Below are positions 1-64,000 of a stretch of 64,000 nucleotides of DNA, one piece after another. The stretch covers positions 1 to 64,000 of the forward strand of contig NZ_JAAGOA010000011.1 in assembly GCF_010550675.1 (NCBI RefSeq). Reading direction: 5' to 3'. Every line of letters starts with the position of its first letter. Position 1 is the stretch's first letter. Origin of the DNA: Phytoactinopolyspora halotolerans (GTDB lineage Bacteria; Actinomycetota; Actinomycetes; Jiangellales; Jiangellaceae). Under the pieces are notes generated by a model, which was given only the letters and a program-made list of their open reading frames with translations, ran no database searches and was not told the DNA's origin. A program made the translations under genes and the position numbers.

Positions 1-394
1 ACACCGGCAAGAAGAACGCCGAACGCAACGCCGCCTGCCGGGCCACCAGCTTGGACTGCAACACCGCCGCCAACACGAACGGCACCGGAACCAACACCAA
101 CAACGTCCCCGCCGTATACAACGCCGTATTCCGCAACGCAGTGAAGAACGTGCTATCAGAGAACAACCGGCGATAATTACTGAACCCGCTCCACTCACTG
201 ACACCAATACCCTCGATGTCCTGGAAACTCAGCACCACGGCATAACCCACCGCATAAACCCGGAACACCCCGAACAACACCAAAAACGGCAACATGAACA
301 CCAACGCCACCACCCACCGGCGATGGAAAAACGGCGTCTTGGGGCGCTTCGGACGATTGTGCTGCAGAGCTTGCTGCGTCGTGATTGTCGACAT
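1..394 (-). CDS. Carbohydrate ABC transporter permease (3' end outside window)
   Basis: The first 131 codons of a binding-protein-dependent sugar permease are visible, read leftward from an ATG at 394. A short basic N-terminus (HNRPKRPKTPFFHRR) is followed by a first membrane helix (VVALVFMLPFLVLFGVF). A periplasmic stretch with the family-typical 'FSNYRRLFSDSTFFTALRNT' and a second hydrophobic span come next. This is the usual start of a MalF/UgpA-type subunit. The gene begins 11 bases after the stop of the binding-protein gene, so the two form one operon. Codon use is odd: 14 of 17 leucines are TTG, unlike nearby genes. The end of the gene and the partner permease lie outside the window. 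The family is clear and the substrate unknown. Confidence 0.88.
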   Translation of the reverse strand, partial: MSTITTQQALQHNRPKRPKTPFFHRRWVVALVFMLPFLVLFGVFRVYAVGYAVVLSFQDIEGIGVSEWSGFSNYRRLFSDSTFFTALRNTALYTAGTLLVLVPVPFVLAAVLQSKLVARQAALRSAFFLPV

Positions 395-405
395 CGTGTG
401 CTCGC

Positions 406-1803
406 TTATTCGTCGATCGACCGTACCGAATCGGTGGCGCGCTCCAGCGCTTCCTGGGGATCGGCTCCCTCTTCGATCACCTCGTACGCGACGTTCTCGC
501 CGAGCTCGGTTGTCGCCTCCGGGTAGCGCGGGCCGGTGTACTCAGGCGCCAGCCGGTCGAACATGTCCAGCAGGTTTGTCATGACCGGCTCGTTGTTGAA
601 CCACGGGTCGGGCTCGGTCAGTGCCGGGTCGTCGTAGACGTCGTTGCGGAACGGGTCGAATCCGAGGTCGGTCCACAGCGCGACCTGCGCCTCCTCGGTG
701 AGCTTCGCGAACCCCAGGAACTGCTTCGCCGCGTCGAGCTTGTCCTCATCGATCTGCGTGGTGATCGCCGTGCCGGTGCCACCGCCCATCGTGCTGATGT
801 TCCCCCCGGGCTCGAACTCCGGCAGCGGACGGACCAGGATGTCGCCCTCGGTGTCCGGCATGAAGTCCTTGAAGCGGATCATGTACCACTGCGGCATCCA
901 CACCGAGGCGTATTCACCGTTGTTGAACGCCTCGTAATAGGTGGGTTCGTGGTTCTCACCGCCCGGCGTGGGTTCGGCGATGCCGTGCTCGTGCACCATG
1001 TCGGAGATCAACTGAACAGCCTCGACGTTCTGGGGGCTGTCCAGGATCAGCTCGTTGTTCTCGTCGTAGACACCGCCGCCGTTCTGCTTCATCAATCCCA
1101 GCAGCGTGCTGGCGGACGCCGGCTCCACCGAGGTCATCATCGCGTCCGTGTTCTCCACCACCTGCTTGCCGGCCTCGATGTAGTCGTCCCAGGTGACGAT
1201 CTCATCGGCGTCGACGCCGGCCTCGTCGAGAACGGCCTTGTTGTAGTACATGACATACGTGCCGAGGTGGTAGTCGATCCCGTACTCCACGCCATCGGAC
1301 TGGTAGGGCGCGAGTCGCTCCTCCACCAGCTGATCGCGATGTTCGTCCACGACGTCGGTGAGCGGATGCAGCTGCACGTCACCGCGGACGAAGGTGCCGA
1401 ACCTGCCGATCTCGATATCCACGATGTCCGGCGCGCCGGCACCGGACTGCAGCGCGACCAGCAGCCGGTCGTGCATCTCCCCGAAATCGGCGATGGATGA
1501 GTTGATGACGATGTTGTAATCCGAGTTCTCCGCGTTGAACTCCTCCGCCCGCTCCTTCATGAAGTCGGCATGGGCGTCGACGAAGGTCCAGAACTCGAGC
1601 TCGATCTCCTCACCCTCATGCTCCGGGTCGGCCTCCATCGTGTCTTGTTCGCCTCCGCCGTCTTCGAGATCGGAGACGCTTCCGCCGCTGTCACATGCCG
1701 CGGCCAGCGTCGCCGTCGCGGTGAGGATGCCCAGCAAGGAGAGCTTCATCCTGCGTCGATGATTGGCGGTTCGGGTGAGCTGTGTTCCGGTACGTGTGGT
1801 CAT
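406..1803 (-). CDS. Sugar-binding lipoprotein of a CUT1-type ABC importer
   Basis: Extracellular solute-binding protein, 465 aa. The start at 1803 was chosen because AAGGG lies just upstream and it gives a lipoprotein signal: hydrophobic segment KLSLLGILTATATLAAAC with lipobox Cys37. The mature protein begins with an acidic linker and then 'ELEFWTFVDAHADFMKERAEEFNAE', the typical opening of family 1 sugar-binding proteins. The neighbours are a permease 11 bases downstream and a secreted double esterase upstream. The import substrate is therefore probably an oligosaccharide released by that esterase and other exoenzymes. No ATPase gene is present. The sugar cannot be named from the sequence. 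Confidence 0.9.
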   Translation of the reverse strand: MTTRTGTQLTRTANHRRRMKLSLLGILTATATLAAACDSGGSVSDLEDGGGEQDTMEADPEHEGEEIELEFWTFVDAHADFMKERAEEFNAENSDYNIVINSSIADFGEMHDRLLVALQSGAGAPDIVDIEIGRFGTFVRGDVQLHPLTDVVDEHRDQLVEERLAPYQSDGVEYGIDYHLGTYVMYYNKAVLDEAGVDADEIVTWDDYIEAGKQVVENTDAMMTSVEPASASTLLGLMKQNGGGVYDENNELILDSPQNVEAVQLISDMVHEHGIAEPTPGGENHEPTYYEAFNNGEYASVWMPQWYMIRFKDFMPDTEGDILVRPLPEFEPGGNISTMGGGTGTAITTQIDEDKLDAAKQFLGFAKLTEEAQVALWTDLGFDPFRNDVYDDPALTEPDPWFNNEPVMTNLLDMFDRLAPEYTGPRYPEATTELGENVAYEVIEEGADPQEALERATDSVRSIDE

Positions 1804-1930
1804 CGCCTTTGAATCCCTTCGTCTGTGGCGCATGCGCGGAGCATGCAGATAGTGGGTCAATGAGTAGTGGCCTTCGGAGTGGTCGTCGGCCCGGAGATCT
1901 CCAGACCGACGACCGTCCGCGTCGCCGGTG

Positions 1931-4132
1931 CTAGCCCTGCTTGAACAGAAGCGGAGCGAAGTCGACGAGGTTCTTCTGCCACACATCCCAGCCGTGCGGG
2001 CCAGGAGTCGGACCGTCGAACTCGTACTCGATTCCGAGTTGGTCCATGGTCTCCAGCGAGGTCATGAACCCCGGATACACGAAGTCCGTGACATCGCCGA
2101 CGTACAGCTTCAACAGGGTGGTGCCGTCGTTGATGGCGTCCGCGTCGACCCCTTCAGCGCTGCCGAAACCGGCTGAGAACACTCCGATGTACGCGAACTC
2201 GCCTGGATGCGACTTGAGCACGCCGTACGTCTGTCCACCGCCCATCGAGAGTCCGGCAAGGGCTCGCCGCGACGGGTCGTCGGAGACGTTGTAGTTCTCG
2301 TGTGTCGCCGGAACGATGTTGTCGAGTAGCTCGGCGGTGAAATTCGAGACGTTGCCGTTGCTCATCACGACCACCATCGGCTCGAGGTTTCCATCGAGGA
2401 AGTGGTTGTCGAGGATCTGCTTGGCACGTCCCATCTCGATCCAATCGGTGTAGTTCTGGCCGCCGCCGTGCTGCAGGAAGAAGACCGGGTAGGGCTCGTC
2501 GCGTCCGGGATCGTAGCCGGGCGGGGTCCACACGTAGGAGGTGCGCTCCCCGCCGGCGACGGAGCTGTGATAGGTCATCTCGTGCACGTCGCCACCCTGA
2601 CCGTCGGGAACGTCGGTGAGCATGCGCGCCGATTCGCCAGGTACGAGGAAGGTGCTCCATGTCGGCTCCGACGTGATGCTCGTCGGATTCCCCGTGTCCT
2701 TGACCGCTTGCATGTCAACGATGAGGCGGTAGTGGTAGAAACCCGGTTCGAGCGGGCCCATGGTGCCACGCCACCGGTCACCCGCGCGGGACAACTCCAC
2801 GCGAGTCCAGCTTCCTCCCGGCGCCCAGTTGCCCCATACGGTGACGTGCTCGGCGTCGGCGAACTCGGTAGTGGTCTCGAATGTGACGAACGTGTTGCCT
2901 TCGGCGTCCTCGCTGAGCCACGGTGTCGGGGTCGTGCCGGCCGGGGGAGTGGTGAACTCACTGTCCAGCGGCAGATGACCGGGGCTGGGGCCGTGGTCCG
3001 GCACCTCCCGGAACAGCCGTTGTGCGAAGTCGATCAGGTTCTCCTGCCACGCATCCCAGTTGTGACCGGCGTCCGGGTTGACCCCATCGAACTCGTACTC
3101 GACCCCGGCCTCGTCGAGCTCGTTCATGAGCCGGTAGTTCGCGTTGTACGCGAGATCGGTGACGTTGCCGGTGTACAGGCGGAGCAGTGTGGTGCCCTGG
3201 TTGATCGCGTTAGCGTTAACATCGCTGGCGTCGCCGAAGCCCGCGAACGAGCCCACGTAGGCGAACCTGCCAGGGCGATCGAAGAGGGTGCTCAGGGTCT
3301 GGTAGCCACCCATGGACAAGCCGGCGAGCGCCTGCTGGGAAGGCTTGTGAGAGATGTTGTACTCGTGGCGGGCCGCCCGCATGATGTTCTGGAACAGTTC
3401 CTTCTGGAAATCCTGCACGTTGCCGTTGCCCATCACCACGACCATGGGCTCCATGTCACCGCGGATCGTGAGATTGTCGAAGATCTGCTGTGCTCGCCCG
3501 ACCTCGACCCAGTCGCGGTAGCTTTGACCACCGCCGTGCTGCAGATAGAGCACCGGGTAGGGCTCCTTGCGGGCGGGATCGTAACCCGGCGGAGTCCACA
3601 CCAATGCGGACCGCGTCTCGCGCGCGCCCTTGCTCCGGTAGGTCATGGTCTCGACTGTGCCGCCTTGGCCGTCCGGAACGTCGGCCAGAAGCTCCGCGGA
3701 GTCACCGGCGATCAAGAATGTGCTCCACTCCGGCTCGGACTCCACGGTCGTGGGGTTGGTCGGATCCTTGAAGGTCTTCGTGTCGTCTGCTGTGATCTGG
3801 TAGTAGTACAGGCCTGGCTCGAGCGGGCCGATCACCGCCGTCCACGCGCCACCCCGTCGCGCGAGCCCCAGTTCCGCCCAGTTGGATCCCGGGCCGAAAT
3901 TCCCCTCGGCGACGACCTGCGATGCGTCTCCGACAGTGTCCTGGACATAATCCGCGGGAACGCTGAATGTCGCGAAGCCGTCATCACTCACGCTGAGCCA
4001 TGGCGTATCCGCCGCAGCCGGCCGCACTGCGATCAAGGTCGCGGCGATCACCAAGGCGGTGACGAAGAACGCTGCGACGCGCCGGTGCACAGCCGGCCGG
4101 CGTAATGGTCTTTGACGAGATGCGATCACCAT
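1931..4132 (-). CDS. Secreted tandem-duplicated CE1-type esterase
   Basis: A 733-aa exported protein made of two similar halves. Each half has an N-terminal E-set/CBM48-like beta module (WLSVSDDG...FATFSVPADY; WLSEDAEGN...FVTFETTTEF) and an esterase-D/feruloyl-esterase type alpha/beta hydrolase. Both halves keep the nucleophile elbow (GLSMGGYQT and GLSMGGGQT) and a histidine near the end (GHNWDAWQ and PHGWDVWQ), so both are probably active. A Sec signal (VAAFFVTALVIAATLIAVRPAAA) is at the start. ATG 4132 was chosen over the in-frame codon at 4174 because GGAGA sits 8-9 bases before it, inside the longer version. The role is probably deacylation of plant polysaccharide (acetyl or feruloyl esters). 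It lies between the LacI gene and the transporter genes. Confidence 0.85.
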   Translation of the reverse strand: MVIASRQRPLRRPAVHRRVAAFFVTALVIAATLIAVRPAAADTPWLSVSDDGFATFSVPADYVQDTVGDASQVVAEGNFGPGSNWAELGLARRGGAWTAVIGPLEPGLYYYQITADDTKTFKDPTNPTTVESEPEWSTFLIAGDSAELLADVPDGQGGTVETMTYRSKGARETRSALVWTPPGYDPARKEPYPVLYLQHGGGQSYRDWVEVGRAQQIFDNLTIRGDMEPMVVVMGNGNVQDFQKELFQNIMRAARHEYNISHKPSQQALAGLSMGGYQTLSTLFDRPGRFAYVGSFAGFGDASDVNANAINQGTTLLRLYTGNVTDLAYNANYRLMNELDEAGVEYEFDGVNPDAGHNWDAWQENLIDFAQRLFREVPDHGPSPGHLPLDSEFTTPPAGTTPTPWLSEDAEGNTFVTFETTTEFADAEHVTVWGNWAPGGSWTRVELSRAGDRWRGTMGPLEPGFYHYRLIVDMQAVKDTGNPTSITSEPTWSTFLVPGESARMLTDVPDGQGGDVHEMTYHSSVAGGERTSYVWTPPGYDPGRDEPYPVFFLQHGGGQNYTDWIEMGRAKQILDNHFLDGNLEPMVVVMSNGNVSNFTAELLDNIVPATHENYNVSDDPSRRALAGLSMGGGQTYGVLKSHPGEFAYIGVFSAGFGSAEGVDADAINDGTTLLKLYVGDVTDFVYPGFMTSLETMDQLGIEYEFDGPTPGPHGWDVWQKNLVDFAPLLFKQG

Positions 4133-4332
4133 TGACTTCTCTCCTTCTTCGTCCACCGTCGCGCGGCTGAACACGCCGTGCGCGGTGGGTACTTCTCGCC
4201 GAGAGAACAGTTCCCGGGCGAGCGGAACCGATCGGAGTGCCCGCGATGTTCAGGTGGTCCTTTCCATATCGGCTATGCAGGTCGTGTCGCGGGCGCGGTC
4301 GAGCTTTGGTGCGGCATTGCGGTTGTATTGCG

Positions 4333-5343
4333 TTACCTGCCCGGAGGTGCGGTTGAATCGCGAACCACGAGCTCGGTTGGAACGAATCGCTGCAGCGGTT
4401 GCTCGGCGGATCCGGCGACCAGCTCCTGTAGCAAGCGGGCCGCCTCGTATCCAAGTTGGTGCATGGATTGATCGATGGTGGTCAACGCCGGTTGTGCCAG
4501 CGCTGACTCCGGGATGTTGTCGAAGCCGACGACCGAGAGGTCGCCGGGGACGTCAAGGCCGAGGTCCCCGGCGACCTCGAGGACCTTCAACGCCATTCCG
4601 TCGCTTGCCGTGAAGATCGCCGTGGGACGGTCGTCCGAGTCGAGGAGCGTACGGGCTGGTGCAATCGCCGTCTCGGGGTGGAAGTCGCCTCTGCCGATGA
4701 GTGTCGGGTCGACGGTCAGACCCGCGTCGGCGAGGGCCGCGCGATAGCCTTCCTCGCGTGCCCAGGCCGCTGCGAGGCTCGATCGGCCGCCGATGAAGCC
4801 GATGCGGCGATGTCCGAGGGTCAGCAAGTGATTCACCGCGGTGACCGCGCCGGCGAGGTTGTCGGCGGCGACCGACGGCATGGTCGAATCACGTACTGGG
4901 TCGATGGCGACGACAGGCGTCCTGCTCTTGACCTCGGTCCACGGCGTGACCACGATGCACCCGTCGGTGAGTGTCCCCGACAAGCGGGTGAGATTCCGCT
5001 GTTCCCAGCCATGTGAGCGTGTTCCGTATGTGTCGCTGTTGGCGTAGACGATCAAGTCCAGGCCGGTACCGCTGAGCGCCTCCATGACGCCCTTGAGGAC
5101 CTCGGCGGTATACGACTCGAAACTGTGGGTGACCAGCCCGAAGACGTTGGTACGGTTCCGCCGAAGGCTCGTCGCGACCAGGCTCGACTCGTAGCCCAGC
5201 TCCTCGATGGCGGCGCGGACCTGCTCCACCGTGCGGGAGCTGACGCCGTAGTGACCGTTAACAACCCGGGACACGGTGGCGATGGAGACGCCGGCCGATC
5301 GTGCGACGTCGCGCACCGTCACCGGACCTCGGACTTCGGTCAT
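4333..5343 (-). CDS. LacI-family transcriptional regulator (cluster A)
   Basis: A 336-aa repressor. The N-terminal LacI helix-turn-helix and hinge read 'VTVRDVARSAGVSIATVSRVVNGHYGVSSRTVEQVRAAIEELGYESS'. A periplasmic-binding-protein-like sensor domain follows, with 'GLVTHSFESYTAEVLKGV', 'GHRRIGFIGG' and 'SVVGFDNIPESALAQPALTTIDQ'. It is the first gene upstream of the esterase, binding protein and permease genes on the same strand, with a 200-base gap. It probably controls those genes and itself. Operator-like palindromes lie directly upstream of its start. The inducer is unknown. Confidence 0.92.
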   Translation of the reverse strand: MTEVRGPVTVRDVARSAGVSIATVSRVVNGHYGVSSRTVEQVRAAIEELGYESSLVATSLRRNRTNVFGLVTHSFESYTAEVLKGVMEALSGTGLDLIVYANSDTYGTRSHGWEQRNLTRLSGTLTDGCIVVTPWTEVKSRTPVVAIDPVRDSTMPSVAADNLAGAVTAVNHLLTLGHRRIGFIGGRSSLAAAWAREEGYRAALADAGLTVDPTLIGRGDFHPETAIAPARTLLDSDDRPTAIFTASDGMALKVLEVAGDLGLDVPGDLSVVGFDNIPESALAQPALTTIDQSMHQLGYEAARLLQELVAGSAEQPLQRFVPTELVVRDSTAPPGR

Positions 5344-5357
5344 GTCACCACCCGTAT

Positions 5358-5418
5358 GTAAACGTTACCGATTACGTTTTCATTGGATTTAACGTTCAAC
5401 GTAGTGGGTAGCGTTTAC
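5358..5418. promoter_or_regulatory. LacI-type operator pair upstream of the cluster A regulator
   Basis: Two CG-centred near-palindromes, GTAAACGTTAC (5358-5368) and GTAGCGTTTAC (5408-5418), are inverted-orientation variants of one site with centres 50 bp apart. Further CG-centred AT-rich words (ATTACGTTTTC at 5371, TAACGTTCAAC at 5390) lie between them. The interval is AT-rich against a GC-rich background and sits 15-75 bases before the LacI start. This fits autoregulation by a LacI-family protein, possibly with looping. Confidence 0.6.
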
Positions 5419-5521
5419 ATCGGTCAAGACCCTGCGGGGAATCAGCACGCCTGTGCTGGCCATGCTGGTCCGTCGCTCCGTCCTGGTACGACGGTGGCCG
5501 CAGATCGACGTCCCTCAGAAC

Positions 5522-7165
5522 CTATCCGAGGGAGGCTTCGTAGGCCTCCTGGTGGAGCTCGAGGTAGCGTTCCAGGCCTAGTCCGTCGAGGTTCTGCAGG
5601 TAGCTCTCCCACTCTGCGTCGCTGTCGATGTCGTTGTCTCCGGTGATGAACTGCAGACTGGACTGGTTGACGAAGTCTTCGATATTCGTCTGCAAAGTGG
5701 CCAGTTCGCTGCTGACGTCAGGATCGAACCAGACGTTCCAGTACGGGTAGACCTGGTCCTCTGCCTCCTTGCCCTCGTACAGCTTCGTGGCCTCGAAGAG
5801 GCGACGTTCGAAACCGTCAGCCGTGTACACGTCCGTGTCGGCAACCTGCGAGTTGCGGAATTCCTCCGTGTCGTTGTACTGAGCCATCGGCCCCCATCCA
5901 CCGGCTTCATTCGGCTCATCCGGATCCGGCGGAATGTACCTGAACGTCGGCTCCAGGCTTTCGTCGAGAGCGACCTCGCCCTCGGCTGCCGGCTCCCAGC
6001 CGATGCCTTCCTGGCCGAACTGCGCGAGAATGTGGCCTTCCTCGCTGAACATGTAGTCGAGGAGCTCGATCGCGGCGACTTGGGTTTCCTCGCTGGCCTC
6101 GCTCGTGATCACGAATGTCGCGCCGGCGATGCTGGGCAGGTTGTACGCCGCGTACTGTGCTCCGTCAGGGCCGGTCAGCGGTGGAACGGGGTCGTAGTCC
6201 TTGTCGCGGCCGTCCTCCTGATTGAGGGTGACGACGAGGCCGGGATGCTGCACGGTGGCGGCGCCGACGATGGGCGCGTCGGCGTTGTCGCCCTTGGCCA
6301 GGAGCGCGTCCCGGTTGTCGGTGAACGCGCCGGGGTCGATGAGGCCCTCGTCGAAGAGGGACGCGAGGTAGCGTAGCCCTTCCCGCCAGCCTTCCTGGCT
6401 AGCCTGCAGCTGTACGGAGCCGTCGTTGAGAGCGAGGGTCGACGAGTAGACGTCGGACGCCTGCGGGTTGTACAGGAATGCGTTCATGAAGTAGGGCAGC
6501 ACGAGGTCCGACGTGCTGCCGGAGAGTGGGATCTCGTCGGCCTTGCCGTTGCCGTTGGGGTCCTCCGTCTTGAACGCCCGCAGCACATCGCGCATCTCTT
6601 CGGTCGTGGTCGGAACGTCCAGGCCGAGCTCGTCGAGCCAGTCGGATCTCATCCACAGCTTGGCGTTGTACGAGCAGTGGTAGCAGTCGTTCCACTGAGG
6701 CAAGCCGTAAATGCTGCCGTCCGGAGCCGTGGCGAGCTGCTCGAGCTCAGGTGTCCGCTCGAACTCCGCGGTGATGTTCGGGGCGTGTTCGGCGATCAGG
6801 TCGTTGAGCGGCACGATCACGCCTTGCTGGCCGAGCCGCTGCAACTCGGTCTTGGAGAACTGATCGACCCATGGGACCAGCATGTAGACATCCGGCAGGT
6901 CGCCGCTGGCGAGGGAGATCTGCCGTTTCTCTCTCGCCGCGTTGCCGTCGTATGTAGTGGTCTCGAACGATAACTCGACGTCTAATGTCTCCTCCACATG
7001 CTGGGTGAACCAGGCATCCTCTAGATCTCCGTTGGCTCCTTCAGGCGCGAATATCGTTATGGTGCCGTCGTCGGACCCTGCGCCGTCGCCGGAGCAGGCG
7101 GCCGGTAGGACGCCGACGAGCAGTGCGGCGAGTGCGACGATCGGTCTTCTGATGGTCGGGATCAT
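5522..7165 (-). CDS. Binding lipoprotein of the cluster B (fucose) ABC importer
   Basis: A 547-aa extracellular solute-binding protein with lipobox LPAAC at the end of a short signal (IVALAALLVGVLPAAC). At about 540 residues it belongs to the long LipO/YtcQ-like binding proteins that pair with LplB/LplC-type permeases, which is what lies upstream. GAGGTG sits 7 bases before the ATG. It is the last gene of the minus-strand run fuconate dehydratase - permease - permease - binding protein. The likely cargo is a fucose-containing oligosaccharide. This is inferred from the adjacent intracellular fucosidase and fuconate dehydratase genes, not from the binding-site sequence. Confidence 0.9.
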   Translation of the reverse strand: MIPTIRRPIVALAALLVGVLPAACSGDGAGSDDGTITIFAPEGANGDLEDAWFTQHVEETLDVELSFETTTYDGNAAREKRQISLASGDLPDVYMLVPWVDQFSKTELQRLGQQGVIVPLNDLIAEHAPNITAEFERTPELEQLATAPDGSIYGLPQWNDCYHCSYNAKLWMRSDWLDELGLDVPTTTEEMRDVLRAFKTEDPNGNGKADEIPLSGSTSDLVLPYFMNAFLYNPQASDVYSSTLALNDGSVQLQASQEGWREGLRYLASLFDEGLIDPGAFTDNRDALLAKGDNADAPIVGAATVQHPGLVVTLNQEDGRDKDYDPVPPLTGPDGAQYAAYNLPSIAGATFVITSEASEETQVAAIELLDYMFSEEGHILAQFGQEGIGWEPAAEGEVALDESLEPTFRYIPPDPDEPNEAGGWGPMAQYNDTEEFRNSQVADTDVYTADGFERRLFEATKLYEGKEAEDQVYPYWNVWFDPDVSSELATLQTNIEDFVNQSSLQFITGDNDIDSDAEWESYLQNLDGLGLERYLELHQEAYEASLG

Positions 7166-7247
7166 GGTGGCACCTCGTTGTTCTGGACGGGACGGGGTGA
7201 GTGGTGAATCAGGGCCTCGCGTGCATGGCGAGAACCGGGTGTCGTGG

Positions 7248-8234
7248 TCAGCCCTTGATCGCGCCCATCGTCGCTCCCTTGGTGAAGTGGCGGGCGATGA
7301 AGGGATAGATGAGCAGGACCGGCACGGTGGAGATCACGATGAGTGAGTATTTAAGGAGGTCAGCCAGCTGGCGTCGTTCCATCATCGTGGTCGTGTCGGT
7401 ACCGCCTTCGGTATTCAGGATCAGGATGTTGCGCAGTACGAGCTGCAGCGGGTAGAGGTCATCGCTCTTGAGGTAGAGCAGCGCATCGAAGTACGAGTTC
7501 CACTGGTAGATCGCGTACATGAGTGCGATGACCGCAAGCATCGGCTTGGCGAGCGGGAGAACGACCGACCACAACACCCGCAGGTCGCTGGCGCCGTCGA
7601 TCTCAGCGGCCTCGAACAGCTCCTCGGGTATCGAATGCCGCAGGTAGGTCCGCGCGATGATCACCTGCCAGACACCTACGGCCTGGGGGAGGATCATCGC
7701 CCATCGGGTGTCGAGCATGCCGAGGGACTGGACCACCAGGTACGTCGGGATGACGCCGCCCGCGAACAGCATGGTGAACACGATGATGCGGGTGATGATG
7801 CCGCCGCCGACGAAGTCCCGGCGGGAGAGTGGGTAGGCGATCGCGACGGTCAGGCTGACGCTGATGAACGTGCCCACGCTCGTGTAGAAGAGCGAGTTCG
7901 CGAAACCGGTGATGACCTGGCTGTTGGACAGCGCCACTTCGTAACCGCGGATGGAGAATTCGACCGGCCACAGCGTGACCCGTCCGGACGAGACCGCGTT
8001 CGGACTGCTGAACGAGCTGGCCAGGATATGCAGTAGCGGGATCAGGACCACCGCGAGGAATGTCGACAGGAGCAGGTAGACCCCGAGCATGAACACGCGG
8101 TCGACGTTGCTCTCCCGGATCCGGCGACCGGACCGCCGGCGCCTCTTCCCCGTCGACACCATCGTCGGAGTGATCGCGCCGGAGCCGCGGGAGTTGCCGG
8201 TGCCGTCGTTCTGCACTGCGGTGGGATCGGCCAT
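7248..8234 (-). CDS. LplC/YtcP-type sugar ABC permease (cluster B)
   Basis: A 328-aa inner-membrane permease. ATG 8234 is preceded by AAAGGAGG. A polar, basic N-terminus (KRRRRSGRRIRESNVDR) leads into the first helix (VFMLGVYLLLSTFLAVVLIPLLHILASSF). The family EAA loop is visible as 'EELFEAAEIDGASDLRVLWSVVLPLAKPMLAVIALM'. It pairs with the permease encoded just upstream and with the lipoprotein encoded downstream. It needs an ATPase that is not encoded here. The family assignment is firm and the substrate is inferred to be a fucosylated oligosaccharide. Confidence 0.93.
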   Translation of the reverse strand: MADPTAVQNDGTGNSRGSGAITPTMVSTGKRRRRSGRRIRESNVDRVFMLGVYLLLSTFLAVVLIPLLHILASSFSSPNAVSSGRVTLWPVEFSIRGYEVALSNSQVITGFANSLFYTSVGTFISVSLTVAIAYPLSRRDFVGGGIITRIIVFTMLFAGGVIPTYLVVQSLGMLDTRWAMILPQAVGVWQVIIARTYLRHSIPEELFEAAEIDGASDLRVLWSVVLPLAKPMLAVIALMYAIYQWNSYFDALLYLKSDDLYPLQLVLRNILILNTEGGTDTTTMMERRQLADLLKYSLIVISTVPVLLIYPFIARHFTKGATMGAIKG

Positions 8235-8263
8235 CACGGGTCCCCTCCTTTCGTCGGTTTCGA

Positions 8264-9253
8264 TCACCACAGGCCGTGGCCGGACACGCGCTTGGCGATG
8301 AAATTGACCGCCACGAGCAGCACGAGATTGATCACCGAGTTGAACAGGCCGACTGCTGCGGCGAGGCTGAAGTCGGCGTTGAGCAGGCCGGTCTTGTAGA
8401 CGTAGGTCGGGATGATCTCCGAATGGCTCAGATTCAACGGATTCTGGAGCAGGAACGCCTTCTCGAACCCGATGGCCATGATGTTGCCGACCCCGAGAAT
8501 CAACAGGATGGCGGCCGTGGGCATGATGCCCGGGAGATCGACGTGGATGATCTTCTGTATCCGGGAGGCTCCGTCCACCTTGGCGGCTTCGTACAGTGAG
8601 GGATCGATCGCTGCGAGAGCGGCCATGTAGATCACTGCCGAATAGCCGGCGGTCTGCCAGACATCGCTCCATACGTAGATGTGCCGGAAGTAGTCCGGAT
8701 TGCCGAGGAAGTCGATCGATCCGATGCCGAACAGGCCGAGCGCGTCACTGGCGAGTCCGATGCGCGGGGAGAGGAAGAGGATCGTCATCGACACGACGAT
8801 CACGGTCGAGATGAAGTACGGCGCGAACGTCACCATCTGAACCGTCCGCTTGAACAGTCTGTGCCGTACCTCGTTGAGCGCGAGGGCCAAGATGATCGGG
8901 ATCGGGAAGGCCGCGATGACGACGTATGCCGACAGGATGAAGGTGTTGCGGACGATCCTCCAGAACGCCGGGTTCTCGACGAACGATTGGAAGTTGTCCA
9001 GGCCGACCCAGGGGCTGCCCCATATCCCGTCCACGACGTTGTAGTCCTTGAACGCGATGACGCCGTTCACCATCGGCACGTACTTGAAGATGAGGAAGTA
9101 CACGAGGGGCGCGAGGGCGAGCAGGTACAGCTGCCAATGCCGACGGATCTTGCGTATCGCCACACTCCGGCTTGATCGGTGTCCATTCGGCCGCAGTGGC
9201 TCAGACGTGGTCCCCACGTCGATGCGCGGGGTCACGGGTGCACCGGACGCCAT
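8264..9253 (-). CDS. LplB-type sugar ABC permease (cluster B)
   Basis: A 329-aa partner permease. The chosen start at 9253 has AGGAGGTG 6-7 bases upstream. The first helix is 'WQLYLLALAPLVYFLIFKYVPMVNGVIAF', followed by 'WVGLDNFQSFVENPAFWRIVRNTF', typical of LplB. The EAA-type loop is 'PSLYEAAKVDGASRIQKIIHVDLPGIMPTAAILLIL'. It ends 29 bases before the start of the second permease gene. It lies downstream of fuconate dehydratase in the same operon. Confidence 0.93.
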   Translation of the reverse strand: MASGAPVTPRIDVGTTSEPLRPNGHRSSRSVAIRKIRRHWQLYLLALAPLVYFLIFKYVPMVNGVIAFKDYNVVDGIWGSPWVGLDNFQSFVENPAFWRIVRNTFILSAYVVIAAFPIPIILALALNEVRHRLFKRTVQMVTFAPYFISTVIVVSMTILFLSPRIGLASDALGLFGIGSIDFLGNPDYFRHIYVWSDVWQTAGYSAVIYMAALAAIDPSLYEAAKVDGASRIQKIIHVDLPGIMPTAAILLILGVGNIMAIGFEKAFLLQNPLNLSHSEIIPTYVYKTGLLNADFSLAAAVGLFNSVINLVLLVAVNFIAKRVSGHGLW

Positions 9254-9326
9254 TGAAGGCACCTCCTGGAGTTTCCTCAGTGCCGCTGCGGCATGGCGAA
9301 CCGATGCCTGGCGGCGGTCCTGCGGG

Positions 9327-10619
9327 TCATCGGTGATCACCGCGCCAGCGGTACGCGTCGACGGATTCGGGTTTCATCTGCGCACCGATTCCAGGTCCAG
9401 TGGGGGCGAGGTACCTGCCATCGCGGATCATGACCGGCTGCACGAAGTGTTCGTGCAGGTGATCGATGTACTCGATGGCCCGTCCGTCGGTGCTGCCGCT
9501 GACCGCGACATAGTCGAACATGGCCAGGTGCTGCACCATCTCGCACAGGCCGACACCGCCGGCGTGTGGGCATATGGGCACCCCGTACTTGGCGGCGAGC
9601 AGTATGATCGCCACGTTCTCGGTGACGCCGGCCACTCGGCATGCGTCCAACTGGACGACGTCGAGGGCTCCTGCCTGCAGGAACTGCTTGAACATGACCT
9701 GGTTGTGGATGTGTTCGCCGGCGGCCACCTTGATGGGTGCCACCGCGTTCCGGATCGTCGCGTGGCCGAGCACGTCGTCCGGCGACGTGGGCTCCTCGAT
9801 CCAGTAGGGCTCGAAGCGTGCCAACGGTTGGAGCCATTCGATCGCCTGCTGGACGCCCCAAGCCTGGTTCGCATCGATGGCGATCCGGGCGTCCGGCCCG
9901 AGTGTCTCGCGGGCCAGCCTCAACCGTCGTATGTCGGTGTCGAGGTCGGCGCCGACCTTGAGCTTGATGTGGCCGAATCCGTCCGAGACGGCCTCCTTCG
10001 AGAGCCGGACGAGCTTGTCGTCGGTGTAGCCCAGCCAGCCAGGCGTGGTCGTGTAGGCCGGATAACCCCGGGCGAGCAGGTCAGCCTGGCGGGCGGTGCG
10101 ACCGGGCAGCGCGCGTTCCAGGATCTGCCGCGCCTCGGCGGGCGTCAGCGCATCCTCGAGGTATCGGAAGTCCACGAGGTCGACCAGTTGCTGTGGAGAC
10201 ATCTCGGCCAGCAAGCGCCACACCGGCTTGCCTTCGATACGGCCGAACAGGTCCCAGGTCGCGTTGACGATCGCGGCGGCCGCCATGTGGATGACACCCT
10301 TGTTCGGGCCCAGCCAGCGCAGCTGGCTGTCACCGGTGAGCATCCGGGAGAACCCGCCCAAATCAGAGAGCACGTCCGCCACACGTAGCCCGACGATCAG
10401 TGGTGCGAGTGCCTCGATGGCGGCCACCTGGGCGTCGTTGCCGCGGCCCACGGTGAAAGCGAGCCCGAAACCCTGCCGGTCGGCGCTGGTCCGGATCACC
10501 ACGTAAGCCGCCGAGTAGTCCGGCTCCGGGTTCATCGCGTCCGAGCCGTCCAGGTCGCGTGACGTGGGAAAGCGGACATCGACCGCGTCGAGTGCACTGA
10601 TGACCTCAGCCACGATCAC
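9327..10619 (-). CDS. L-fuconate dehydratase (enolase superfamily)
   Basis: About 430 aa. It matches the fuconate dehydratase/ENOSF1 group along its whole length: 'DVRFPTS...[20 protein letters not shown]', '[15 protein letters not shown]', '[14 protein letters not shown]', '[11 protein letters not shown]' (K-x-K base), 'IDANQAWG' and '[15 protein letters not shown]' (metal ligands), 'AGEHIHNQ', and '[27 protein letters not shown]'. It dehydrates L-fuconate to 2-keto-3-deoxy-L-fuconate (EC 4.2.1.68) in the non-phosphorylating fucose pathway. The start is either GTG 10619 or GTG 10613. The latter is better spaced from GAGGAG. It is the first gene of the transporter operon. The other pathway enzymes are not in the window. 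Confidence 0.92.
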
Positions 10620-10938
10620 ACGCTCCTCGTAGGTCTGGACCCTGGTCGCCGCTGGTGCTGTGCCACGGTTCAGGTCTCCGATCTGTCATGCGGAGGACAT
10701 CCCAAAGTAATGGGATGTATTTATAATGCTAGATCGCGGTCGTGTCTATACCTCGGAGGCAAGAACGCCACTGACCTGCATATATCGCCCATGATTGACG
10801 TTTGTATGTGGGGACTCAAGGACGTCGATTCTTCAAGACATGGGATGACGCCGGTCAGGCTTGCCGTATCGGATCGCCGGCCGGATGTGCTCCCGTTCTG
10901 TGCTGTTCCGCGCGAGGCGGCGATCTGAGTGCGTCGCT
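10620..10938. other. Intergenic region with the fuconate dehydratase promoter
   Basis: 319 bases separate the fucosidase stop from the dehydratase start. The part nearest the dehydratase holds its promoter and operator (10698-10748). The remaining ~190 bases, 10749-10938, contain no convincing gene or hairpin. Confidence 0.6.
10698..10748 (-). promoter_or_regulatory. Promoter and operator of the fuconate dehydratase-transporter operon
   Basis: On the minus strand, -35 TAGACA (10748-10743), a 17-base spacer and -10 TATAAA (10725-10720) are followed after one base by an inverted repeat, ACATCCC-N8-GGGATGT (10718-10697). The repeat covers the expected transcription start. The block TATAAA-N-ACATCCCAT recurs at the fucosidase promoter, and a related site lies before the GntR gene. 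This points to the FCD GntR protein as the repressor. Confidence 0.72.
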
Positions 10939-12390
10939 TCAGGCCAGGTCGATGGCCAGGCAGTTGAGGTCACCGGCCGGACCGGCGTCTGGTAGCCGGA
11001 CATGCAGGCCTTGCGCGGACTGTTCCCACGGCACCGGGTCGGAGCCGAGGAGGCGAACCGATCGGACGTCGTCGGACGAGGTGAAGGAGCGGATCAAGGC
11101 CGAGCCGTCGGACGGCCAGCGCATCAGGAAGGCGTAGACGGTGCGGTCGCGCTGAGTGAACCGAACGTCCCGCGCCGTCCAGTCGACCCGGTCTTCTCTG
11201 AAGTGGTCGATGACCACACTGCTGGGCCCTTCTCCGAAGACCCGGAACGGCCGGGTGCCGAAGATGCCCTCCCCGCAGATCGCGACCCATCGTGCCATCT
11301 CGTCGAGCAGGTAACGGCATTCGTCGTCGATCGAGCCATCCGGACGCTGCGGGATGTTCAGCAACAGATTTCCGTTCTTGGCGACGATGTCGACGAGGAT
11401 CTCCAGCACGTGCCCAGGGCGCTTGTACGTGGCACGCACGTCATAGAACCATCCGCCGACACAGGTATCGGTCTGCCACGGCTCCGGGCGGATGTCCGGC
11501 TCCTGGCTGCGCTCGATGTCCAGCACCCCCACGCGCGCCACCTGCGGTTCGCGCATCTTCTGGGTGTACACCGCATGGTTGACGCCGCCATGCGCGCGGG
11601 CACTCGTGTTGTACAGGTGAGCCACCGCCCGCGCTCCGGCCGCGCGGCCGTCGCTGTCGAAAGGTAAGGCGCCGTCGGTGTAGAGGAGATCCGGCTGGAA
11701 CGTGTCGATCATCTCGGTGACCAGCTCGAGCCAGCGGCTGTGCCACTGCGGATCCGTCGTGTACCACGGTTCCGGGACACCACGACGAGAATCGGCTACG
11801 TGCTCGTGGTTGGGGAGGTAGAAGTCGAGGTGATCGGGGTCGGTCCCGTCGTACGGCACGCCCGCGTACGGGCCGGCGCTATCGGCGCCCTTGTTCACCG
11901 CCCACCACGTGAACGTGGCGCCGAGGTGTTCGCTCAGTCCGATCGGAAGGCCTCGCGCGACGGCGGCTTGTCGCCAGGCCGCGACGATGTCGAGGCCTGG
12001 CCCGACGTTGACCGAGTTCCAGCGGTGCAGCGCCGAACCATAGTTGAGGAAGTTGTCATGATGGACCGCTTGAGCGACGAAGTACTTCGCGCCGGCCGCG
12101 ACGTAGCGATCCATCAGTTCCTCGGGGTCGAAGCGCTCCGCCTTCCACAAGGCCACCAGGTCCTTGTAACCGAATCGCGAGGGATGCCCGTAGGTGCGTA
12201 GGTGGTAGTTGTACTGGTCGGTGCCCTCGCGGTACATGTTGCGGGCGTACCAATCGCCGAAACGGGGGACCGACTGCGGGCCCCAGTGCGACCAGATGCC
12301 GAGTTTTGCGTCGCGGAACCAGTCCGGTACCTCGAAGCCGGCCAGCGAATCGACGGTGGGCTCGAACGGTGCTGTGCGTGGCGAAGTCAC
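10939..12390 (-). CDS. Alpha-L-fucosidase, GH29, intracellular
   Basis: GH29 fucosidase of 483 aa from GTG 12390. Landmarks are 'WFRDAKLGIWSHWGPQSVP', 'DWYARNMY', 'AQAVHHDNF' (about residue 110) and 'FQPDLLYTDG', whose Asp (about 239) sits at the family nucleophile position. There is no signal peptide, so it probably acts in the cytoplasm on imported fucosides. GTG 12390 follows GGAGGA with 9-base spacing. An in-frame ATG at 12453 lacks an SD but lies 8 bases from the -10 box and could start a leaderless message of 504 codons. It has its own operator-bearing promoter upstream of the dehydratase-transporter operon. Confidence 0.9.
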   Translation of the reverse strand: MTSPRTAPFEPTVDSLAGFEVPDWFRDAKLGIWSHWGPQSVPRFGDWYARNMYREGTDQYNYHLRTYGHPSRFGYKDLVALWKAERFDPEELMDRYVAAGAKYFVAQAVHHDNFLNYGSALHRWNSVNVGPGLDIVAAWRQAAVARGLPIGLSEHLGATFTWWAVNKGADSAGPYAGVPYDGTDPDHLDFYLPNHEHVADSRRGVPEPWYTTDPQWHSRWLELVTEMIDTFQPDLLYTDGALPFDSDGRAAGARAVAHLYNTSARAHGGVNHAVYTQKMREPQVARVGVLDIERSQEPDIRPEPWQTDTCVGGWFYDVRATYKRPGHVLEILVDIVAKNGNLLLNIPQRPDGSIDDECRYLLDEMARWVAICGEGIFGTRPFRVFGEGPSSVVIDHFREDRVDWTARDVRFTQRDRTVYAFLMRWPSDGSALIRSFTSSDDVRSVRLLGSDPVPWEQSAQGLHVRLPDAGPAGDLNCLAIDLA

Positions 12391-12450
12391 GGGCGGAGAT
12401 CCTCCGATACGTCGGGAAGCTGCGGACGTCGGCTGCCGGCGCGTGCCGGT

Positions 12451-12490
12451 CATGGGATGTCTTTATACGTGGCGGTGGTGACCTTGTCCA
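12451..12490 (-). promoter_or_regulatory. Fucosidase promoter with GntR operator half
   Basis: Minus-strand -35 TGGACA (12490-12485), an exact 17-base spacer and -10 TATAAA (12467-12462) are followed after one base by ACATCCCAT (12460-12452). Layout and operator offset are the same as at the fuconate dehydratase promoter, but the second half-site is missing. The predicted transcription start is within 1-2 bases of the ATG at 12453. Confidence 0.7.
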
Positions 12491-12569
12491 GGGATGTGAT
12501 GCAGCTCGTCAAGTATGCGCATGTAAAAGCATGCTCGAGCGGAGAGGTGTAGTGGGCGGTGTCGACTGA

Positions 12570-12598
12570 TGGTCATAGACATGGGATGGCTTTAGGAT
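12570..12598 (+). promoter_or_regulatory. Autoregulated promoter of the FCD GntR gene
   Basis: Candidate -35 TGGTCA (12570-12575) and -10 TAGGAT (12593-12598) have a 17-base spacer. Between them lies ACATGGGATGGCTTTAG, the reverse of the operator block shared with the two fucose-operon promoters. A repressor bound here would cover the spacer and -10. The site lies 65-93 bases before the regulator start. Confidence 0.55.
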
Positions 12599-12662
12599 GG
12601 TGCCGGATATCGACTCGCTTTCCCCGCCCTGACCACCCGGGGCTGACCAGGCAGGGGCGCCA

Positions 12663-13337
12663 ATGTCGCTGACCAACAAGGCCATCGCGCGAATCCGTGA
12701 GCTCATCCAGTCCGGCGAGCTCGAACCCGGATCGAAACTGCCGCCCGAGCAGGAGCTGGCGGCTGAGCTCGGTTTGGGGCGCAACCTGCTGCGCGAGGCC
12801 GTTCAGGCGCTGGTAGCGATGCGCGTCCTGGAGGTGAGACGCGGCAGCGGCACCTACGTGACCAGCCTGGAGCCGAAGGAGTTGCTGCATGGCGTCGGCG
12901 GGGCTGTGGAGCTTCTCCGAGGGGACACGCTCCTCGAGGTCATCGAGGTGCGCCGCCTGTTCGAGCCGGTCGCCACCGCACTCGCAGCCACCCGTATCTC
13001 GCAGCAGCAGCTGGCCTCGGTCAAGGAACACCTCGATGCCATGCGTGCCGCGGCAGACGATGTCGAGTTACTCAACCGCCATGACGCGGCCTTCCATCGA
13101 GAAGTGATCGCGGCCACCGGAAACGAGACCCTGTCCGCCGTGCTGGAGGGTATCGCCGGAAGGACGGTGCGCGCCCGGGTCTGGCGAGGGCTGGTCGATG
13201 ATCGCGCCGCCGGACGGACACTGGCTGAGCATGAGGCGATTTACAACGCGCTCGCCGCCGGTGATGCCTTCCTGGCCCAATCCGCGGCCATGATGCATGT
13301 CAATACGACCGAGACCTGGCTACGCGCACATCTCTGA
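12663..13337 (+). CDS. FCD (FadR-subfamily) GntR regulator of the fucose genes
   Basis: 224 aa. The N-terminal winged helix reads 'IARIRELIQSGELEPGSKLPPEQELAAELGLGRNLLREAVQALVAMRVLEVRRGSGTYV'. An all-helical FCD effector domain follows, with metal-ligand-type residues in 'EVRRLFEP', 'RHDAAFHREVIAATGN' and 'EHEAIYNAL'. It is divergent from the fucosidase gene. AGGGG precedes the ATG at suitable spacing. Its own promoter and two target promoters share one motif, so it is likely the local repressor. The effector may be a fucose catabolite, which is an inference. Confidence 0.9.
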   Translation: MSLTNKAIARIRELIQSGELEPGSKLPPEQELAAELGLGRNLLREAVQALVAMRVLEVRRGSGTYVTSLEPKELLHGVGGAVELLRGDTLLEVIEVRRLFEPVATALAATRISQQQLASVKEHLDAMRAAADDVELLNRHDAAFHREVIAATGNETLSAVLEGIAGRTVRARVWRGLVDDRAAGRTLAEHEAIYNALAAGDAFLAQSAAMMHVNTTETWLRAHL

Positions 13338-13395
13338 TCTTGATCAACCCTTCACGCATCCGTATCCGACCCCGCAGGCCAGCGGCCTCACGAGG

Positions 13396-13797
13396 TCAGG
13401 TGTCGGCGGGGTGCCCGAGTATCGCGCGCACCTGAAGATGGACATCGGGAAAGTCGCTCTCGAGCGTGTCCCAGACGATCTCGTAGTCGGTCACGTCATA
13501 GACATGGGTGAGGTGGTTCCGCATGTCCGACATCAGCGTCCACGGGATCTCGGGGTGCTGTTCACGCAGCGCGACGGGAATACGGGTGGCGGCGTCTCCG
13601 ACCTTGATGATCAATGCCTCACACGCCAGCCGCGGGACCTCGTCCACATCAGCGTCATACCAGTCACGCCCTCGAGCCACGAGCCGGGCAGTCCTGGTCA
13701 TGAACGTATCGATATGGACGAGCGCCTCCAGCACCCGCTCGCCGTGCTCGCGCGCGATCGTAGCTTGCGTCGCGAACGCCAGATCCTGGCCCGTCAC
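13396..13797 (-). CDS. hepT: HepT-like ribonuclease toxin (DUF86)
   Basis: A 133-aa HEPN-domain protein with the diagnostic R-x4-H-x-Y motif (RNHLTHVY). In this family the motif forms the RNase active site, and its Tyr is the target of AMPylation by the cognate antitoxin. The protein is highly helical. The GTG start overlaps the stop of the upstream nucleotidyltransferase gene by four bases (GTGA), so translation is coupled antitoxin first. Type VII-like HepT/MntA toxin-antitoxin systems are established. Activity here is inferred. Confidence 0.88.
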   Translation of the reverse strand: MTGQDLAFATQATIAREHGERVLEALVHIDTFMTRTARLVARGRDWYDADVDEVPRLACEALIIKVGDAATRIPVALREQHPEIPWTLMSDMRNHLTHVYDVTDYEIVWDTLESDFPDVHLQVRAILGHPADT

Positions 13798-14168
13798 ACC
13801 GGCACCGCGTCCCGACGGATACCGGCATGACCCTCGCCGAGCCCGCGTTCAGACACAACATCGACGCGGACGCCGAGCACATCCTCGACTGCGCGCGCGA
13901 AGCCCATCAGCGCGAGCAGACCCTTCCCTCGCGGTACGCGAACCAGCAGATCGAGGTCACTTCCGGGACTATCGTCGCCGCGAGCGGCAGAGCCGAACAC
14001 TCGCGGGTTCTCCATCCCGAAATCCCGCGCCAGCCGACGGACCTCGTCCCTGTGCGCAGCCAGGGCCGAGCTCGGCCTCGGCTTGATCGCCTCGAGAAGC
14101 CGCCGCACCATCGCTCGCGACGGCATGCGAGCGCCCGACTCGTAAGCGGCGATGTTGGGCCGCGCCAC
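13794..14168 (-). CDS. mntA: MntA-like nucleotidyltransferase antitoxin with XRE helix-turn-helix
   Basis: A minimal nucleotidyltransferase with the signature GS-x10-D-x-D (GSAARGDDSPGSDLDLLV). It would AMPylate and neutralise the HepT partner. The frame is open upstream of GTG 14168 to about 14246 and encodes the rest of an XRE-type helix-turn-helix ('ARESAGLTQAELAEVSGVARPNIAAYESG'). The real protein is therefore probably about 150 aa, an HTH-MNT fusion. No ATG, GTG or TTG is in frame in that extension. The only near-start codon is ATT at 14246, directly after an in-frame stop. GTG 14168 has a GAGG 8 bases upstream but would cut the HTH in half. Confidence 0.82.
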   Translation of the reverse strand: MARPNIAAYESGARMPSRAMVRRLLEAIKPRPSSALAAHRDEVRRLARDFGMENPRVFGSAARGDDSPGSDLDLLVRVPRGKGLLALMGFARAVEDVLGVRVDVVSERGLGEGHAGIRRDAVPV

Positions 14169-14244
14169 GCCCGAGACCTCAGCGAGCTCAGCCTGCGTCA
14201 GCCCTGCGCTTTCACGCGCCCTCCTGATTCCGTCAACCTCGTCA

Positions 14245-14262
14245 ATGTATCATTTGATACAT
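14245..14262. promoter_or_regulatory. 18-bp palindrome, operator of the HTH-MntA/HepT operon
   Basis: ATGTATCA-TT-TGATACAT has perfect 8-base arms around a 2-base spacer. It lies right at the 5' end of the reading frame of the antitoxin with its XRE helix-turn-helix. A -10-like TATCAA (minus strand 14259-14254) is inside the palindrome, so binding would block transcription. Autorepression by the antitoxin is the natural reading. Confidence 0.65.
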
Positions 14263-14389
14263 CTGTGCGTCGATGGAGAAGGTCAGCACCGCGCCACCGG
14301 CCCCGGGTAGCCCGGCGTTCGGCATCAGCGCGCGGCCGGAGCCGGGAATCACCGCGCGAGCGCGGCCGGCATCCATGCGCTGAGGGCGT

Positions 14390-14428
14390 GGCGGTGGCTC
14401 GCCGCGCGACGCGCAGCGAGCCACCGCC
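14390..14428 (-). terminator. Stem-loop after the large glycosidase gene
   Basis: A perfect 13-bp GC-rich stem, GGCGGTGGCTCGC (14390-14402) with GCGAGCCACCGCC (14416-14428), and a 13-base loop, starting 10 bases past the glycosidase stop codon. It lacks a U-tract, as is common in high-GC actinobacteria. Confidence 0.65.
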
Positions 14429-14437
14429 GGTCGGATG

Positions 14438-17400
14438 CTAGGGGATCCGAATCGGAGCGATCTCGAACTTGTCGAGGTACGGTGCCCATTCGCTGTCGAG
14501 TACGGGCATGCACGGCGACGGGCAACCCTCCGCCGTCGCGCTTTGGGCGGGGTCGTTGTAAAGGACCAGCGTGTTGGTGCCCTCCTGCAGGGTCACCGGG
14601 ACGCCTCTGGCCCACCAGTTGCCCCAGGACCAGGTGTTCTTGAACCAGTGCCGGGTCGGTTCGTCGCCGTTGACTGAGATGTCGATCGGGCGGGAGATGA
14701 TGTCGGCGTTGTACGGATGGCCGGTGTCCCGCTCGTCGTTGGCGTAATGGACGACAAGCAGATGCTCGCCGGCCTCCTCCGCCTCGACATCGAACGTCAC
14801 GCGATTGTCCGGCCCTTGGCCCACCGATCCGACGTACTCGCCGCCGGACGCGTACCCGTGGCTCTCGACCTCCGCGCTGCCGCTCAGCATCGCGGCCTCC
14901 GCTTCCACCTCTTGGACCGGCATCGAGCCAGACGTGGCACGGGTCGCGGACACGTGATCGAGGCGTAGCGGGGCGCGGCCGGTCTGCTCCACCGTCACCC
15001 GGTTCACACCGGCGGAGAGGAACAGCCGCTCGGTCTGGGTGTGCCAGAACTCACCTCCCGGTGCGGCCCGCAGCATCGCGCCTTCGACCGGCCTACGGTC
15101 CAGGCTGATCTGGCCCACCTCCGAGCCGGGCCGTCCCGGTGCGGAGTAGCGGAAGTCCAGGTCGTAGTAGCCGTCTTGCTCCGCGTAGACGACGAACGTC
15201 GACTCGGCGCCGCGGCGCAGCGAGATGTGCCCGGCACCGGACTGCTGTGGGTGGTCGTAGCCGAGCTCGACCGCGCCGTCGTACTGTGCCAGTTCCGCCT
15301 CGTAGTGCCGCGTCACGGGGCCGTCGCCGGTGATGCGTTCGAGGTCTATCCGGTCCAGGGTCGCCTGCCCCTCGGCGGTGCCGAGGTCGGGGTGCGACTT
15401 CGCGAGCCGGATCTCGTTGTTCCCCTGATCCAATTCCACGACGACGTCCGTGCGGGTACGCCACGCCCAGTTCATTGTCGCCTGGTAGTCGACGAACTGG
15501 GCATCGTCGCCGTTGACGGTGAGTATCTGCTGGGACGGTTGACCGGTTTGGTTGGCGTACATGATGCTCAGCCGGTATTCGCCTGCCTCCGGTACTTCGA
15601 CGTCGAACGTCACGGCGCTATCCGGCTGGTCGAGGGCGCCGACGTCCTGGTTGCCCGAGGCGGCGGGCGCGTTCCAGTTCTGCGGCGTGCCCCGGGTGTT
15701 CACCTGGCCGGCCGTGATGGTGGCGTCCTCGGCCTCATAGGCGGCCCGCCATGGCCGGTCCACCGTCTCTCGTCGGCCGGTGCCGCCCGGGGAGAGCACG
15801 ATCTCGTACGCGGCCATCCGGTCGACGTTGGTTCCGCCGTCGCCGTGGACGTCGTGCCCGCGTACCGGCACGGTCACCGACCCATCATCATCGACCGCGA
15901 CGTCCTCTTCCAGCAACACCTCGGGCGGCGGCGCGTCGGAGTTCTGCCCACTCCATGTGCTCGCCGCAAGGCGAACGTGCACCGTGTCGCCGAAGGTCTC
16001 GGGGTCGACGTTCTCGACCACGACGTCGAACGGATCCGCCGTACCGCCGGCGACGATGCGCGCCTGCCGGCGCTCGTCGTCGATCACCGCGATGGCCTCG
16101 AGTGCGTCCACACCGGCGACGGTGGCGATCGTCGCGTCGTTGCCGTTTCCGGAGGAGTCCAGCGCGGCAGCGCCGCCTGTTTCGTCGAACTGATACCAGG
16201 CCACATTGCCACCACCGGTCGTGCCGCCTGGCGAGTCGAGCAGCGAGGCGATCTCGTCCTGGGTCAGAGCCCGGTCGTAGATCTGGAACTCGTCCACCGC
16301 CCCATTGAAGAGCGGATCGGAGTACTGCGACCGGCCGATGTAGTTCTGCGTGGTGGTGCCCAGGTCGGCGGGGTCGAGGGTGACGTTGTCCGAGCTGGCC
16401 AGTTCTTCGCCGTTGAGCCAGATCGTGGCCGTGTCGCCCTGGAGCGTGACGGCGACATGCTGCCATCCGGACGGCAACGCCTCGGACGAGGTGACCCGCT
16501 GCTCACCGCCGGCGCCGTTGGTGGTGATCGCTAGCCGCAGCCCGTCGGGGCCGCCGACGTCGGGTGTCAGGAACATGTTGACGCTGGTGCCGGAGCCGAA
16601 GTCGAAGATCCTGGACCAGTTCTGGTTGCCGTTCCAGTTGACCCAGGTGGCGATCGTCATGTCGGTGAGCTCGTTCAGGACACCGTCGGGCATCTCGACG
16701 TACTGGTTGGGTTCTGGCCCCTGCGGCGCTATGGCGTTGCCGAACTGTCCCGGTACCCGGCTGACGGCGTGCCCGCCCTCGGTTGTCTCTACCGTGACGG
16801 TGTCGCCGCCGTGCATGTCGGCGTACATCTTGTAGAACCACCAGCCGGCGCCCGGCTTGTTGGTCTCGACCACGTCGCCGCCCAGCAGGCCGGCCGCGGT
16901 CCAGTAGGCCTTGCCGCCGGCGTCGACCTTCTTCTCCTCGAGCATCGACGTCCACTGCACGAGCTGCCCGGGCACCGTGAGGTCGCGGTTGCCGCCGTAC
17001 TCGTTGATGTTGATCGGGATGGGGTCGATTCCCCGCTCCTGCTCCAGTGCCCGGTACTCCTCATAGTTGTCCCGGAAGTAGTTCGGGCTCGACGAGTCCA
17101 GGCTGTCGGAGTGCAGCTGGTGCCACGAGACGAAGTCCGGCAACACGTCGTTGTCCCGGGCGAAGGTGAGGAAATCGCCGTAGTTGCGGGTCCGGAAGGT
17201 GGCGTCGTTCGTCCCCATGACCCGGGCGCCTTCGTGATGCTCCCTGATGTACTCCACGGCGGTCTTCCAGTGGCTGAGGAAGGTGGCCATGTTCTGCTCG
17301 TAAGCGGCCTGGTTGCCGGTGCCCAGGTTGTACCAGATGCCGTCTGGCTCGTTGAACGGGACGTAGACGATGCGGTCGGCGTAGGAGCTGTTCGATACCT

Positions 17401-17854
17401 GGTCGACGACCCATGCCAGCTTCTCCATGTAGTCGTCGAAGCCGAGGTCCTCGTAGGTCCACTGCGCGTACATGTCTTGCACGTTGATCTGGATGTACTC
17501 ACCGCCGGTGCGGAAGAACGAGTCCGCCACCACCAGCGCGTCGCCGTTCGGGTGCTGTGCGCCCGCGGGTGGCTTCTGATTCACGGTCGTCATGCGCAGC
17601 GGCTCGAGCGTGTTGTCGCTGGGGACTCCCTCGTCACTGAGCCCGTACAGCGCGCCGCTCGCGGCGCCACGGAACTCGCCGGTCCGCTCGCCGAGGTCGA
17701 CGACGAGTTCCTGGACGTCTTGGTCCTGTGCGGTGGCGTCCTGGTCCTGGGCGCTCGTGGGAAGCAGAGCGCCGACGGTGAGCGCGGTGGCACTCAGGGC
17801 GCTGAGAGATACCGTCGACCACGGTAGCTTTCTCGATCTGTGTACTGTCGCCAT
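14438..17854 (-). CDS. Secreted multimodular clan-A glycoside hydrolase (GH39-like) with LamG and CBM modules
   Basis: 1138 aa. ATG 17854 follows GAGGAG. A Sec signal spans about residues 1-35. The catalytic (beta/alpha)8-like part occupies about 50-360, with the clan-A acid/base in 'VPFNEPDG' (Glu169) and a likely nucleophile in 'ININEYGG' (Glu285). A LamG/concanavalin-like jellyroll follows at about 375-560 ('MTIATWVNWNG...NQNWSRIFDFGSG'). The C-terminal half carries three CBM6/35-like carbohydrate-binding modules, starting near 'AAYEAEDATITAG', 'HYEAELAQYDGAVEL' and 'EVEAEAAMLSGSAEVES'. It probably attacks a plant or algal polysaccharide outside the cell. The exact GH family and linkage are uncertain. 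It lies downstream of the alpha-galactosidase gene on the same strand. Confidence 0.82.
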   Translation of the reverse strand: MATVHRSRKLPWSTVSLSALSATALTVGALLPTSAQDQDATAQDQDVQELVVDLGERTGEFRGAASGALYGLSDEGVPSDNTLEPLRMTTVNQKPPAGAQHPNGDALVVADSFFRTGGEYIQINVQDMYAQWTYEDLGFDDYMEKLAWVVDQVSNSSYADRIVYVPFNEPDGIWYNLGTGNQAAYEQNMATFLSHWKTAVEYIREHHEGARVMGTNDATFRTRNYGDFLTFARDNDVLPDFVSWHQLHSDSLDSSSPNYFRDNYEEYRALEQERGIDPIPININEYGGNRDLTVPGQLVQWTSMLEEKKVDAGGKAYWTAAGLLGGDVVETNKPGAGWWFYKMYADMHGGDTVTVETTEGGHAVSRVPGQFGNAIAPQGPEPNQYVEMPDGVLNELTDMTIATWVNWNGNQNWSRIFDFGSGTSVNMFLTPDVGGPDGLRLAITTNGAGGEQRVTSSEALPSGWQHVAVTLQGDTATIWLNGEELASSDNVTLDPADLGTTTQNYIGRSQYSDPLFNGAVDEFQIYDRALTQDEIASLLDSPGGTTGGGNVAWYQFDETGGAAALDSSGNGNDATIATVAGVDALEAIAVIDDERRQARIVAGGTADPFDVVVENVDPETFGDTVHVRLAASTWSGQNSDAPPPEVLLEEDVAVDDDGSVTVPVRGHDVHGDGGTNVDRMAAYEIVLSPGGTGRRETVDRPWRAAYEAEDATITAGQVNTRGTPQNWNAPAASGNQDVGALDQPDSAVTFDVEVPEAGEYRLSIMYANQTGQPSQQILTVNGDDAQFVDYQATMNWAWRTRTDVVVELDQGNNEIRLAKSHPDLGTAEGQATLDRIDLERITGDGPVTRHYEAELAQYDGAVELGYDHPQQSGAGHISLRRGAESTFVVYAEQDGYYDLDFRYSAPGRPGSEVGQISLDRRPVEGAMLRAAPGGEFWHTQTERLFLSAGVNRVTVEQTGRAPLRLDHVSATRATSGSMPVQEVEAEAAMLSGSAEVESHGYASGGEYVGSVGQGPDNRVTFDVEAEEAGEHLLVVHYANDERDTGHPYNADIISRPIDISVNGDEPTRHWFKNTWSWGNWWARGVPVTLQEGTNTLVLYNDPAQSATAEGCPSPCMPVLDSEWAPYLDKFEIAPIRIP

Positions 17855-18007
17855 GCCTAGTCTCCTCGTTGGTCTGAGGCTGGGAGGACAGGGACCGACG
17901 CCGGGCACGAATCCGGGGGAGGTCTCATGCCGGACGCCGTTCAGCTCGCGTGCGATTCACCTCCTCGACAGCGTCGTGATCAGTCGAACGAGCGTCGGCC
18001 TGGGTCG

Positions 18008-20272
18008 TCAGTCTTGGCCGACGTTCGGTATAAGTCCGCTTCGATCGAGCCCCTGAGAATGGCCGGCGGCTCGGGTCACGGGCGTCAACGCGATGATTCG
18101 CGCCGCAGGCGCGGCTCCCGGGCTGGTCACCGTGAGCAGGCCGTCCTCCGCTGTCCATGCCAGCTGCCAGGGTTCGAGCCCGGTCGGGTAGACCAGCGAT
18201 GGCCGGACCGCCAGGCCGGCCAGGTGCGGGAACGCGAGCGACAACTCCGGGCCGGCACCCGGCCGGCGCCACATCATCAGATACGTCGGTTGGTCAAGGT
18301 CGTCGCTCGAAGGGCGTAATCCGAGGGCCACCCACGGGTCGGTCCAGCCGGGCAGACCGGCCGGCCAGAACGGCACGGCCCGAGGAAGAGCAGCGCGGAA
18401 GCCCCGGTATGCAGCAACCCCTTCGGTCACCAGCCGGAGCTCGTCGGCGGTCATCTTGTCCAGGTGTCCGGACAGGATCATGTGCCCGGTCATGCCGGTG
18501 ACCATGCAGAAGGCGATCTCTTCGGCGGACATGCCAGGCTGGGGATATGCCCAGTTGCCCGCCTGCTCGGGGAGCACCGCCAACGGCGCGGCCGCGGTGA
18601 TCGGCGGGTATCGCAGCGGGTTCTGCTGGTCGCTCGTGGACTGCACCTGGAGGCGGCCGAGCATCGCGTAGTCCATCCGCATCGCTCCGGAGGCACAGTT
18701 CTCGATCACCAGGCCGGGATGCCGCTGCAGCAGCCGGTCCAGCCATGCGAGGTGTGCCCGGTTGTGCTCGAGCAACCCGTCACCCGGAGCCGCTGCGCTC
18801 ACATCGGTGCCGGGCCCGAAGTCCGCGTTGTAGTCGAATTTGAAGTAACCCACTCCGAACTCCCGGACCAGGCGGTCGATCACTCCGTCGAGGTGGGCGA
18901 CGGCCGCCGGGTGACGCAGGTCAAGGTGGTAACGTCCGTCCTCGACCTGGCGCCGGCCGTCGCGCTGGAAGAACGCCGCGTCTGGCAGGTCGCGCGCCAC
19001 CGGGCTGCGCACGCCGACCACCTCCGGTTCCAACCAGAGCCCGGGCACCATTCCGGCGGCGCGGATCCGTGCGAGGATCCCGGCCAGGCCGTCGGTGAAA
19101 CGGGTGGTGGACGGCTCCCACGCACCGATCTCTCGGTACCAGTCGTGTGCTCGGGAGTCGTCATGCCAGCCGGCGTCGATGCAGAAGTACTCCGCGCCGG
19201 CCGTGGCCGCCGCATCGATCAGCGGCTCCAGAGCGTCGCTGGTCGGATCTCCCATGAGGGTGTTCATATAGTCGTTGAAGATCACCGGCAGGGCAGCGGT
19301 GCGGCCGGATGGCGGTCGGACGAGACACCGGCGGTATCGGGTCAGGGCAGCGGCGGCACCGGCGAGACCGTCGTCGGCGACCGCTATGCCCACCGGCACC
19401 GACGAGAACTCGCTGCCCGGAGCAAGCATGTGGCGCCATTGGTGATCGGTATCCGACGGACCGGCCGCGCTGAGGTATACACCGTCGCGGGACTCGCCGA
19501 TCTCCCATCGCCAGCTGCCGTTGTGTTCGATCTGCCACGCCCAGGATCGGCCGGTCGGGCGATGGACGAGAGCACCGACCGGCAGCGCGTCCTTGGTCGA
19601 CCAGGTGCCGGTGTTGGTGACCGCAAAGCAGCCTCGGGACCGGTAGCCGTGCCCGGCGAAGTCCAGGTCGGGCAGCCCGGCGTCGCGAAGCGGAGCAGCC
19701 CGCCACCGGCTCTCTGACAACCAGCCGCTGGGCGCCCAGTACAGGTCGACGTCGTCGACGCTGCCGCCGCCATGGAGGAACGCGCCGGAGGCGAAGGAAC
19801 TCACCGCGTGTACGACGATCGGCTCGCGGTGTTCGTTGCGGATCCGGGTCCAGGTCCGGACGGCGGGCACGCCGTCCTGGGACTGGAAGACGACCTCGAC
19901 CCGGAGGCCGGTCTCGACGTCGGTCGCGTCGATCCGCAACTGCCGCCACTGTCCCTCGTTGTCCTCGGCGTGGCCCGCGTAGCGCAGACGGCCGCCGACG
20001 CCGGTGCCGATGGAACGAGTCCCCGACCACGCACGCCCGTGGCCGGCCACCAGGATCTCCGCCATGGGCTGTGGTCCTGGAGCGGTGCTGGCCCGCGTGG
20101 TATCGACCGCATGGTCCGCGGCGACGTCGGTGCCATCGAGCTTGATCAGAGCGGGCGGCGCATCCACCGGGAGGTCGACCACCAGGGTGAGGGCGCTGTG
20201 TCCCCATCGCAGAAGTCGGTCGGTGGTGTGCGTGGAGCCGGCTGCCGGTCCCGTACGCTCAGTCGCGGTCAC
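18008..20272 (-). CDS. Alpha-galactosidase, GH36
   Basis: 754 aa. The GH36 catalytic signatures are 'GYFKFDYNADF', with nucleophile Asp480, and 'NCASGAMRMDYAML...STSDQQNP', with acid/base Asp548. 'FCIDAGWHDD' and 'GLWLEPEVVG' are also typical. There is no signal peptide, so it would cleave imported alpha-galactosides such as the raffinose family. The start GTG 20272 has no SD. A full promoter ends with -10 TATCAT exactly 6 bases upstream, so the message is predicted to be leaderless. It is divergent from the cluster C LacI gene and shares an operator with the cluster C transporter. Confidence 0.93.
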   Translation of the reverse strand: MTATERTGPAAGSTHTTDRLLRWGHSALTLVVDLPVDAPPALIKLDGTDVAADHAVDTTRASTAPGPQPMAEILVAGHGRAWSGTRSIGTGVGGRLRYAGHAEDNEGQWRQLRIDATDVETGLRVEVVFQSQDGVPAVRTWTRIRNEHREPIVVHAVSSFASGAFLHGGGSVDDVDLYWAPSGWLSESRWRAAPLRDAGLPDLDFAGHGYRSRGCFAVTNTGTWSTKDALPVGALVHRPTGRSWAWQIEHNGSWRWEIGESRDGVYLSAAGPSDTDHQWRHMLAPGSEFSSVPVGIAVADDGLAGAAAALTRYRRCLVRPPSGRTAALPVIFNDYMNTLMGDPTSDALEPLIDAAATAGAEYFCIDAGWHDDSRAHDWYREIGAWEPSTTRFTDGLAGILARIRAAGMVPGLWLEPEVVGVRSPVARDLPDAAFFQRDGRRQVEDGRYHLDLRHPAAVAHLDGVIDRLVREFGVGYFKFDYNADFGPGTDVSAAAPGDGLLEHNRAHLAWLDRLLQRHPGLVIENCASGAMRMDYAMLGRLQVQSTSDQQNPLRYPPITAAAPLAVLPEQAGNWAYPQPGMSAEEIAFCMVTGMTGHMILSGHLDKMTADELRLVTEGVAAYRGFRAALPRAVPFWPAGLPGWTDPWVALGLRPSSDDLDQPTYLMMWRRPGAGPELSLAFPHLAGLAVRPSLVYPTGLEPWQLAWTAEDGLLTVTSPGAAPAARIIALTPVTRAAGHSQGLDRSGLIPNVGQD

Positions 20273-20278
20273 ACCGTC

Positions 20279-20306
20279 ATGATAAGGTTTTCAAAACTGC
20301 CGTCAA
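20279..20306 (-). promoter_or_regulatory. Alpha-galactosidase promoter with LacI operator
   Basis: Minus strand: -35 TTGACG (20306-20301), 16-base spacer, -10 TATCAT (20284-20279). The spacer holds the palindrome GTTTTCAAAAC (plus strand 20287-20297). The combined block GAAAACCTTATCAT recurs with one change before the cluster C permease operon. The start of transcription falls on the G of the GTG start codon. Confidence 0.75.
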
Positions 20307-20376
20307 TACCCGCTTTCGATCCGGCCTCGACGCCTCGAACTGGCTGAATCCGCCGGTGATCAGGGATGATGAGTGT

Positions 20377-21408
20377 ATGTCTAACGCCGCCCGACGCGGC
20401 CGGGTCACCACCCGGGGACCGGCCATCACCGATGTCGCCCGGGTCGCAGGTGTGTCGGTGCCGACCGTGTCGCGCGTGATCACGGGCTCGACGCCGGTGC
20501 GGGCGGAGAAGCGGGAGCGCGTACTGGCGGCGATCGCACAATTGGGCTACCGGCCGAACGGTGCGGCGCGGGCTCTGGTGGCGGGGCATCAGAAGGCGAT
20601 CGCTGTGCTCACCGGGGGGACCACCCGGTACGGGTACGCCAGCACCCTGCAGGGGATCGAAGAGGCCGCGCGGCTGGCCGGATACATCGTGATGATCACG
20701 GTGATCGACTCCGAGGAGCCCGCACTGATCTCGTCCACCGTCGACCTGGCACTGGCCCATCCGGTGGCAGGTGTCATCGTGCTGAAGTTCGACGCGGCGT
20801 CGGTCAAGGCGCTGCACCAGCTGCCGGCCGGGCTGCCCGTGGTGGCCGCATCCGGAGGGCGCAGCAGCGGCGTGCCGCATGCGGTTCTCGACGACACCGC
20901 CGCGGCTTCCCAGGCCACGGAGTACTTGCTGTCCTTGGGGCACCGCACTGTCCACCACGTTGCCATTCCGGCCGCCGGGCGCCGCAGCGGGCGGGTCGTG
21001 GGCTGGCGGAAGGCGCTTGAGCGGGCGGGGGCCGAGGTCCCAGAGGTATTGCAGTCGGACTGGGATCCGATCACCGGCTACCGGCTGGGCCAGCAGCTGG
21101 CGCGGCGGGAACGCGTGACCGCGGTGCTCTGCGGCAACGACGAGATCGCGATGGGCGTGATGCGCGGACTGCACGAGCAGGGACGCCGGGTACCCGACGA
21201 CGTCAGCGTGGTCGGATTCGACGGCCACCCGCTTGCTGCGGTGGCCACGCCCGCACTCACCACGGTCGAGCAGGACTTCGTCGGGCTCGGCCGGCGCGCG
21301 TTCGACCTGCTGGCCGGTTTGGTCAACGACCAGCACCCCCCGCAGAACTCGCTGGCCACACCACGATTGGTGATCCGCGAGTCTAGCGGGCCACCGTCGG
21401 TCAGGTAA
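20377..21408 (+). CDS. LacI-family regulator of cluster C
   Basis: 343 aa. A LacI HTH and hinge ('ITDVARVAGVSVPTVSRVITGSTPVRAEKRERVLAAIAQLGYRPNGAARALV') is followed by a sugar-sensing domain with 'LLSLGHRTVHHVAIP' and 'VSVVGFDGHPLAAVATPALTTVEQD'. ATG 20377 was chosen over the upstream GTG 20356 because of AGGGA spacing and the family's usual N-terminus. It lies between the alpha-galactosidase gene (divergent) and the importer operon (same strand), both of which carry the same operator. It is the probable repressor of both. Confidence 0.92.
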   Translation: MSNAARRGRVTTRGPAITDVARVAGVSVPTVSRVITGSTPVRAEKRERVLAAIAQLGYRPNGAARALVAGHQKAIAVLTGGTTRYGYASTLQGIEEAARLAGYIVMITVIDSEEPALISSTVDLALAHPVAGVIVLKFDAASVKALHQLPAGLPVVAASGGRSSGVPHAVLDDTAAASQATEYLLSLGHRTVHHVAIPAAGRRSGRVVGWRKALERAGAEVPEVLQSDWDPITGYRLGQQLARRERVTAVLCGNDEIAMGVMRGLHEQGRRVPDDVSVVGFDGHPLAAVATPALTTVEQDFVGLGRRAFDLLAGLVNDQHPPQNSLATPRLVIRESSGPPSVR

Positions 21409-21437
21409 CTATCCCGAAACTGTGGCGACGCAAACCG

Positions 21438-21465
21438 TTGACAGCGCGCTTGAAAACGTTATCAT
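21438..21465 (+). promoter_or_regulatory. Promoter and LacI operator of the cluster C importer operon
   Basis: -35 TTGACA (21438-21443), 16-base spacer, -10 TATCAT (21460-21465). The spacer/-10 block TTGAAAACGTTATCAT differs from the alpha-galactosidase block by a single C/G change, with identical spacing. Transcription is predicted to start about 21472, 45 bases before the first permease ATG. Confidence 0.75.
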
Positions 21466-21516
21466 CCTGACACGCAGGTAAGTCGGCCTCCACCCCGTAC
21501 GGAAGGAAGCCTGCCG

Positions 21517-22473
21517 ATGGCGATCGTCTCCGCCCGCGCTGCACGTCAACACCAGCACAGAGCGTCGTCAGGCTGGCGGCGCCTGCGCCGGAGCCAGGGT
21601 TGGGTCGCGGCGCTGTTCCTGCTCCCGGCGGGTTTCGGCTTCGCGCTGTTCTACCTGTGGCCGGCTCTGCGGGCGCTGTGGATGAGTTTCACCGACTACA
21701 ACCTGCTCCGCCGCTCGGGAGACTTCACCGGGCTGGAGAACTACCGGCAGCTCGTGGATGACCAGCTGTTCTGGCACTCGATGTGGGTGACGGTGCAGTA
21801 CGTCGTCATCAACATCGGGATGCAGACCGTGCTGGCGCTTGCGATGGCCGTGATGATGGACCGGCTGACCCGATCGGTCATCGTTCGCGGCGTGCTCGTA
21901 CTGCCCTGGCTGATACCGCAGGTCGTGGTCGGCCTGCTGTGGCTGTGGATGCTCGATCCACGACTGGGGCTCGTCAACCACCTGCTGGAGATGGTCGGCA
22001 TCGGGGGCCAGGCGTTCCTAGGGTCGCCAGACCAAGCGGTTCCCACTCTGGCCGCCATCAACACCTGGAGGTTTGTGGGTTACACGGCTCTGCTGCTCTT
22101 CGCCGGTCTGCAGATGATCCCCAAGCAGCTCTACGAGGCGGCAGCCATGGACGGTGCTGGGGAGTGGCGGATGTTCTGGCGGGTCACGTTGCCGCTGCTG
22201 CGGCCAGTACTGGCGCTTGTGCTGGTGCTGTCCGTCGTGGGCTCCTTCCAGGTCTTTGACCTGGTGCAGGTCGCCACCGGCGGAATCGGTGGGCAGCCTG
22301 GCGGGCCGGCCAACTCGACCTTGGTGATCTACGTCTACATCTTCCGGCAGGCGTTCAACTTCAACCAAGCCGGCTACGCGGCCGCCATGTCGGCGGTGCT
22401 GTTCGTCCTGCTGGCGTGCGTCACGTTCCTCATCATGCGGTCCCTGCGGGGCTCGCGATCGGACCTGGCCTGA
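21517..22473 (+). CDS. MalF-type sugar ABC permease (cluster C)
   Basis: 318 aa. ATG follows GGAAGGAAG. The first helix 'GWVAALFLLPAGFGFALFYLWPALRALWMSF' and 'FTGLENYRQLVDDQLFWHSMWVTVQYV' are typical of MalF/UgpA-like subunits. The EAA loop is 'PKQLYEAAAMDGAGEWRMFWRVTLPLLRPVLAL'. It is first in an operon with the second permease gene (12-base gap) and the binding-protein gene. The likely substrate is an alpha-galactoside, inferred from the GH36 gene and the shared operator. Confidence 0.93.
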   Translation: MAIVSARAARQHQHRASSGWRRLRRSQGWVAALFLLPAGFGFALFYLWPALRALWMSFTDYNLLRRSGDFTGLENYRQLVDDQLFWHSMWVTVQYVVINIGMQTVLALAMAVMMDRLTRSVIVRGVLVLPWLIPQVVVGLLWLWMLDPRLGLVNHLLEMVGIGGQAFLGSPDQAVPTLAAINTWRFVGYTALLLFAGLQMIPKQLYEAAAMDGAGEWRMFWRVTLPLLRPVLALVLVLSVVGSFQVFDLVQVATGGIGGQPGGPANSTLVIYVYIFRQAFNFNQAGYAAAMSAVLFVLLACVTFLIMRSLRGSRSDLA

Positions 22474-22485
22474 CAAGGGGGGCTC

Positions 22486-23463
22486 ATGTCGAAATCGCAT
22501 CCGCCTGCCGCTCCGGCCGCACGGGGCCGGTCGACGGCCACACAACGTCGGTCGGCGGTCCCACCGCGTCGGCTGGCAGTTCCGTGGCGTCGGTGGCGGC
22601 CGTCCCGAGCGGCCGCCTGGCTGATCCTGATCGTCCTGATGCTGGTGACGCTACTGCCGTTCTACTGGATCGTGCGCACCGCCGCGACGACCAACAGCTC
22701 TCTGTTCACCGGCGACCAGTCGTTCCTCCCGCCCGAGCCCACCTGGGTCAACTTCGAGCGGGTGCTCGGCTTGAGCAGCACCGAGGAGGCCATGGCCGCG
22801 GGCGGCTCCGGTGCGGAGTTCGACTTCTTGCTGTACCTGCGCAATTCGGTGATCGTGTCGGTCCTGATCACGGTCGGGCAGGTCACGTTCTGCGCGATGG
22901 CGGCCTATGCGTTCGCCCGGCTGCAGTGGCGCGGTCGGGAGGCGGTCTTCTATGTGTTCCTCGCTGCGCTGCTGATCCCGCCGGTCTTCATCGTGATCCC
23001 GAACTTCGTCCTGCTCAATCAGCTCGGCCTGCTCGACACTTTCGCCGCATTGGCGGCGCCGTACTTCTTCGTCACTCCGTTCATGGTCTTCTTCCTGCGC
23101 CAGTTCTTCCTCGGTATCAGCACCGAAATGGAGGAGGCGGCCAGGATCGACGGGGCCGGCCATCCGCGGATCTTCCTGCAGATCGACGTACCGATCATGT
23201 CAGCACCCCTGTCCACGGCGGCGATCCTCGCCTACGTGATCGCGTGGAACGAGTTCATGTGGCCGCTCGTCGCCGGCTCCGACGAGAGCGTGCGGGTGCT
23301 GACGGTGGGGCTGTCGCTGTTCCGGGCCGGCCAGCCTCAAGCCGGCCCGGATTGGACCGGACTGATGGCGGCCACCTGCCTGGGTGCGGTCCCGGTGATC
23401 TTGCTCTTCCTAGTCATGGGTCGACGGATCGTCGACTCGATTCAGTTCACGGGCCTGCGATGA
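22486..23463 (+). CDS. MalG-type sugar ABC permease (cluster C)
   Basis: 325 aa. A Pro/Arg-rich N-terminus leads to the first helix 'AAWLILIVLMLVTLLPFYWIVRTA'. The EAA loop is 'STEMEEAARIDGAGHPRIFLQIDVPIMSAPLSTAAIL'. Downstream, 'VIAWNEFMWPLVAG' is typical of MalG-like proteins. It partners the preceding permease. No ATP-binding subunit gene is nearby. Confidence 0.93.
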   Translation: MSKSHPPAAPAARGRSTATQRRSAVPPRRLAVPWRRWRPSRAAAWLILIVLMLVTLLPFYWIVRTAATTNSSLFTGDQSFLPPEPTWVNFERVLGLSSTEEAMAAGGSGAEFDFLLYLRNSVIVSVLITVGQVTFCAMAAYAFARLQWRGREAVFYVFLAALLIPPVFIVIPNFVLLNQLGLLDTFAALAAPYFFVTPFMVFFLRQFFLGISTEMEEAARIDGAGHPRIFLQIDVPIMSAPLSTAAILAYVIAWNEFMWPLVAGSDESVRVLTVGLSLFRAGQPQAGPDWTGLMAATCLGAVPVILLFLVMGRRIVDSIQFTGLR

Positions 23464-23519
23464 CACGCCGACCCGAAATCGAGACATCACCACCCACACG
23501 AGAGAGGGAGACGATTGCG

Positions 23520-24890
23520 ATGAGGCATCGAACCACGGGGCTCGCGGCGGCATCGACGTGTGCCGTGCTGCTGGTCGCCGCATGCGGCGACGGCGGTGGG
23601 AGCGACGGCAACAACGGCGGTGACACCGACGCCGCGGGCGTGACCATCGAGTACTGGCTGTGGGACTCCAACCAGCGGCCGCAATACGAGCAGTGCGCGG
23701 AGGCGTTCACCGCGGAGACCGGCATCGAGATCGAGTTCTCGGTCTTCGCGTGGGAGGAGTACTGGTCCAACCTCAACACGCAGTTCACGGCCGGCCGCGC
23801 ACCGGACGTGTTCACCGATCACCTGGCGTTCTACCCGACGTTCGTCCAGGACCAGGTGCTGCTCCCGCTGGACGAGTACATCGCAGCGGACGACGTCGAC
23901 ATGGATAAGTATCTGCCCGGGCTCGCCGACCTCTGGGTGGGCCAGGACGGCAGCACGTACGGGTTGCCGAAGGACTGGGACACCATCGCCATGGCCTACA
24001 ACTCCGCCATGGTCGACGATGCCGGGCTGAGTGCCGATGACATCAATACCGCCACCTGGAACCCGGACGACGGCGGCACGTTCGAGGACATCATCGCCCG
24101 CCTGAGCGTGGACGAGAACGGAGTGCGCGGCGACGAGCCCGGGTTCGACCCGAACAACGTGGCGGTGTACGGGCTGAGCTTCGAGAACCCGTCCAACTCC
24201 GCCTCCGGCCAGACCAGCTGGGGCAACTTCGCCCGCAGCCTTGGCTTCGAGCTGCTTGCAGACGGCAACCCGTGGGGCACCGATTACCAGTTCGACGACC
24301 CCAGACTCGCAGACACGCTGGACTGGTTCGCCCGGATGATCGAGGCGGGATACATCACTCCGCTAGGTGATCTTCAGGGCGTCGGCTTCACCGAGCTGTT
24401 CAACGCCGGTGACGTGGCCATGGTGACCAACGGATCCTGGGCGATCAGCGGACTGGTCGGCAACGAATCCATCGACGTCGAGTTCGCGCCGCTGCCGGAA
24501 GGTCCCGAGGGCCGATGGAGCATGTACAACGGGCTGGCGGACTCGATCACGGCCGATAGCGAGCACCCGGACGAGGCCTGGCAATGGGTGAATTACCTCG
24601 GCTCTGCCGAGTGCCAGGACGTCGTGGGTGAGCACGCCGTGGTGTTCCCGGCCGTCGAGTCGTCGTTGGAGATCGGCGAACAGGCCCGGGAGGACGCAGG
24701 CATCGATGTGAGCGCGTTCCTCACGTACATCGAAAACGACTCGACGTTCCTCTATCCGGTCACGACCAACTTCGACCAGGTCACGCAGGCGGTCGGCGCG
24801 GCAATCGACGAGATCCTGCTCGGCCAGCGCGACGCCGCCGAGGCGCTGACCGGCGCCCAGACACAGGTCGACCAGATCATGGGCCGCTGA
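23520..24890 (+). CDS. Sugar-binding lipoprotein (cluster C)
   Basis: 456 aa. The signal peptide and lipobox are 'GLAAASTCAVLLVAAC', followed by a Gly/Asn/Asp linker and 'VTIEYWLWDSNQRPQYEQCAEAFTAETG', the opening of a MalE/UgpB-like sugar-binding protein. The ATG is preceded by AGAGGGAG. It is the last gene of the importer operon, followed by a strong hairpin. Substrate is inferred from context (alpha-galactosides). Confidence 0.92.
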   Translation: MRHRTTGLAAASTCAVLLVAACGDGGGSDGNNGGDTDAAGVTIEYWLWDSNQRPQYEQCAEAFTAETGIEIEFSVFAWEEYWSNLNTQFTAGRAPDVFTDHLAFYPTFVQDQVLLPLDEYIAADDVDMDKYLPGLADLWVGQDGSTYGLPKDWDTIAMAYNSAMVDDAGLSADDINTATWNPDDGGTFEDIIARLSVDENGVRGDEPGFDPNNVAVYGLSFENPSNSASGQTSWGNFARSLGFELLADGNPWGTDYQFDDPRLADTLDWFARMIEAGYITPLGDLQGVGFTELFNAGDVAMVTNGSWAISGLVGNESIDVEFAPLPEGPEGRWSMYNGLADSITADSEHPDEAWQWVNYLGSAECQDVVGEHAVVFPAVESSLEIGEQAREDAGIDVSAFLTYIENDSTFLYPVTTNFDQVTQAVGAAIDEILLGQRDAAEALTGAQTQVDQIMGR

Positions 24891-24900
24891 TAGTACCCGC

Positions 24901-24944
24901 GGGGCGGTGCGGAGACCCGTCGCTCAGGCTCTCCGCACCGCCCC
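24901..24944 (+). terminator. Terminator of the cluster C importer operon
   Basis: A perfect 15-bp stem, GGGGCGGTGCGGAGA (24901-24915) with TCTCCGCACCGCCCC (24930-24944), and a 14-base loop, 10 bases after the binding-protein stop. There is no long T run. It would also act on read-through from the rnpB side. Confidence 0.8.
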
Positions 24945-24958
24945 CTCACTGGGGGCCG

Positions 24959-25006
24959 GCAGGTTCAACTCAGCGTGAGCCTGCCCGCAGGTCCAGCTCA
25001 GGGTGA
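24959..25006. repeat. Two 20-bp direct repeats beyond the rnpB 3' end
   Basis: GCAGGTTCAACTCAGCGTGA (24959-24978) and GCAGGTCCAGCTCAGGGTGA (24987-25006) match at 17 of 20 positions with a 28-base period. The first copy can also pair with a following TGAGCCTGC, giving a 9-bp imperfect hairpin. Function is unknown. It may be part of the rnpB 3' region. Confidence 0.5.
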
Positions 25007-25061
25007 ACTTCGCCCTGGTTCGGCGACGTCGCGCGCTCATGTCCACCCGCGCGGGTAGGGA

Positions 25062-25437
25062 GGACGAGCTGGCCTGTAAGCCGGATTCTGTGCCTCCCGG
25101 CTTTCGCCGGGAGCGGCGACCATCCATCTGGGGCCGCCGTTACCGACGGCCTCGTGCGGTCTACCCGGGAACTCGGGCGGGCGACCCTCGAACGTTCCCT
25201 GTCTGACCTTGCTCCGGGTGGGGTTTACCTAGCCGTCCTGGTCACCCAGGACGCTGGTGGTCTCTTACACCACCGTTTCACCCTTACCCGCGCACCGTGG
25301 CACGCGGGCGGTTTGCTTTCTGTGGCACTGTCCCGCGGGTTGCCCCGGGTGGGCGTTACCCACCACCCTGCCCTGTGGAGTCCGGACTTTCCTCGGCGGC
25401 ACGCATGGTGCCGACGCGGCCGCCCGGCCAGCTCATC
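25062..25437 (-). ncRNA. rnpB: RNase P RNA (bacterial class A)
   Basis: Catalytic RNA that matures tRNA 5' ends. On the minus strand the 5' part contains the invariant GAGGAAAGTCCGGACTCC (P4 5' strand region) after GAGCTGGCCGGGCGGCCGCG. Later come GGTGAAACGGTG, GTAAACCCCACCCGGAGCAAG and the 3' closing CAGAATCCGGCTTACAGGCCAGCTC. P1 is formed by GAGCTGGCC near 25436 and GGCCAGCTC near 25066, which sets the ends to within a few bases. A -10-like TATCCT at 25454-25449 predicts a 5' end near 25440, inside the 3' end of the upstream lipoprotein gene region. Confidence 0.95.
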
Positions 25438-25466
25438 CTCGTGTCTCGAGGATACCTTGGCTGAGA

Positions 25467-26204
25467 TCACAGGTTGATGGTGACCTCGGCGTCCTCGCGG
25501 AGCTTGCCGACCAGTTCTTCCGCGGCGGCGGACTCCTTCTCCGCCTTGGCCTGCTCTTCAAGCTGCGGCTTGACCTCTTCGAACGGAGGCATCTCGGGTG
25601 CTTCCTCGCCCGCCTGCCCCTGCTGAGCCTCGGCCTGCTCGTAAAGCTCGCGCAATTCCTTCTCGGTCGGCTCCGTGTCGCCGGCCTCGTCGGCGATGAG
25701 CTCGTCGAGCTTGACCTGATTCTCAAGCTGAGCCATCACCTCGTCCTCGGCCATGCCCTGCTCTTCCAGCGCGGCGATGAACTCGTCCGCCGACTCGAGC
25801 CCGTTCTGCGTAGCGAGATCGTTCAACGTCTGGTCGATCTCCTCCTGCGAGGCGTCGACGTTGCGGTTGTCCGCTTCCTGGAGCAGCAGCTCGTTGCTGA
25901 CCATGTTGTCGGCTGTCTGCTGCTTGAGTTGTTCCTCGTCGACGTCTTCGCCGGTCGCCTGCGCCTGCATAGCGAATTGCTGGAATTGGCTTTCGTAAGC
26001 GGGAACGAAATCCTCTTTGAGGATTTCTTCGCCGTTCACGACGGCGACAACGTCGGGAATGCTCTCCAAATCGGGTTCAGGCGCGGCGGGTTCCTGCTCT
26101 GCGCTGTTCTCGTCAGCGCTCTCGTCTGCGTCATCGTCGCTGCATGCCGCCAGGAAAGGTAGCGAGACAACCAAGCCGAGGCTAATGAGGAGTTTCTTAT
26201 TCAC
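25467..26204 (-). CDS. SurA-N domain lipoprotein, possible extracytoplasmic chaperone
   Basis: 245 aa from GTG 26204, which has AAGGG 7 bases upstream. An in-frame GTG at 26219 is the alternative. The signal peptide ends in lipobox LAAC. After an acidic linker, 'DVVAVVNGEEILKEDFVPAYESQFQQ' is the SurA/PrsA N-terminal fold. The rest is Glu/Gln-rich and helical. No parvulin (PPIase) domain follows, so it would be a chaperone without isomerase activity. It is strongly acidic. Its 3' end abuts the rnpB promoter. Confidence 0.82.
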   Translation of the reverse strand: MNKKLLISLGLVVSLPFLAACSDDDADESADENSAEQEPAAPEPDLESIPDVVAVVNGEEILKEDFVPAYESQFQQFAMQAQATGEDVDEEQLKQQTADNMVSNELLLQEADNRNVDASQEEIDQTLNDLATQNGLESADEFIAALEEQGMAEDEVMAQLENQVKLDELIADEAGDTEPTEKELRELYEQAEAQQGQAGEEAPEMPPFEEVKPQLEEQAKAEKESAAAEELVGKLREDAEVTINL

Positions 26205-26385
26205 CAGGGGGCCCTTCACTTCTCGTGCATAACCCCGGCCACGCTAGCACGGCGACCTCTGCGGTTGCCATGTTGCGTCATGCGAGACGCAATTCGATCG
26301 GTGGCCAGGGATAATGAGATGATTGCTCAGGCAATTGGTGCATGAAGGGCGAAGCTATTCGCGCCGTACATTCTGTCCGAACGGC

Positions 26386-27147
26386 TCACTGCGGGTGCGT
26401 CTCGGCGGCCAGCAGTGCAGCGCCGATGATGCCGCCGTCGTTGCGGAGCGCCGCGGGCACGATCGGCGTCTCCAGCTTCAGCCGCGGCAGGAACCGCTCC
26501 GATTTCTTGCTGATCCCGCCGCCGACGACGAACAGGTCGGGGGAGAAGAGGAACTCCAGATAGGAGTAGACCAGCTGCAGCCGGTCCGCCCAGTCCTCCC
26601 ACGAGAGGTCTTCGCGCTCCCGGACCGACGACGCCGCGTAGTGCTCGGCTTCCAGGCCGTTCTCCAGGTAGAGGTGTCCGAACTCCGTATTCGGCTGCAG
26701 CACGCCTCGGTGCAGCAGCGCGCTGCCGATGCCGGTGCCGAGCGTGGTCACGATGACCACACCGTCGACCTCGGCACCGGCACCCAGGCGCGCCTCGGCC
26801 AGCCCGGCGGCATCGGCGTCGTTGATGGCGGTGACCGGCTGGCCGGTACGTTCGGTCAGCTCCTTCTCCAGGTTCACGCCGACCCACGCGTCGTCGACGT
26901 TCGCGGCCGAGCCGACCACGCCCCGCCGGACGACACCCGGAAAGGTGCAGCCGAACGGCTGCTTCCAATCGAAGGCCTCCAGTACCTGGAGCACCACCTC
27001 GATGACGTTCTGCGGCGTGGATTCGTCCGGCGTCTCGATCCGCACCCGCTCCTCGGTGAACTCACCGCGGCGCAGGTCGACGGGTGCTCCTTTGATTCCG
27101 CTGCCGCCGATGTCGATGCCGAAGCCGATCTCGTTCGTGGTCGCCAC
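26386..27147 (-). CDS. ppgK: Polyphosphate glucokinase (ROK family)
   Basis: 253 aa. It phosphorylates glucose using polyphosphate or ATP (EC 2.7.1.63). '[17 protein letters not shown]' is the PPGK-type phosphate loop, and '[11 protein letters not shown]', '[15 protein letters not shown]' and 'EFGHLYL' are the usual sugar/phosphate motifs. The likely start is GTG 27147, four bases after the stop of the upstream MFS gene, so the two are cotranscribed. No strong SD is seen. Translational coupling is likely. Confidence 0.93.
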
Positions 27148-27151
27148 GCCA

Positions 27152-28699
27152 CTAGCTTGGCCGATCCTCGCCGTCCTCGCCAGCGCGACGCAGCAGTATC
27201 GCGACCAGCGCGGCCATCGCCACCATGAGGGCGAGGTTGACCGCGCCGGCCACCTGCAAGCCCCGGGAGAACGCATCCCGTGCGACCTCCAGCAACTCCG
27301 AACCCGTCGGCGCCGGAAGACCGGCTGCCACGTCGAGAGCAGCGGGCAGCGTGTCGCCGGCCAGGTCGTGGGCGCTGGACTCGAGTCCGTCGGGCAGCGC
27401 ATCGCCGGAGGTGCGGCCTCGGTAGACCGCCGTCGCGATACTCCCGCTGGCTGCGACACCCATCGCCAAGCCGAGTTCGGACGATGTCTCGGCCATGCCC
27501 GAGGCGGAACCGGCTCGCTCGGGCGGAGCGCTGCCGATGACGAGATCGTACGTGAGAGCGACGGCCGGATTGATCGCCAGCGAGATGATCGTGAACCCGA
27601 GCACCGCCGGGATGACACTGCTGTCCGGACCCGCCTGGGTGACGGCGACCAGGCCCAGGCCGCTGACCAGCATGCTCACCGCGATGACGGGCGCATGCCG
27701 CCACCGCCTCGCCAGCGCCGGTGCGACCAGGCTGGTGCCGATCGCGACGACCATGCCCGGGATGATCAGCAGCCCCGCGGTGCGGGCCGAGACGTCCAGG
27801 ACGAGTTGCAGGTACTGGATGATCAGGAACTGCATGCCTGCGATCACGAGCAGCCCGGCGAGCTGCGCGCCGAGCGCCGTACTGAAGCGCCGGTCGCCCA
27901 GCAGCTTCAGATCCATCAGCGGTTCGGTCAGCCTGCGCTGCCGGCGGACGAACACCGCACCGACGACGAGCCCACCACCCAGGACGGCCAGGGCCGTCGA
28001 TATCGATCCGCCCTTGGCGATCTCCTTCACGCCATAGACCACCGCGAGGATCGCCGCCAGGGACAATGCGACGCTGGCCATGTCGAGCCGTCCCGCGCCC
28101 GCGTTCCGGTACTCGGGCAACAGCGCGCGGCCCAGCACCAACAGAATCGCCATCGCGGGCGCACTGATGAGAAAGACCGAACCCCACCAGAAGTGCTCCA
28201 AGAGCAGGCCACCGATCAGCGGGCCGACGGCACCGCCGACCATGAAGTTGATCATCCAGACCGCGATCGCGAACGAGCGCTGACGCGGGTCCTGGAACAT
28301 GTTGCTGATCAGCGAGAGGGTCGACGGCATCAACGTCGCCCCGGTGATACCGAGTAATGCGCGGGCGGCGATCAGCATCTCCGCGCTGGTCGAGTAGGCG
28401 GCCAGTACCGACGCGAGGCCGAACGCGGCCGCGCCGATCAGCAGCAGGCGTCGACGGCCGATCCGGTCCCCGAGGGTGCCCATCGTGATCAGGAAACCGG
28501 CGATGAGGAAGCCGTAGATGTCCGTGATCCACAGCAACTGCGAGCTGCTCGGTCGCAGGTCGGAGCTGAGCTCCGGCACGGCGAGATGCAGCACCGTCAT
28601 GTCCAGCCCGATCAGCATCGTCGGAATGGCGAGTGTCGCCAGGCCGAGCCACTCGCGGCGTCCCGCCTTGGCCGGCGCGGAGGTGGTTGTCGTGTCCAT
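27152..28699 (-). CDS. MFS drug:H+ antiporter, DHA2 (14-TM) family
   Basis: 515 aa. 'LGLATLAIPTMLIGLDMTVLHLAVPELSSDL' is the DHA2 first helix with the D-x-T-V-x-x-A-L-P-like motif. 'GTLGDRIGRRRLLLIG' is MFS motif A, and 'GITGATLMPSTLSLI' and 'GGAVGPLIGGLLLEHFWWGSVFLI' are motif C-like. It resembles SmvA/LfrA exporters of quaternary ammonium compounds and dyes. GAGGGGAG precedes the ATG. Its substrate is not readable from the sequence. It is cotranscribed with ppgK. Confidence 0.9.
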   Translation of the reverse strand: MDTTTTSAPAKAGRREWLGLATLAIPTMLIGLDMTVLHLAVPELSSDLRPSSSQLLWITDIYGFLIAGFLITMGTLGDRIGRRRLLLIGAAAFGLASVLAAYSTSAEMLIAARALLGITGATLMPSTLSLISNMFQDPRQRSFAIAVWMINFMVGGAVGPLIGGLLLEHFWWGSVFLISAPAMAILLVLGRALLPEYRNAGAGRLDMASVALSLAAILAVVYGVKEIAKGGSISTALAVLGGGLVVGAVFVRRQRRLTEPLMDLKLLGDRRFSTALGAQLAGLLVIAGMQFLIIQYLQLVLDVSARTAGLLIIPGMVVAIGTSLVAPALARRWRHAPVIAVSMLVSGLGLVAVTQAGPDSSVIPAVLGFTIISLAINPAVALTYDLVIGSAPPERAGSASGMAETSSELGLAMGVAASGSIATAVYRGRTSGDALPDGLESSAHDLAGDTLPAALDVAAGLPAPTGSELLEVARDAFSRGLQVAGAVNLALMVAMAALVAILLRRAGEDGEDRPS

Positions 28700-28864
28700 G
28701 TCTCCCCTCGGAGTGTCGAACGTGTCGTCACCACAGGGGCGCTAGGTCGGATCTGGCCGTCGCCAGTTCCGACCTAGCGGATCGCCGGAGCTGTCCAGAG
28801 CGAACTTCGTCAGGGAGCTCAGTCAGCCGCGCCCGTCTCCGCTGTCTCCGTCCTCTCCGCCGGC

Positions 28865-29899
28865 TCAGTCGCCAAGCCGGACAAGCATCTTGCCGACGTT
28901 CGAGCCGTTGAGTACGCCGAGCAGGGCGGCAGGGGCCTGGTCCAGCCCTGTGTACACGGTCGTCTCAGTCCGCAGGCTCCCATCGACCAGCCAGGGCGCA
29001 GCCATCGCGACGTACTCGGGAAGGAGATGCAGATAGTCGGTGACGATCATGCCGCGCAAGGTGAGGCTCTTGAACTGCGCACGGAAGAAGTCGCGCGGGC
29101 CGGGGACCGGTCCGGTGGCGTTGTATCCGCTGATGGATCCCACCATCGCGATCCTCCCGCCGGCTCGCATAGCGCCGATAGCCGCCTCCAGGTGGTCGCC
29201 GCCGACGTTGTCCACGTAGAGGTCGATACCGTCGGGCGCGAGCTCGGCGAGCTGCTTCTCGATCGACCCGGCGCGGTAATCGATGGCCGCGTCGAAACCG
29301 AACTGCTCCACCAGCTTGGTGGTTTTCGCGGGGCCGCCTGCCGAACCGATGACTCGGGAGGCGCCGAACGTGCGTGCCAGCTGCCCGGCGATGCTCCCCA
29401 CGGCGCCGGCGGCCGCCGAGACGAAGACGACGTCTCCGGAGCGGACCGGGGTGACCTCGGTGACGGCGGCGTAGGCGGTGAGCCCGGTCAGGCCGAGTGC
29501 GCCGAGATAGGCTTCGGCCGGCGCGATGGTCGTATCCAGCACTGTCGCGTCGGCGGCGTCGACGACGGCGAAATCTCGCCAGCCGAGGAAATGCGACACG
29601 GTGGCGCCGGCGGGTACGGCGTCGGACCTGGAAGCCACGACTTCACCGACCGCGCCACCTTCGAGCGGGGCGTCGAGCTGGAACGGCGGAAGATACGATT
29701 CGACATCGTTCATCCTGCCGCGCATGTACGGGTCGACGGACATCCATGTGTTGCGGACCAGAACCTGTTCGTCACCGATCGTGGGAATGTCGATGTCGGC
29801 GAGTTCAAAGTTGGCGAGCTCCGGTTCGCCCACCGGCCTGGATGCAAGCCGGATCTCTCTGCCAGCGGTCTGGGTGGTGCCGTCGGCGCTCAATGCCAT
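28865..29899 (-). CDS. NADP-dependent MDR oxidoreductase (CurA/leukotriene B4 12-hydroxydehydrogenase type)
   Basis: 344 aa. Zinc-independent medium-chain reductase: 'REIRLASRPVGEPELANFEL', 'VRNTWMSVDPYMRGRM', 'GLTGLTAYAAV', 'VFVSAAAGAVGSIAGQLA' (nucleotide-binding AxxGxxG), 'GSAGGPAKTTKLVEQFGFDAAIDY' and 'DNVGGDHLEAAI'. It reduces activated C=C bonds such as enones. ATG 29899 follows GAAGGAG. An AraC-type regulator is divergently transcribed 167 bases away and probably controls it. Confidence 0.92.
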   Translation of the reverse strand: MALSADGTTQTAGREIRLASRPVGEPELANFELADIDIPTIGDEQVLVRNTWMSVDPYMRGRMNDVESYLPPFQLDAPLEGGAVGEVVASRSDAVPAGATVSHFLGWRDFAVVDAADATVLDTTIAPAEAYLGALGLTGLTAYAAVTEVTPVRSGDVVFVSAAAGAVGSIAGQLARTFGASRVIGSAGGPAKTTKLVEQFGFDAAIDYRAGSIEKQLAELAPDGIDLYVDNVGGDHLEAAIGAMRAGGRIAMVGSISGYNATGPVPGPRDFFRAQFKSLTLRGMIVTDYLHLLPEYVAMAAPWLVDGSLRTETTVYTGLDQAPAALLGVLNGSNVGKMLVRLGD

Positions 29900-30066
29900 G
29901 GCTGTTCTCGCTCCTTCGTAGACGGAAATCGAGCTGGGGGACGACAGTGCGGACGGTGCGTCGCGGACAGGGCGTCGTCCCGGTATGCCTCTAGCCAACC
30001 GTGGAATGTGCGACGGTGAAATGTCCTCGAGGCTCATCGAGATGTTCGCTCGTCTAAGATGGCGGC

Positions 30067-31029
30067 GTGGATGCGCTTGCCGGCATGATGCACGAGGTTC
30101 GATCGAGCGGATCCTTGTTCGGTCGCACGATCATGGGGGCGCCCTGGGCGATCCGGTTCGAAGACGGTGCACCGCTCACTCTCGTGACGATGGTGCGCGG
30201 GAACGCGTGGATAGTCCCGGACGGCGGCGAACCGGTACAGATCCGGCCGAAGGACACGGCGATCGTCGTCGGGCCGGAACCGTTCACCGTCACCGACGAC
30301 CCATCCCGGCGCACGGTGCCGCTCTACGTGGTCCTGGCGCCTGACCAGTGCGTGACAGCATCCGGGAAGCCGGTCGAGGACGCGCTCGGGCTGACCACGC
30401 GGACCTGCGGTGACAGCCTGGACAGTCCGAACGTGCTGCTCACCGGAACCTACCAGGTCGCCGGACAGATCCCCGGCCGGCTGCTGAGCGCGTTGCCCCA
30501 GGTCCTGGTGGTGCCCGACGACGGCGGCCCGTGCCCGATCTTCGACCTGACGGTCGAGGAGATCGCCCGCGAGGACCCTGGCCAGCAAGCCGTACTGGAC
30601 AGGTTGCTGGACCTGATCCTGCTGTCGACGCTGCGGGAGTGGTTCGCCCGGCCGGGGTCCTGTCCGCCGCCGTGGTACCGCGCGAGCAGCGATCCGACCG
30701 TCGGACCCGCGTTGCGTGCCATGCATGACGAGCCGACCCGGACATGGACGGTCGAGACGCTTGCCCGAGAGGCAGGGGTGTCACGAGCCACGTTCGCGCG
30801 GCGCTTCACCGAGCTGCTCGGTGAGCCGCCCATGGCCTACCTGACGGGCTGGCGACTGAGCATGGCGGCGGACCTGCTGCAACGCACCGACGCGACCGTG
30901 GAGTCCATTGCGCGCAAGGTCGGATACTCCAACGCCTATGCGCTCAGCGTGGCGTTCAAGCGCCACTTCGGGATCCGGCCGAGTGGGTATCGCGCCGGCG
31001 TCTCGGCCACCTTCGTCCCCGCCGCCTGA
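30067..31029 (+). CDS. AraC-family regulator with cupin sensor
   Basis: 320 aa. The N-terminal half is a cupin_6/AraC-binding domain ('GAPWAIRFEDGAPLTLVTMVRGNAWI'). The C-terminal half has two HTHs: 'WTVETLAREAGVSRATFARRFTELLGEPPMAYLTGWRLSMAADLL' and 'VESIARKVGYSNAYALSVAFKRHFGIRPSGYR'. The GTG start lacks an SD and has TAAGAT 6 bases upstream, so a leaderless message is possible. It is divergent from the oxidoreductase gene, its likely target. Confidence 0.9.
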   Translation: MDALAGMMHEVRSSGSLFGRTIMGAPWAIRFEDGAPLTLVTMVRGNAWIVPDGGEPVQIRPKDTAIVVGPEPFTVTDDPSRRTVPLYVVLAPDQCVTASGKPVEDALGLTTRTCGDSLDSPNVLLTGTYQVAGQIPGRLLSALPQVLVVPDDGGPCPIFDLTVEEIAREDPGQQAVLDRLLDLILLSTLREWFARPGSCPPPWYRASSDPTVGPALRAMHDEPTRTWTVETLAREAGVSRATFARRFTELLGEPPMAYLTGWRLSMAADLLQRTDATVESIARKVGYSNAYALSVAFKRHFGIRPSGYRAGVSATFVPAA

Positions 31030-31030
31030 C

Positions 31031-31097
31031 ACCACCCCATGATCATGAACACTTTCCGTGCTATGTGCACGGTTAGTGTTCATGATCATGGGGTGGT
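31031..31097. repeat. Long hairpin element, bidirectional terminator (copy 1)
   Basis: The arms 31031-31053 and 31075-31097 are perfect 23-base complements containing CCCCATGATCATGAACA. An inner CCGTGC/GCACGG stem extends the hairpin. It lies between the convergent araC-type gene and map. The map stop codon and its last codons are inside the right arm. A second element with the same core is at 45891-45947. Confidence 0.85.
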
Positions 31098-31934
31098 GAG
31101 GATCTCCGCGCCGCTTTCGGTGATGAGGATGGTGTGCTCGAACTGGGCGGAGCGGCGCAGGTCCTTGGTGACGACCGTCCACCCGTCGTCCCACATCCGC
31201 CACTCGTGCGTACCGAGGTTGATCATCGGCTCGATCGTGAAGACCATGCCGGCCTCGATGAGCGTAGTGGAACCCGGGTCGTCGTAGTGCGGGATGACCA
31301 ATCCGGAGTGGAACGCCTCGCCGACGCCGTGCCCGGTGAACTCGCGCACGACGCCGTAGCCGAAGCGCTTCGCGTAGGACTCGATCACCCGGCCGATCAC
31401 GTTGATCGCGCGTCCCGGCTTGGCCGCCTTGATACCCCGCATCAGCGCCTCGTGCGTCCGTTCCACCAGCAGCCGGCTCTCCTCGTCGACGTCCCCGGCG
31501 AAGAACGTGGCGTTGTTGTCGCCGTGCACACCGCCGATGTAGGCGGTGATGTCGACGTTGACGATGTCGCCGTCGGCAATGACCGTCGAGTCCGGGATGC
31601 CGTGGCAGATGACCTCGTTCACACTCGTGCACAGTGACTTCGGGAAGCCACGGTAGCCGAGCGTCGACGGGTACGCGCCGTGGTCACAGAGGAACTCATG
31701 ACCGATCCGGTCCAGCTCATCGGTGGTGACGCCGGGGGCGACGTGCTTGCCGACCTCCTGGAGCGCTCGCGCGGCGAGCTGTGCGGCCACACGGATGCGC
31801 TCGATGGTCTCGGCGTCCTTCACCTCTGACCCGGTGAACCTGGCCGGCTGCGGCTTGTCGACGTACTCGGGGCGGGCGATCGACTGCGGGACGGGTCGTC
31901 GGGGCGACACGGTGCCGGGAACGAGGTGACTCAC
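31086..31934 (-). CDS. map: Methionine aminopeptidase, type I
   Basis: 282 aa. It removes initiator Met (EC 3.4.11.18). The metal ligands are visible in '[19 protein letters not shown]' (two Asp), '[13 protein letters not shown]' (His), 'FTIEPMI' (Glu) and 'QFEHTILIT' (Glu). The N-terminal '[19 protein letters not shown]' is the actinobacterial MapB-type extension. The start is GTG 31934. There is no SD, and TAGACT lies 8 bases upstream, suggesting a near-leaderless message. The stop codon lies within the hairpin element. Confidence 0.94.
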
Positions 31935-32045
31935 AACAGGCCAGTCTAATTGCGTCAGTTGTGTGATCCACGTCCGTGCCCGGAACCGTGGGCGTCGGTG
32001 GGGTATGTGCACCTATCGTGGTCTTAGATCGGAAGGAGCCCGGGC

Positions 32046-32249
32046 ATGAGCGGACCGTGGTATTGGTGCCTGATTCACGCACGCGTCGAGCCGGAGGCCG
32101 GTTGTCCGAACGATCGACGGCTCGGACCGTACGAGACGGAAGAGGAGGCGGCCCAGGCGATCGCCCGGACCCGCGAACGCACCGCCCAGATGGACGAGGC
32201 CGACCGGCGCGAACGTGAGTGGGGCAAAGGCTGGGAGGAGGGCCGCTAG
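32046..32249 (+). CDS. Small conserved SPOR-like hypothetical protein
   Basis: 67 aa. 'WYWCLIHARVEPEAGCPNDRRLGPYETEEEAAQAIARTRERTAQMDEADRRERE' has two Cys that may bind metal or form a disulfide, then a SPOR-like 'LGPYETEEEAAQAIARTRER'. Small proteins of this kind accompany map in actinobacteria, often annotated as SPOR-domain or hypothetical. AAGGAG lies just upstream. It is divergent from map. Function is unknown. Confidence 0.8.
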   Translation: MSGPWYWCLIHARVEPEAGCPNDRRLGPYETEEEAAQAIARTRERTAQMDEADRREREWGKGWEEGR

Positions 32250-32261
32250 GTCAGCCGGCCC

Positions 32262-32300
32262 GGCGAGCGCCTCAGGCGAGCGTCTCGGGCGAGCGCCTCG
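32262..32300. repeat. Three 13-bp tandem repeats
   Basis: GGCGAGCGCCTCA, GGCGAGCGTCTCG and GGCGAGCGCCTCG lie head to tail in the 84-base gap between the small SPOR-like gene and the 3' end of the LCP gene. The units differ at two positions. Probably slipped-strand expansion of neutral sequence. Confidence 0.7.
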
Positions 32301-32333
32301 GGCAGCGGCCTGGCGGCGACCCCCGTTCGGTCC

Positions 32334-33785
32334 TCACGACGGCGTGGGTCGCGGGCTCGCACCTGACATGCCCGAACTCGGCCGGTGTTTCGGGCCGATG
32401 GCGTCGGCGACGGCCTCATGCAGGATGTCGTAGTCGGGATCAGCGGACGTCGAGCCCATGGTCGTCTGGAAGAAGTCATAGGTGAGCGGCATCGTCTCGA
32501 TAGCGCCGTCCTGCACGTCGAACATCAGCTGGATCAGCGCCGGAAACAGCTGCTCGGGGATGTCGGTCTCGACGATGTCCCTGGTCGCCGTGGCGATACT
32601 CTGATACTGGGTCAGCATGGTCTGTGGATCCACCTGGTGTGCGATGGCGTTCAGCACGTACTGCTGGCGGACCATGCGGTCGTTGTCGTCAGAACCGCAC
32701 CGAGATCGGGCGAACCACAGCGCCTGCGATCCGTCGAGATGCTGGTTCTCGCCTGCCTTGATGTATCCCCGAGGCTCGGTGCAGCCGGTGCCGTCTTCCT
32801 TGTTCTTGTTGCCGATCGGGATGTCGCGCGGCACATCGAGCGTCACGCCCCCGATCGCGTCGACGAGCACCTGGAACCCCTCGAGATTGACCATGACGAA
32901 GTAGTCGAGGTCGATGTCGAGCGCGCCCTCGACCGCGGCCTTCGTCGCGTCCGCGCCGGGGTTGTCGATCCCGTCGAAGACGTCGGCGTGGTCGCGGGGG
33001 ACGAAGTCGTAAACGGCGTTGATCATCCAATCACGTGGATCTCCGGGACCGGTGAAGCCGTCCGGGTAGCGCTCGTGCAACGGGCTGCCGGCCGGGAACT
33101 CGAAGCCCACGAGGTTCCTCGGCACCGAGATCATAACCGTGTCACCGCTGTCGGTATCGACGCTGGCCACGATCAGGGTGTCCGGTCGATCGCCGGTTCG
33201 TCCATCGCCGGCGTCGCTGCCGAGCAACAGGAGATTGAGCCGGGACAGATCGGCCCATGGATCGTTGTGGTCCGCGATCTCGGGTGCGGTGAGGCTCTCG
33301 CCGCCCGAGATCGCTCCGATGAGACTGCGTTGAGTGAAGACGTTGTGTGCGGCCAGCGTGAGCGGTCCCACCACCAGGGACGCCGCGACGGTCACGGTGA
33401 GGACACCACCGAGCCGCTTCCGCACCGGCAATCCCACGGGCTCCAGCAATCGATGGCTGACCAGCGCGATCATCAGCCAGATCGCTGCAACCGAGATCAG
33501 GCCGACGCCGACGAGCAACAGCGCACTGCGATCACCGCCGTAGGCGAGCAGCCGCCGGTTCGGGATGAGGATGACCAGGAGCACCACGGTGAAGGCGCCG
33601 AGAAGGGTTGTGCCGAGCAGAAGGCCGCCGATGCGCCGCCTGCCTGCCGCCATGAGGCCGAGGCCGGGAAGAAGCGTGCCGGCCGCCGTCCGGACCAGGA
33701 ACCGGCCGTATCGCTGCCGCCGCCGACTGCGCCGGGCGTGCCGGCGTGCGCCGCGGGGGCCGTGCTGGTGTCCGTGCGTGGCCAC
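32334..33785 (-). CDS. LytR-CpsA-Psr (LCP) family cell-wall glycopolymer ligase
   Basis: About 483 aa. LCP enzymes attach glycopolymers (wall teichoic acids, arabinogalactan and the like) to peptidoglycan from undecaprenyl-phosphate carriers. A basic N-terminus is followed by four hydrophobic segments. The extracellular LCP domain follows, with 'LNLLLLGSDAGDGRTGDRPDTLIVASVD', 'VMISVPRNLVGFEF', 'NPGADATKAAVEGALDIDLDYFVMVNLEGFQVLVDAIGGVTLDVP' and 'GSQALWFARSRCGSDDNDRMVRQQYVLNAI', which carry the conserved Arg/Asp residues. GTG 33785 has AAAGGTG at good spacing. GTG 33794 is also possible. Confidence 0.92.
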   Translation of the reverse strand: MATHGHQHGPRGARRHARRSRRRQRYGRFLVRTAAGTLLPGLGLMAAGRRRIGGLLLGTTLLGAFTVVLLVILIPNRRLLAYGGDRSALLLVGVGLISVAAIWLMIALVSHRLLEPVGLPVRKRLGGVLTVTVAASLVVGPLTLAAHNVFTQRSLIGAISGGESLTAPEIADHNDPWADLSRLNLLLLGSDAGDGRTGDRPDTLIVASVDTDSGDTVMISVPRNLVGFEFPAGSPLHERYPDGFTGPGDPRDWMINAVYDFVPRDHADVFDGIDNPGADATKAAVEGALDIDLDYFVMVNLEGFQVLVDAIGGVTLDVPRDIPIGNKNKEDGTGCTEPRGYIKAGENQHLDGSQALWFARSRCGSDDNDRMVRQQYVLNAIAHQVDPQTMLTQYQSIATATRDIVETDIPEQLFPALIQLMFDVQDGAIETMPLTYDFFQTTMGSTSADPDYDILHEAVADAIGPKHRPSSGMSGASPRPTPS

Positions 33786-33958
33786 GACATGCACCTTTCG
33801 TCCGTCGTCGCTGGGCCACGGACGAGCTTAAGCGGTGAAGCTCCCGGCGGCGGACATCGGCTGTCATCGGTACGACGAGTCGCGAGAAAGCGCCGCCGTG
33901 CGGCGCCGGGTCGGTCCGGCCCGACGCCGCCCCGCGAGGCATCGACTGTGCCGCATCG

Positions 33959-33988
33959 CGATCAGCGGCTCAGTCGATCAGCGGCTCA
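33959..33988. repeat. 16-bp tandem duplication between LCP and panB genes
   Basis: CGATCAGCGGCTCA occurs at 33959-33972 and 33975-33988, a 16-base period, just beyond the panB stop codon. The remaining ~170 bases up to the LCP start hold no gene. Confidence 0.65.
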
Positions 33989-34001
33989 TTGTCTCGGCGA
34001 C

Positions 34002-34844
34002 TCAGTGGTAGGTGTGCTCGTCGGCCGGGAACCGTCCGGCGACAACCTCGTCGGCGAACGCGTGTGTCGCCGCCGCGAGATCGCGGCGGAGATGGCCGAA
34101 TGCCTTGACGAATCGGGGCGTCGGCGCCTCGTCCGGCCGCATGCCGGCCATGTCCTGCCAGACCAGCACCTGTGCATCGCAGTCCGGGCCCGCGCCGATG
34201 CCGATCACCGGGATGGACAGGCGCTTGGTGACCTCGGCTGCGACCTGCGCGGTGACCATCTCCAGGACGATGGAGAACGCGCCGGCCTCTTCCAGCGCCA
34301 GGGCGGACTCGATCAGCTCGTCCGCCTGAGCCCCGCGGCCCTGCACCCGGTACCCGCCGAGCGCGTTGACGCTCTGCGGGGTGAAGCCGGTATGCGCCAT
34401 CACCGGAATGCCGGCCTCGACGATCCGGCGCACCGACTCGACCACGGTGCGGCCGCCCTCGAGCTTGACCGCTTGGACCCCGGTCTCCTTCATGACCTGG
34501 ATCGACGTGGCCAGCGCCTGTTCCGGCCCGAGCTGGTACGAGCCGAAGGGCAGGTCGCAGACGATCAGTGCGCGCTTGGTGGAGCGTACGACGGCGCGCG
34601 CGAGCGGAACCATCTCCTCCACTGTCACCGGCACGGTGTCCGCATGCGCGTACACGTTGTTTCCGGCCGAGTCGCCGACGAGCAGCACGGGGATCCCCGC
34701 CTCGTCGAAGATCTCCGCCGTGTACATGTCGTACGAGGTGAGCATCGGCCAGCGCTCGCCGTTCTCCTTCGCGACGCGGAGGTCGCGGATGGTGATGCGC
34801 CTGCTCCGTTCACCGCCGTACAGCGGTGCCGTCTCAACGGCCAT
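34002..34844 (-). CDS. panB: 3-methyl-2-oxobutanoate hydroxymethyltransferase
   Basis: 280 aa. It makes ketopantoate from 2-oxoisovalerate and methylene-THF (EC 2.1.2.11), the first step of pantothenate synthesis. Motifs are 'RITIRDLRVAKENGERWPMLTSYDMYTAEIFDEAGIPVLLVGDSAGNNVY', 'DLPFGSYQ', 'GVQAVKLEGG', 'GIPVMAHTGFTPQSVNALGGY' and 'IPVIGIGAGPDCDAQVLVWQDMAGM'. ATG 34844 follows AAGGAG. It is transcribed alone. The rest of the pan genes are not in the window. Confidence 0.95.
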   Translation of the reverse strand: MAVETAPLYGGERSRRITIRDLRVAKENGERWPMLTSYDMYTAEIFDEAGIPVLLVGDSAGNNVYAHADTVPVTVEEMVPLARAVVRSTKRALIVCDLPFGSYQLGPEQALATSIQVMKETGVQAVKLEGGRTVVESVRRIVEAGIPVMAHTGFTPQSVNALGGYRVQGRGAQADELIESALALEEAGAFSIVLEMVTAQVAAEVTKRLSIPVIGIGAGPDCDAQVLVWQDMAGMRPDEAPTPRFVKAFGHLRRDLAAATHAFADEVVAGRFPADEHTYH

Positions 34845-35028
34845 GGCAAGACTCCTTACGTCGTCTCGAGGCCCGCTTCTCGGGTCCCCTGACACCAGGA
34901 ATTCTCCCACGCCTGCCGAGATCCATGCCTGCCATACGAACGAACACGTCCGGACCTCGGTGCGTGGCACGCAGGTGGGTATCCGAGAGCGCGGAGGAGT
35001 ACGTGTCGGAAGGCGGAAGAGGGATTCG

Positions 35029-36066
35029 ATGCCGCAGGTATGGGCCCGGAACGCGGTAGCCGAAGCGCTAGGCGCATTCGTGCTGACGTTCGTCGCGATC
35101 CTGACCGCGAGCACGGATGGCACGCTCACGCCGTACGCGTTGTCTCAGGGATTGGCGATCGCCGTGCTGGTAGCCGCGCTGGGGCACATCTCCGGCGGGC
35201 ACTTCAACCCCGCTGTCACGCTGGCGATCCTGCTGAACCGCCGGATCGACCTGGTCGGGGCGTCGGTGTACTGGGCCGCACAGCTTGCCGGCGGACTGCT
35301 TGCCGCTCTGGCCGTGCTGGGCATTCTCAGTCAGGACGCGGTCGCCGCGGCGGCGCCTGATCCGAGCACAGGCGGGGACCTCAACCTGGCCGGGGCGGTT
35401 GCGTTGGAGGCGCTCGCCGTCCTGCTGGTGGTCGTGGCGGTGTTCGGCACCATCGTTGATCAGCGAGCACCGTTCTCGGCGTATCCACTGGCGATCGGAT
35501 TCAGTTACGTCGCGGGCATCTACGCCATCGGCGGGCTGACCGGAGGTGCGCTCAATCCGGCTCGCGCGCTCGGACCGGCGCTCGTCGGCGCCGAGTGGGC
35601 CGGCACGGTGGCATGGCTGGCAGGCCCGCTGATCGGTGCGGTCGCGGCATGGGCCGTGTATGAGTTCGTCATCGGCGCGGGCATGAGCGAACCCGCCGCG
35701 GAACGGGAACCGGCGCCGGACGTCGCGGACGAGGAGGAGCTCGTCGCGGAGGAAGAGGAACTGGTCATTGAGCAAGCGGATCGGGGTCGGACCTCGGACG
35801 GGGCCCGGCTCTCGGAAGGGGACGGGGAGCCGGAGGGGGACCAAGGACCGGAGGAGGAGCCCGATCACGACCCCCTCGACGAGCCGGAGAAGCTGCCGGA
35901 CGGGGAACCGGAACCGGATCGTGAACCGGAAACGGAGGGGGAACCGGAACCGGATCGTGAACCGGAACCGGGCCGTGAACCGCAACCACCGCCGGCGCCG
36001 GCATCACCCGGGGCGCCGACAGCACCTGGAGTACCGCCCCCGCCGCCTCCTCCACCGCGAGAGTGA
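35029..36066 (+). CDS. Aquaporin (MIP family) with long acidic, proline-rich C-terminal tail
   Basis: 345 aa. Residues 1 to about 222 form a six-helix channel with both NPA boxes ('GGHFNPAVTLAILL' and 'GALNPARALGPAL'). The last ~120 residues are a low-complexity cytoplasmic tail: Asp/Glu-rich, then EPEPDREP-type repeats, then a Pro run before the stop. Such a tail is not typical of the family. It may arise from repeat expansion, and whether it is functional is unknown. GGAAGAGGG precedes the ATG. It is divergent from panB. Confidence 0.87.
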   Translation: MPQVWARNAVAEALGAFVLTFVAILTASTDGTLTPYALSQGLAIAVLVAALGHISGGHFNPAVTLAILLNRRIDLVGASVYWAAQLAGGLLAALAVLGILSQDAVAAAAPDPSTGGDLNLAGAVALEALAVLLVVVAVFGTIVDQRAPFSAYPLAIGFSYVAGIYAIGGLTGGALNPARALGPALVGAEWAGTVAWLAGPLIGAVAAWAVYEFVIGAGMSEPAAEREPAPDVADEEELVAEEEELVIEQADRGRTSDGARLSEGDGEPEGDQGPEEEPDHDPLDEPEKLPDGEPEPDREPETEGEPEPDREPEPGREPQPPPAPASPGAPTAPGVPPPPPPPPRE

Positions 36067-36121
36067 TCGGGCGCGCCCGTGCCCCGGCGCGACATGGCGT
36101 GTCAGGCCGCCACTCGGCGTG

Positions 36122-37948
36122 TCAGGACGGTGGCGGCGGTGGTGGCTGCTCGGCCGTGCCCAGCTCGTCCGCGGTCGGTGCGTGTTCGCGCCAAGTCGTA
36201 GTGATCGGCAGCCGCCGGTCCCGCCCGAAGTTGCGCTGCGTGATCTTCGGTCCCGGCGGGTACTGCCGGCGCTTGTATTCCGCCGCGTCCACCATCCGCA
36301 GCACCTTGGTGACCAGCTCCGGTGCGAAACCGGCCTGGAGCAGCTCGCTGCTGCCCCGATCCTGCTCGACGTAGTGGTCCAGGATCTCGTCGAGGAGCGA
36401 GTAATCGGGCAACGAGTCGGTGTCCAGCTGCCCCGGACGCAGCTCGGCGCTCGGCGGTTTGTCGATCGAGTTCTCTGGGATCGGCGGTTGCTGGTCGCGT
36501 TCCACGGCGACGGCGTTCCGCCAGCGGGCCAACTCCCACACCAGGGTCTTCGGCACATCCTTGAGCGGTGCGTAGCCGCCCACGGCGTCGCCGTAGATGG
36601 TCGAGTAGCCCACCGCCAGCTCGCTCTTGTTGCCGGTGGCCAGCACGAGGTGGCCCTCCTGATTGGACAGTCCCATCAGGGCCATCCCGCGCACCCTGGC
36701 CTGCAGGTTCTCCTCGGCCAGGCCGGTGAGCGGGAGATTGTCCAGGAATGACTGCACCATCGGCGCGATCGGAACGACGCGGTAGCGCAACCCGGTCCGC
36801 TCGGCCAGCTCGTGCGCGTCGTTCTTGGAATGCTCCGACGAGTACGAGCTGGGCATGGAGACGCCGTGCACGTTCTCCGCCCCGATGGCGTCGACGGCGA
36901 CGGCGGCGCAGAGCGCGGAGTCGATCCCCCCGGACAGCCCGAGCACCACGGACGTGAACCCGTTCTTCCGGACATAGTCCCGCAGCCCTGTGACGACGGC
37001 CGCGTACACCTCGGCCGGATCGGACAGGACCGGCGCGATAGCGCCCGGCTCGGGCGTGTATGCGGGAAGGGCCTCCGTGGACAATGTGGTGCGCCGGACA
37101 CGGAAACCCGCGATGTGTTCGTCCACCACCCCCCATGGCTCCGGGGCGGCCGCCGTCGCCGGAGGCAGGTCGAGATCGACGACGAGGCACCCCTCCTCGA
37201 ACTGAGGCGCACGTGCCAGCAGCTCGCCGTTGGCGTCGACCACCAGGGAGTCGCCGTCGAACACCAGCTCGTCCTGGCCGCCCACCATGTTCACGTAGGC
37301 CAGCGTGGCCCGGGAGTCGGCGGCGCGCCGGCGCGCCAGCTCCAGCCGCGAGTCGTCCTTGTGGCGTTCGTAGGGTGAGCCGTTGATCACCAGCAGCAGG
37401 CTCGCGTCCGCCTCTCGCGCCACCGCCACCGGGCCGCCGTCCTGCCACAGGTCTTCGCAGATGGCGAGGGCGATGTCGATACCGTGCAGCCGGACGACGC
37501 CGAGGTGGTCGCCCTGCACGAAATAGCGGAACTCGTCGAACACGCCATAGTTCGGCAGGTGGTGCTTGGCCTGCCGGCCCAGCACGTGCCCGCCGTACAG
37601 CACCGCGACGGCGTTCTGCGGCGAACCCTTGGGGCGGCCCAGCTGCACGGTGTCGGCGGTGGCGTCATCGCGACCCAGGTACCCCACGACGACGGCGATG
37701 GATCCGAGGCCCTCGTCGTGGAGCCGTACCGCGAGCTTCTCCAGTGCGCCCCGCGACGCATCCACGAACGAGCGGCGCAGCGCCAGGTCCTCGATCGGAT
37801 AACCGGTCAGCACCATCTCCGGGAACGCCACCAGGTGCGCGTGCTGGCCGGCGGCATGCCGGGTCATGCGGACGACGAGATCCGCGTTGGCGTCCAGCGC
37901 ACCGACCGTCGGGTTCACTTGGGCGAGGGCGAGTCTGATCTGCGGCAC
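36122..37948 (-). CDS. nadE: Glutamine-dependent NAD+ synthetase
   Basis: 608 aa. It makes NAD+ from deamido-NAD+ and glutamine (EC 6.3.5.1). The N-terminal nitrilase-type glutaminase has the triad Glu44 (AFPEMVLTGYP), Lys128 (RQAKHHLPNYGVFDE) and Cys164 (LAICEDLWQDGG). The C-terminal synthetase has the ATP-PPase loop 'LGLSGGIDSAL', 'GVSMPSSYSSEHSKNDA' and 'ATGNKSELAVGYSTIYGDAVGGYAPLKDVPK'. The start is GTG 37948, with no SD. It is divergent from glnA2, which fits glutamine as a shared theme. Confidence 0.95.
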   Translation of the reverse strand: MPQIRLALAQVNPTVGALDANADLVVRMTRHAAGQHAHLVAFPEMVLTGYPIEDLALRRSFVDASRGALEKLAVRLHDEGLGSIAVVVGYLGRDDATADTVQLGRPKGSPQNAVAVLYGGHVLGRQAKHHLPNYGVFDEFRYFVQGDHLGVVRLHGIDIALAICEDLWQDGGPVAVAREADASLLLVINGSPYERHKDDSRLELARRRAADSRATLAYVNMVGGQDELVFDGDSLVVDANGELLARAPQFEEGCLVVDLDLPPATAAAPEPWGVVDEHIAGFRVRRTTLSTEALPAYTPEPGAIAPVLSDPAEVYAAVVTGLRDYVRKNGFTSVVLGLSGGIDSALCAAVAVDAIGAENVHGVSMPSSYSSEHSKNDAHELAERTGLRYRVVPIAPMVQSFLDNLPLTGLAEENLQARVRGMALMGLSNQEGHLVLATGNKSELAVGYSTIYGDAVGGYAPLKDVPKTLVWELARWRNAVAVERDQQPPIPENSIDKPPSAELRPGQLDTDSLPDYSLLDEILDHYVEQDRGSSELLQAGFAPELVTKVLRMVDAAEYKRRQYPPGPKITQRNFGRDRRLPITTTWREHAPTADELGTAEQPPPPPPS

Positions 37949-38009
37949 ATCAACGAGCGTATCTTGCGACCCGAGCAGTCGCTGGGAAGGCAAGCGTGAG
38001 GCACGAGCC

Positions 38010-38069
38010 GGGCCGGGGCGGCGATCTCGGGCACGCACTGGGCCGGGTCGGCGATCCCGGGCGCGCGCC
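38010..38069. repeat. Imperfect 30-bp tandem duplication between nadE and glnA2
   Basis: Units 38010-38039 and 38040-38069 both begin GGGCCGGG and share CGGCGATC-CGGGC. They differ at a handful of positions. The repeat lies within the 226-base divergent promoter region of nadE and glnA2. Confidence 0.6.
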
Positions 38070-38174
38070 GGGTCGCGGCACACGGCATGCGGCCGTCGTG
38101 CGCAACTGGCGCGCAACACGCGGAGCCGGTGCTGGCTATACGCCCGACACATGCGTGCGGCAGACTGGGGTGTC

Positions 38175-39503
38175 GTGGAGAAGCAGCAGGAGTTCGTCCT
38201 GAGGACGCTGGAAGAGCGCGAGATCCGGTTCGTGCGGTTGTGGTTCACCGACGTGCTCGGGTATCTCAAGTCGGTCGCCGTCGCACCGGCGGAGCTGGAG
38301 AACGCCTTCGAGGAAGGCATCGGCTTCGACGGCTCGGCCATCGAGGGCTTCGCGCGTGTCTACGAGGCGGACATGCTGGCCAAGCCGGACCCGTCCACGT
38401 TCCAGGTGCTGCCGTGGCGCGGCGGTACGGCCCGGATGTTCTGCGACATCCTGATGCCGGACGGCTCCCCGTCGTACGCGGACCCCCGCTACGTGCTGAA
38501 ACGGGCACTGCGGCGGGCCGCGGATCTGGGCTTGACCTTCTACGCCCATCCCGAGGTGGAGTTCTTCGTCTTCGAGGAGCGGCCGGAGCCGGGCAAGGAG
38601 CCGGTCCCGGTGGACGCCAGCGGCTTCTTCGACCACACTGCGCACGGCGTGGCGCAGGACTTCCGGCGCGATGCCATCACCATGCTCGAGGAGATGAGCA
38701 TCTCGGTGGAGTTCAGCCACCACGAGAACGCTCCCGGCCAGCAGGAGATCGACCTGCGATACGCGGACGCACTGGCCACGTCGGACAACCTGATGACGTT
38801 CCGGGCGGTGGTCAAGGAGGTCGCGCTGTCGCAGGGACTGTACGCGTCGTTCATGCCGAAGCCGTTCACCGAGCACCCGGGTTCCGGCATGCACACGCAC
38901 GTCTCGTTGTTCGAGGGGGACCGCAACGTCTTCTTCGAGGCGGGCGCCGAATACCAGCTGTCCAAGACCGGGCGGGCGTTCATCGCCGGCCTGCTCAAGC
39001 ACTCGCCGGAGATCACCGCGGTCACCAACCAGTGGGTGAACTCGTACAAGCGGCTGCAGGGCGGGGGAGAGGCGCCGGCATACATCTGCTGGGGGCACAA
39101 CAACCGCTCCGCACTGGTGCGGGTGCCCATGTACAAGCCGGGCAAGGCGCAGTCGGTCCGGGTGGAGTTCCGATCGCTGGACTCCGCGTGCAACCCGTAC
39201 CTGGCGTACGCGGTCATCCTCGCGGCCGGGTTGAAGGGGATCGAGGAGGGCTACGAGCTGCCGCCGGAGGCGGAGGACGACGTCTGGGCGCTGACCGACC
39301 GAGAGCGGCGCGCCCTGGGCATCGACCCGTTGCCGGCCTCGCTCGACGAAGCGATCCGTGCCATGGAGAGCTCCGAGCTGGTCGCGGAGACGCTGGGCGA
39401 ACATGTCTTCGAGTTCTTCCTGCGCAACAAGCGTCAGGAATGGGAGATCTACCGTCGCCAGGTCACCCCGTACGAGCGGGAGACGATGCTGCCCGTGCTG
39501 TAG
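38175..39503 (+). CDS. glnA2: Glutamine synthetase, GlnA2-type
   Basis: 442 aa. Ligates ammonia to glutamate (EC 6.3.1.2). The protein follows the mycobacterial GlnA2 pattern closely: 'KQQEFVLRTLEEREIRFVRLWFTDVLGYLKSVA', 'EEGIGFDGSAIEGFARV', 'HPEVEFFVF', 'NAPGQQEIDLRYADAL', 'FMPKPFTEHPGSGMHTHVSLFEG' and 'VEFRSLDSACNPYLAYAV'. The adenylylation loop with NLY..LP of GlnA1 enzymes is absent, so control by GlnE is unlikely. GTG 38175 was chosen because the GlnA2 N-terminus starts there. No SD is seen, and a -10-like CAGACT lies 8 bases upstream. glnE is 3.3 kb downstream. Confidence 0.93.
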   Translation: MEKQQEFVLRTLEEREIRFVRLWFTDVLGYLKSVAVAPAELENAFEEGIGFDGSAIEGFARVYEADMLAKPDPSTFQVLPWRGGTARMFCDILMPDGSPSYADPRYVLKRALRRAADLGLTFYAHPEVEFFVFEERPEPGKEPVPVDASGFFDHTAHGVAQDFRRDAITMLEEMSISVEFSHHENAPGQQEIDLRYADALATSDNLMTFRAVVKEVALSQGLYASFMPKPFTEHPGSGMHTHVSLFEGDRNVFFEAGAEYQLSKTGRAFIAGLLKHSPEITAVTNQWVNSYKRLQGGGEAPAYICWGHNNRSALVRVPMYKPGKAQSVRVEFRSLDSACNPYLAYAVILAAGLKGIEEGYELPPEAEDDVWALTDRERRALGIDPLPASLDEAIRAMESSELVAETLGEHVFEFFLRNKRQEWEIYRRQVTPYERETMLPVL

Positions 39504-39680
39504 GAGGTGGCCCGCCCCGCGGGCGGGCGCGTGGACCAGCACGAGGTGCCGTCGCGATGTGTCGACATTGTCAAGGTCCTGGCTTAGACGATGTCGATAA
39601 GTCCGCGGATCACCGGAGCTACATCTCGAACAGTTTCGGCGACGCAGGGCCGCGGCGGTTCTGACGGCTATCGTGGGTTC

Positions 39681-40100
39681 GTGCGAGCGGTGTGGAAGCG
39701 TCGAGCTCAGGTGCTGGGAGCCATCGCCGCCGGCGGTGTCGTGGGTGCCGAGGCGCGGTACGCGCTGACCCTCCTCGGCGGCGATGACCCGCGGTTTCCG
39801 TGGGCGACGCTGGCCGAGAACATCACGGGCTGTTTCCTGATCGGTGTGCTCATGGCGGTGATCCTTCAGCTGACGGCTCCACACCGGCTGGTGCGGCCGT
39901 TCCTGGGCGTCGGGATGCTCGGCGGATACACCACCTTCTCTGCATACGCCGTCGAGGTGCGGGAGCTGATCGCCGACGACCGGGCCGCGGCGGCGCTGAG
40001 TTACCTGGTGATCACGCCGCTGGCAGCGTTGACAGCGGTCTGGCTCGGCGTACGTGGAACCGGGGCGGCGCTCGGCCGGCTGCGGCACCGTGGAACGTGA
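39681..40100 (+). CDS. crcB: Fluoride channel Fluc/CrcB, first subunit
   Basis: 139 aa with four membrane helices. '[15 protein letters not shown]', '[23 protein letters not shown]' and '[18 protein letters not shown]' are the CrcB signatures. The TTFS motif is present, and Asn of the 'N-x-x-G' helix is retained. The start GTG 39681 has no SD, and TATCGT sits 6 bases upstream, so a leaderless message is likely. The stop overlaps an in-frame GTG of the next gene (GTGA). Fluc proteins are antiparallel dimers, and paired crcB genes are common in Gram-positives. Confidence 0.92.
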
Positions 40101-40114
40101 CAGAGGAGACGACG

Positions 40115-40549
40115 ATGACGCTGCGAGGGCCCGCGCGCAAGCTGACGATCGTCGTCGGCGAGTCCGACACGTGGCACGGCAAGCCGTTGTCCGCCGAGAT
40201 CGTTCACCGCGCGCATGCCGCCGGACTGGCCGGGGCGAGTGTGTTCCGCGGCGTCGAGGGATACGGCGCGTCGAACCACATCCACACCACGCGGATCTTC
40301 AGTCTCTCCGAGGACCTTCCGATGAAGGTGGAGATCGTGGACACCGCGGAGAAGGTCGACGCCTTCGTCGCCGAGATCGAGCCGCTGATCGACGAGGGAC
40401 TGATCACGCTCGCGGATGTCGACGTCGTCCGATACGCCGGCCGTCGTGGCGATCCGCACGGCGCGGACGACGACGCGGCGGACGGAACCGGGAACGACGC
40501 ATCAACTCCGGACGGAACTACGGACGACGACGCGGCGGAGGGCCGGTGA
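40115..40549 (+). CDS. DUF190 family protein between two crcB genes
   Basis: 144 aa. '[79 protein letters not shown]' is a DUF190 (PII-like ferredoxin-fold) domain. A disordered acidic C-terminal tail of about 35 residues follows. ATG 40115 has AGAGGAG at ideal spacing. GTG 40097 overlapping the crcB stop is the alternative. The stop overlaps the GTG of the second crcB. DUF190 is often encoded with crcB. A regulatory role, by analogy with PII-like proteins, is inference only. Confidence 0.88.
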
Positions 40550-40908
40550 CGGTACTCCTGGTCGCGCTCGGTGCGGCCGTGGGTGCGCCGCTGCGCTACC
40601 TCGCCGACCGCTTCATCCAGTCCCGGATCGACGCCGTGTTCCCCTGGGGCACGTTGGCGGTCAACGTCGTCGGCTCGTTCGTTCTCGGCGTCGTCATGGC
40701 GTTGTCGGCCGACGGCGGCCTGGGCGACGACACCGTCGCCCTGGTGGGGGTGGGCTTCTGCGGCGCGCTCACCACGTACAGTACGTTCAGCTACGAGACG
40801 CTGCGACTGCTCGAGGACGGTGCCCGCTGGTACGCGCTCGGCAACGTGGCGGGCAGCGTCATTGCCGGCGTCGCCGCGGCGGCCGCCGGGTGGGCGCTGG
40901 CCTCGTAG
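40546..40908 (+). CDS. crcB: Fluoride channel Fluc/CrcB, second subunit
   Basis: 120 aa. '[19 protein letters not shown]', '[22 protein letters not shown]' and '[24 protein letters not shown]' are CrcB signatures, including the Gly-Arg-Tyr helix and TTYSTFS. The GTG start overlaps the DUF190 stop by four bases, so it is translationally coupled. It probably forms a heterodimeric fluoride exporter channel with the first subunit. Confidence 0.93.
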
Positions 40909-40911
40909 CTC

Positions 40912-42429
40912 CTAGCGGCGCAGCGCTCCGTCCACCCGGCGCGGAATGCCCAGCGGGTTGCCGTCCTGCAGCGCCTGCGGAAGCAGGTCGTGCGGGAACG
41001 ACTGGTACGTCACCGGCCGCAGCCACCGTCGGACCGCGGTCGGCCCGACGGAGGTGTGCAGGGAGTTGGTGGTGGACGGCCACGGTCCGCCGTGCTGCAT
41101 GGCCCAGGCCACGGCGACGCCGGTCGGCCACCCGTTCCAGATCAGCCGCCCCGCCCGCGGCCGGAGCACGTCCAGCACGGGGGTGATGTTCTGCAGGTCC
41201 GACTGTTCGCCGTGGACGGTGGCGGTGAGGCTGCCTTCGACCGACTGCAGCGCGTTGATGAGCTCGTGCGTGCTGGCGTATTCGATGATCAGCGAGCTCG
41301 GGCCGAAGCACTCGGTGGCGAGCGTCTCGGCGGCCTCCGTGAACTTCTCCGCGGTGGTGACGAAGAGGGCCGGCACACCCCAGGCGCCTGGCTCGGTGTG
41401 CAGCCGCGGCGTGACGATGCTCCGCACCGCCGGGTACGCGGCGAGCTCGGCGCTGAACTTCGCGTACGACTCGGCGATGCGCGCGTTCAGCATCGGGGTC
41501 GGCTCCACGGCTCCGATCGCCTCCGCGAGCGCGGTGTCCAGGTTGTGCCCGGCGGGCAGGAACAGCAGCCCCGGCTTGGTGCAGAACTGGCCCGTGCCGA
41601 GGGTGAAGGAGTTCACGAAGCCGGAGGCGATCTCGGATCCGCGGGCGCGCACCGCGGCCTTGGTGACCACCGTCGGGTTGACGCTGCCGAGCTCGCCGTA
41701 GAACGGGATCGGGTCGACCCGGCCCGAGGCGAGGTCGAACAACGCGCGGCCGCCGGTGGTAGAGCCGGTGAAGCCGGCCGCCTTGATCCGATGGTCGACG
41801 ACGGCATCCCGTCCAGCCTGCTGGCCGAAGATGACGGTGAAGATGCCGGCGGGCAGGTTGTGCTCGGCGATCACCGAACTGACGATCTCACCGGTACGGC
41901 GGGACAGCTCCGGATGGCCCTCGTGCGCCTTCACCACGACGGGACACCCGGCGGCCAACGCCGAAGCCGTGTCACCGCCGACGACGCTGAAGGCGAACGG
42001 AAAGTTGCTGGCCGCGAAGACCAGCACGGGGCCGAGCGGCTCGAGGACGCGGCGCAGATCCGGCCGTGGCACCGGCTTCGCGTCCGGCGCGGGCGTGTCC
42101 AAGGTGGCTTCCAGGAACGAACCCTCGTCGATCACCTGCGCGAACAGGCGCAGTTGGAAGGTGGTGCGGGCCAATTCCGAGGTCAGCCGCGGCTTGCCCA
42201 GGCCGGTTTCGGAGTCGGCGAGCGGGACGAGTTCTTCGGCGCGGTCGTCGAGCTTGTCGGCGATCGCCCGGAGCAGCGCGGAACGTTCGGTCAGCGGCTC
42301 GGTGGCGAACCGGCGGGCGGCCGATTTCGCCAACGAGAGGGTGGAACTCAGCTCAGCCGCGGGCGTCTCCGACACACCGGCACCGGCGGGCTCGCCTGTG
42401 CGTGGGTTCATGCTTTCTATCAGCTTCAT
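40912..42429 (-). CDS. Aldehyde dehydrogenase, alpha-ketoglutaric semialdehyde dehydrogenase-like
   Basis: 505 aa. NAD(P)+-dependent ALDH. 'AASNFPFAFSVVGGDTASALAAGCPVVVKAHEGHPE' is the cofactor fold, 'GFTGSTTGGRAL' the NAD loop, 'FYGELGSVNP' contains the general-base Glu, and 'GTGQFCTKPGLLF' the catalytic Cys. 'WNGWPTGVAVAWAMQHGGPWPSTT' near the C-terminus is typical of the KGSADH subgroup, which oxidises 2,5-dioxopentanoate in non-phosphorylating sugar-acid pathways. That would suit the sugar-acid catabolism seen in cluster B. GGGGAG precedes the ATG. It converges with crcB two bases past its stop. Confidence 0.9.
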   Translation of the reverse strand: MKLIESMNPRTGEPAGAGVSETPAAELSSTLSLAKSAARRFATEPLTERSALLRAIADKLDDRAEELVPLADSETGLGKPRLTSELARTTFQLRLFAQVIDEGSFLEATLDTPAPDAKPVPRPDLRRVLEPLGPVLVFAASNFPFAFSVVGGDTASALAAGCPVVVKAHEGHPELSRRTGEIVSSVIAEHNLPAGIFTVIFGQQAGRDAVVDHRIKAAGFTGSTTGGRALFDLASGRVDPIPFYGELGSVNPTVVTKAAVRARGSEIASGFVNSFTLGTGQFCTKPGLLFLPAGHNLDTALAEAIGAVEPTPMLNARIAESYAKFSAELAAYPAVRSIVTPRLHTEPGAWGVPALFVTTAEKFTEAAETLATECFGPSSLIIEYASTHELINALQSVEGSLTATVHGEQSDLQNITPVLDVLRPRAGRLIWNGWPTGVAVAWAMQHGGPWPSTTNSLHTSVGPTAVRRWLRPVTYQSFPHDLLPQALQDGNPLGIPRRVDGALRR

Positions 42430-42848
42430 CGAGTACTCCCCGTACCGGATCCAGAGCGGATCGAGCCGCCGACGATGTGTGGTTGGACGGCGGCTGTGGC
42501 GCAGGCCGGCGTCATCGTCGCGCCGACCATACTCAAATACATTCTGCCAGTCATGCGAAGCATGATCTTAATCGGTATAGCGTGCGCGCACTATGGTGCG
42601 TTCGGCTGAGTATCTCCCAGAATGCCCCTCGTTACTCGGTCCGGCCGCATGACCGGGCGATATGACCCTGCCGCGTGACCGCGTCGTGTGACCGGCCGGG
42701 TGACCGGTCGCGCTGCCTGGGCGTGTGCACGGGGCGCGCGACCGGGCCGCGTGACCGGGGCGCGTGACCGGGGCGCGTGGCCGGTCGTCCTGACCGGTCG
42801 TCCTGGCCGGTCACGGACGATCGACCTGGAGGCGGTAAGTTCGAAGGC
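42430..42848. other. Intergenic region between aldehyde dehydrogenase and glnE
   Basis: 419 bases with no gene. It holds a palindrome TCATGC-GAA-GCATGA (42551-42565), a possible operator for the aldehyde dehydrogenase gene, then the 13-bp repeat tract at 42650-42815, then the glnE start region. Confidence 0.6.
42650..42815. repeat. Degenerate 13-bp tandem repeat tract before glnE
   Basis: About eleven copies of a unit starting TGACCGG, mostly 13 bases long. Two adjacent copies are identical (TGACCGGGGCGCG), followed by TGGCCGGTCGTCC and TGACCGGTCGTCC. One 38-base interval interrupts the phase. The tract ends about 35 bases before the glnE start codon. Confidence 0.75.
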
Positions 42849-45800
42849 GTGTATGCGCGACCTCCACGTCGTACTCAGAGCCGAGGCGCTGAGCTGGCGC
42901 GCTCTGGGTTCACCGACACGGAGGCGGCCATGCGTGAACTCGACCACCCACCGCTGAACGCCTTGGGCGAAGGTGAGCTCGTCGCCGCGCTCGCCCGGGT
43001 AGCCGATCCAGATCTGGCCCTGAGCGGACTGTCCCGGCTGCTCGGTTCCCTGGATGCGCCGTCGGACCGCGACGAGCTGGTGGACGCCGTCAAGCGTGGC
43101 GGTCCATGGGCCGAGCGGATCCTGGCGGTCCTCGGCTTCAGCTCGCCGTTCGTCGACCACCTCGTGCGTCACCCCGCGGACGTCCGTCGCCTGGCCGACC
43201 TCACACCCAGCCCGCGGCCGGACGCGGCTGAGCTGCGCCGCCGCATGCTGCGCGCGGTGGGCGCGGATCCGATGGCGGCTGCGCCGGTGGCCGACGGGGA
43301 GCATCGCCGGCTCCTGGACGATCTGCGGGTCGCGTACCGGCGACAATTGCTGGACCTGGCCGCGCTCGACCTCACCTGGGAGCTCGACATGCCCGCCGTC
43401 GGCACGGAGCTGGCGGACCTGGCCGGGGCGACGCTGGAGGCGGCGCTGGCCATCGCCCGCTCGCACCTGCCGGACGGGGCCGCTCCGTGCCGGCTGGCCG
43501 TCATCGGGATGGGCAAGTGCGGCGGTCACGAGCTCAACTACGTCTCGGACGTGGACGTGATGTTCGTCGCGGAGCCGGAGGACACCGACGCCACGGGCGA
43601 CGTCACCGGCGATGTCGACGGCGACGCGGCCCTGCAGACGGCGGCACAGCTGGCGAACTTGACGATGCGTGCCTGTTCCGAGCGGACCGCGGAGGGGACG
43701 ATCTGGCCGGTCGACGCGGCGCTGCGCCCGGAGGGCAAGGCCGGTCCGCTGGTGCGGACGACAGCGAGTTACCTGAAGTACTACGAGACATGGGCGAAGA
43801 CCTGGGAGTTCCAGGCGCTGCTGAAGGCGCGACAGGTGGCCGGCGATCACGCCCTGGGCGCCGCGTTCGTCGAGGCGATCCAGCCGAAGGTGTGGAACGC
43901 CTCCTGCCGTGACGGTTTCGTCACCGAGGTGCAGGCGATGCGCCGCCGGGTGGAGGACAACATCCGGAGCCGGCACGCCGACCGAGAACTCAAACTCGGC
44001 CCCGGCGGCCTGCGCGACATCGAGTTCGCCGTGCAGCTGTTGCAGCTGGTGCACGGTCGAGCGGACGACGCGTTGCACCATCGCTCCACCCTGAACGCGC
44101 TGACCGCGCTGATCGACGGGGGATACGTCGGGCGTGACGACGGCGCCGTCCTGGATCAGGCGTACCGGTTCCTGCGGACGCTGGAACACCGCATCCAGCT
44201 GCGCCAGCTGCGTCGCACCCACGTGTTGCCGCAGGATGAAGCCGACCTGCGCGTGCTCGGCCGCGTGCTGGGCCTGCGCGGGGCCGACGAGCTCACCAGA
44301 CGGTGGCGCGGCGAGACCCGCGAGGTCCGGCGGTTGCACGAGAAGCTGTTCTACCGTCCGCTGCTCTCGGCGGTGGCCGGCCTCCCCGGGGAAGGGGTGC
44401 GGCTCAGCCCCGAAGCGGCGCTGGCCAGGCTGGAGGCGCTCGGTTACACCGATCCGTCCGGTGCGCTGCGCCACATCGAGGCGCTGACCAAGGGGGTCTC
44501 TCGCCGGGCGGCCATCCAGCGGACGTTGCTGCCGGTCTTGCTGGCCTGGTTCGCCGACGGCCCGCAGCCCGACACCGGACTCTCCGGGTTCCGGCACATC
44601 AGCGACGCCCTGGGCGAGACGCCGTGGTACCTGCGCCTGCTGCGCGACGACGGGGCCGCCGCGGAACGGATGGCCAAGGTGCTGGCGTCCGGACGGTACG
44701 CCACCGAGATGCTCCAGCGGGCGCCCGAAGCGGTGACGATGCTCAGCGGCGACGCGGAGCTGGTTCCACGGGAGCGGGAACAGCTGACGTCGGAGGTACT
44801 GGCCGGGACTGCCCGGCACGAGGATCCCACCGCGGCGATCGGTGTCGTCCGGGCCATGCGCCGCCGGGAACTGTTCCGGACCGCCGTCGCCGATCTGGTG
44901 GGCCGGCTACCGGTACGCGGGGTCGGCGAAGCACTGACCGATATCGCCGACGCCACGCTGGCGGGAGCACTCGCCACGGCGGTCCGCGCCGTCGAGGCAC
45001 AGCGCGGAACGGCGTTGCCGACCCGGATGGCTGTGGTGGCGATGGGGCGGCTCGGCGGCCGCGAGATGGGTTACGCCTCGGACGCGGACGTCCTGTTCGT
45101 GCACGCGCCGTTGCCGAGCGCGACCGATGAGGAGGCGGCGTCGGCGGCGACCGCGGTGGCGAACGAGATGCGACGGCTGCTGGCGCTGCCGTCTCCGGAG
45201 CCGGCGTTCACCGTGGACGCCGCGCTGCGACCGGAAGGCAAGGCCGGTCCGCTGGCACGCACGCTCACCTCGTACGCCGCCTACTACGAGCGGTGGGGTG
45301 AGGTGTGGGAACGGCAGGCGCTGCTCCGTGCCGCGCCGTGTTGCGGCGACCCTGAGCTGCTGCGCCGGTTCACCGCCCTGATCGATCCGTTGCGCTGGCC
45401 CTCAGGCGGGTTGACGTCGGCCCAGGTCCTTCAGGTGCGCCGGATGAAGGCCCGGGTGGAGGGGGAGCGGCTGCCGCGCGGCGCGGACCGTTCCATCCAC
45501 CTGAAGCTGGGTCCCGGCGGCCTCTCCGACGTCGAGTGGTGCGCGCAGTTGATCCAGCTGCAGCACGCGGGCCGGATCGAGGAGTTGCGGACGACGGCGA
45601 CCCTCGACGTGCTGGACGTCGCCGTGGAAGCGGGCCTGCTCAGCGACGCCGACCGGGGTGTGCTGCGCGACGCCTGGTGCCGCGCGTCCACCATCCGCAA
45701 CGCCACGGTGCTGGTCACCGGGCGCGCGTCGGACGTCATTCCGGTGGATCCGCAGACGCTGTCCGCGGTCTCCAAGGTGATGGGGTACGCACCCGGCGAG

Positions 45801-45887
45801 AGCGCGGCCTTTCTCGACGACTATCGGCGCAGTTCCCGGCACGCCCGGGCGGTGGTCGAGCGGGTCTTCTACGACGACCCCCGCTAA
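42849..45887 (+). CDS. glnE: Bifunctional glutamine synthetase adenylyltransferase/deadenylylase
   Basis: About 1012 aa. It adenylylates and deadenylylates GlnA1 (EC 2.7.7.42/89). There are two nucleotidyltransferase domains: 'IGMGKCGGHELNYVSDVDVMFV' in the N-terminal half and 'VAMGRLGGREMGYASDADVLFV' in the C-terminal half. Each is followed by 'DAALRPEGKAGPL' and a 'KLGPGGL(R/S)D(I/V)E' motif. GTG 42849 was chosen because the family N-terminus 'AELARSGFTDTEAAMREL' precedes the first in-frame ATG (42930). There is no SD, and TAAGTT lies 7 bases upstream (leaderless type). It sits near glnA2 as in other actinobacteria. GlnA1, its expected target, is not in the window. Confidence 0.94.
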   Translation: MYARPPRRTQSRGAELARSGFTDTEAAMRELDHPPLNALGEGELVAALARVADPDLALSGLSRLLGSLDAPSDRDELVDAVKRGGPWAERILAVLGFSSPFVDHLVRHPADVRRLADLTPSPRPDAAELRRRMLRAVGADPMAAAPVADGEHRRLLDDLRVAYRRQLLDLAALDLTWELDMPAVGTELADLAGATLEAALAIARSHLPDGAAPCRLAVIGMGKCGGHELNYVSDVDVMFVAEPEDTDATGDVTGDVDGDAALQTAAQLANLTMRACSERTAEGTIWPVDAALRPEGKAGPLVRTTASYLKYYETWAKTWEFQALLKARQVAGDHALGAAFVEAIQPKVWNASCRDGFVTEVQAMRRRVEDNIRSRHADRELKLGPGGLRDIEFAVQLLQLVHGRADDALHHRSTLNALTALIDGGYVGRDDGAVLDQAYRFLRTLEHRIQLRQLRRTHVLPQDEADLRVLGRVLGLRGADELTRRWRGETREVRRLHEKLFYRPLLSAVAGLPGEGVRLSPEAALARLEALGYTDPSGALRHIEALTKGVSRRAAIQRTLLPVLLAWFADGPQPDTGLSGFRHISDALGETPWYLRLLRDDGAAAERMAKVLASGRYATEMLQRAPEAVTMLSGDAELVPREREQLTSEVLAGTARHEDPTAAIGVVRAMRRRELFRTAVADLVGRLPVRGVGEALTDIADATLAGALATAVRAVEAQRGTALPTRMAVVAMGRLGGREMGYASDADVLFVHAPLPSATDEEAASAATAVANEMRRLLALPSPEPAFTVDAALRPEGKAGPLARTLTSYAAYYERWGEVWERQALLRAAPCCGDPELLRRFTALIDPLRWPSGGLTSAQVLQVRRMKARVEGERLPRGADRSIHLKLGPGGLSDVEWCAQLIQLQHAGRIEELRTTATLDVLDVAVEAGLLSDADRGVLRDAWCRASTIRNATVLVTGRASDVIPVDPQTLSAVSKVMGYAPGESAAFLDDYRRSSRHARAVVERVFYDDPR

Positions 45888-45890
45888 CTT

Positions 45891-45947
45891 CCCATGATCA
45901 TGAACATTTCCCGTGCGATATGAACGGGAAATGTTCATGATCATGGG
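45891..45947. repeat. Long hairpin element, bidirectional terminator (copy 2)
   Basis: The arms 45891-45914 and 45924-45947 are perfect 24-base complements around a 9-base loop and contain CCCATGATCATGAACA. It lies between convergent glnE and a LacI gene. The LacI stop codon is inside the right arm. The core is identical to the element at 31031-31097. Confidence 0.87.
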
Positions 45948-46969
45948 GCGGGTGGGGCGGGTGGGGCGGTCGAGTCGCGCACCACGGGCGTGCCGCTCAG
46001 GGTGACCGTCTCTGCTGCGATGCCCGGGTTCGCGATCCGGTGATGCAGCAACGTGATGGCGGTGTCGCCGAGCGCGGCCATCGGCGCCGCCACGGTGGTG
46101 AGGCTCGGGGTCACCATCCGCGCGAGCAGCACGTCGTCGCAGCCGACGACGCTCCGCTGCATCGGCACCTGGACATCGCGGGCGTCCAGTTCGGCGAGCA
46201 CCCCGCACGCCATCACGTCGTCGAAAGCGAAGGCGGCCGTCGCCGCGGTGTCCAGCAGCGCTGCGCCGGCCCGGCGGCCGCCGTCGTAGGACGCGTCGAA
46301 CGGGCCCAGTTCGACCAGCGAGACGCCGGCGTCCTCCTTGCGGTTCGCCCAGGCGCGTATCGCACGTGCTCGCTGTTTCGCCGCCCACGACGCCGACGGC
46401 CCGGACAACAGGGCGAACGTGCGGTGCCCGTGGCCGGCCAAACGGTCGCCGAGGTGGGCGAGCGCACCGCTGTTGTCGCACACCACGCTGGGCAACTCCT
46501 TGACCACGCGATTCACCAGCACACATGGCAGCTCGTCGATCGCTTCCGCCAGCGCCCGGGAGGAGGCCCGCGGGGACGCCAGGATCAGCCCGTCGACCTG
46601 CCCGTGCAGCTGGCCGATCAGCTGAGTCTCCGCGCCGGCGCTCTCCTCGGCGTCCATCAACGTGACCGAGCATCCGATGTCCGCGGCGGCCCGCTGCACC
46701 GCGCGGACCAGGGGCGGCATGAACGGGTTGGTGATGTCCGGCACCACGAGGCCCAGCATCGCGGTGCGGCCGGTGGCGGTGGCGCGGGCGGACCTGTTCG
46801 GCCGGTAACCCATGGCGGCGGCCGTGCTCAGGATGCGTTCCCGCACGTCGTCGCGGACCAGATCAGGCCGGGTGAACGCACGGGAGACGGTCGAAGAGGA
46901 GACGCCGCACGCCTGGGCGACCGAGTAGATCGTGCTCCGTCGCCCGGACGGATGAGTGTGTGCGGCCAT
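45941..46969 (-). CDS. LacI-family regulator of the Gfo/Idh/MocA operon
   Basis: 342 aa. HTH and hinge are 'STIYSVAQACGVSSSTVSRAFTRPDLVRDDVRERILSTAAAMGYRPNRSARATATGRT'. The sensor domain has 'GLVVPDITNPFMPPLVRAVQRAA', 'GQVDGLILASPRASS', 'LAGHGHRTFALLSGPSAS' and 'MQRSVVGCDDVLLARMVTPSLTTVAAP'. It is the third gene of a tight operon (9-base gap) behind two dehydrogenase genes and probably represses it. The C-terminus is a PAPPAPPAP run that ends inside the hairpin element. Confidence 0.92.
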   Translation of the reverse strand: MAAHTHPSGRRSTIYSVAQACGVSSSTVSRAFTRPDLVRDDVRERILSTAAAMGYRPNRSARATATGRTAMLGLVVPDITNPFMPPLVRAVQRAAADIGCSVTLMDAEESAGAETQLIGQLHGQVDGLILASPRASSRALAEAIDELPCVLVNRVVKELPSVVCDNSGALAHLGDRLAGHGHRTFALLSGPSASWAAKQRARAIRAWANRKEDAGVSLVELGPFDASYDGGRRAGAALLDTAATAAFAFDDVMACGVLAELDARDVQVPMQRSVVGCDDVLLARMVTPSLTTVAAPMAALGDTAITLLHHRIANPGIAAETVTLSGTPVVRDSTAPPAPPAP

Positions 46970-46978
46970 CGGAGAAAT

Positions 46979-48025
46979 CTAGAGCATGCCGGTCTGCTCG
47001 CGGGCGCGTTCGATGACCTCGATCTGGCGGCGAACCGAATCTGGGGTGACGAACAGCTCGGCGCCGTCGCGCAGTGTGGCCGCCAGGTGCTGGTAGTAAA
47101 GGACGGTGCGCCGGCCGCCGGGAGGATCGACCTGGATGGTCTCCTCCTGCCAGGCGATCTGTTCGCCGGTGCCGTACGCGCGCCCGGCCGCCGGGCCTTC
47201 GTCGGCGGCGAGTTCGGGCAGCGATACCGGATCGCACCAGCGCACCCGCAGCCCGCCGTCGTCGGTGCTGACCAGGCTGCCCGCCGTGCCGGCGACGAGC
47301 CAGGTAGGCTGCGGGAACGCGACGGCGGAACTGGACTCGATGTCGGCGGTGAGACCGGTCTTGGTCTTCAGCACGAGCTTGACGTGGTCCTCGGCGTCGC
47401 CGGCGGAGACCGTGCGGCGTAGGTCCGCGAACAGGTCCAGGGGCCCGTCGCCGAGCAGCAGCAACACCTGGTCGAGGAAGTGCGACGCCGTGTTCGGCAG
47501 CTCACCTCCGCCGAACTTGCGCAGCGTCTGCCAGTCCGCCCGGCGGGCGAATCGATGATGGGTGCGCCGGATCATGACCAGCTCGCCGAGGCGTCCGGAG
47601 TCCATCAGCTCGCGGATGGCCATGAAGGCCGGGTCGAACCGGCTGTTCTGAAAGCAGGTGAGGACCCGGCCGGACCGCTGCGCGGCCTCGGTCATGGTGT
47701 CGACCTCTGTGACGCTCTGCGCCATCGGCTTCTCGGCGACGACGTGCTTGCCGGCTTCCAGTGCGGCGACGGCGAGCGGCACGTGGGTGTGGGACGGCGT
47801 GGCGACGATGACCAGCTCGACCTGCGGGTCGACGATGGCGTCAGCCGGCTCCGGATAGGTGACGCAACCGAACCGGGCCTCGGCCTCCGAGCGGCGCTCC
47901 GCATCCGGGTCGGCGGCGGCGACGATGCGGTATTCGCCGGTCAGTTCCGCCAGGCCCGCCGCGTGGATGTTCCACCCGGAGCGGCCCAGCCCGAGGATGC
48001 CTACGCGGATCGGTTCGTTCGCCAT
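46979..48025 (-). CDS. Gfo/Idh/MocA family oxidoreductase (1)
   Basis: 348 aa. N-terminal Rossmann fold 'IRVGILGLGRSGWNIHAAGLAEL' with 'ATPSHTHVPLAVAALEAGKHVVAEKPMAQSV' (the conserved EKP). The C-terminal substrate domain has 'GGGELPNTASHFLDQVLLLLG'. It is a probable NAD(P)-dependent sugar or inositol dehydrogenase. The substrate is unknown. GAAGGAG precedes the ATG. It is the middle gene of the operon ending in the LacI gene. Confidence 0.9.
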   Translation of the reverse strand: MANEPIRVGILGLGRSGWNIHAAGLAELTGEYRIVAAADPDAERRSEAEARFGCVTYPEPADAIVDPQVELVIVATPSHTHVPLAVAALEAGKHVVAEKPMAQSVTEVDTMTEAAQRSGRVLTCFQNSRFDPAFMAIRELMDSGRLGELVMIRRTHHRFARRADWQTLRKFGGGELPNTASHFLDQVLLLLGDGPLDLFADLRRTVSAGDAEDHVKLVLKTKTGLTADIESSSAVAFPQPTWLVAGTAGSLVSTDDGGLRVRWCDPVSLPELAADEGPAAGRAYGTGEQIAWQEETIQVDPPGGRRTVLYYQHLAATLRDGAELFVTPDSVRRQIEVIERAREQTGML

Positions 48026-48096
48026 GTCGATCGCTCTCCTTCTCGAGTGGTCTCCCATTGTCTCGGCCCGGCGTGCGGCCGGCTGCCCAGGGCCGG

Positions 48097-48939
48097 TCAC
48101 AGCTGGGCGACGACGGTCTCCAGCAGCTGTACCGGCGGCAGTAGCTGCTCGTACGGCATCGGCGGGACGCCGCTGAGGGCAGCGTCGATGAACCGGGCGA
48201 GACCGCGGGCGTTGTAGTCGGCGCCGAGCTCAAGCTCCCGTGCGACGAGACCATGCCGGCCGGCGACCACCATGTGCCACGGCACCCGGCCGTGCGTGTC
48301 CGGGCGGACGAAGGAGAGCGACAGCTGAACGTCGCCGGCCCGAGCCGTGGCGGTCACGGAGTCTGCGGCGCCGAGCGTGTGCACGTCGGTGACGTCGGGG
48401 TTGCCGAGCAGTTCGAGCGCGGGCTCCACCACGTGCGAGCCGTAGAAGAACAGCCCGGCGTGCGGATCGTCGCGATCGGCCGGGCCCGTCACCGCCACTG
48501 TCTGGATATCGCCGAGGCCGGACGTGGCGGCGCGGATCTCGTCGACGGTGGGGGACAGGCGCACCGCCGACCACGACCCGAGCACGCCGCCGCCGCGCTC
48601 GGCGGCCGCGATGATCGCCTTCGTGTCGGCGACGGTCAAAGCGGTGGGTTTGTCGACGAAGACATGCTTGCCGGCATCCAGCAGGGGTTCCGCGTGTGAG
48701 CGGTGCAGGCCTCCGTGCCGGTCGGCGACGATCGCCGCGTCCACCCGATCGACCAGGTCCTCGGCGGTCTCGACGATGTCGTCGATCTGTCCCGCGACGG
48801 CGAGCTGACGGTTCTTCTCGGTGTCTCCGCCGGCGAGGACGACCACCCGGCAGCCCTCGTGTCGGCCTTCCACGTTCAGATGCCGCACGAAGTGATCGGT
48901 ATGTGAGTTCTCTGTTCCGATGACGCCTATACGCAACAC
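48097..48939 (-). CDS. Gfo/Idh/MocA family oxidoreductase (2)
   Basis: 280 aa, short for the family. 'LRIGVIGTENSHTDHFVRHLNV' is the Rossmann opening, and 'HAEPLLDAGKHVFVDKPTALTVAD' has DKP in place of EKP. GTG 48939 has GAGGAC upstream. It is the first gene of the operon. A LacI-type operator sits 15-30 bases before the start. It probably works with the second dehydrogenase on the same cyclic polyol or sugar. The substrate is not readable. Confidence 0.87.
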   Translation of the reverse strand: MLRIGVIGTENSHTDHFVRHLNVEGRHEGCRVVVLAGGDTEKNRQLAVAGQIDDIVETAEDLVDRVDAAIVADRHGGLHRSHAEPLLDAGKHVFVDKPTALTVADTKAIIAAAERGGGVLGSWSAVRLSPTVDEIRAATSGLGDIQTVAVTGPADRDDPHAGLFFYGSHVVEPALELLGNPDVTDVHTLGAADSVTATARAGDVQLSLSFVRPDTHGRVPWHMVVAGRHGLVARELELGADYNARGLARFIDAALSGVPPMPYEQLLPPVQLLETVVAQL

Positions 48940-48952
48940 GGGACCGTCCTCA

Positions 48953-48969
48953 ATGCAAGCGGTTGCAAT
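48953..48969. promoter_or_regulatory. LacI-type operator of the oxidoreductase operon
   Basis: ATGCAAGCGGTTGCAAT is the classical LacI/CcpA-like palindrome (TGCAA-GCGG-TTGCA) and lies 14 bases upstream of the first gene of the operon whose last gene encodes a LacI protein. This indicates autoregulation of the whole operon. Confidence 0.72.
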
Positions 48970-49031
48970 CTTGGCATCCACTCTACACGCCGTGCTATCG
49001 GGAGAGCAGGCGACGTGCGATACTGGGATGC

Positions 49032-49187
49032 ATGTGGGGAATCGTGCTGCTGCTCCTGGCGCTCTGGCTTGCCGTCTCCCTCATCGGCCTGCTGATCAAG
49101 GGCCTGATCTGGCTCTTTGTCATCGGTCTGGCGCTGTTCATCGGGACGTCGATCTGGGGTTGGATCAAGCGGGAGAGCGGCGGTTAG
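49032..49187 (+). CDS. Small two-helix membrane protein
   Basis: 51 aa: 'MWGIVLLLLALWLAVSLIGLL' and 'LIWLFVIGLALFIGTSIWGWI' are two predicted membrane helices, with a short charged C-terminus (KRESGG). Small hydrophobic proteins of this pattern are conserved in actinobacteria, with no assigned function. The ATG has no SD. GATACT is 7 bases upstream, so it may be leaderless. It converges with the PaiB-like gene, the stops overlapping by four bases. Confidence 0.7.
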   Translation: MWGIVLLLLALWLAVSLIGLLIKGLIWLFVIGLALFIGTSIWGWIKRESGG

Positions 49188-49855
49188 TTCTCCGCAACGC
49201 TGCCCAGGCCGAGCACGTCGGACATCAGCGCAGCCAGTTCCCGGTCGCGCCCGTGCGGGCTGGCGGCGAAGCTGTCGTGCACACGGTGCTGGATCTCGGC
49301 CGGCTTCTCCTGGCTCAGCTTGAACTGGCTGTCGACGCGTTCCGCCGTGATCTCGAATGCGGCGATGCCGGGGAGTATGCGTTCGATGTAATCCATCGAT
49401 CCGGAGGGATCCCAGGCCGTGGGCGTGTGTGCCTCGGTGACGTCGATGGTCGCCATGATGGTGCGCAGAGCGTCGTCGGCGTCCTCGATGAGCCGGACCG
49501 GCCCGGTGATGTGCACGGCTGCATAGTTCCAGGTGGGGGCGGCAGGCGTGACCTGGTAGACGGTCGGCGAGACGTAGCCGTCCGGCCCGGAGAAGACCGC
49601 CAGCACCTGGCCGCCGTCGGTGAAGGACTTCCATTGCGGATTCACCCGGGCCATGTGCCCGATGATCCTCGACCCCTCCAGTGGCACGTCGTCGCTTGGC
49701 GGGCCGGCAGGTGTCGGCGAGCGAAGCATCGGAACATGGGTGGCCAGCGGTACTCCGTCGCCGTTCGCGCTGACGATCAGCCCGAACGGATTCTCCCTGA
49801 TCAACCGGGAGATGCGCGAGGGTGCGCCGGCCTGATAGTGACGAGGCGTATGCAT
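49184..49855 (-). CDS. PaiB-type FMN-binding protein
   Basis: 223 aa. 'MHTPRHYQ', 'LIRENPFGLIVSANGDGVPLATHVPML', 'GHMARVNPQWKSF', 'VLAVFSGPDGYVSPTVYQ', 'PTWNYAAVHITGPVRLIED' and 'AAFEITAERVDSQFKLSQEK' match the PaiB family (FMN-binding split barrel, often called 'negative transcriptional regulator'). It is more likely a flavin or haem-related enzyme than a DNA-binding protein. AAGGAG precedes the ATG. Confidence 0.92.
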   Translation of the reverse strand: MHTPRHYQAGAPSRISRLIRENPFGLIVSANGDGVPLATHVPMLRSPTPAGPPSDDVPLEGSRIIGHMARVNPQWKSFTDGGQVLAVFSGPDGYVSPTVYQVTPAAPTWNYAAVHITGPVRLIEDADDALRTIMATIDVTEAHTPTAWDPSGSMDYIERILPGIAAFEITAERVDSQFKLSQEKPAEIQHRVHDSFAASPHGRDRELAALMSDVLGLGSVAEN

Positions 49856-49865
49856 CCGCTCTCCT

Positions 49866-49894
49866 TACTGTATTAGTACAGATCGCCTACTGTA
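49866..49894. promoter_or_regulatory. Operator-like palindrome before the PaiB-like gene
   Basis: CTGTA-TTAG-TACAG (49868-49881) is a perfect palindrome, and TACTGTA recurs 22 bases away (49866-49872 and 49888-49894), two helical turns apart. The segment is AT-rich and overlaps the expected minus-strand promoter. A regulator is not identified. Confidence 0.5.
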
Positions 49895-49977
49895 ACGTAA
49901 CGCTACGACGACGAGAACCGGCGAGTCGCGCAGAGGGCCCGTGCGCCACGCCGGTCGCAGGAGGGAAGGGGAATGCC

Positions 49978-51588
49978 GTGCAGCTGGATCTGCTGATCAC
50001 CGGGTGTCGGGCGCTGACCATGGATCCCAGCCGGCCGACGGCGTCGTCGATCGGCATCTGGCGCGGACGCATCATCGGCTTCGACGACGAGCTCGGTGAC
50101 CTGCCCGCGGCCCACGTCGTCCACGCGTCCGGCGCGGTCGTGCTGCCCGGCTTCATCGACGCCCACACCCACCTGACCTGGACCGGAGCCGCGAGTCAGC
50201 AGGTCGACCTGGCCGGCTGCCGCACCCGGGAGGCCATTCTGACCGCGGTGGCGGAAGCGGTCGCGGCGACGCCGGACGGACGCTGGGTCGACCTCGCGGG
50301 CTACGATCAGCGGCCGCTCGGCGCCCATCTGAGCTGGCGTGACCTGGAGGTCGTGGCCGCCGGGCGCAAGGTCTACATCACCCATGCCTCGGGGCATGCC
50401 TGTCTGGTCTCGCGGGCCGTGCTGGACATGATCGGCGACGACGAGCTGGCGGCCGCCGACGCCGGTGTGCTCACCGACGACGACGGCCGTCCCAGCGGCG
50501 TGTTCGTCGAGGAGGCGATGGACCTGGCCCGGTCCCGGCGGATGCCGTATCGGATGGAGGAGATCGCCGACGCGATCGAGATCGCTGCCCGGCAGGCGGC
50601 GAGCGAGGGCGTCACGATGTGTGCGGATGCCGGCATCGCGGTCGGGCTCGGTGGGTACTCACCCGTCGAGCTCGCGGCCTATCAGAGCGCGGTGGAACAG
50701 GGGCGGCTCCCGGTGCGGATGCAGACGATGGTTCCGGCCGCGATGCTGCATGCCTCCGGAGCCGACCCGGCAGACGGCATCCCGCGCTCGATCGACCTGG
50801 GCCTGCGGACGGGGCTGGGCGGTGACCGGCTGTCCGTGGGAGCGCTGAAGATGTGGCTCGACGGCGGGATGATGGCGCGGACCGCGGCGCTGACCGAGCC
50901 CTATGCCGACGGCGGGCTCGGCCAGCTCACCTATGACGACGAGGAGCTGGCCGAGCTGGTCCGGGACGCGCACCGGGCTGGCTGGCAGCTGGCGATCCAC
51001 GCCATCGGCGACCGTGCCGTCGACCAGGCGCTGGACGCGGTGGCCCTTGCACAGCGCGAGACCCCGCGTCCCGACGCGCGGCATCGGATCGAGCACGCCG
51101 GCCTGGTCCGGCCCGACCAGCTGCCCAGGATGGCGGAGCTGGGCCTGACCGCCGTGATCCAGCCGACCTTCCTGCACGCGTTCGGCGACGACTACTCGCG
51201 GATCATGGGCGAGGAACGCAGCGCGTGGATGTACCGGGGGCGTGGCTTCGCCGACCACGGCATCGGTCTCGCCGGCAGTTCGGATCGGCCGGTCGCCGAC
51301 GGGGCACCGCTGCGCGCGATTCAGTTCATGGTGGAGCGGAAGAGCTCGGGCGGATTGTCCGTGGGCGCGGGCGAGGCGTTGACCGTGAAGGAGGCGCTGG
51401 CGGCGTACACGACGGGGAGCGCGCGGGCTTGCCGGGTGGAGGAGAAGCAGGGCAGCCTGAGCCCGGGGAAACTCGCGGACCTGACGGTGCTGGCAGCGAA
51501 CCCGCGGGACGTGCCGGTGTCCGAGCTGGCCGACATCCCGGTGCTGGCGACCGTCGTGGGCGGTGAGTTCGTGCACGGGAATCTCTGA
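49978..51588 (+). CDS. YtcJ-like metal-dependent amidohydrolase
   Basis: 536 aa. Amidohydrolase_3 fold. 'VVLPGFIDAHTHLTWTG' has the H-x-H metal site, 'KMWLDGGMMARTAALTEPY' follows, 'WQLAIHAIGDRAVDQALDA' and 'RHRIEHAGLV' carry the further His ligands, and 'GLAGSSDRPVADGAPLRAIQ' the active-site Asp. 'LSPGKLADLTVLAANP' is the usual C-terminal beta strand. GTG 49978 is preceded by GGAGGGAAGGGG. The substrate class is probably an N-acyl or cyclic amide or ester. It is divergent from the PaiB-like gene. Confidence 0.9.
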   Translation: MQLDLLITGCRALTMDPSRPTASSIGIWRGRIIGFDDELGDLPAAHVVHASGAVVLPGFIDAHTHLTWTGAASQQVDLAGCRTREAILTAVAEAVAATPDGRWVDLAGYDQRPLGAHLSWRDLEVVAAGRKVYITHASGHACLVSRAVLDMIGDDELAAADAGVLTDDDGRPSGVFVEEAMDLARSRRMPYRMEEIADAIEIAARQAASEGVTMCADAGIAVGLGGYSPVELAAYQSAVEQGRLPVRMQTMVPAAMLHASGADPADGIPRSIDLGLRTGLGGDRLSVGALKMWLDGGMMARTAALTEPYADGGLGQLTYDDEELAELVRDAHRAGWQLAIHAIGDRAVDQALDAVALAQRETPRPDARHRIEHAGLVRPDQLPRMAELGLTAVIQPTFLHAFGDDYSRIMGEERSAWMYRGRGFADHGIGLAGSSDRPVADGAPLRAIQFMVERKSSGGLSVGAGEALTVKEALAAYTTGSARACRVEEKQGSLSPGKLADLTVLAANPRDVPVSELADIPVLATVVGGEFVHGNL

Positions 51589-51733
51589 AACGGGACCTCT
51601 GAAAACGCGCTCAACGGGTCTACAATCGACGCACACAACCGGGCCAGGCCTCGACATTCACCGCGATTCCTGGTCGTGAAGCGATCTGGAGCGCTGCGCA
51701 TGCGGGCATGACCATGTCCGATCGGAGAGCCCG

Positions 51734-54139
51734 ATGGCTGGACCGCACACGATCGAGCACGTGCCGACCTTCTGCCCCCTGTGTGTGTCGCGGTGCGGCG
51801 CGACGGCGACCGTCGCCGACGGCACGTTCACGGCGCTCGAGCCGGACCCCTCGCACCCGACCGGCCAGGCGTTGTGCATCAAGGGTAAGGCCGCGCCGGA
51901 GATCGTCTACCACTCGGAGCGTCTGCTGCATCCGTTGCGACGGGTCAGCCCGAAGGGCGCGGCGCGGCCTCGGTTCGCCCGCATCAGCTGGGACGAGGCT
52001 GAGGAAACGGTAGCCGAGCGGTTGACCGGGATCGCGCGGGAGAGCGGGCCGGAGTCGGTCGTGTTCGCCTCCGCCTCGCCGTCCACGTCGGCCATGTCCG
52101 ACTCGGTGGACTGGGTGATGCGCCTGCGCCGGGCCTTCGGCAGCCCGAACTTCTGCGTGTACATGGAACTGTGCGGATGGGGCCGTTACCTCGCCCCGCT
52201 GTACACCTTCGGCGCACCCGTGCCGGGCGTCTACATGCCGGATCTGGAGCGGGCGGGCTGCATCCTGTATTGGGGATACAACCCGTCGGTCTCCCGGCTG
52301 GTCCATGCGACCAGTACGGTGGCCGCGCTGCGGCGGGGTGCCCGGCTGGTCGTCGTCGACCCGCGTCGTGCCGGCTTGGCCGGCAGGGCCGACCACTGGC
52401 TGCGGGTGCGTCCGGGCACGGACGGTGCGCTGGCACTCGCGCTGACTCATGTGATGATCGAACAGGGCTGGTTCGACCGCGAGTTCGTCGGTCGCTGGAC
52501 CAACGCCCCGTTCCTCGTACGGTCCGACGACGGGCGGCTGCTGCGCGCGTCCGCGCTGGGGGCCGGAGCAGACACCGACGCGTCCGTGGCGTGGGACCGG
52601 ATCGCCGGCGGGCCGGTCGTCGTCGATCGGGTGCGCGGCGGGGCCGCTGCGGACCACACCCGGCTTGCGCTGTCCGGCACGGTCGAGGTCATGACCGTCG
52701 ACGGCCCGATCCGGTGCCGCCCGGTGTTCGACCTGGTCGCGGAGCGATGCCGCGCCATGGCCCCGGCTATCGCGAGCGAGATCACCGGAGTGCCCGCGCT
52801 CGACATCGAGCGTGCGGCGCGAACCTTATGGGAGTCGCGTCCGCTGGCGTTCTACACCTGGAGTGGGCTCGAGCAGCACGGCAACGTCACCCAGACGGTT
52901 CGTGCGATCCACCAGCTCTACGCGCTCACCGGATGCCTCGACGCGCCGGGAGGGAATGTCGCGTTCGCCGGCGTGCCGACCAACCGGATCGACGGCGTCG
53001 AGCTGCTCGCCCCCGAACAGCGGGCGAAGGCCCTCGGGGTGGCCGAACGGCCGCTCGGGCCGGCCCGGTTCGAGTTCATCACCGGTGAGGACTTCTACGC
53101 CGCCGCTCTGGACGGCCGTCCCTATCGTGCGCGTGCACTGGTCGCGTTCGGTGCGAACCTGATGATGGCGCACGGCCAGAGCGCCCGCGGGCGGGGCGCC
53201 CTGGCTGCGCTCGACTTCTTCGTCCACGCCGATATGTTCATGAACGCCACTGCCGAGCAGGCTGACATCGTGCTCCCCGTGACCAGCGCGTTCGAGTCCG
53301 AGGCGCTGCGGGTCGGGTTCGAGGTCAGTCAGGAGGCGCAGTCGCTGGTGCAGCTGCGCCGGCCGGTGGCGCCGCCGCGCGGTGAAGCACGGTCGGACAT
53401 GCAGATCATCTTCGCGTTGGCGAGGCGGCTCGGGCTCGGCGACCACTTCTTCGGCGGCGATATCGAGGTGGCGTGGCGCTATCAGCTAGCGCCAAGCGGA
53501 GTGACCGTCGAGCAGTTGCGTGCTCAGCCGGAGGGAGTCCGGGTGCCGCTGCGGACCGTGCACCGCACGTACGCGATGGACACTGGCGGAGTGCCGCGGG
53601 GATTCGACACGCCATCCGGCGTGGTCGAGCTGTTCTCGGAGGAACTTGCCGACCACGGATACGCGCCGATTCCGGAGTTCACCGAGCCCGGTATCAGCAC
53701 CCGGTCTCGCCCCGATCTCGCGTCGCGGTTCCCGTTGACGCTGTCCTGCGCCAAGTCACTGTGGTTCTGCGAGACTCAGCATCGCAACCTGCCGGGCCTG
53801 CGCAGCCGTGCGCCGGATCCACAGGTGGAGATCCATCCCGACACGGCGGCGAGCCGGGGGATCGCCGCGGGGGATTGGGTACGGATCGACACCCCGGTGG
53901 GTAGCGCGCTCGCCCGCGCCAAGCTCACCGCCGGTCTCGATCCGCAAGTGGTGTTCGGCCAGCACGGCTGGTGGCAAGGGTGCGCCGACGGCGGCTTTCC
54001 GGGGTATCCACCCGTGGGGCAGGGGAGCGCGAACCTCAATGCGGTGCTGAGCCTGACACCGAGTGATCCGATCAGCGGCAGTTCGCCGCTGCGAGCGTCC
54101 GTGTGCGAGGTGCGGCCGGCGGATCCGGTAGGCGCGTGA
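51734..54139 (+). CDS. Molybdopterin-dependent oxidoreductase, DMSO reductase family
   Basis: 801 aa. Fe4S4 ligands C14-x2-C17-x3-C21...C48 ('FCPLCVSRCG...ALCIKG'). The probable Mo ligand is Cys147 in 'VYMELCGWGR'. 'GYNPSVSRLVHA', 'VVVDPRRAGLAGRADHWLRVRPGTDGALALAL', 'LTGCLDAPGGNV', 'ADIVLPVTSAFE' and the C-terminal 'VEIHPDTAASRGIAAGDWVRIDTPVGSALARAKLT' are typical bis-MGD domains. There is no Tat signal and no electron-transfer partner gene, so it is probably a cytoplasmic single-subunit enzyme. The substrate is unknown. GGAGAG precedes the ATG. Confidence 0.92.
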   Translation: MAGPHTIEHVPTFCPLCVSRCGATATVADGTFTALEPDPSHPTGQALCIKGKAAPEIVYHSERLLHPLRRVSPKGAARPRFARISWDEAEETVAERLTGIARESGPESVVFASASPSTSAMSDSVDWVMRLRRAFGSPNFCVYMELCGWGRYLAPLYTFGAPVPGVYMPDLERAGCILYWGYNPSVSRLVHATSTVAALRRGARLVVVDPRRAGLAGRADHWLRVRPGTDGALALALTHVMIEQGWFDREFVGRWTNAPFLVRSDDGRLLRASALGAGADTDASVAWDRIAGGPVVVDRVRGGAAADHTRLALSGTVEVMTVDGPIRCRPVFDLVAERCRAMAPAIASEITGVPALDIERAARTLWESRPLAFYTWSGLEQHGNVTQTVRAIHQLYALTGCLDAPGGNVAFAGVPTNRIDGVELLAPEQRAKALGVAERPLGPARFEFITGEDFYAAALDGRPYRARALVAFGANLMMAHGQSARGRGALAALDFFVHADMFMNATAEQADIVLPVTSAFESEALRVGFEVSQEAQSLVQLRRPVAPPRGEARSDMQIIFALARRLGLGDHFFGGDIEVAWRYQLAPSGVTVEQLRAQPEGVRVPLRTVHRTYAMDTGGVPRGFDTPSGVVELFSEELADHGYAPIPEFTEPGISTRSRPDLASRFPLTLSCAKSLWFCETQHRNLPGLRSRAPDPQVEIHPDTAASRGIAAGDWVRIDTPVGSALARAKLTAGLDPQVVFGQHGWWQGCADGGFPGYPPVGQGSANLNAVLSLTPSDPISGSSPLRASVCEVRPADPVGA

Positions 54140-54175
54140 GGACTGCTCGCACGCCGTCGGCGTGTCATTTGGCGT

Positions 54176-54197
54176 TCGAACACAGTTTCGGTATAGC
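54176..54197 (+). promoter_or_regulatory. LexA-like SOS box upstream of recA
   Basis: TCGAAC-ACAG-TTTCGG (54176-54191) matches the actinobacterial SOS box TCGAAC-N4-GTTCGA at 10 of the 12 fixed positions. A -10-like TATAGC follows at once (54192-54197). It lies 147 bases before the recA ATG used here. Confidence 0.55.
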
Positions 54198-54253
54198 GTG
54201 GCGGTTGTCGAGACGGAGCAAAGTTATCCACAGGTTGAGGATTGATCTCGACC

Positions 54254-54276
54254 TTGTCGGTGGCACGGCGTAACGT
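54254..54276 (+). promoter_or_regulatory. PafBC-type (RecA-NDp) promoter of recA
   Basis: TTGTCGGTG (54254-54262), an 8-base gap and TAACGT (54271-54276) fit the mycobacterial LexA-independent DNA-damage promoter motif TTGTCRGTG-N8-TANNNT. Transcription would start around 54283, next to an in-frame ATG at 54285. Confidence 0.8.
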
Positions 54277-54338
54277 CTCGATCGATGACGAAGAAAGCTC
54301 AGGGCCGCGGCGCGGCCCGTCAACCCCAGGCGGTAACC

Positions 54339-56468
54339 ATGGCAGCTCCCGCAGACCGCGAGAAAGCCCTTGAGACGGCGCTGGCGCAGATCGAGCGCGC
54401 GCACGGCAAGGGCTCGGTAATGCGCTTGGGCGAGGAAGCCCGTGCGCCGATCGAGGTCATCCCTACCGGATCGATCTCGCTGGATGTCGCACTCGGCATC
54501 GGCGGCTTGCCCCGAGGCCGGGTCATCGAGATTTACGGCCCAGAGAGTTCGGGTAAGACCTCGATCGCTCTCCATGCAGTGGCCAATGCACAGAAGGCCG
54601 GAGGCGTGGCGGGTTTCATCGACGCCGAGCATGCTCTCGACCCCGAGTATGCGAAGGCGCTCGGCGTAGACACGGATTCGCTCCTGGTCTCCCAGCCGGA
54701 TACCGGAGAGCAGGCGCTGGAGATCGCGGACACTCTGATCCGCTCGGGCGCTCTCGACATCATCGTCATCGACTCGGTCGCCGCGTTGGTCCCGCGCGCT
54801 GAGATCGAAGGTGAGATGGGGGATAGCCACGTGGGTCTGCAGGCCCGGCTGATGAGCCAGGCGTTGCGGAAGATCGCCGGAGCGCTGAGTCACTCCAAGA
54901 CGACGGCGATCTTCATCAATCAGCTCCGGGAAAAGGTCGGAGTCTTCTTCGGCTGCTTCAACTACAGCACTCGTGTCAACCTGGCCGACGGCACCACGGA
55001 GAAGATCGGCAAGATCGTCAACCAGAAGATGGACGTCGAGGTGCTCTCCTATGATCCGGAGACGGGCCAGGTGGTCCCACGTCGGATCGTCAACTGGTTC
55101 GACAACGGCAACGCCGAACGCTTCCTCCAGTTCACGGTGGAGAAGTCCGGCGGCAATGGCCGATCCCAGTTCGCCGCCACGGAAAACCACTTGATCGGTA
55201 CTGCCGGTGGCTGGCGCCATGCGGGCGACATCAAGGTGGGCGAGCGCGTGATGGTTTCCGAACCGATGTGCCTAAGTGATCAGCAGTGGCAGGTGATCCT
55301 AGGCAGCGTCATGGGAGACGGTCACCTCGCCCCGAATCGCCGGGACCGCCACGGGGTCCGGTTCCGGATGGGGCACGGACCCAAGCAGGTCAATTACCTC
55401 GACTGGAAGGGCTCTCTGCTCGGAAACATCACGCAGACGCGGCGTACTGATGAACGGGGTTCGGCGTGGATCGATTTCACCCCATTGCCGGAGCTCGGCG
55501 AGCTATATGACGCCGTGTACTGGGGCGACGGAAGGAAGCATCTATCGTTTGAGTATCTGAAAAAGTTGACGCCGTTGGCGTTGGCCATCTGGTATATGGA
55601 CGATGCTTCGTTCAGCATCCGCTCCAAGGGTGTGCAGGAGCGCACTAGAGGCGGGACGGGACGTGCCGAGATCTGCGTCGACGCGATGGGTACAGGGACG
55701 CAGGAGCGTCTGGTCGAGTATCTGAACGACACTCTGGGAGTCGCATGCGCCGTCCGCAAGCGCGGTAGTCGTCGGCAAAACGTTCTTCAATTCACAACGG
55801 CGGGGACCGCGAAGCTGCACGAGCTGATTGCGCCATATGTTCATCCCTCGATGCAGCACAAGTTACTTCCGCAATTCCGCGGCCAGTTCGACGTCACTTC
55901 GGAGTTCGTGGAAGAGCGGCTAGAGCTCATGCCTGCACGCGTGCTCGACATCCACGTCAAGCCGCCGACGCGCTCGATGCGCAGGTTTGACATCGAGGTC
56001 GAGGGGAATCACAACTACTTCGTCGACGGCGTGATGGTGCACAACAGCCCGGAAACCACCACCGGTGGCAAGGCACTGAAATTCTATGCCTCTGTCCGCT
56101 TGGATATCCGTAGAATTGAAACTCTGAAAGACGGAACCGACGCAGTCGGAAACAGGACTCGGGTTAAAGTGGTCAAGAATAAGGTAGCGCCTCCATTCAA
56201 GCAGGCAGAGTTCGATATTCTTTATGGTGAAGGAATCAGTCGAGAAGGCAGCTTGATCGATCTGGGCGTTGAGCAGGGCATCGTCCGGAAGTCCGGCGCC
56301 TGGTACACCTATGAGGGCGATCAGTTGGGGCAGGGCAAGGAGAACGCCCGTAACTTCCTGAAGGAGAACCCGGACATCGCGGAAGAGGTCGAGAAGAAGA
56401 TCAAGGAGAAGCTGGGCGTCGGCCCCAAGATTGACGTGGCAGCCGAGGAGCCTCCGGTCGACTTCTGA
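54339..56468 (+). CDS. recA: RecA recombinase interrupted in frame by an intein
   Basis: 709-aa precursor giving a 345-aa RecA after splicing. The N-extein has '[26 protein letters not shown]', Walker A 'GPESSGKT', '[17 protein letters not shown]', '[20 protein letters not shown]' and '[16 protein letters not shown]'. The C-extein resumes with '[23 protein letters not shown]' and ends in an acidic tail. ATG 54339 gives the normal RecA length. An in-frame ATG at 54285, at the predicted transcription start, would add 18 basic residues. Both a LexA-like and a PafBC-type promoter lie upstream. recX follows 31 bases downstream. The C-extein just after the intein (about 56080-56270) is much richer in A/T third positions than the rest. 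Confidence 0.95.
54954..56045 (+). other. RecA intein with LAGLIDADG homing endonuclease
   Basis: 364 residues, precursor Cys206 to Asn569. Splicing motifs: Cys1 in '[13 protein letters not shown]', block B '[11 protein letters not shown]', and C-terminal '[21 protein letters not shown]' followed by Ser+1. Two LAGLIDADG-type motifs are intact with catalytic Asp: '[11 protein letters not shown]' and '[12 protein letters not shown]'. So both protein splicing and endonuclease activity look possible. The insertion point, G-F-F-G / S-P-E-T, is that of the Mycobacterium leprae RecA intein, not the M. tuberculosis one. The sequence also resembles the M. leprae intein from recall. Confidence 0.95.
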
Positions 56469-56499
56469 GTACGTATCTCCGCCGAATGAGTTGATAGTG

Positions 56500-57060
56500 G
56501 TGACTGACAGGGCTGGTGCTGGCCGCTCCCGTAGAGCGGCCAGCGAGGACGCAGAGGCTGATCCTGAAAGCATTGCGCGGGAGATCGTGCAGCGTCGGCT
56601 TGCCGCTGCTCCGCAGACGCGGGCCCAGCTCGACCAAGCGATGGCGAAGAAGGGCGTGCCGGATGATGTCCGGGAGCGTGTTCTGGACCGGTTCGCCGAG
56701 TTGAACCTCATCGACGACGCAGCCTTCGCCGAGGCATGGGTGGAGTCGCGGCACGTGGGTCGAGGATTGGCCCGTCGCGCGCTCGGTCATGAGTTACGTC
56801 AACGCGGCGTCGAGCCGGCACTGGTCGACGAGGCCGTCGCGGCCCTGCCGACGGAGCGTGAGGAGGAGACAGCTCGTGAGCTGGTGGCCAAGCGGCTGGC
56901 GGGCACGAGGCGACTCGAGCCTCAGGCTCGGATGCGGAGGCTGATGGGGATGCTTGCACGCAAGGGGTATCCGCAGGGCCTCGCCTATCGGGTAGTCCGC
57001 GAGGCGCTGGAGTCAGACGGAGCCGACGGCGACGACCTACCCGAGCCGCAGCTCGAGTGA
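56500..57060 (+). CDS. recX: RecX, RecA regulator
   Basis: 186 aa, helical three-repeat protein that binds RecA filaments and limits their activity. 'SIAREIVQRRLAAAPQTRAQLDQAMAKKGVPDDVRERVLDRFAELNLIDDAAFAEAWVESRHVGRGLARRALGHELRQRGV' is the RecX core. 'RLMGMLARKGYPQGLAYRVVREAL' is the C-terminal repeat. Two adjacent GTG codons (56497 and 56500) could start it. SD is weak, so it is probably read by coupling with recA, which ends 31 bases upstream. Confidence 0.92.
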   Translation: MTDRAGAGRSRRAASEDAEADPESIAREIVQRRLAAAPQTRAQLDQAMAKKGVPDDVRERVLDRFAELNLIDDAAFAEAWVESRHVGRGLARRALGHELRQRGVEPALVDEAVAALPTEREEETARELVAKRLAGTRRLEPQARMRRLMGMLARKGYPQGLAYRVVREALESDGADGDDLPEPQLE

Positions 57061-57549
57061 AGGTAGCGGGAACGTGAACGCACGGTTGCCGCTTCCTGTC
57101 CGGCGCGAAGAGATCTGACACTCTGGCGAGACGATCTTGATCCGGACGCACGAGGGCGGGTAGCGTGCCGTCCGTATCGTGTGTGGGGAACCACGTTGAA
57201 GGTCTAAACCGTGCGGCAGATGAGGCACGGTAAGGTAACCCTGCCTTGACCACGACTTCGCCTTTACGTAGCCTCGTCCTAAAGGTGGAATGTTCTCCGC
57301 GACCGCGGATCGACATAGCTACAGCGCAACGGGTACGAAATACAGGACTCCCGTCCTCATAGGGTGGCGAGCTGGCGCATATGTGATGGTGGCCGGGCGT
57401 AGACACGTCTAGCTGAGTGCGCCGGGCGAATGGGCGATGCAACGCGTCGGCCATGGAGTGCCCAGGGCGATGTGGTGCTGCCATAGTGGTCGCAGAACGG
57501 TTCCACCGAGGCAACGCCCAACTCGGGCGTCGACGTGAGGGAGCCGACG
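57061..57549. other. Intergenic region recX-rny
   Basis: 489 bases with no convincing gene on either strand. A symmetrical TAAGGTAACCCTGCCTTGA (57231-57249) weakly resembles an iron-regulator box (12 of 19 positions to the consensus). A short palindrome TAGAC-AC-GTCTA is at 57400-57411. The rny promoter must lie here but is not clear. Confidence 0.5.
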
Positions 57550-59142
57550 ATGGACACTGCCACTGCCATCCTCGTCGTCGGCGCAGTTCTTGCCCTCGTT
57601 CTGGCCATTGTCGCGATCGGGCTGTTCCGGCGAGCGAACCATCGTCAGCAGCTCGAGCACGCGCGCGCGGAGCAGGAACGGGCCGACCGATCGGCGCGGC
57701 TCGAGGCGGCCAACGAGGCCGCAGAGGCTACCAAGGCGGCTGCCGAGGAGAAGGCGGCTGAGATCTTGGCGCAGGCACGCGCCGAGGCCGAGCAGCTCGA
57801 GCAACATGCCGACGACACCAATAGTCAATTGCACCAGAAGCGGCTCGACTTGGAGCAGCGTGAGGTCCGGCTGGGACAGCGCGAAGCGCGCCTGCACGTG
57901 GAAGCTCGCTCTCTGGAAAGCCGCGAACAGGAACTGACCAAGCAAGAGACCGCCATGGCGCAGCGGCTGGTCGAGATCGACGAGCTGGAGAGCGCGCGCA
58001 AAGCCGAACTGGCGCGGGTGGCCGGCCTGACACCCGAACAGGCGAAGAACGAACTGATCGAGGCGATCGAGAACCAGGCGAAGCGGGATGCGGCGATCAA
58101 GGCTCGCGACATCGAACGCGATGCCACGGAACAGGCACAGAGCCGGGCCCGGGAGATCATCACGCTGGCGATTCAGCGGCTGGCGTCGGAGCAGACCTCC
58201 GAGGCGGTCGTCTCGGTGCTGAACCTGCCGGGTGATGAGATGAAGGGCCGCATCATCGGCCGTGAGGGCCGGAACATCCGTGCATTCGAACAGATCACCG
58301 GCGTCAACGTGATCATCGATGACACGCCCGAGGCGGTGCTGCTGTCCTGCTTCGATCCAGTGCGCCGGGAGATCGCGCGGCTGACCCTCGAAGAGCTGGT
58401 GCTGGACGGCCGGATCCATCCGCACCGGATCGAGGAGCAGTACCACAAGAGCAGGGCCGAGGTGGAGAACCTCTGCGTGCGTGCGGGCGAGGACGCGCTG
58501 GTCGAGGTCGGCATCACCGATGTCCATCCGGACCTGGTCGCGCTGATCGGCCGGTTGCGCTACCGCACCTCGTATGGCCAGAACGTGTTGCAGCATCTGC
58601 TGGAGTCGGCTCACCTGGCCGGCATGATGGCGGCTGAGCTCGGACTGGATGTCACCCTCGCCAAGCGGTGCGCGCTGATGCATGACATCGGCAAGGCGCT
58701 GACCCACGAGGTGGAGGGCAGCCACGCCCTGATCGGGGCGGAGATCGCCCGCCGGTACGGCGAGAGCGAGGACGTGGTGCACGCGGTCGAGGCGCACCAC
58801 AACGAGGTCGAGCTACGCACCGTCTACGCGGTGCTGACGCAGGCGGCTGACGCCATCTCCGGCAGCCGGCCCGGCGCCCGCCGGGAGTCGTTGGAGGCTT
58901 ACGTCAAGCGGCTGGAGCGGCTGGAAGAGATCGCGATGGGCCAGGACGGTGTGGAGAAGGTCTTCGCGATGCAGGCCGGCCGCGAGATCCGGGTGATGGT
59001 GCTGCCGGACGTCGTCGACGACCTCCAAGCGCAGGTGCTCGCCCGGGACATCGCCAAGCAGGTCGAAGAGGAACTGACCTACCCCGGCCAGATCCGTATC
59101 ACCGTGGTTCGCGAGTCCCGCGCCACCGAATTCGCTCGATAG
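57550..59142 (+). CDS. rny: Ribonuclease Y
   Basis: 530 aa. Membrane-anchored endoribonuclease that initiates mRNA decay. An N-terminal helix ('AILVVGAVLALVLAIVAIGLF') is followed by a long coiled coil (about residues 30-200, rich in Glu/Gln/Ala/Arg), a KH domain ('GDEMKGRIIGREGRNIRAFEQITGVNVIIDDTPEAV') and an HD domain ('CALMHDIGKALTHEVEGSHALIGAEIARRYGE'). GAGGGAG precedes the ATG at 57550. The position between recX and the glu operon is typical of actinobacteria. Confidence 0.95.
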   Translation: MDTATAILVVGAVLALVLAIVAIGLFRRANHRQQLEHARAEQERADRSARLEAANEAAEATKAAAEEKAAEILAQARAEAEQLEQHADDTNSQLHQKRLDLEQREVRLGQREARLHVEARSLESREQELTKQETAMAQRLVEIDELESARKAELARVAGLTPEQAKNELIEAIENQAKRDAAIKARDIERDATEQAQSRAREIITLAIQRLASEQTSEAVVSVLNLPGDEMKGRIIGREGRNIRAFEQITGVNVIIDDTPEAVLLSCFDPVRREIARLTLEELVLDGRIHPHRIEEQYHKSRAEVENLCVRAGEDALVEVGITDVHPDLVALIGRLRYRTSYGQNVLQHLLESAHLAGMMAAELGLDVTLAKRCALMHDIGKALTHEVEGSHALIGAEIARRYGESEDVVHAVEAHHNEVELRTVYAVLTQAADAISGSRPGARRESLEAYVKRLERLEEIAMGQDGVEKVFAMQAGREIRVMVLPDVVDDLQAQVLARDIAKQVEEELTYPGQIRITVVRESRATEFAR

Positions 59143-59280
59143 TCCCTGTCCTTCGCGCGGCTATGAGCGCGCAATGTGCCATCCTCTCGGGCACAGCCGT
59201 GGAGCTGAACCCGAGACGGCGCGTCCCGTAGCGGGTACCGGCTCTGCCACACCATGGCATGGTGCTGGGTGGGCGTTTGG

Positions 59281-60168
59281 CTACGCGCCCGTGGAACGGT
59301 CGTCTGGGCCCTGTACCTGGCCGCCGACGGCCTCCTTCGCGGCGGCTACACCGCCGGCGGTCTTGGCGGAGCCACGGCGTTCCAGGTAGACGGCGAGCCG
59401 GGAGAGCGTCAGGTTGATGATGATGTAGATCGCGGCGCCGACGGCGAACAGCGGGACCACGTACCGGATGCCGAAGAAGTCGCGGAGGTTCTGTACCGAT
59501 CGAAGCAGCTCGGCGTAGCCGATGATGAAACCGAGCGAGCTGTCCTTGAGCAACACGACGAGCTGGCTGACCAGCGACGGCAGCATGCGCCGGACGGCTT
59601 GCGGCAGCAGGATGGACAGCAATGTCTGGGTGCGTGTCAAGCCGACCGCGTATGCAGCCTCGGCCTGTCCCGCCGGCAGCGAGACGATACCGGCGCGCAG
59701 GATCTCGGCGAAGATCGCCATGTTGTAGACGACCAGGCCGAATACCACGGCTTCCAGGAACGACAGGTTGAGCGCCAAGACACCGAACAGCATCATCAGC
59801 ACCACGGGAAGGCCCCGGAAGATCTCGATGACGAAGATCGACGGCCAGCTGATCCAGCGCTGTGGGGTGATCCGGCCGACGGCGAGGATCAGCCCGAGCG
59901 CCAGTGCGAGCGGCGCGGCGATCGCGGCGGCGCGCAGTGTGGCGCCGAGCCCTTCGACCAGAAGGAAGTTCCAGACGTCGGCCGCTTCCTGGTTCTTCGG
60001 CGGGTCGAAGTAGATCGACCAGCGTTCGGCCTCGAAGATGCCGTTCTTCTGCAGTTGCCACGCGCCGAAGCCGAGCAACGCGAGCAGCGCCAGGCCGCCG
60101 ATGACGGAGCCGATGCGCTCTCGGCGCCGGGCTCGCGGACCAGGGGTGTCGTAAAGTACCGAGCTCAT
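59281..60168 (-). CDS. gluD: Glutamate/polar amino-acid ABC permease
   Basis: 295 aa. HisM-type permease with a cytoplasmic N-terminus ('PRARRRERIG'), a first helix, a long periplasmic loop and the core 'GLGATLRAAAIAAPLALALGLILAVGRI'. The EAA-like loop is 'AGQAEAAYAVGLTRTQTLLSILLPQAVRRMLPSL'. Its ATG overlaps the stop of gluC (ATGA). The C-terminal tail is polar. It forms the membrane channel with GluC. Confidence 0.93.
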   Translation of the reverse strand: MSSVLYDTPGPRARRRERIGSVIGGLALLALLGFGAWQLQKNGIFEAERWSIYFDPPKNQEAADVWNFLLVEGLGATLRAAAIAAPLALALGLILAVGRITPQRWISWPSIFVIEIFRGLPVVLMMLFGVLALNLSFLEAVVFGLVVYNMAIFAEILRAGIVSLPAGQAEAAYAVGLTRTQTLLSILLPQAVRRMLPSLVSQLVVLLKDSSLGFIIGYAELLRSVQNLRDFFGIRYVVPLFAVGAAIYIIINLTLSRLAVYLERRGSAKTAGGVAAAKEAVGGQVQGPDDRSTGA

Positions 60169-60815
60169 CGCGCGAACACGACCTTCCGTTCAACCCAACT
60201 CGCCAGGATTCCGGACGGTATCGTCAGAATGAGGTAACACACTCCGATGCCGATCAGCACCGGTATGACGTCCGCGGGGTTGGAGTTGGCAAGCCTGCGT
60301 CCGATGGCGAACAGCTCAGTCACGGCGAAACCGCCTGCCACCGATGTGTTCTTGGTCAGCGCGATGAAGATGTTGATCAGCGGCGGCACAACCGTCCGGA
60401 ACGCCTGCGGCAGCACGATGAGCTGGAGCGTCTGGGTGAACGTCAGACCGATCGCACGCGCGGCCTCGGCCTGACCGACCCCGACACTGTTGATTCCGGA
60501 CCGTACCGCCTCGCACACGAAGGCCGCAGTGTAGATCGACAACGCCACCCACGCCGAGACGAAGAAGCTCGGAGTTCTTATCCCGACCTGCGGCGCCACG
60601 AAGATGAAGAAGAAGAAGACAATGGTCAGTGGGGTGTTGCGAACCAGTTCAACGTAGACGGTGCCGAACCAGCGCAGGCTCGCCACCGGTGATACCCGGA
60701 ACGCGGCGAGGATCGTTCCGAGAACCAGGGCGGTCGCGGCGGAGGCAAGGGTGAGCCACAGGGTCATCCTGAATCCTTGCCAGTACAGGTCCAGGTTGCT
60801 GAAGATGGCATCCAC
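60165..60815 (-). CDS. gluC: Glutamate/polar amino-acid ABC permease
   Basis: 216 aa. 'YWQGFRMTLWLTLASAATALVLGTILAAFRVSP', 'VELVRNTPLTIVFFFFIFVAPQVG' and the EAA loop 'VGQAEAARAIGLTFTQTLQLIVLPQAFRTVVPPLINIFIALTKNTSVA' are typical of HisQ-like permeases. GTG 60815 has AAGGAGGTG at correct spacing. It is separated from gluB by 160 bases that contain a strong hairpin. Confidence 0.93.
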   Translation of the reverse strand: MDAIFSNLDLYWQGFRMTLWLTLASAATALVLGTILAAFRVSPVASLRWFGTVYVELVRNTPLTIVFFFFIFVAPQVGIRTPSFFVSAWVALSIYTAAFVCEAVRSGINSVGVGQAEAARAIGLTFTQTLQLIVLPQAFRTVVPPLINIFIALTKNTSVAGGFAVTELFAIGRRLANSNPADVIPVLIGIGVCYLILTIPSGILASWVERKVVFAR

Positions 60816-60914
60816 GCACGTTCACCTCCTTCTTCAACGCGTCGATCAGTTGGGGCCGGTCCGCCGGCCGGCGGACGCAGACGGGTATCCGCCGATCATG
60901 AGCATCGACGGCGA

Positions 60915-60962
60915 GGCCATCGGTCTTCGGCCACACGAGTTCGTGGTCGAAGACCGATGGCC
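60915..60962 (-). terminator. Intra-operon hairpin between gluB and gluC
   Basis: A perfect 15-bp stem, GGCCATCGGTCTTCG (60915-60929) with CGAAGACCGATGGCC (60948-60962), and a further CCAC/GTGG pairing in the loop, 13 bases after the gluB stop. Such a structure would protect or terminate the gluAB message, giving more binding protein than permease. Confidence 0.75.
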
Positions 60963-60975
60963 GTCTGACGAGCGA

Positions 60976-61848
60976 TCAGTAGCGGTCGACTTCCGGTGGC
61001 TCCGGCGTTTCGAGGACCTCTCCGGCGGTGGACTCCCACGCCTCGACCCAGCTGCCGTCGTCGTAGGACTCCTCCAAGACATCGTTGATGAAGTCGCGGA
61101 ACTCGTCGTCGCCCTTGGCGAGCCCGATGCCGTACGGCTCCTCCGTGAACTGTTCACCGACGAGCTTGAAGTCGTCCGGGCTCTCCGACACGTATCCGGC
61201 GAGGATCACGTTGTCCGTGGTCAGCGCGTCGACCTGACCCTGCCGCAGCGGCTCGAGACAGTCAGAGTAGGCACCGAACAGCTCCAGGTTCGCATCCGGA
61301 TAGTTGTCCCGCATGTTCTGCGCCGGGGTGGAACCCTCGACGGTGCAGACGCTCTTGCCGGCGAGATCGTCCGGGCTCTCGATCTCCTCCTCATCCGCAC
61401 GGACCATGATCATCTGCCCGGCCTCGTAGTACGGACCCGCGAAATCGACGACTTCCTTGCGCTCGTCGTTGATGGTGTAGGTGGCGACGACGATGTCGAC
61501 CCGGCCGTCTTCGATGTACGGCTCGCGGTTGGCCGACTGGGTCTCCACCCACTCGATGCCGTCCTCGTCGATACCGAGTTTGGACGCGATGATCTTGCCG
61601 ATCTCGACGTCGAAACCTTCCGGGTCACCGCTGGGCCCGCGCAGCCCGAACAGAGGCTGGTCGAACTTGGTGCCGATGGTGATGGAGCCGGCGTCGGCCA
61701 GCTCGGCCATCGTGGTGCCTTCCTCGAAGTCGCCCGCTTCGACGTCCTCGGGCTCCGTCGTGGTGTCGTCATCGTCGTCGCCGCACGCGGCGAGGGCCAG
61801 CGCGGTCGAGGCAGCGACCGCGGCAAAAATGAAGCGTTTGGTGCGCAT
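60976..61848 (-). CDS. gluB: Glutamate/polar amino-acid-binding lipoprotein
   Basis: 290 aa. Lipoprotein signal 'FIFAAVAASTALALAAC', acidic linker, then 'ITIGTKFDQPLFGLRGPSGDPEGFDVEIGKIIASKLG', 'DIVVATYTINDERKEVVDFAGPYYEAGQMIMV' and 'GKSVCTVEGSTPAQNM', all typical of family 3 solute-binding proteins. Second gene of gluABCD, 13 bases after gluA. Confidence 0.94.
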   Translation of the reverse strand: MRTKRFIFAAVAASTALALAACGDDDDDTTTEPEDVEAGDFEEGTTMAELADAGSITIGTKFDQPLFGLRGPSGDPEGFDVEIGKIIASKLGIDEDGIEWVETQSANREPYIEDGRVDIVVATYTINDERKEVVDFAGPYYEAGQMIMVRADEEEIESPDDLAGKSVCTVEGSTPAQNMRDNYPDANLELFGAYSDCLEPLRQGQVDALTTDNVILAGYVSESPDDFKLVGEQFTEEPYGIGLAKGDDEFRDFINDVLEESYDDGSWVEAWESTAGEVLETPEPPEVDRY

Positions 61849-61861
61849 CGGGTTGAACTCC

Positions 61862-62653
61862 TTAGTGCGTCAGGATCTTGCTCAGGAAGTCTTTCGCCCG
61901 ATCGCTCTTCGGTCGGGTGAAGAACTCCTCGGGGGCGGCCTCCTCGACGATTCGGCCGTCGTCCATGAATATCACGCGGTGGGCCGCCCGTCGGGCGAAT
62001 CCCATCTCGTGCGTGACCACCACCATCGTCATGCCTTCCTTGGCGAGCGACGTCATCACGTCCAGGACCTCGTTGATCATCTCCGGGTCCAGTGCGGACG
62101 TCGGCTCGTCGAAGAGCATGACCTTCGGTTTCATCGCTAGCGCGCGGGCGATGGCAACCCGCTGCTGCTGACCGCCGGAGAGCTGAGCCGGCAACTTGTT
62201 CGCCTGGTTCGCCACCCCGACCCGTTCCAGCAGACGCATCGCTTCTTCCTGCGCGGCCGCTCTCTTCACCCCCTTCGCCTTCATCGGCCCGAGTGTCACG
62301 TTCTGTAGCACCGTCTTGTGTGCGAACAGATTGAACGCCTGGAAGACCATGCCGACGTCGGCGCGGAGCCGGGCCAGCGCCCGCCCCTCCGCGGGGAGCG
62401 GCTGGCCGTCGAGGGTGATGGTGCCGGAATCGATCGGTTCCAGGCGGTTGATGGTGCGGCATAACGTCGACTTGCCGGAGCCGGACGGGCCGATCACCAC
62501 CACCACCTCGCCGCGCGCCACGGACATGTTGATGTCCTGCAGCACATGCAGCGAGCCGAAATACTTCTGGACGTCACGCAATTCGACAAGGGGCTGGCCG
62601 ACCTCCGCCGTGGGCACGGAGGCGGAGCCGGTCATGTCGTCGCTGGCGGTCAT
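61862..62653 (-). CDS. gluA: Amino-acid ABC transporter ATP-binding protein
   Basis: 263 aa. Walker A 'GPSGSGKST', Q-loop 'VFQAFNLF', signature '[16 protein letters not shown]', Walker B '[14 protein letters not shown]' and H-loop 'VVTHEM' are all intact. Very close to GlnQ/GluA/HisP-type ATPases. The start at 62653 begins [10 protein letters not shown]. The second Met (62635) is an alternative that would trim six residues. First gene of the operon, divergent from miaB. Confidence 0.95.
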
Positions 62654-62764
62654 GCAGGCAACCTACCTATCTTGACCAGGGATGTGCACGGATTTCACGG
62701 TTACGGTCAGGCTACGACTCGACTTCGGATGATGCAGGGTGTTTGGCGTAGCCTAGATCCCGAC

Positions 62765-64000
62765 ATGAATGCGCGCACATACCAGGTCCGCACCTACGGG
62801 TGCCAGATGAACGTCCACGACTCCGAGCGGCTCGCCGGTCTGCTCGACGACGCCGGCTACACCAAGGCGGGCGACGACGGCTCCGGTGCGGACGTCGTCG
62901 TGCTCAACACGTGTGCCGTCCGGGAGAACGCGGACAACAAGCTGTACGGCAACCTGGGGCATCTGGCCTCGGTGAAGGCCTCCCGTCCGGGCATGCAGAT
63001 CGCGGTGGGGGGATGCCTGGCGCAGAAGGACCGGGACGAGATCGTGCGCCGTGCACCCTGGGTGGACGTGGTCTTCGGCACGCACAACGTCGGGTCGCTG
63101 CCGGTGCTGCTGGAGCGGGCCCGGGTGGAGCAGGAGGCCCAGGTCGAGATCGTCGAGGCGCTGGAGGTGTTCCCCTCGTCGCTGCCGTCCCGGCGGGAGA
63201 GCCCGTACTCGGCGTGGGTGGCGATCAGCGTCGGCTGCAACAACACCTGCACCTTCTGCATCGTGCCGGCTTTGCGCGGCCGGGAGAAGGACCGGCGGCC
63301 TGGAGACATCCTGGCGGAGGTGGAGGCGCTCGTCGCCGACGGTGTCATCGAGGTGACGCTGCTCGGGCAGAACGTCAATGCCTACGGCGTGGAGTTCGGC
63401 GACCGGTACGCCTTCGGCAAGCTGTTGCGCTCGGTGGGCGCGGTGGAAGGCCTGGAGCGGGTCCGCTTCACCAGCCCGCACCCGCGGGATTTCACCGACG
63501 ACGTGATCGCCGCGATGGCCGAGACACCGACGGTGATGCCGCAGCTGCACATGCCGCTGCAGTCCGGTTCGGATCGGATACTCAAGGCGATGCGCCGCTC
63601 GTATCGGCAGCGCCGGTACCTGGACCTGGTGGAGCGGGTGCGTGCGGCGATGCCGGACGCCGCGATCACCACCGACATCATCGTGGGCTTCCCGGGCGAG
63701 ACGGACGAGGACTTCGAGCAGACCCTGCACGTGGTGCGTGAGGCCCGGTTCGCTTCCGCGTTCACGTTCCAGTACTCCAAACGCCCGGGGACACCCGCGG
63801 CGGAGATGGCGGATCAGGTCCCGCCGGAGGTGGTCCGCGAGCGGTATCAGCGGCTGGCGGACCTGGTCGAAGAGGTGGCCTGGGACGAGGCCCGGGCACT
63901 GGTCGGCAGCGAGGTCGACGTGCTTGTTTCCGACGGCGAGGGCCGCAAGGACGAGCGCACGCAGCGCCTGTCCGGCCGAGCACGGGACAACCGGCTGGTG
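62765..64000 (+). CDS. miaB: tRNA-2-methylthio-N6-isopentenyladenosine synthase (3' end outside window)
   Basis: The first 412 codons are visible and the frame is still open at the right edge. MiaB is a radical-SAM methylthiotransferase acting on A37 of tRNAs. The N-terminal UPF0004 domain has three cluster Cys: Cys13 (YGCQMN), Cys50 ([10 protein letters not shown]) and Cys84 (GGCLAQ). The radical-SAM motif is C158-x3-C162-x2-C165 ([12 protein letters not shown]). '[11 protein letters not shown]', '[15 protein letters not shown]', '[19 protein letters not shown]' and '[18 protein letters not shown]' are all standard. The TRAM domain has just begun. ATG 62765 has no SD. Confidence 0.96.

Follow-up and report, generated by a model that had tools for sequence, protein, structure and literature searches.

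The closest described systems are the regulators of sugar acids and carboxylates in the FadR/FCD subfamily of GntR proteins, among them DgoR, ExuR, LldR and GlcC. As presented in the consulted parts of PMC4494728, these combine GntR and FCD domains with operators that have a three-nucleotide centre, divergent double sites and extra half-boxes, and the locus described here is alike in these respects. It differs in its outer halves, ACAT/ATGT, and in its asymmetric CNC centre, so that the three-nucleotide centre is kept and the consensus TKGT-N3-ACMA, which the same source parts describe as common without being universal, is not matched. HypR of Streptomyces coelicolor resembles the regulator proposed here in being an autoregulated actinobacterial repressor of the FadR type, and its motif CTNTGC(A/C)ATGTCAC contains ATGTC, one half of our site; it differs in serving an L-hydroxyproline regulon, not fucose (PMC6608401, consulted in part). 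Local control of fucose use is likewise found with FucR of Campylobacter (PMC12566272), of Halomonas and others (PMC5507952) and of Bifidobacterium (PMC4746261). The oxidative L-fuconate route, as at this locus, is described in PMC5507952, and the examined parts of these three papers contain no operator like the one reported below. Among the literature matches listed, which take in few subscription papers, no title or abstract opening describes an actinomycete FCD-GntR fucose regulator or such an operator.

The window is the whole stretch of DNA that was analysed, 64,000 nucleotides from Phytoactinopolyspora halotolerans. The features of its fucose locus are as follows.

5522 to 9340, minus strand: ABC importer after fucD1, with permeases (8264-9340 and 7248-8240) and binding protein (5522-7165), assigned by Pfam and in the same order in the sister genome G001.
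9327 to 10619, minus strand: fucD1, predicted L-fuconate dehydratase (1yey, E 1.3e-183 over residues 6-424).
10697 to 10718, minus strand: site A, predicted operator at the fucD promoter, TACATCCCATTAC directly 3' of the −10 with an extra ACATCCC half-box 11 bp off; all 31 divergent loci have an equivalent site ahead of fucD.
10720 to 10748, minus strand: fucD promoter, −35 TAGACA (10743-10748), 17 bp, −10 TATAAA (10720-10725), read from sequence.
10837 to 10849, plus strand: site B, fourth copy, GACATGGGATGAC, in the interval from site A to the 3' end of the fucosidase, read from sequence, with a counterpart in G001.
10939 to 12453, minus strand: GH29 alpha-L-fucosidase (Pfam Alpha_L_fucos).
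12449 to 12461, minus strand: site C, GACATCCCATGAC, predicted operator at the fucosidase promoter, read from sequence.
12462 to 12490, minus strand: fucosidase promoter, −35 TGGACA (12485-12490), 17 bp, −10 TATAAA (12462-12467), read from sequence.
12578 to 12590, plus strand: site D, GACATGGGATGGC, predicted operator between the gntR −35 TGGTCA (12570-12575) and −10 TAGGAT (12593-12598), read from sequence.
12663 to 13337, plus strand: gntR1, FCD-type GntR regulator of 224 aa (Pfam GntR and FCD above cut-off).

GntR1 carries an N-terminal GntR helix-turn-helix (70.7 bits, cut-off 27) and a C-terminal FCD domain (86 bits, cut-off 24.3), and belongs to the FadR/FCD subfamily. Its scores against the NCBIfam equivalogs NanR (107.8 of 260 bits), LldR (96.7 of 311), GlcC (71.9 of 301) and ExuR (71.7 of 396) all fall below cut-off. 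All 56 GntR1 rows, and the paralogue GntR2, share the residues D141, H145, H190 and H212; we take these to be the aspartate and the three histidines of the FCD metal site, which presumably bind metal and help to bind carboxylates in FCD proteins. The fucD1 product is similar over its full length to characterised FucD (1yey, the closest relative of solved structure, and 2hne, E 1.3e-183), and this similarity points to an L-fuconate dehydratase of the enolase superfamily. Its frame overlaps the first gene of the sugar ABC importer, with which it is presumed to form one operon. The gntR1 gene is divergent from the fucosidase gene, whose product scores 267.8 bits for Alpha_L_fucos (cut-off 25.2). 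The mechanical ATG of this fucosidase (12453) falls within the operator, and downstream of it stand GGAGG, 10 nt and then a GTG at 12390, which is the likelier start; a leaderless mRNA beginning at the operator-internal ATG was considered and set aside, as GGAGG-N10-GTG looks better. Just 3' of gntR1 (13396-14168, minus strand) we also see a HepT-like ribonuclease and nucleotidyltransferase pair, a module of toxin-antitoxin type, and upstream of that pair a perfect 8-bp inverted repeat, ATGTATCA/TGATACAT (14245-14262), that may be its operator. Elsewhere in the window (1931-4174, minus strand), a protein with two matched esterase domain copies adjoins a LacI-type gene.

A preliminary description of this DNA had placed one block at three promoters, those of fuconate dehydratase, fucosidase and gntR, and both the block and the given −35/−10 spacings can be read directly from the sequence. 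On the minus strand the dehydratase promoter reads TAGACA-N17-TATAAA-T-ACATCCCAT and the fucosidase promoter TGGACA-N17-TATAAA-G-ACATCCCAT; on the plus strand the reverse block ACATGGGATGG lies between the gntR hexamers, TGGTCA-N17-TAGGAT. Site B was missing from that three-site list; it is probably either what is left of a gntR-type promoter or an operator with an auxiliary role. The earlier parse of the block into far-apart halves is not supported by the 87 sites upstream of gntR orthologues, which give GACATGGGATG, with a weaker right side and a single dyad, GACAT-N3-ATGTC. We infer that the bound operator is a 13-bp pseudo-palindrome, GACATCCCATGTC, with the core ACATCNCATGT. As described earlier, the GGGATGT/ACATCCC arm occurs at the dehydratase site only (10697-10718, plus strand, read from the sequence; the repeat search did not list this inverted repeat). 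The accompanying statement that the fucosidase site has no second half fails because the orthologous sites show one dyad, both halves of which are present in GACATCCCATGAC. At the dehydratase, ACATCCC lies 11 bp from the site, measured between centres, and resembles the weaker extra boxes that are placed 7-12 nt from the site centre in GntR-family sites (PMC4494728, consulted in part). Graded repression, also proposed, is unsupported and does not follow from the sequence.

Our main reading, to which we give a probability of about 0.88, is that the block is the operator of GntR1 (12663), which would locally repress the use of L-fucose and fucosides and regulate its own gene, binding the 13-bp site as a dimer. 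At fucD1 and the fucosidase gene the site begins immediately 3' of the −10, and bound GntR1 should block initiation because the expected transcription start would be covered; at gntR1 the position between −35 and −10 suggests autoregulation. The inducer is probably a pathway acid, L-fuconate or 2-keto-3-deoxy-L-fuconate, that binds to the FCD domain and releases GntR1. The repressor reading is based on the sites, their conservation beside the regulator, the domain types and the pathway genes. Against it stand the lack of window enrichment for the 9-mer alone, the orthologues and relatives without a site that are described below, and the ACAT/ATGT outer halves, which differ from the TKGT/ACMA given for the FadR type in the consulted parts of PMC4494728. 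The departure in the halves does not exclude FadR/FCD membership, because other members listed there depart too.

Specificity within the genome is seen for the extended block only. With one mismatch, ACATCCCAT is not enriched in the window (9 observed, 9.4 expected), and a bare 9-mer or 11-mer was rejected as a motif, there being no window enrichment and, for ACATCCCATGT with one mismatch, 38 genome places against 7 for the control. By comparison, CATGGGATGNNTTTA with up to one mismatch occurs at exactly three places in the 7.3 Mb genome, and these are the three promoters. At two mismatches there are 13 further places (reversed control, 2). Around these, to a distance of about 1.5 kb each way, no relatives of FucD, GH29, aldo-keto reductase or lactonase were found, and two of the places have weak ABC-permease matches; because fucose-gene relatives are missing nearby, the GntR1 regulon looks local. 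Among 393 genomes of the class, three contain the longer TATAAANNCATCCCAT, at four places in all (reversed control, 1): two here, one at fucD of G001 and one in the small, distant genome G206. The search motif first suggested, TATAAA-N-ACATCCCAT, thus proves nearly genus-specific as worded (3 of 393 genomes), and it is the form TATAAA-NN-CATCCCATGT that is portable. An exact match is present in 24 of the 31 divergent loci, a lower bound in that the first match per locus was counted (L054 also has the block), and T[GA]GACA stands 17 bp upstream in 18 of these 24. A tested search motif is thereby gained for an actinobacterial fucose regulator.

Conservation upstream of orthologous fucose genes, on which the preliminary description had staked its claim of a local regulon, is what we see, and it supports a local regulon whose operator accompanies the FCD-GntR gene. 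The search returned 58 loci, 56 of them with close GntR orthologues in actinomycetes; L065 (28% identity) and L066 (43%) were left out. The core, defined as ATGGGATG, ATGGGATC, ATGGGACG or a complement, lies within 400 bp upstream of gntR in 50 of the 56, comprising all 31 loci in which a divergent fucD adjoins gntR and 19 of the remaining 25. For ATGGGATG there are 88 matches in the 260 bp upstream of the 56 orthologues, spread over 42 of the loci, against 18 in the remaining 643,808 bases, while permuted 8-mer controls (n=200) gave a mean of 0.4 matches, one reaching 33. Many loci have two facing copies near gntR, whose starts are 19-21 bp apart when both copies are exact, and in some other lineages a distant GH29 gene is divergent from gntR1 with such a site between them (L190). 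Two of the loci, L029 and L063, come from one strain and have identical upstream sequence. Eight of the 56 orthologues have no site with up to one outer mismatch in 400 bp, and none accompanies the GntR1 relatives in G198 (contig C5), G260 and G127, of which G198 and G260 (L185, L193) have fuller fucose clusters.

At E 1e-80, GntR1 was found in 14 of 393 genomes and, among the searched genomes of the host's own family, in this one and G001 only. FucD1 shares 73-78% identity with the adjacent FucD of the 31 divergent loci and about 64-68% with the best FucD of other family members; because it is closer to the former, the fucose module may have been acquired. The four sites of G001 are arranged as they are here, with a DUF2200 gene in the place of GH29 between the inner two, and the operon of G001 includes a beta-galactosidase-type gene. 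The DUF2200 gene (L113:1189-1641, minus strand) sits between duplicated-looking operator pairs, and its mechanical start overlaps an operator.

This layout raises a possibility that is compatible with GntR1 acting at all these sites: A-B and C-D could stem from the duplication of a single divergent fucD/gntR control region, by which the fucosidase would have gained its operator, B being a relic of an older gntR promoter. The two pairs have equal orientation and near-equal spacing (130 and 129 bp), the four sites of G001 are spaced 129 and 116 bp around DUF2200 instead of GH29, and global alignments that include the operators exceed shuffles (z 4.8 to 11.6). The window C-D spacer against the A-B spacer of G001 was equalled by 5 of 500 shuffles, this being one of six spacer comparisons, but the window's own A-B and C-D spacers are unlike (377 of 500 shuffles as high). 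The spacer test has little power, because orthologous spacers of the window and G001 are themselves hardly alike (32 and 486 of 500 shuffles as high). We place this history somewhat below even odds; that a control region was duplicated and carries different cargo in the two genomes is plausible without being proven.

A second fucose set in the same genome brings another regulator into consideration. FucD2 (C34:55137-56393) is 68% identical to the fucD1 product, and its neighbours are another GH29 gene and genes for an aldo-keto reductase and an amidohydrolase (G000:C34:47000-63000, L165), the last two of which would fit the pathway roles of L-fucose dehydrogenase and lactonase. GntR2, a paralogous GntR of 50% identity, is encoded on a different contig from FucD2 (C63:99094-99753; locus L117, to 99783). 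The second set is marked by ACATCCGATGT, and GntR2 sites have a palindromic centre, ACATCNGATGT. Of the four genomic occurrences of ACATCSGATGT, one precedes FucD2 by about 74 bp, one coincides with the start of the second GH29 frame and one precedes GntR2 by about 25 bp. The fourth, a perfect ACATCCGATGT at C8:59480-59490 (L180:3481), lies in an examined stretch of 7 kb that has no FucD, GH29, reductase or lactonase relative and only a weak ABC-permease match. GntR2 might then control the promoters of our locus, or GntR1 and GntR2 might act indiscriminately and both sets form one regulon. The outer operator halves are common to both regulators, which differ in the central triplet, and the pathways of the two sets overlap.

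The comparison of operator centres covered 73 GntR1 regions and 32 GntR2 regions (17 GntR2 and 15 FucD upstream regions, picked from the loci and nearly all from one family; GntR2-like genes of 46-53% identity in L189, L191, L192, L194 and L199 were not in the set). With perfect outer halves, the centre is CNC in 37 of 39 GntR1-linked sites and CNG in 16 of 18 GntR2-linked sites. Allowing one outer mismatch, GntR1-linked sites comprise 113 CNC of 124, with 2 CNG, 2 GNC and 7 other, and GntR2-linked sites 23 CNG of 28, with 5 other and 0 CNC. CNC centres occur in 15 genus-level groups. At GntR2-type loci a CNG site with up to one outer mismatch is present in 15 of 15 FucD upstream regions versus 4 of 17 GntR2 genes. 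The centre class thus tracks the regulator; moreover, family members besides this genome and G001 lack GntR1, and their examined FucD genes carry CNG sites. Both points argue against control by GntR2 or by the two proteins interchangeably, which we regard as unlikely. Farther from gntR within the same loci, the centres are mixed when up to one mismatch is allowed (16 CNC, 4 CNG, 5 GNC, 16 other), and perfect matches are CNC in 8 of 9; these may be further targets.

A tree of 35 chosen rows separates GntR1 from GntR2 with full support. FadR position 35, a candidate specificity determinant, is Gln or Pro in 70 of 72 GntR1 rows and Ala, Lys or Ser in 17 of 17 GntR2 rows, with no exception to operator class among rows with readable sites; the correlation proves nothing, because the two clades are one evolutionary contrast. 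In the residue table, the L064 row is misread (its match begins at residue 5) and L062 is an outlier. Positions 47 (Leu/Ser) and 65 (Arg/Gln) were rejected, the exceptions being L196, with Ser47 and a CCC site, and L201, with Arg65 and CGG sites. With GntR1 retained as the regulator of this locus, the patterns suggest, at slightly below even odds, two paralogous fucose repressors that share a genome, have a fucosidase and a fuconate dehydratase apiece, and would be insulated by one base beside the dyad: GntR1 would prefer the asymmetric ACATC-N-CATGT (an ACATC half and an ACATG half) and GntR2 the symmetric ACATC-N-GATGT. A homodimer favouring an asymmetric centre would be unusual. The GntR1/GntR2 pair is also a natural experiment in the avoidance of cross-talk between paralogous repressors.

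Assignment of the sites to another neighbourhood regulator, such as the LacI-type proteins encoded at 4333-5343 and 20356-21408, both less than 10 kb from the sites, is very improbable, given that the site accompanies gntR1 in 50 of 56 loci with varying neighbours and that the genes belonging to a close GntR paralogue bear a near-identical site.

Finally, GntR1 sites with ACATCGCATGT centres occur in L189, L191, L192 and L197 (the Actinoplanes-like family f17). Three of these loci have additional GntR2-like genes of 47-53% identity near FucD or GntR1, and there may be a third regulator type.
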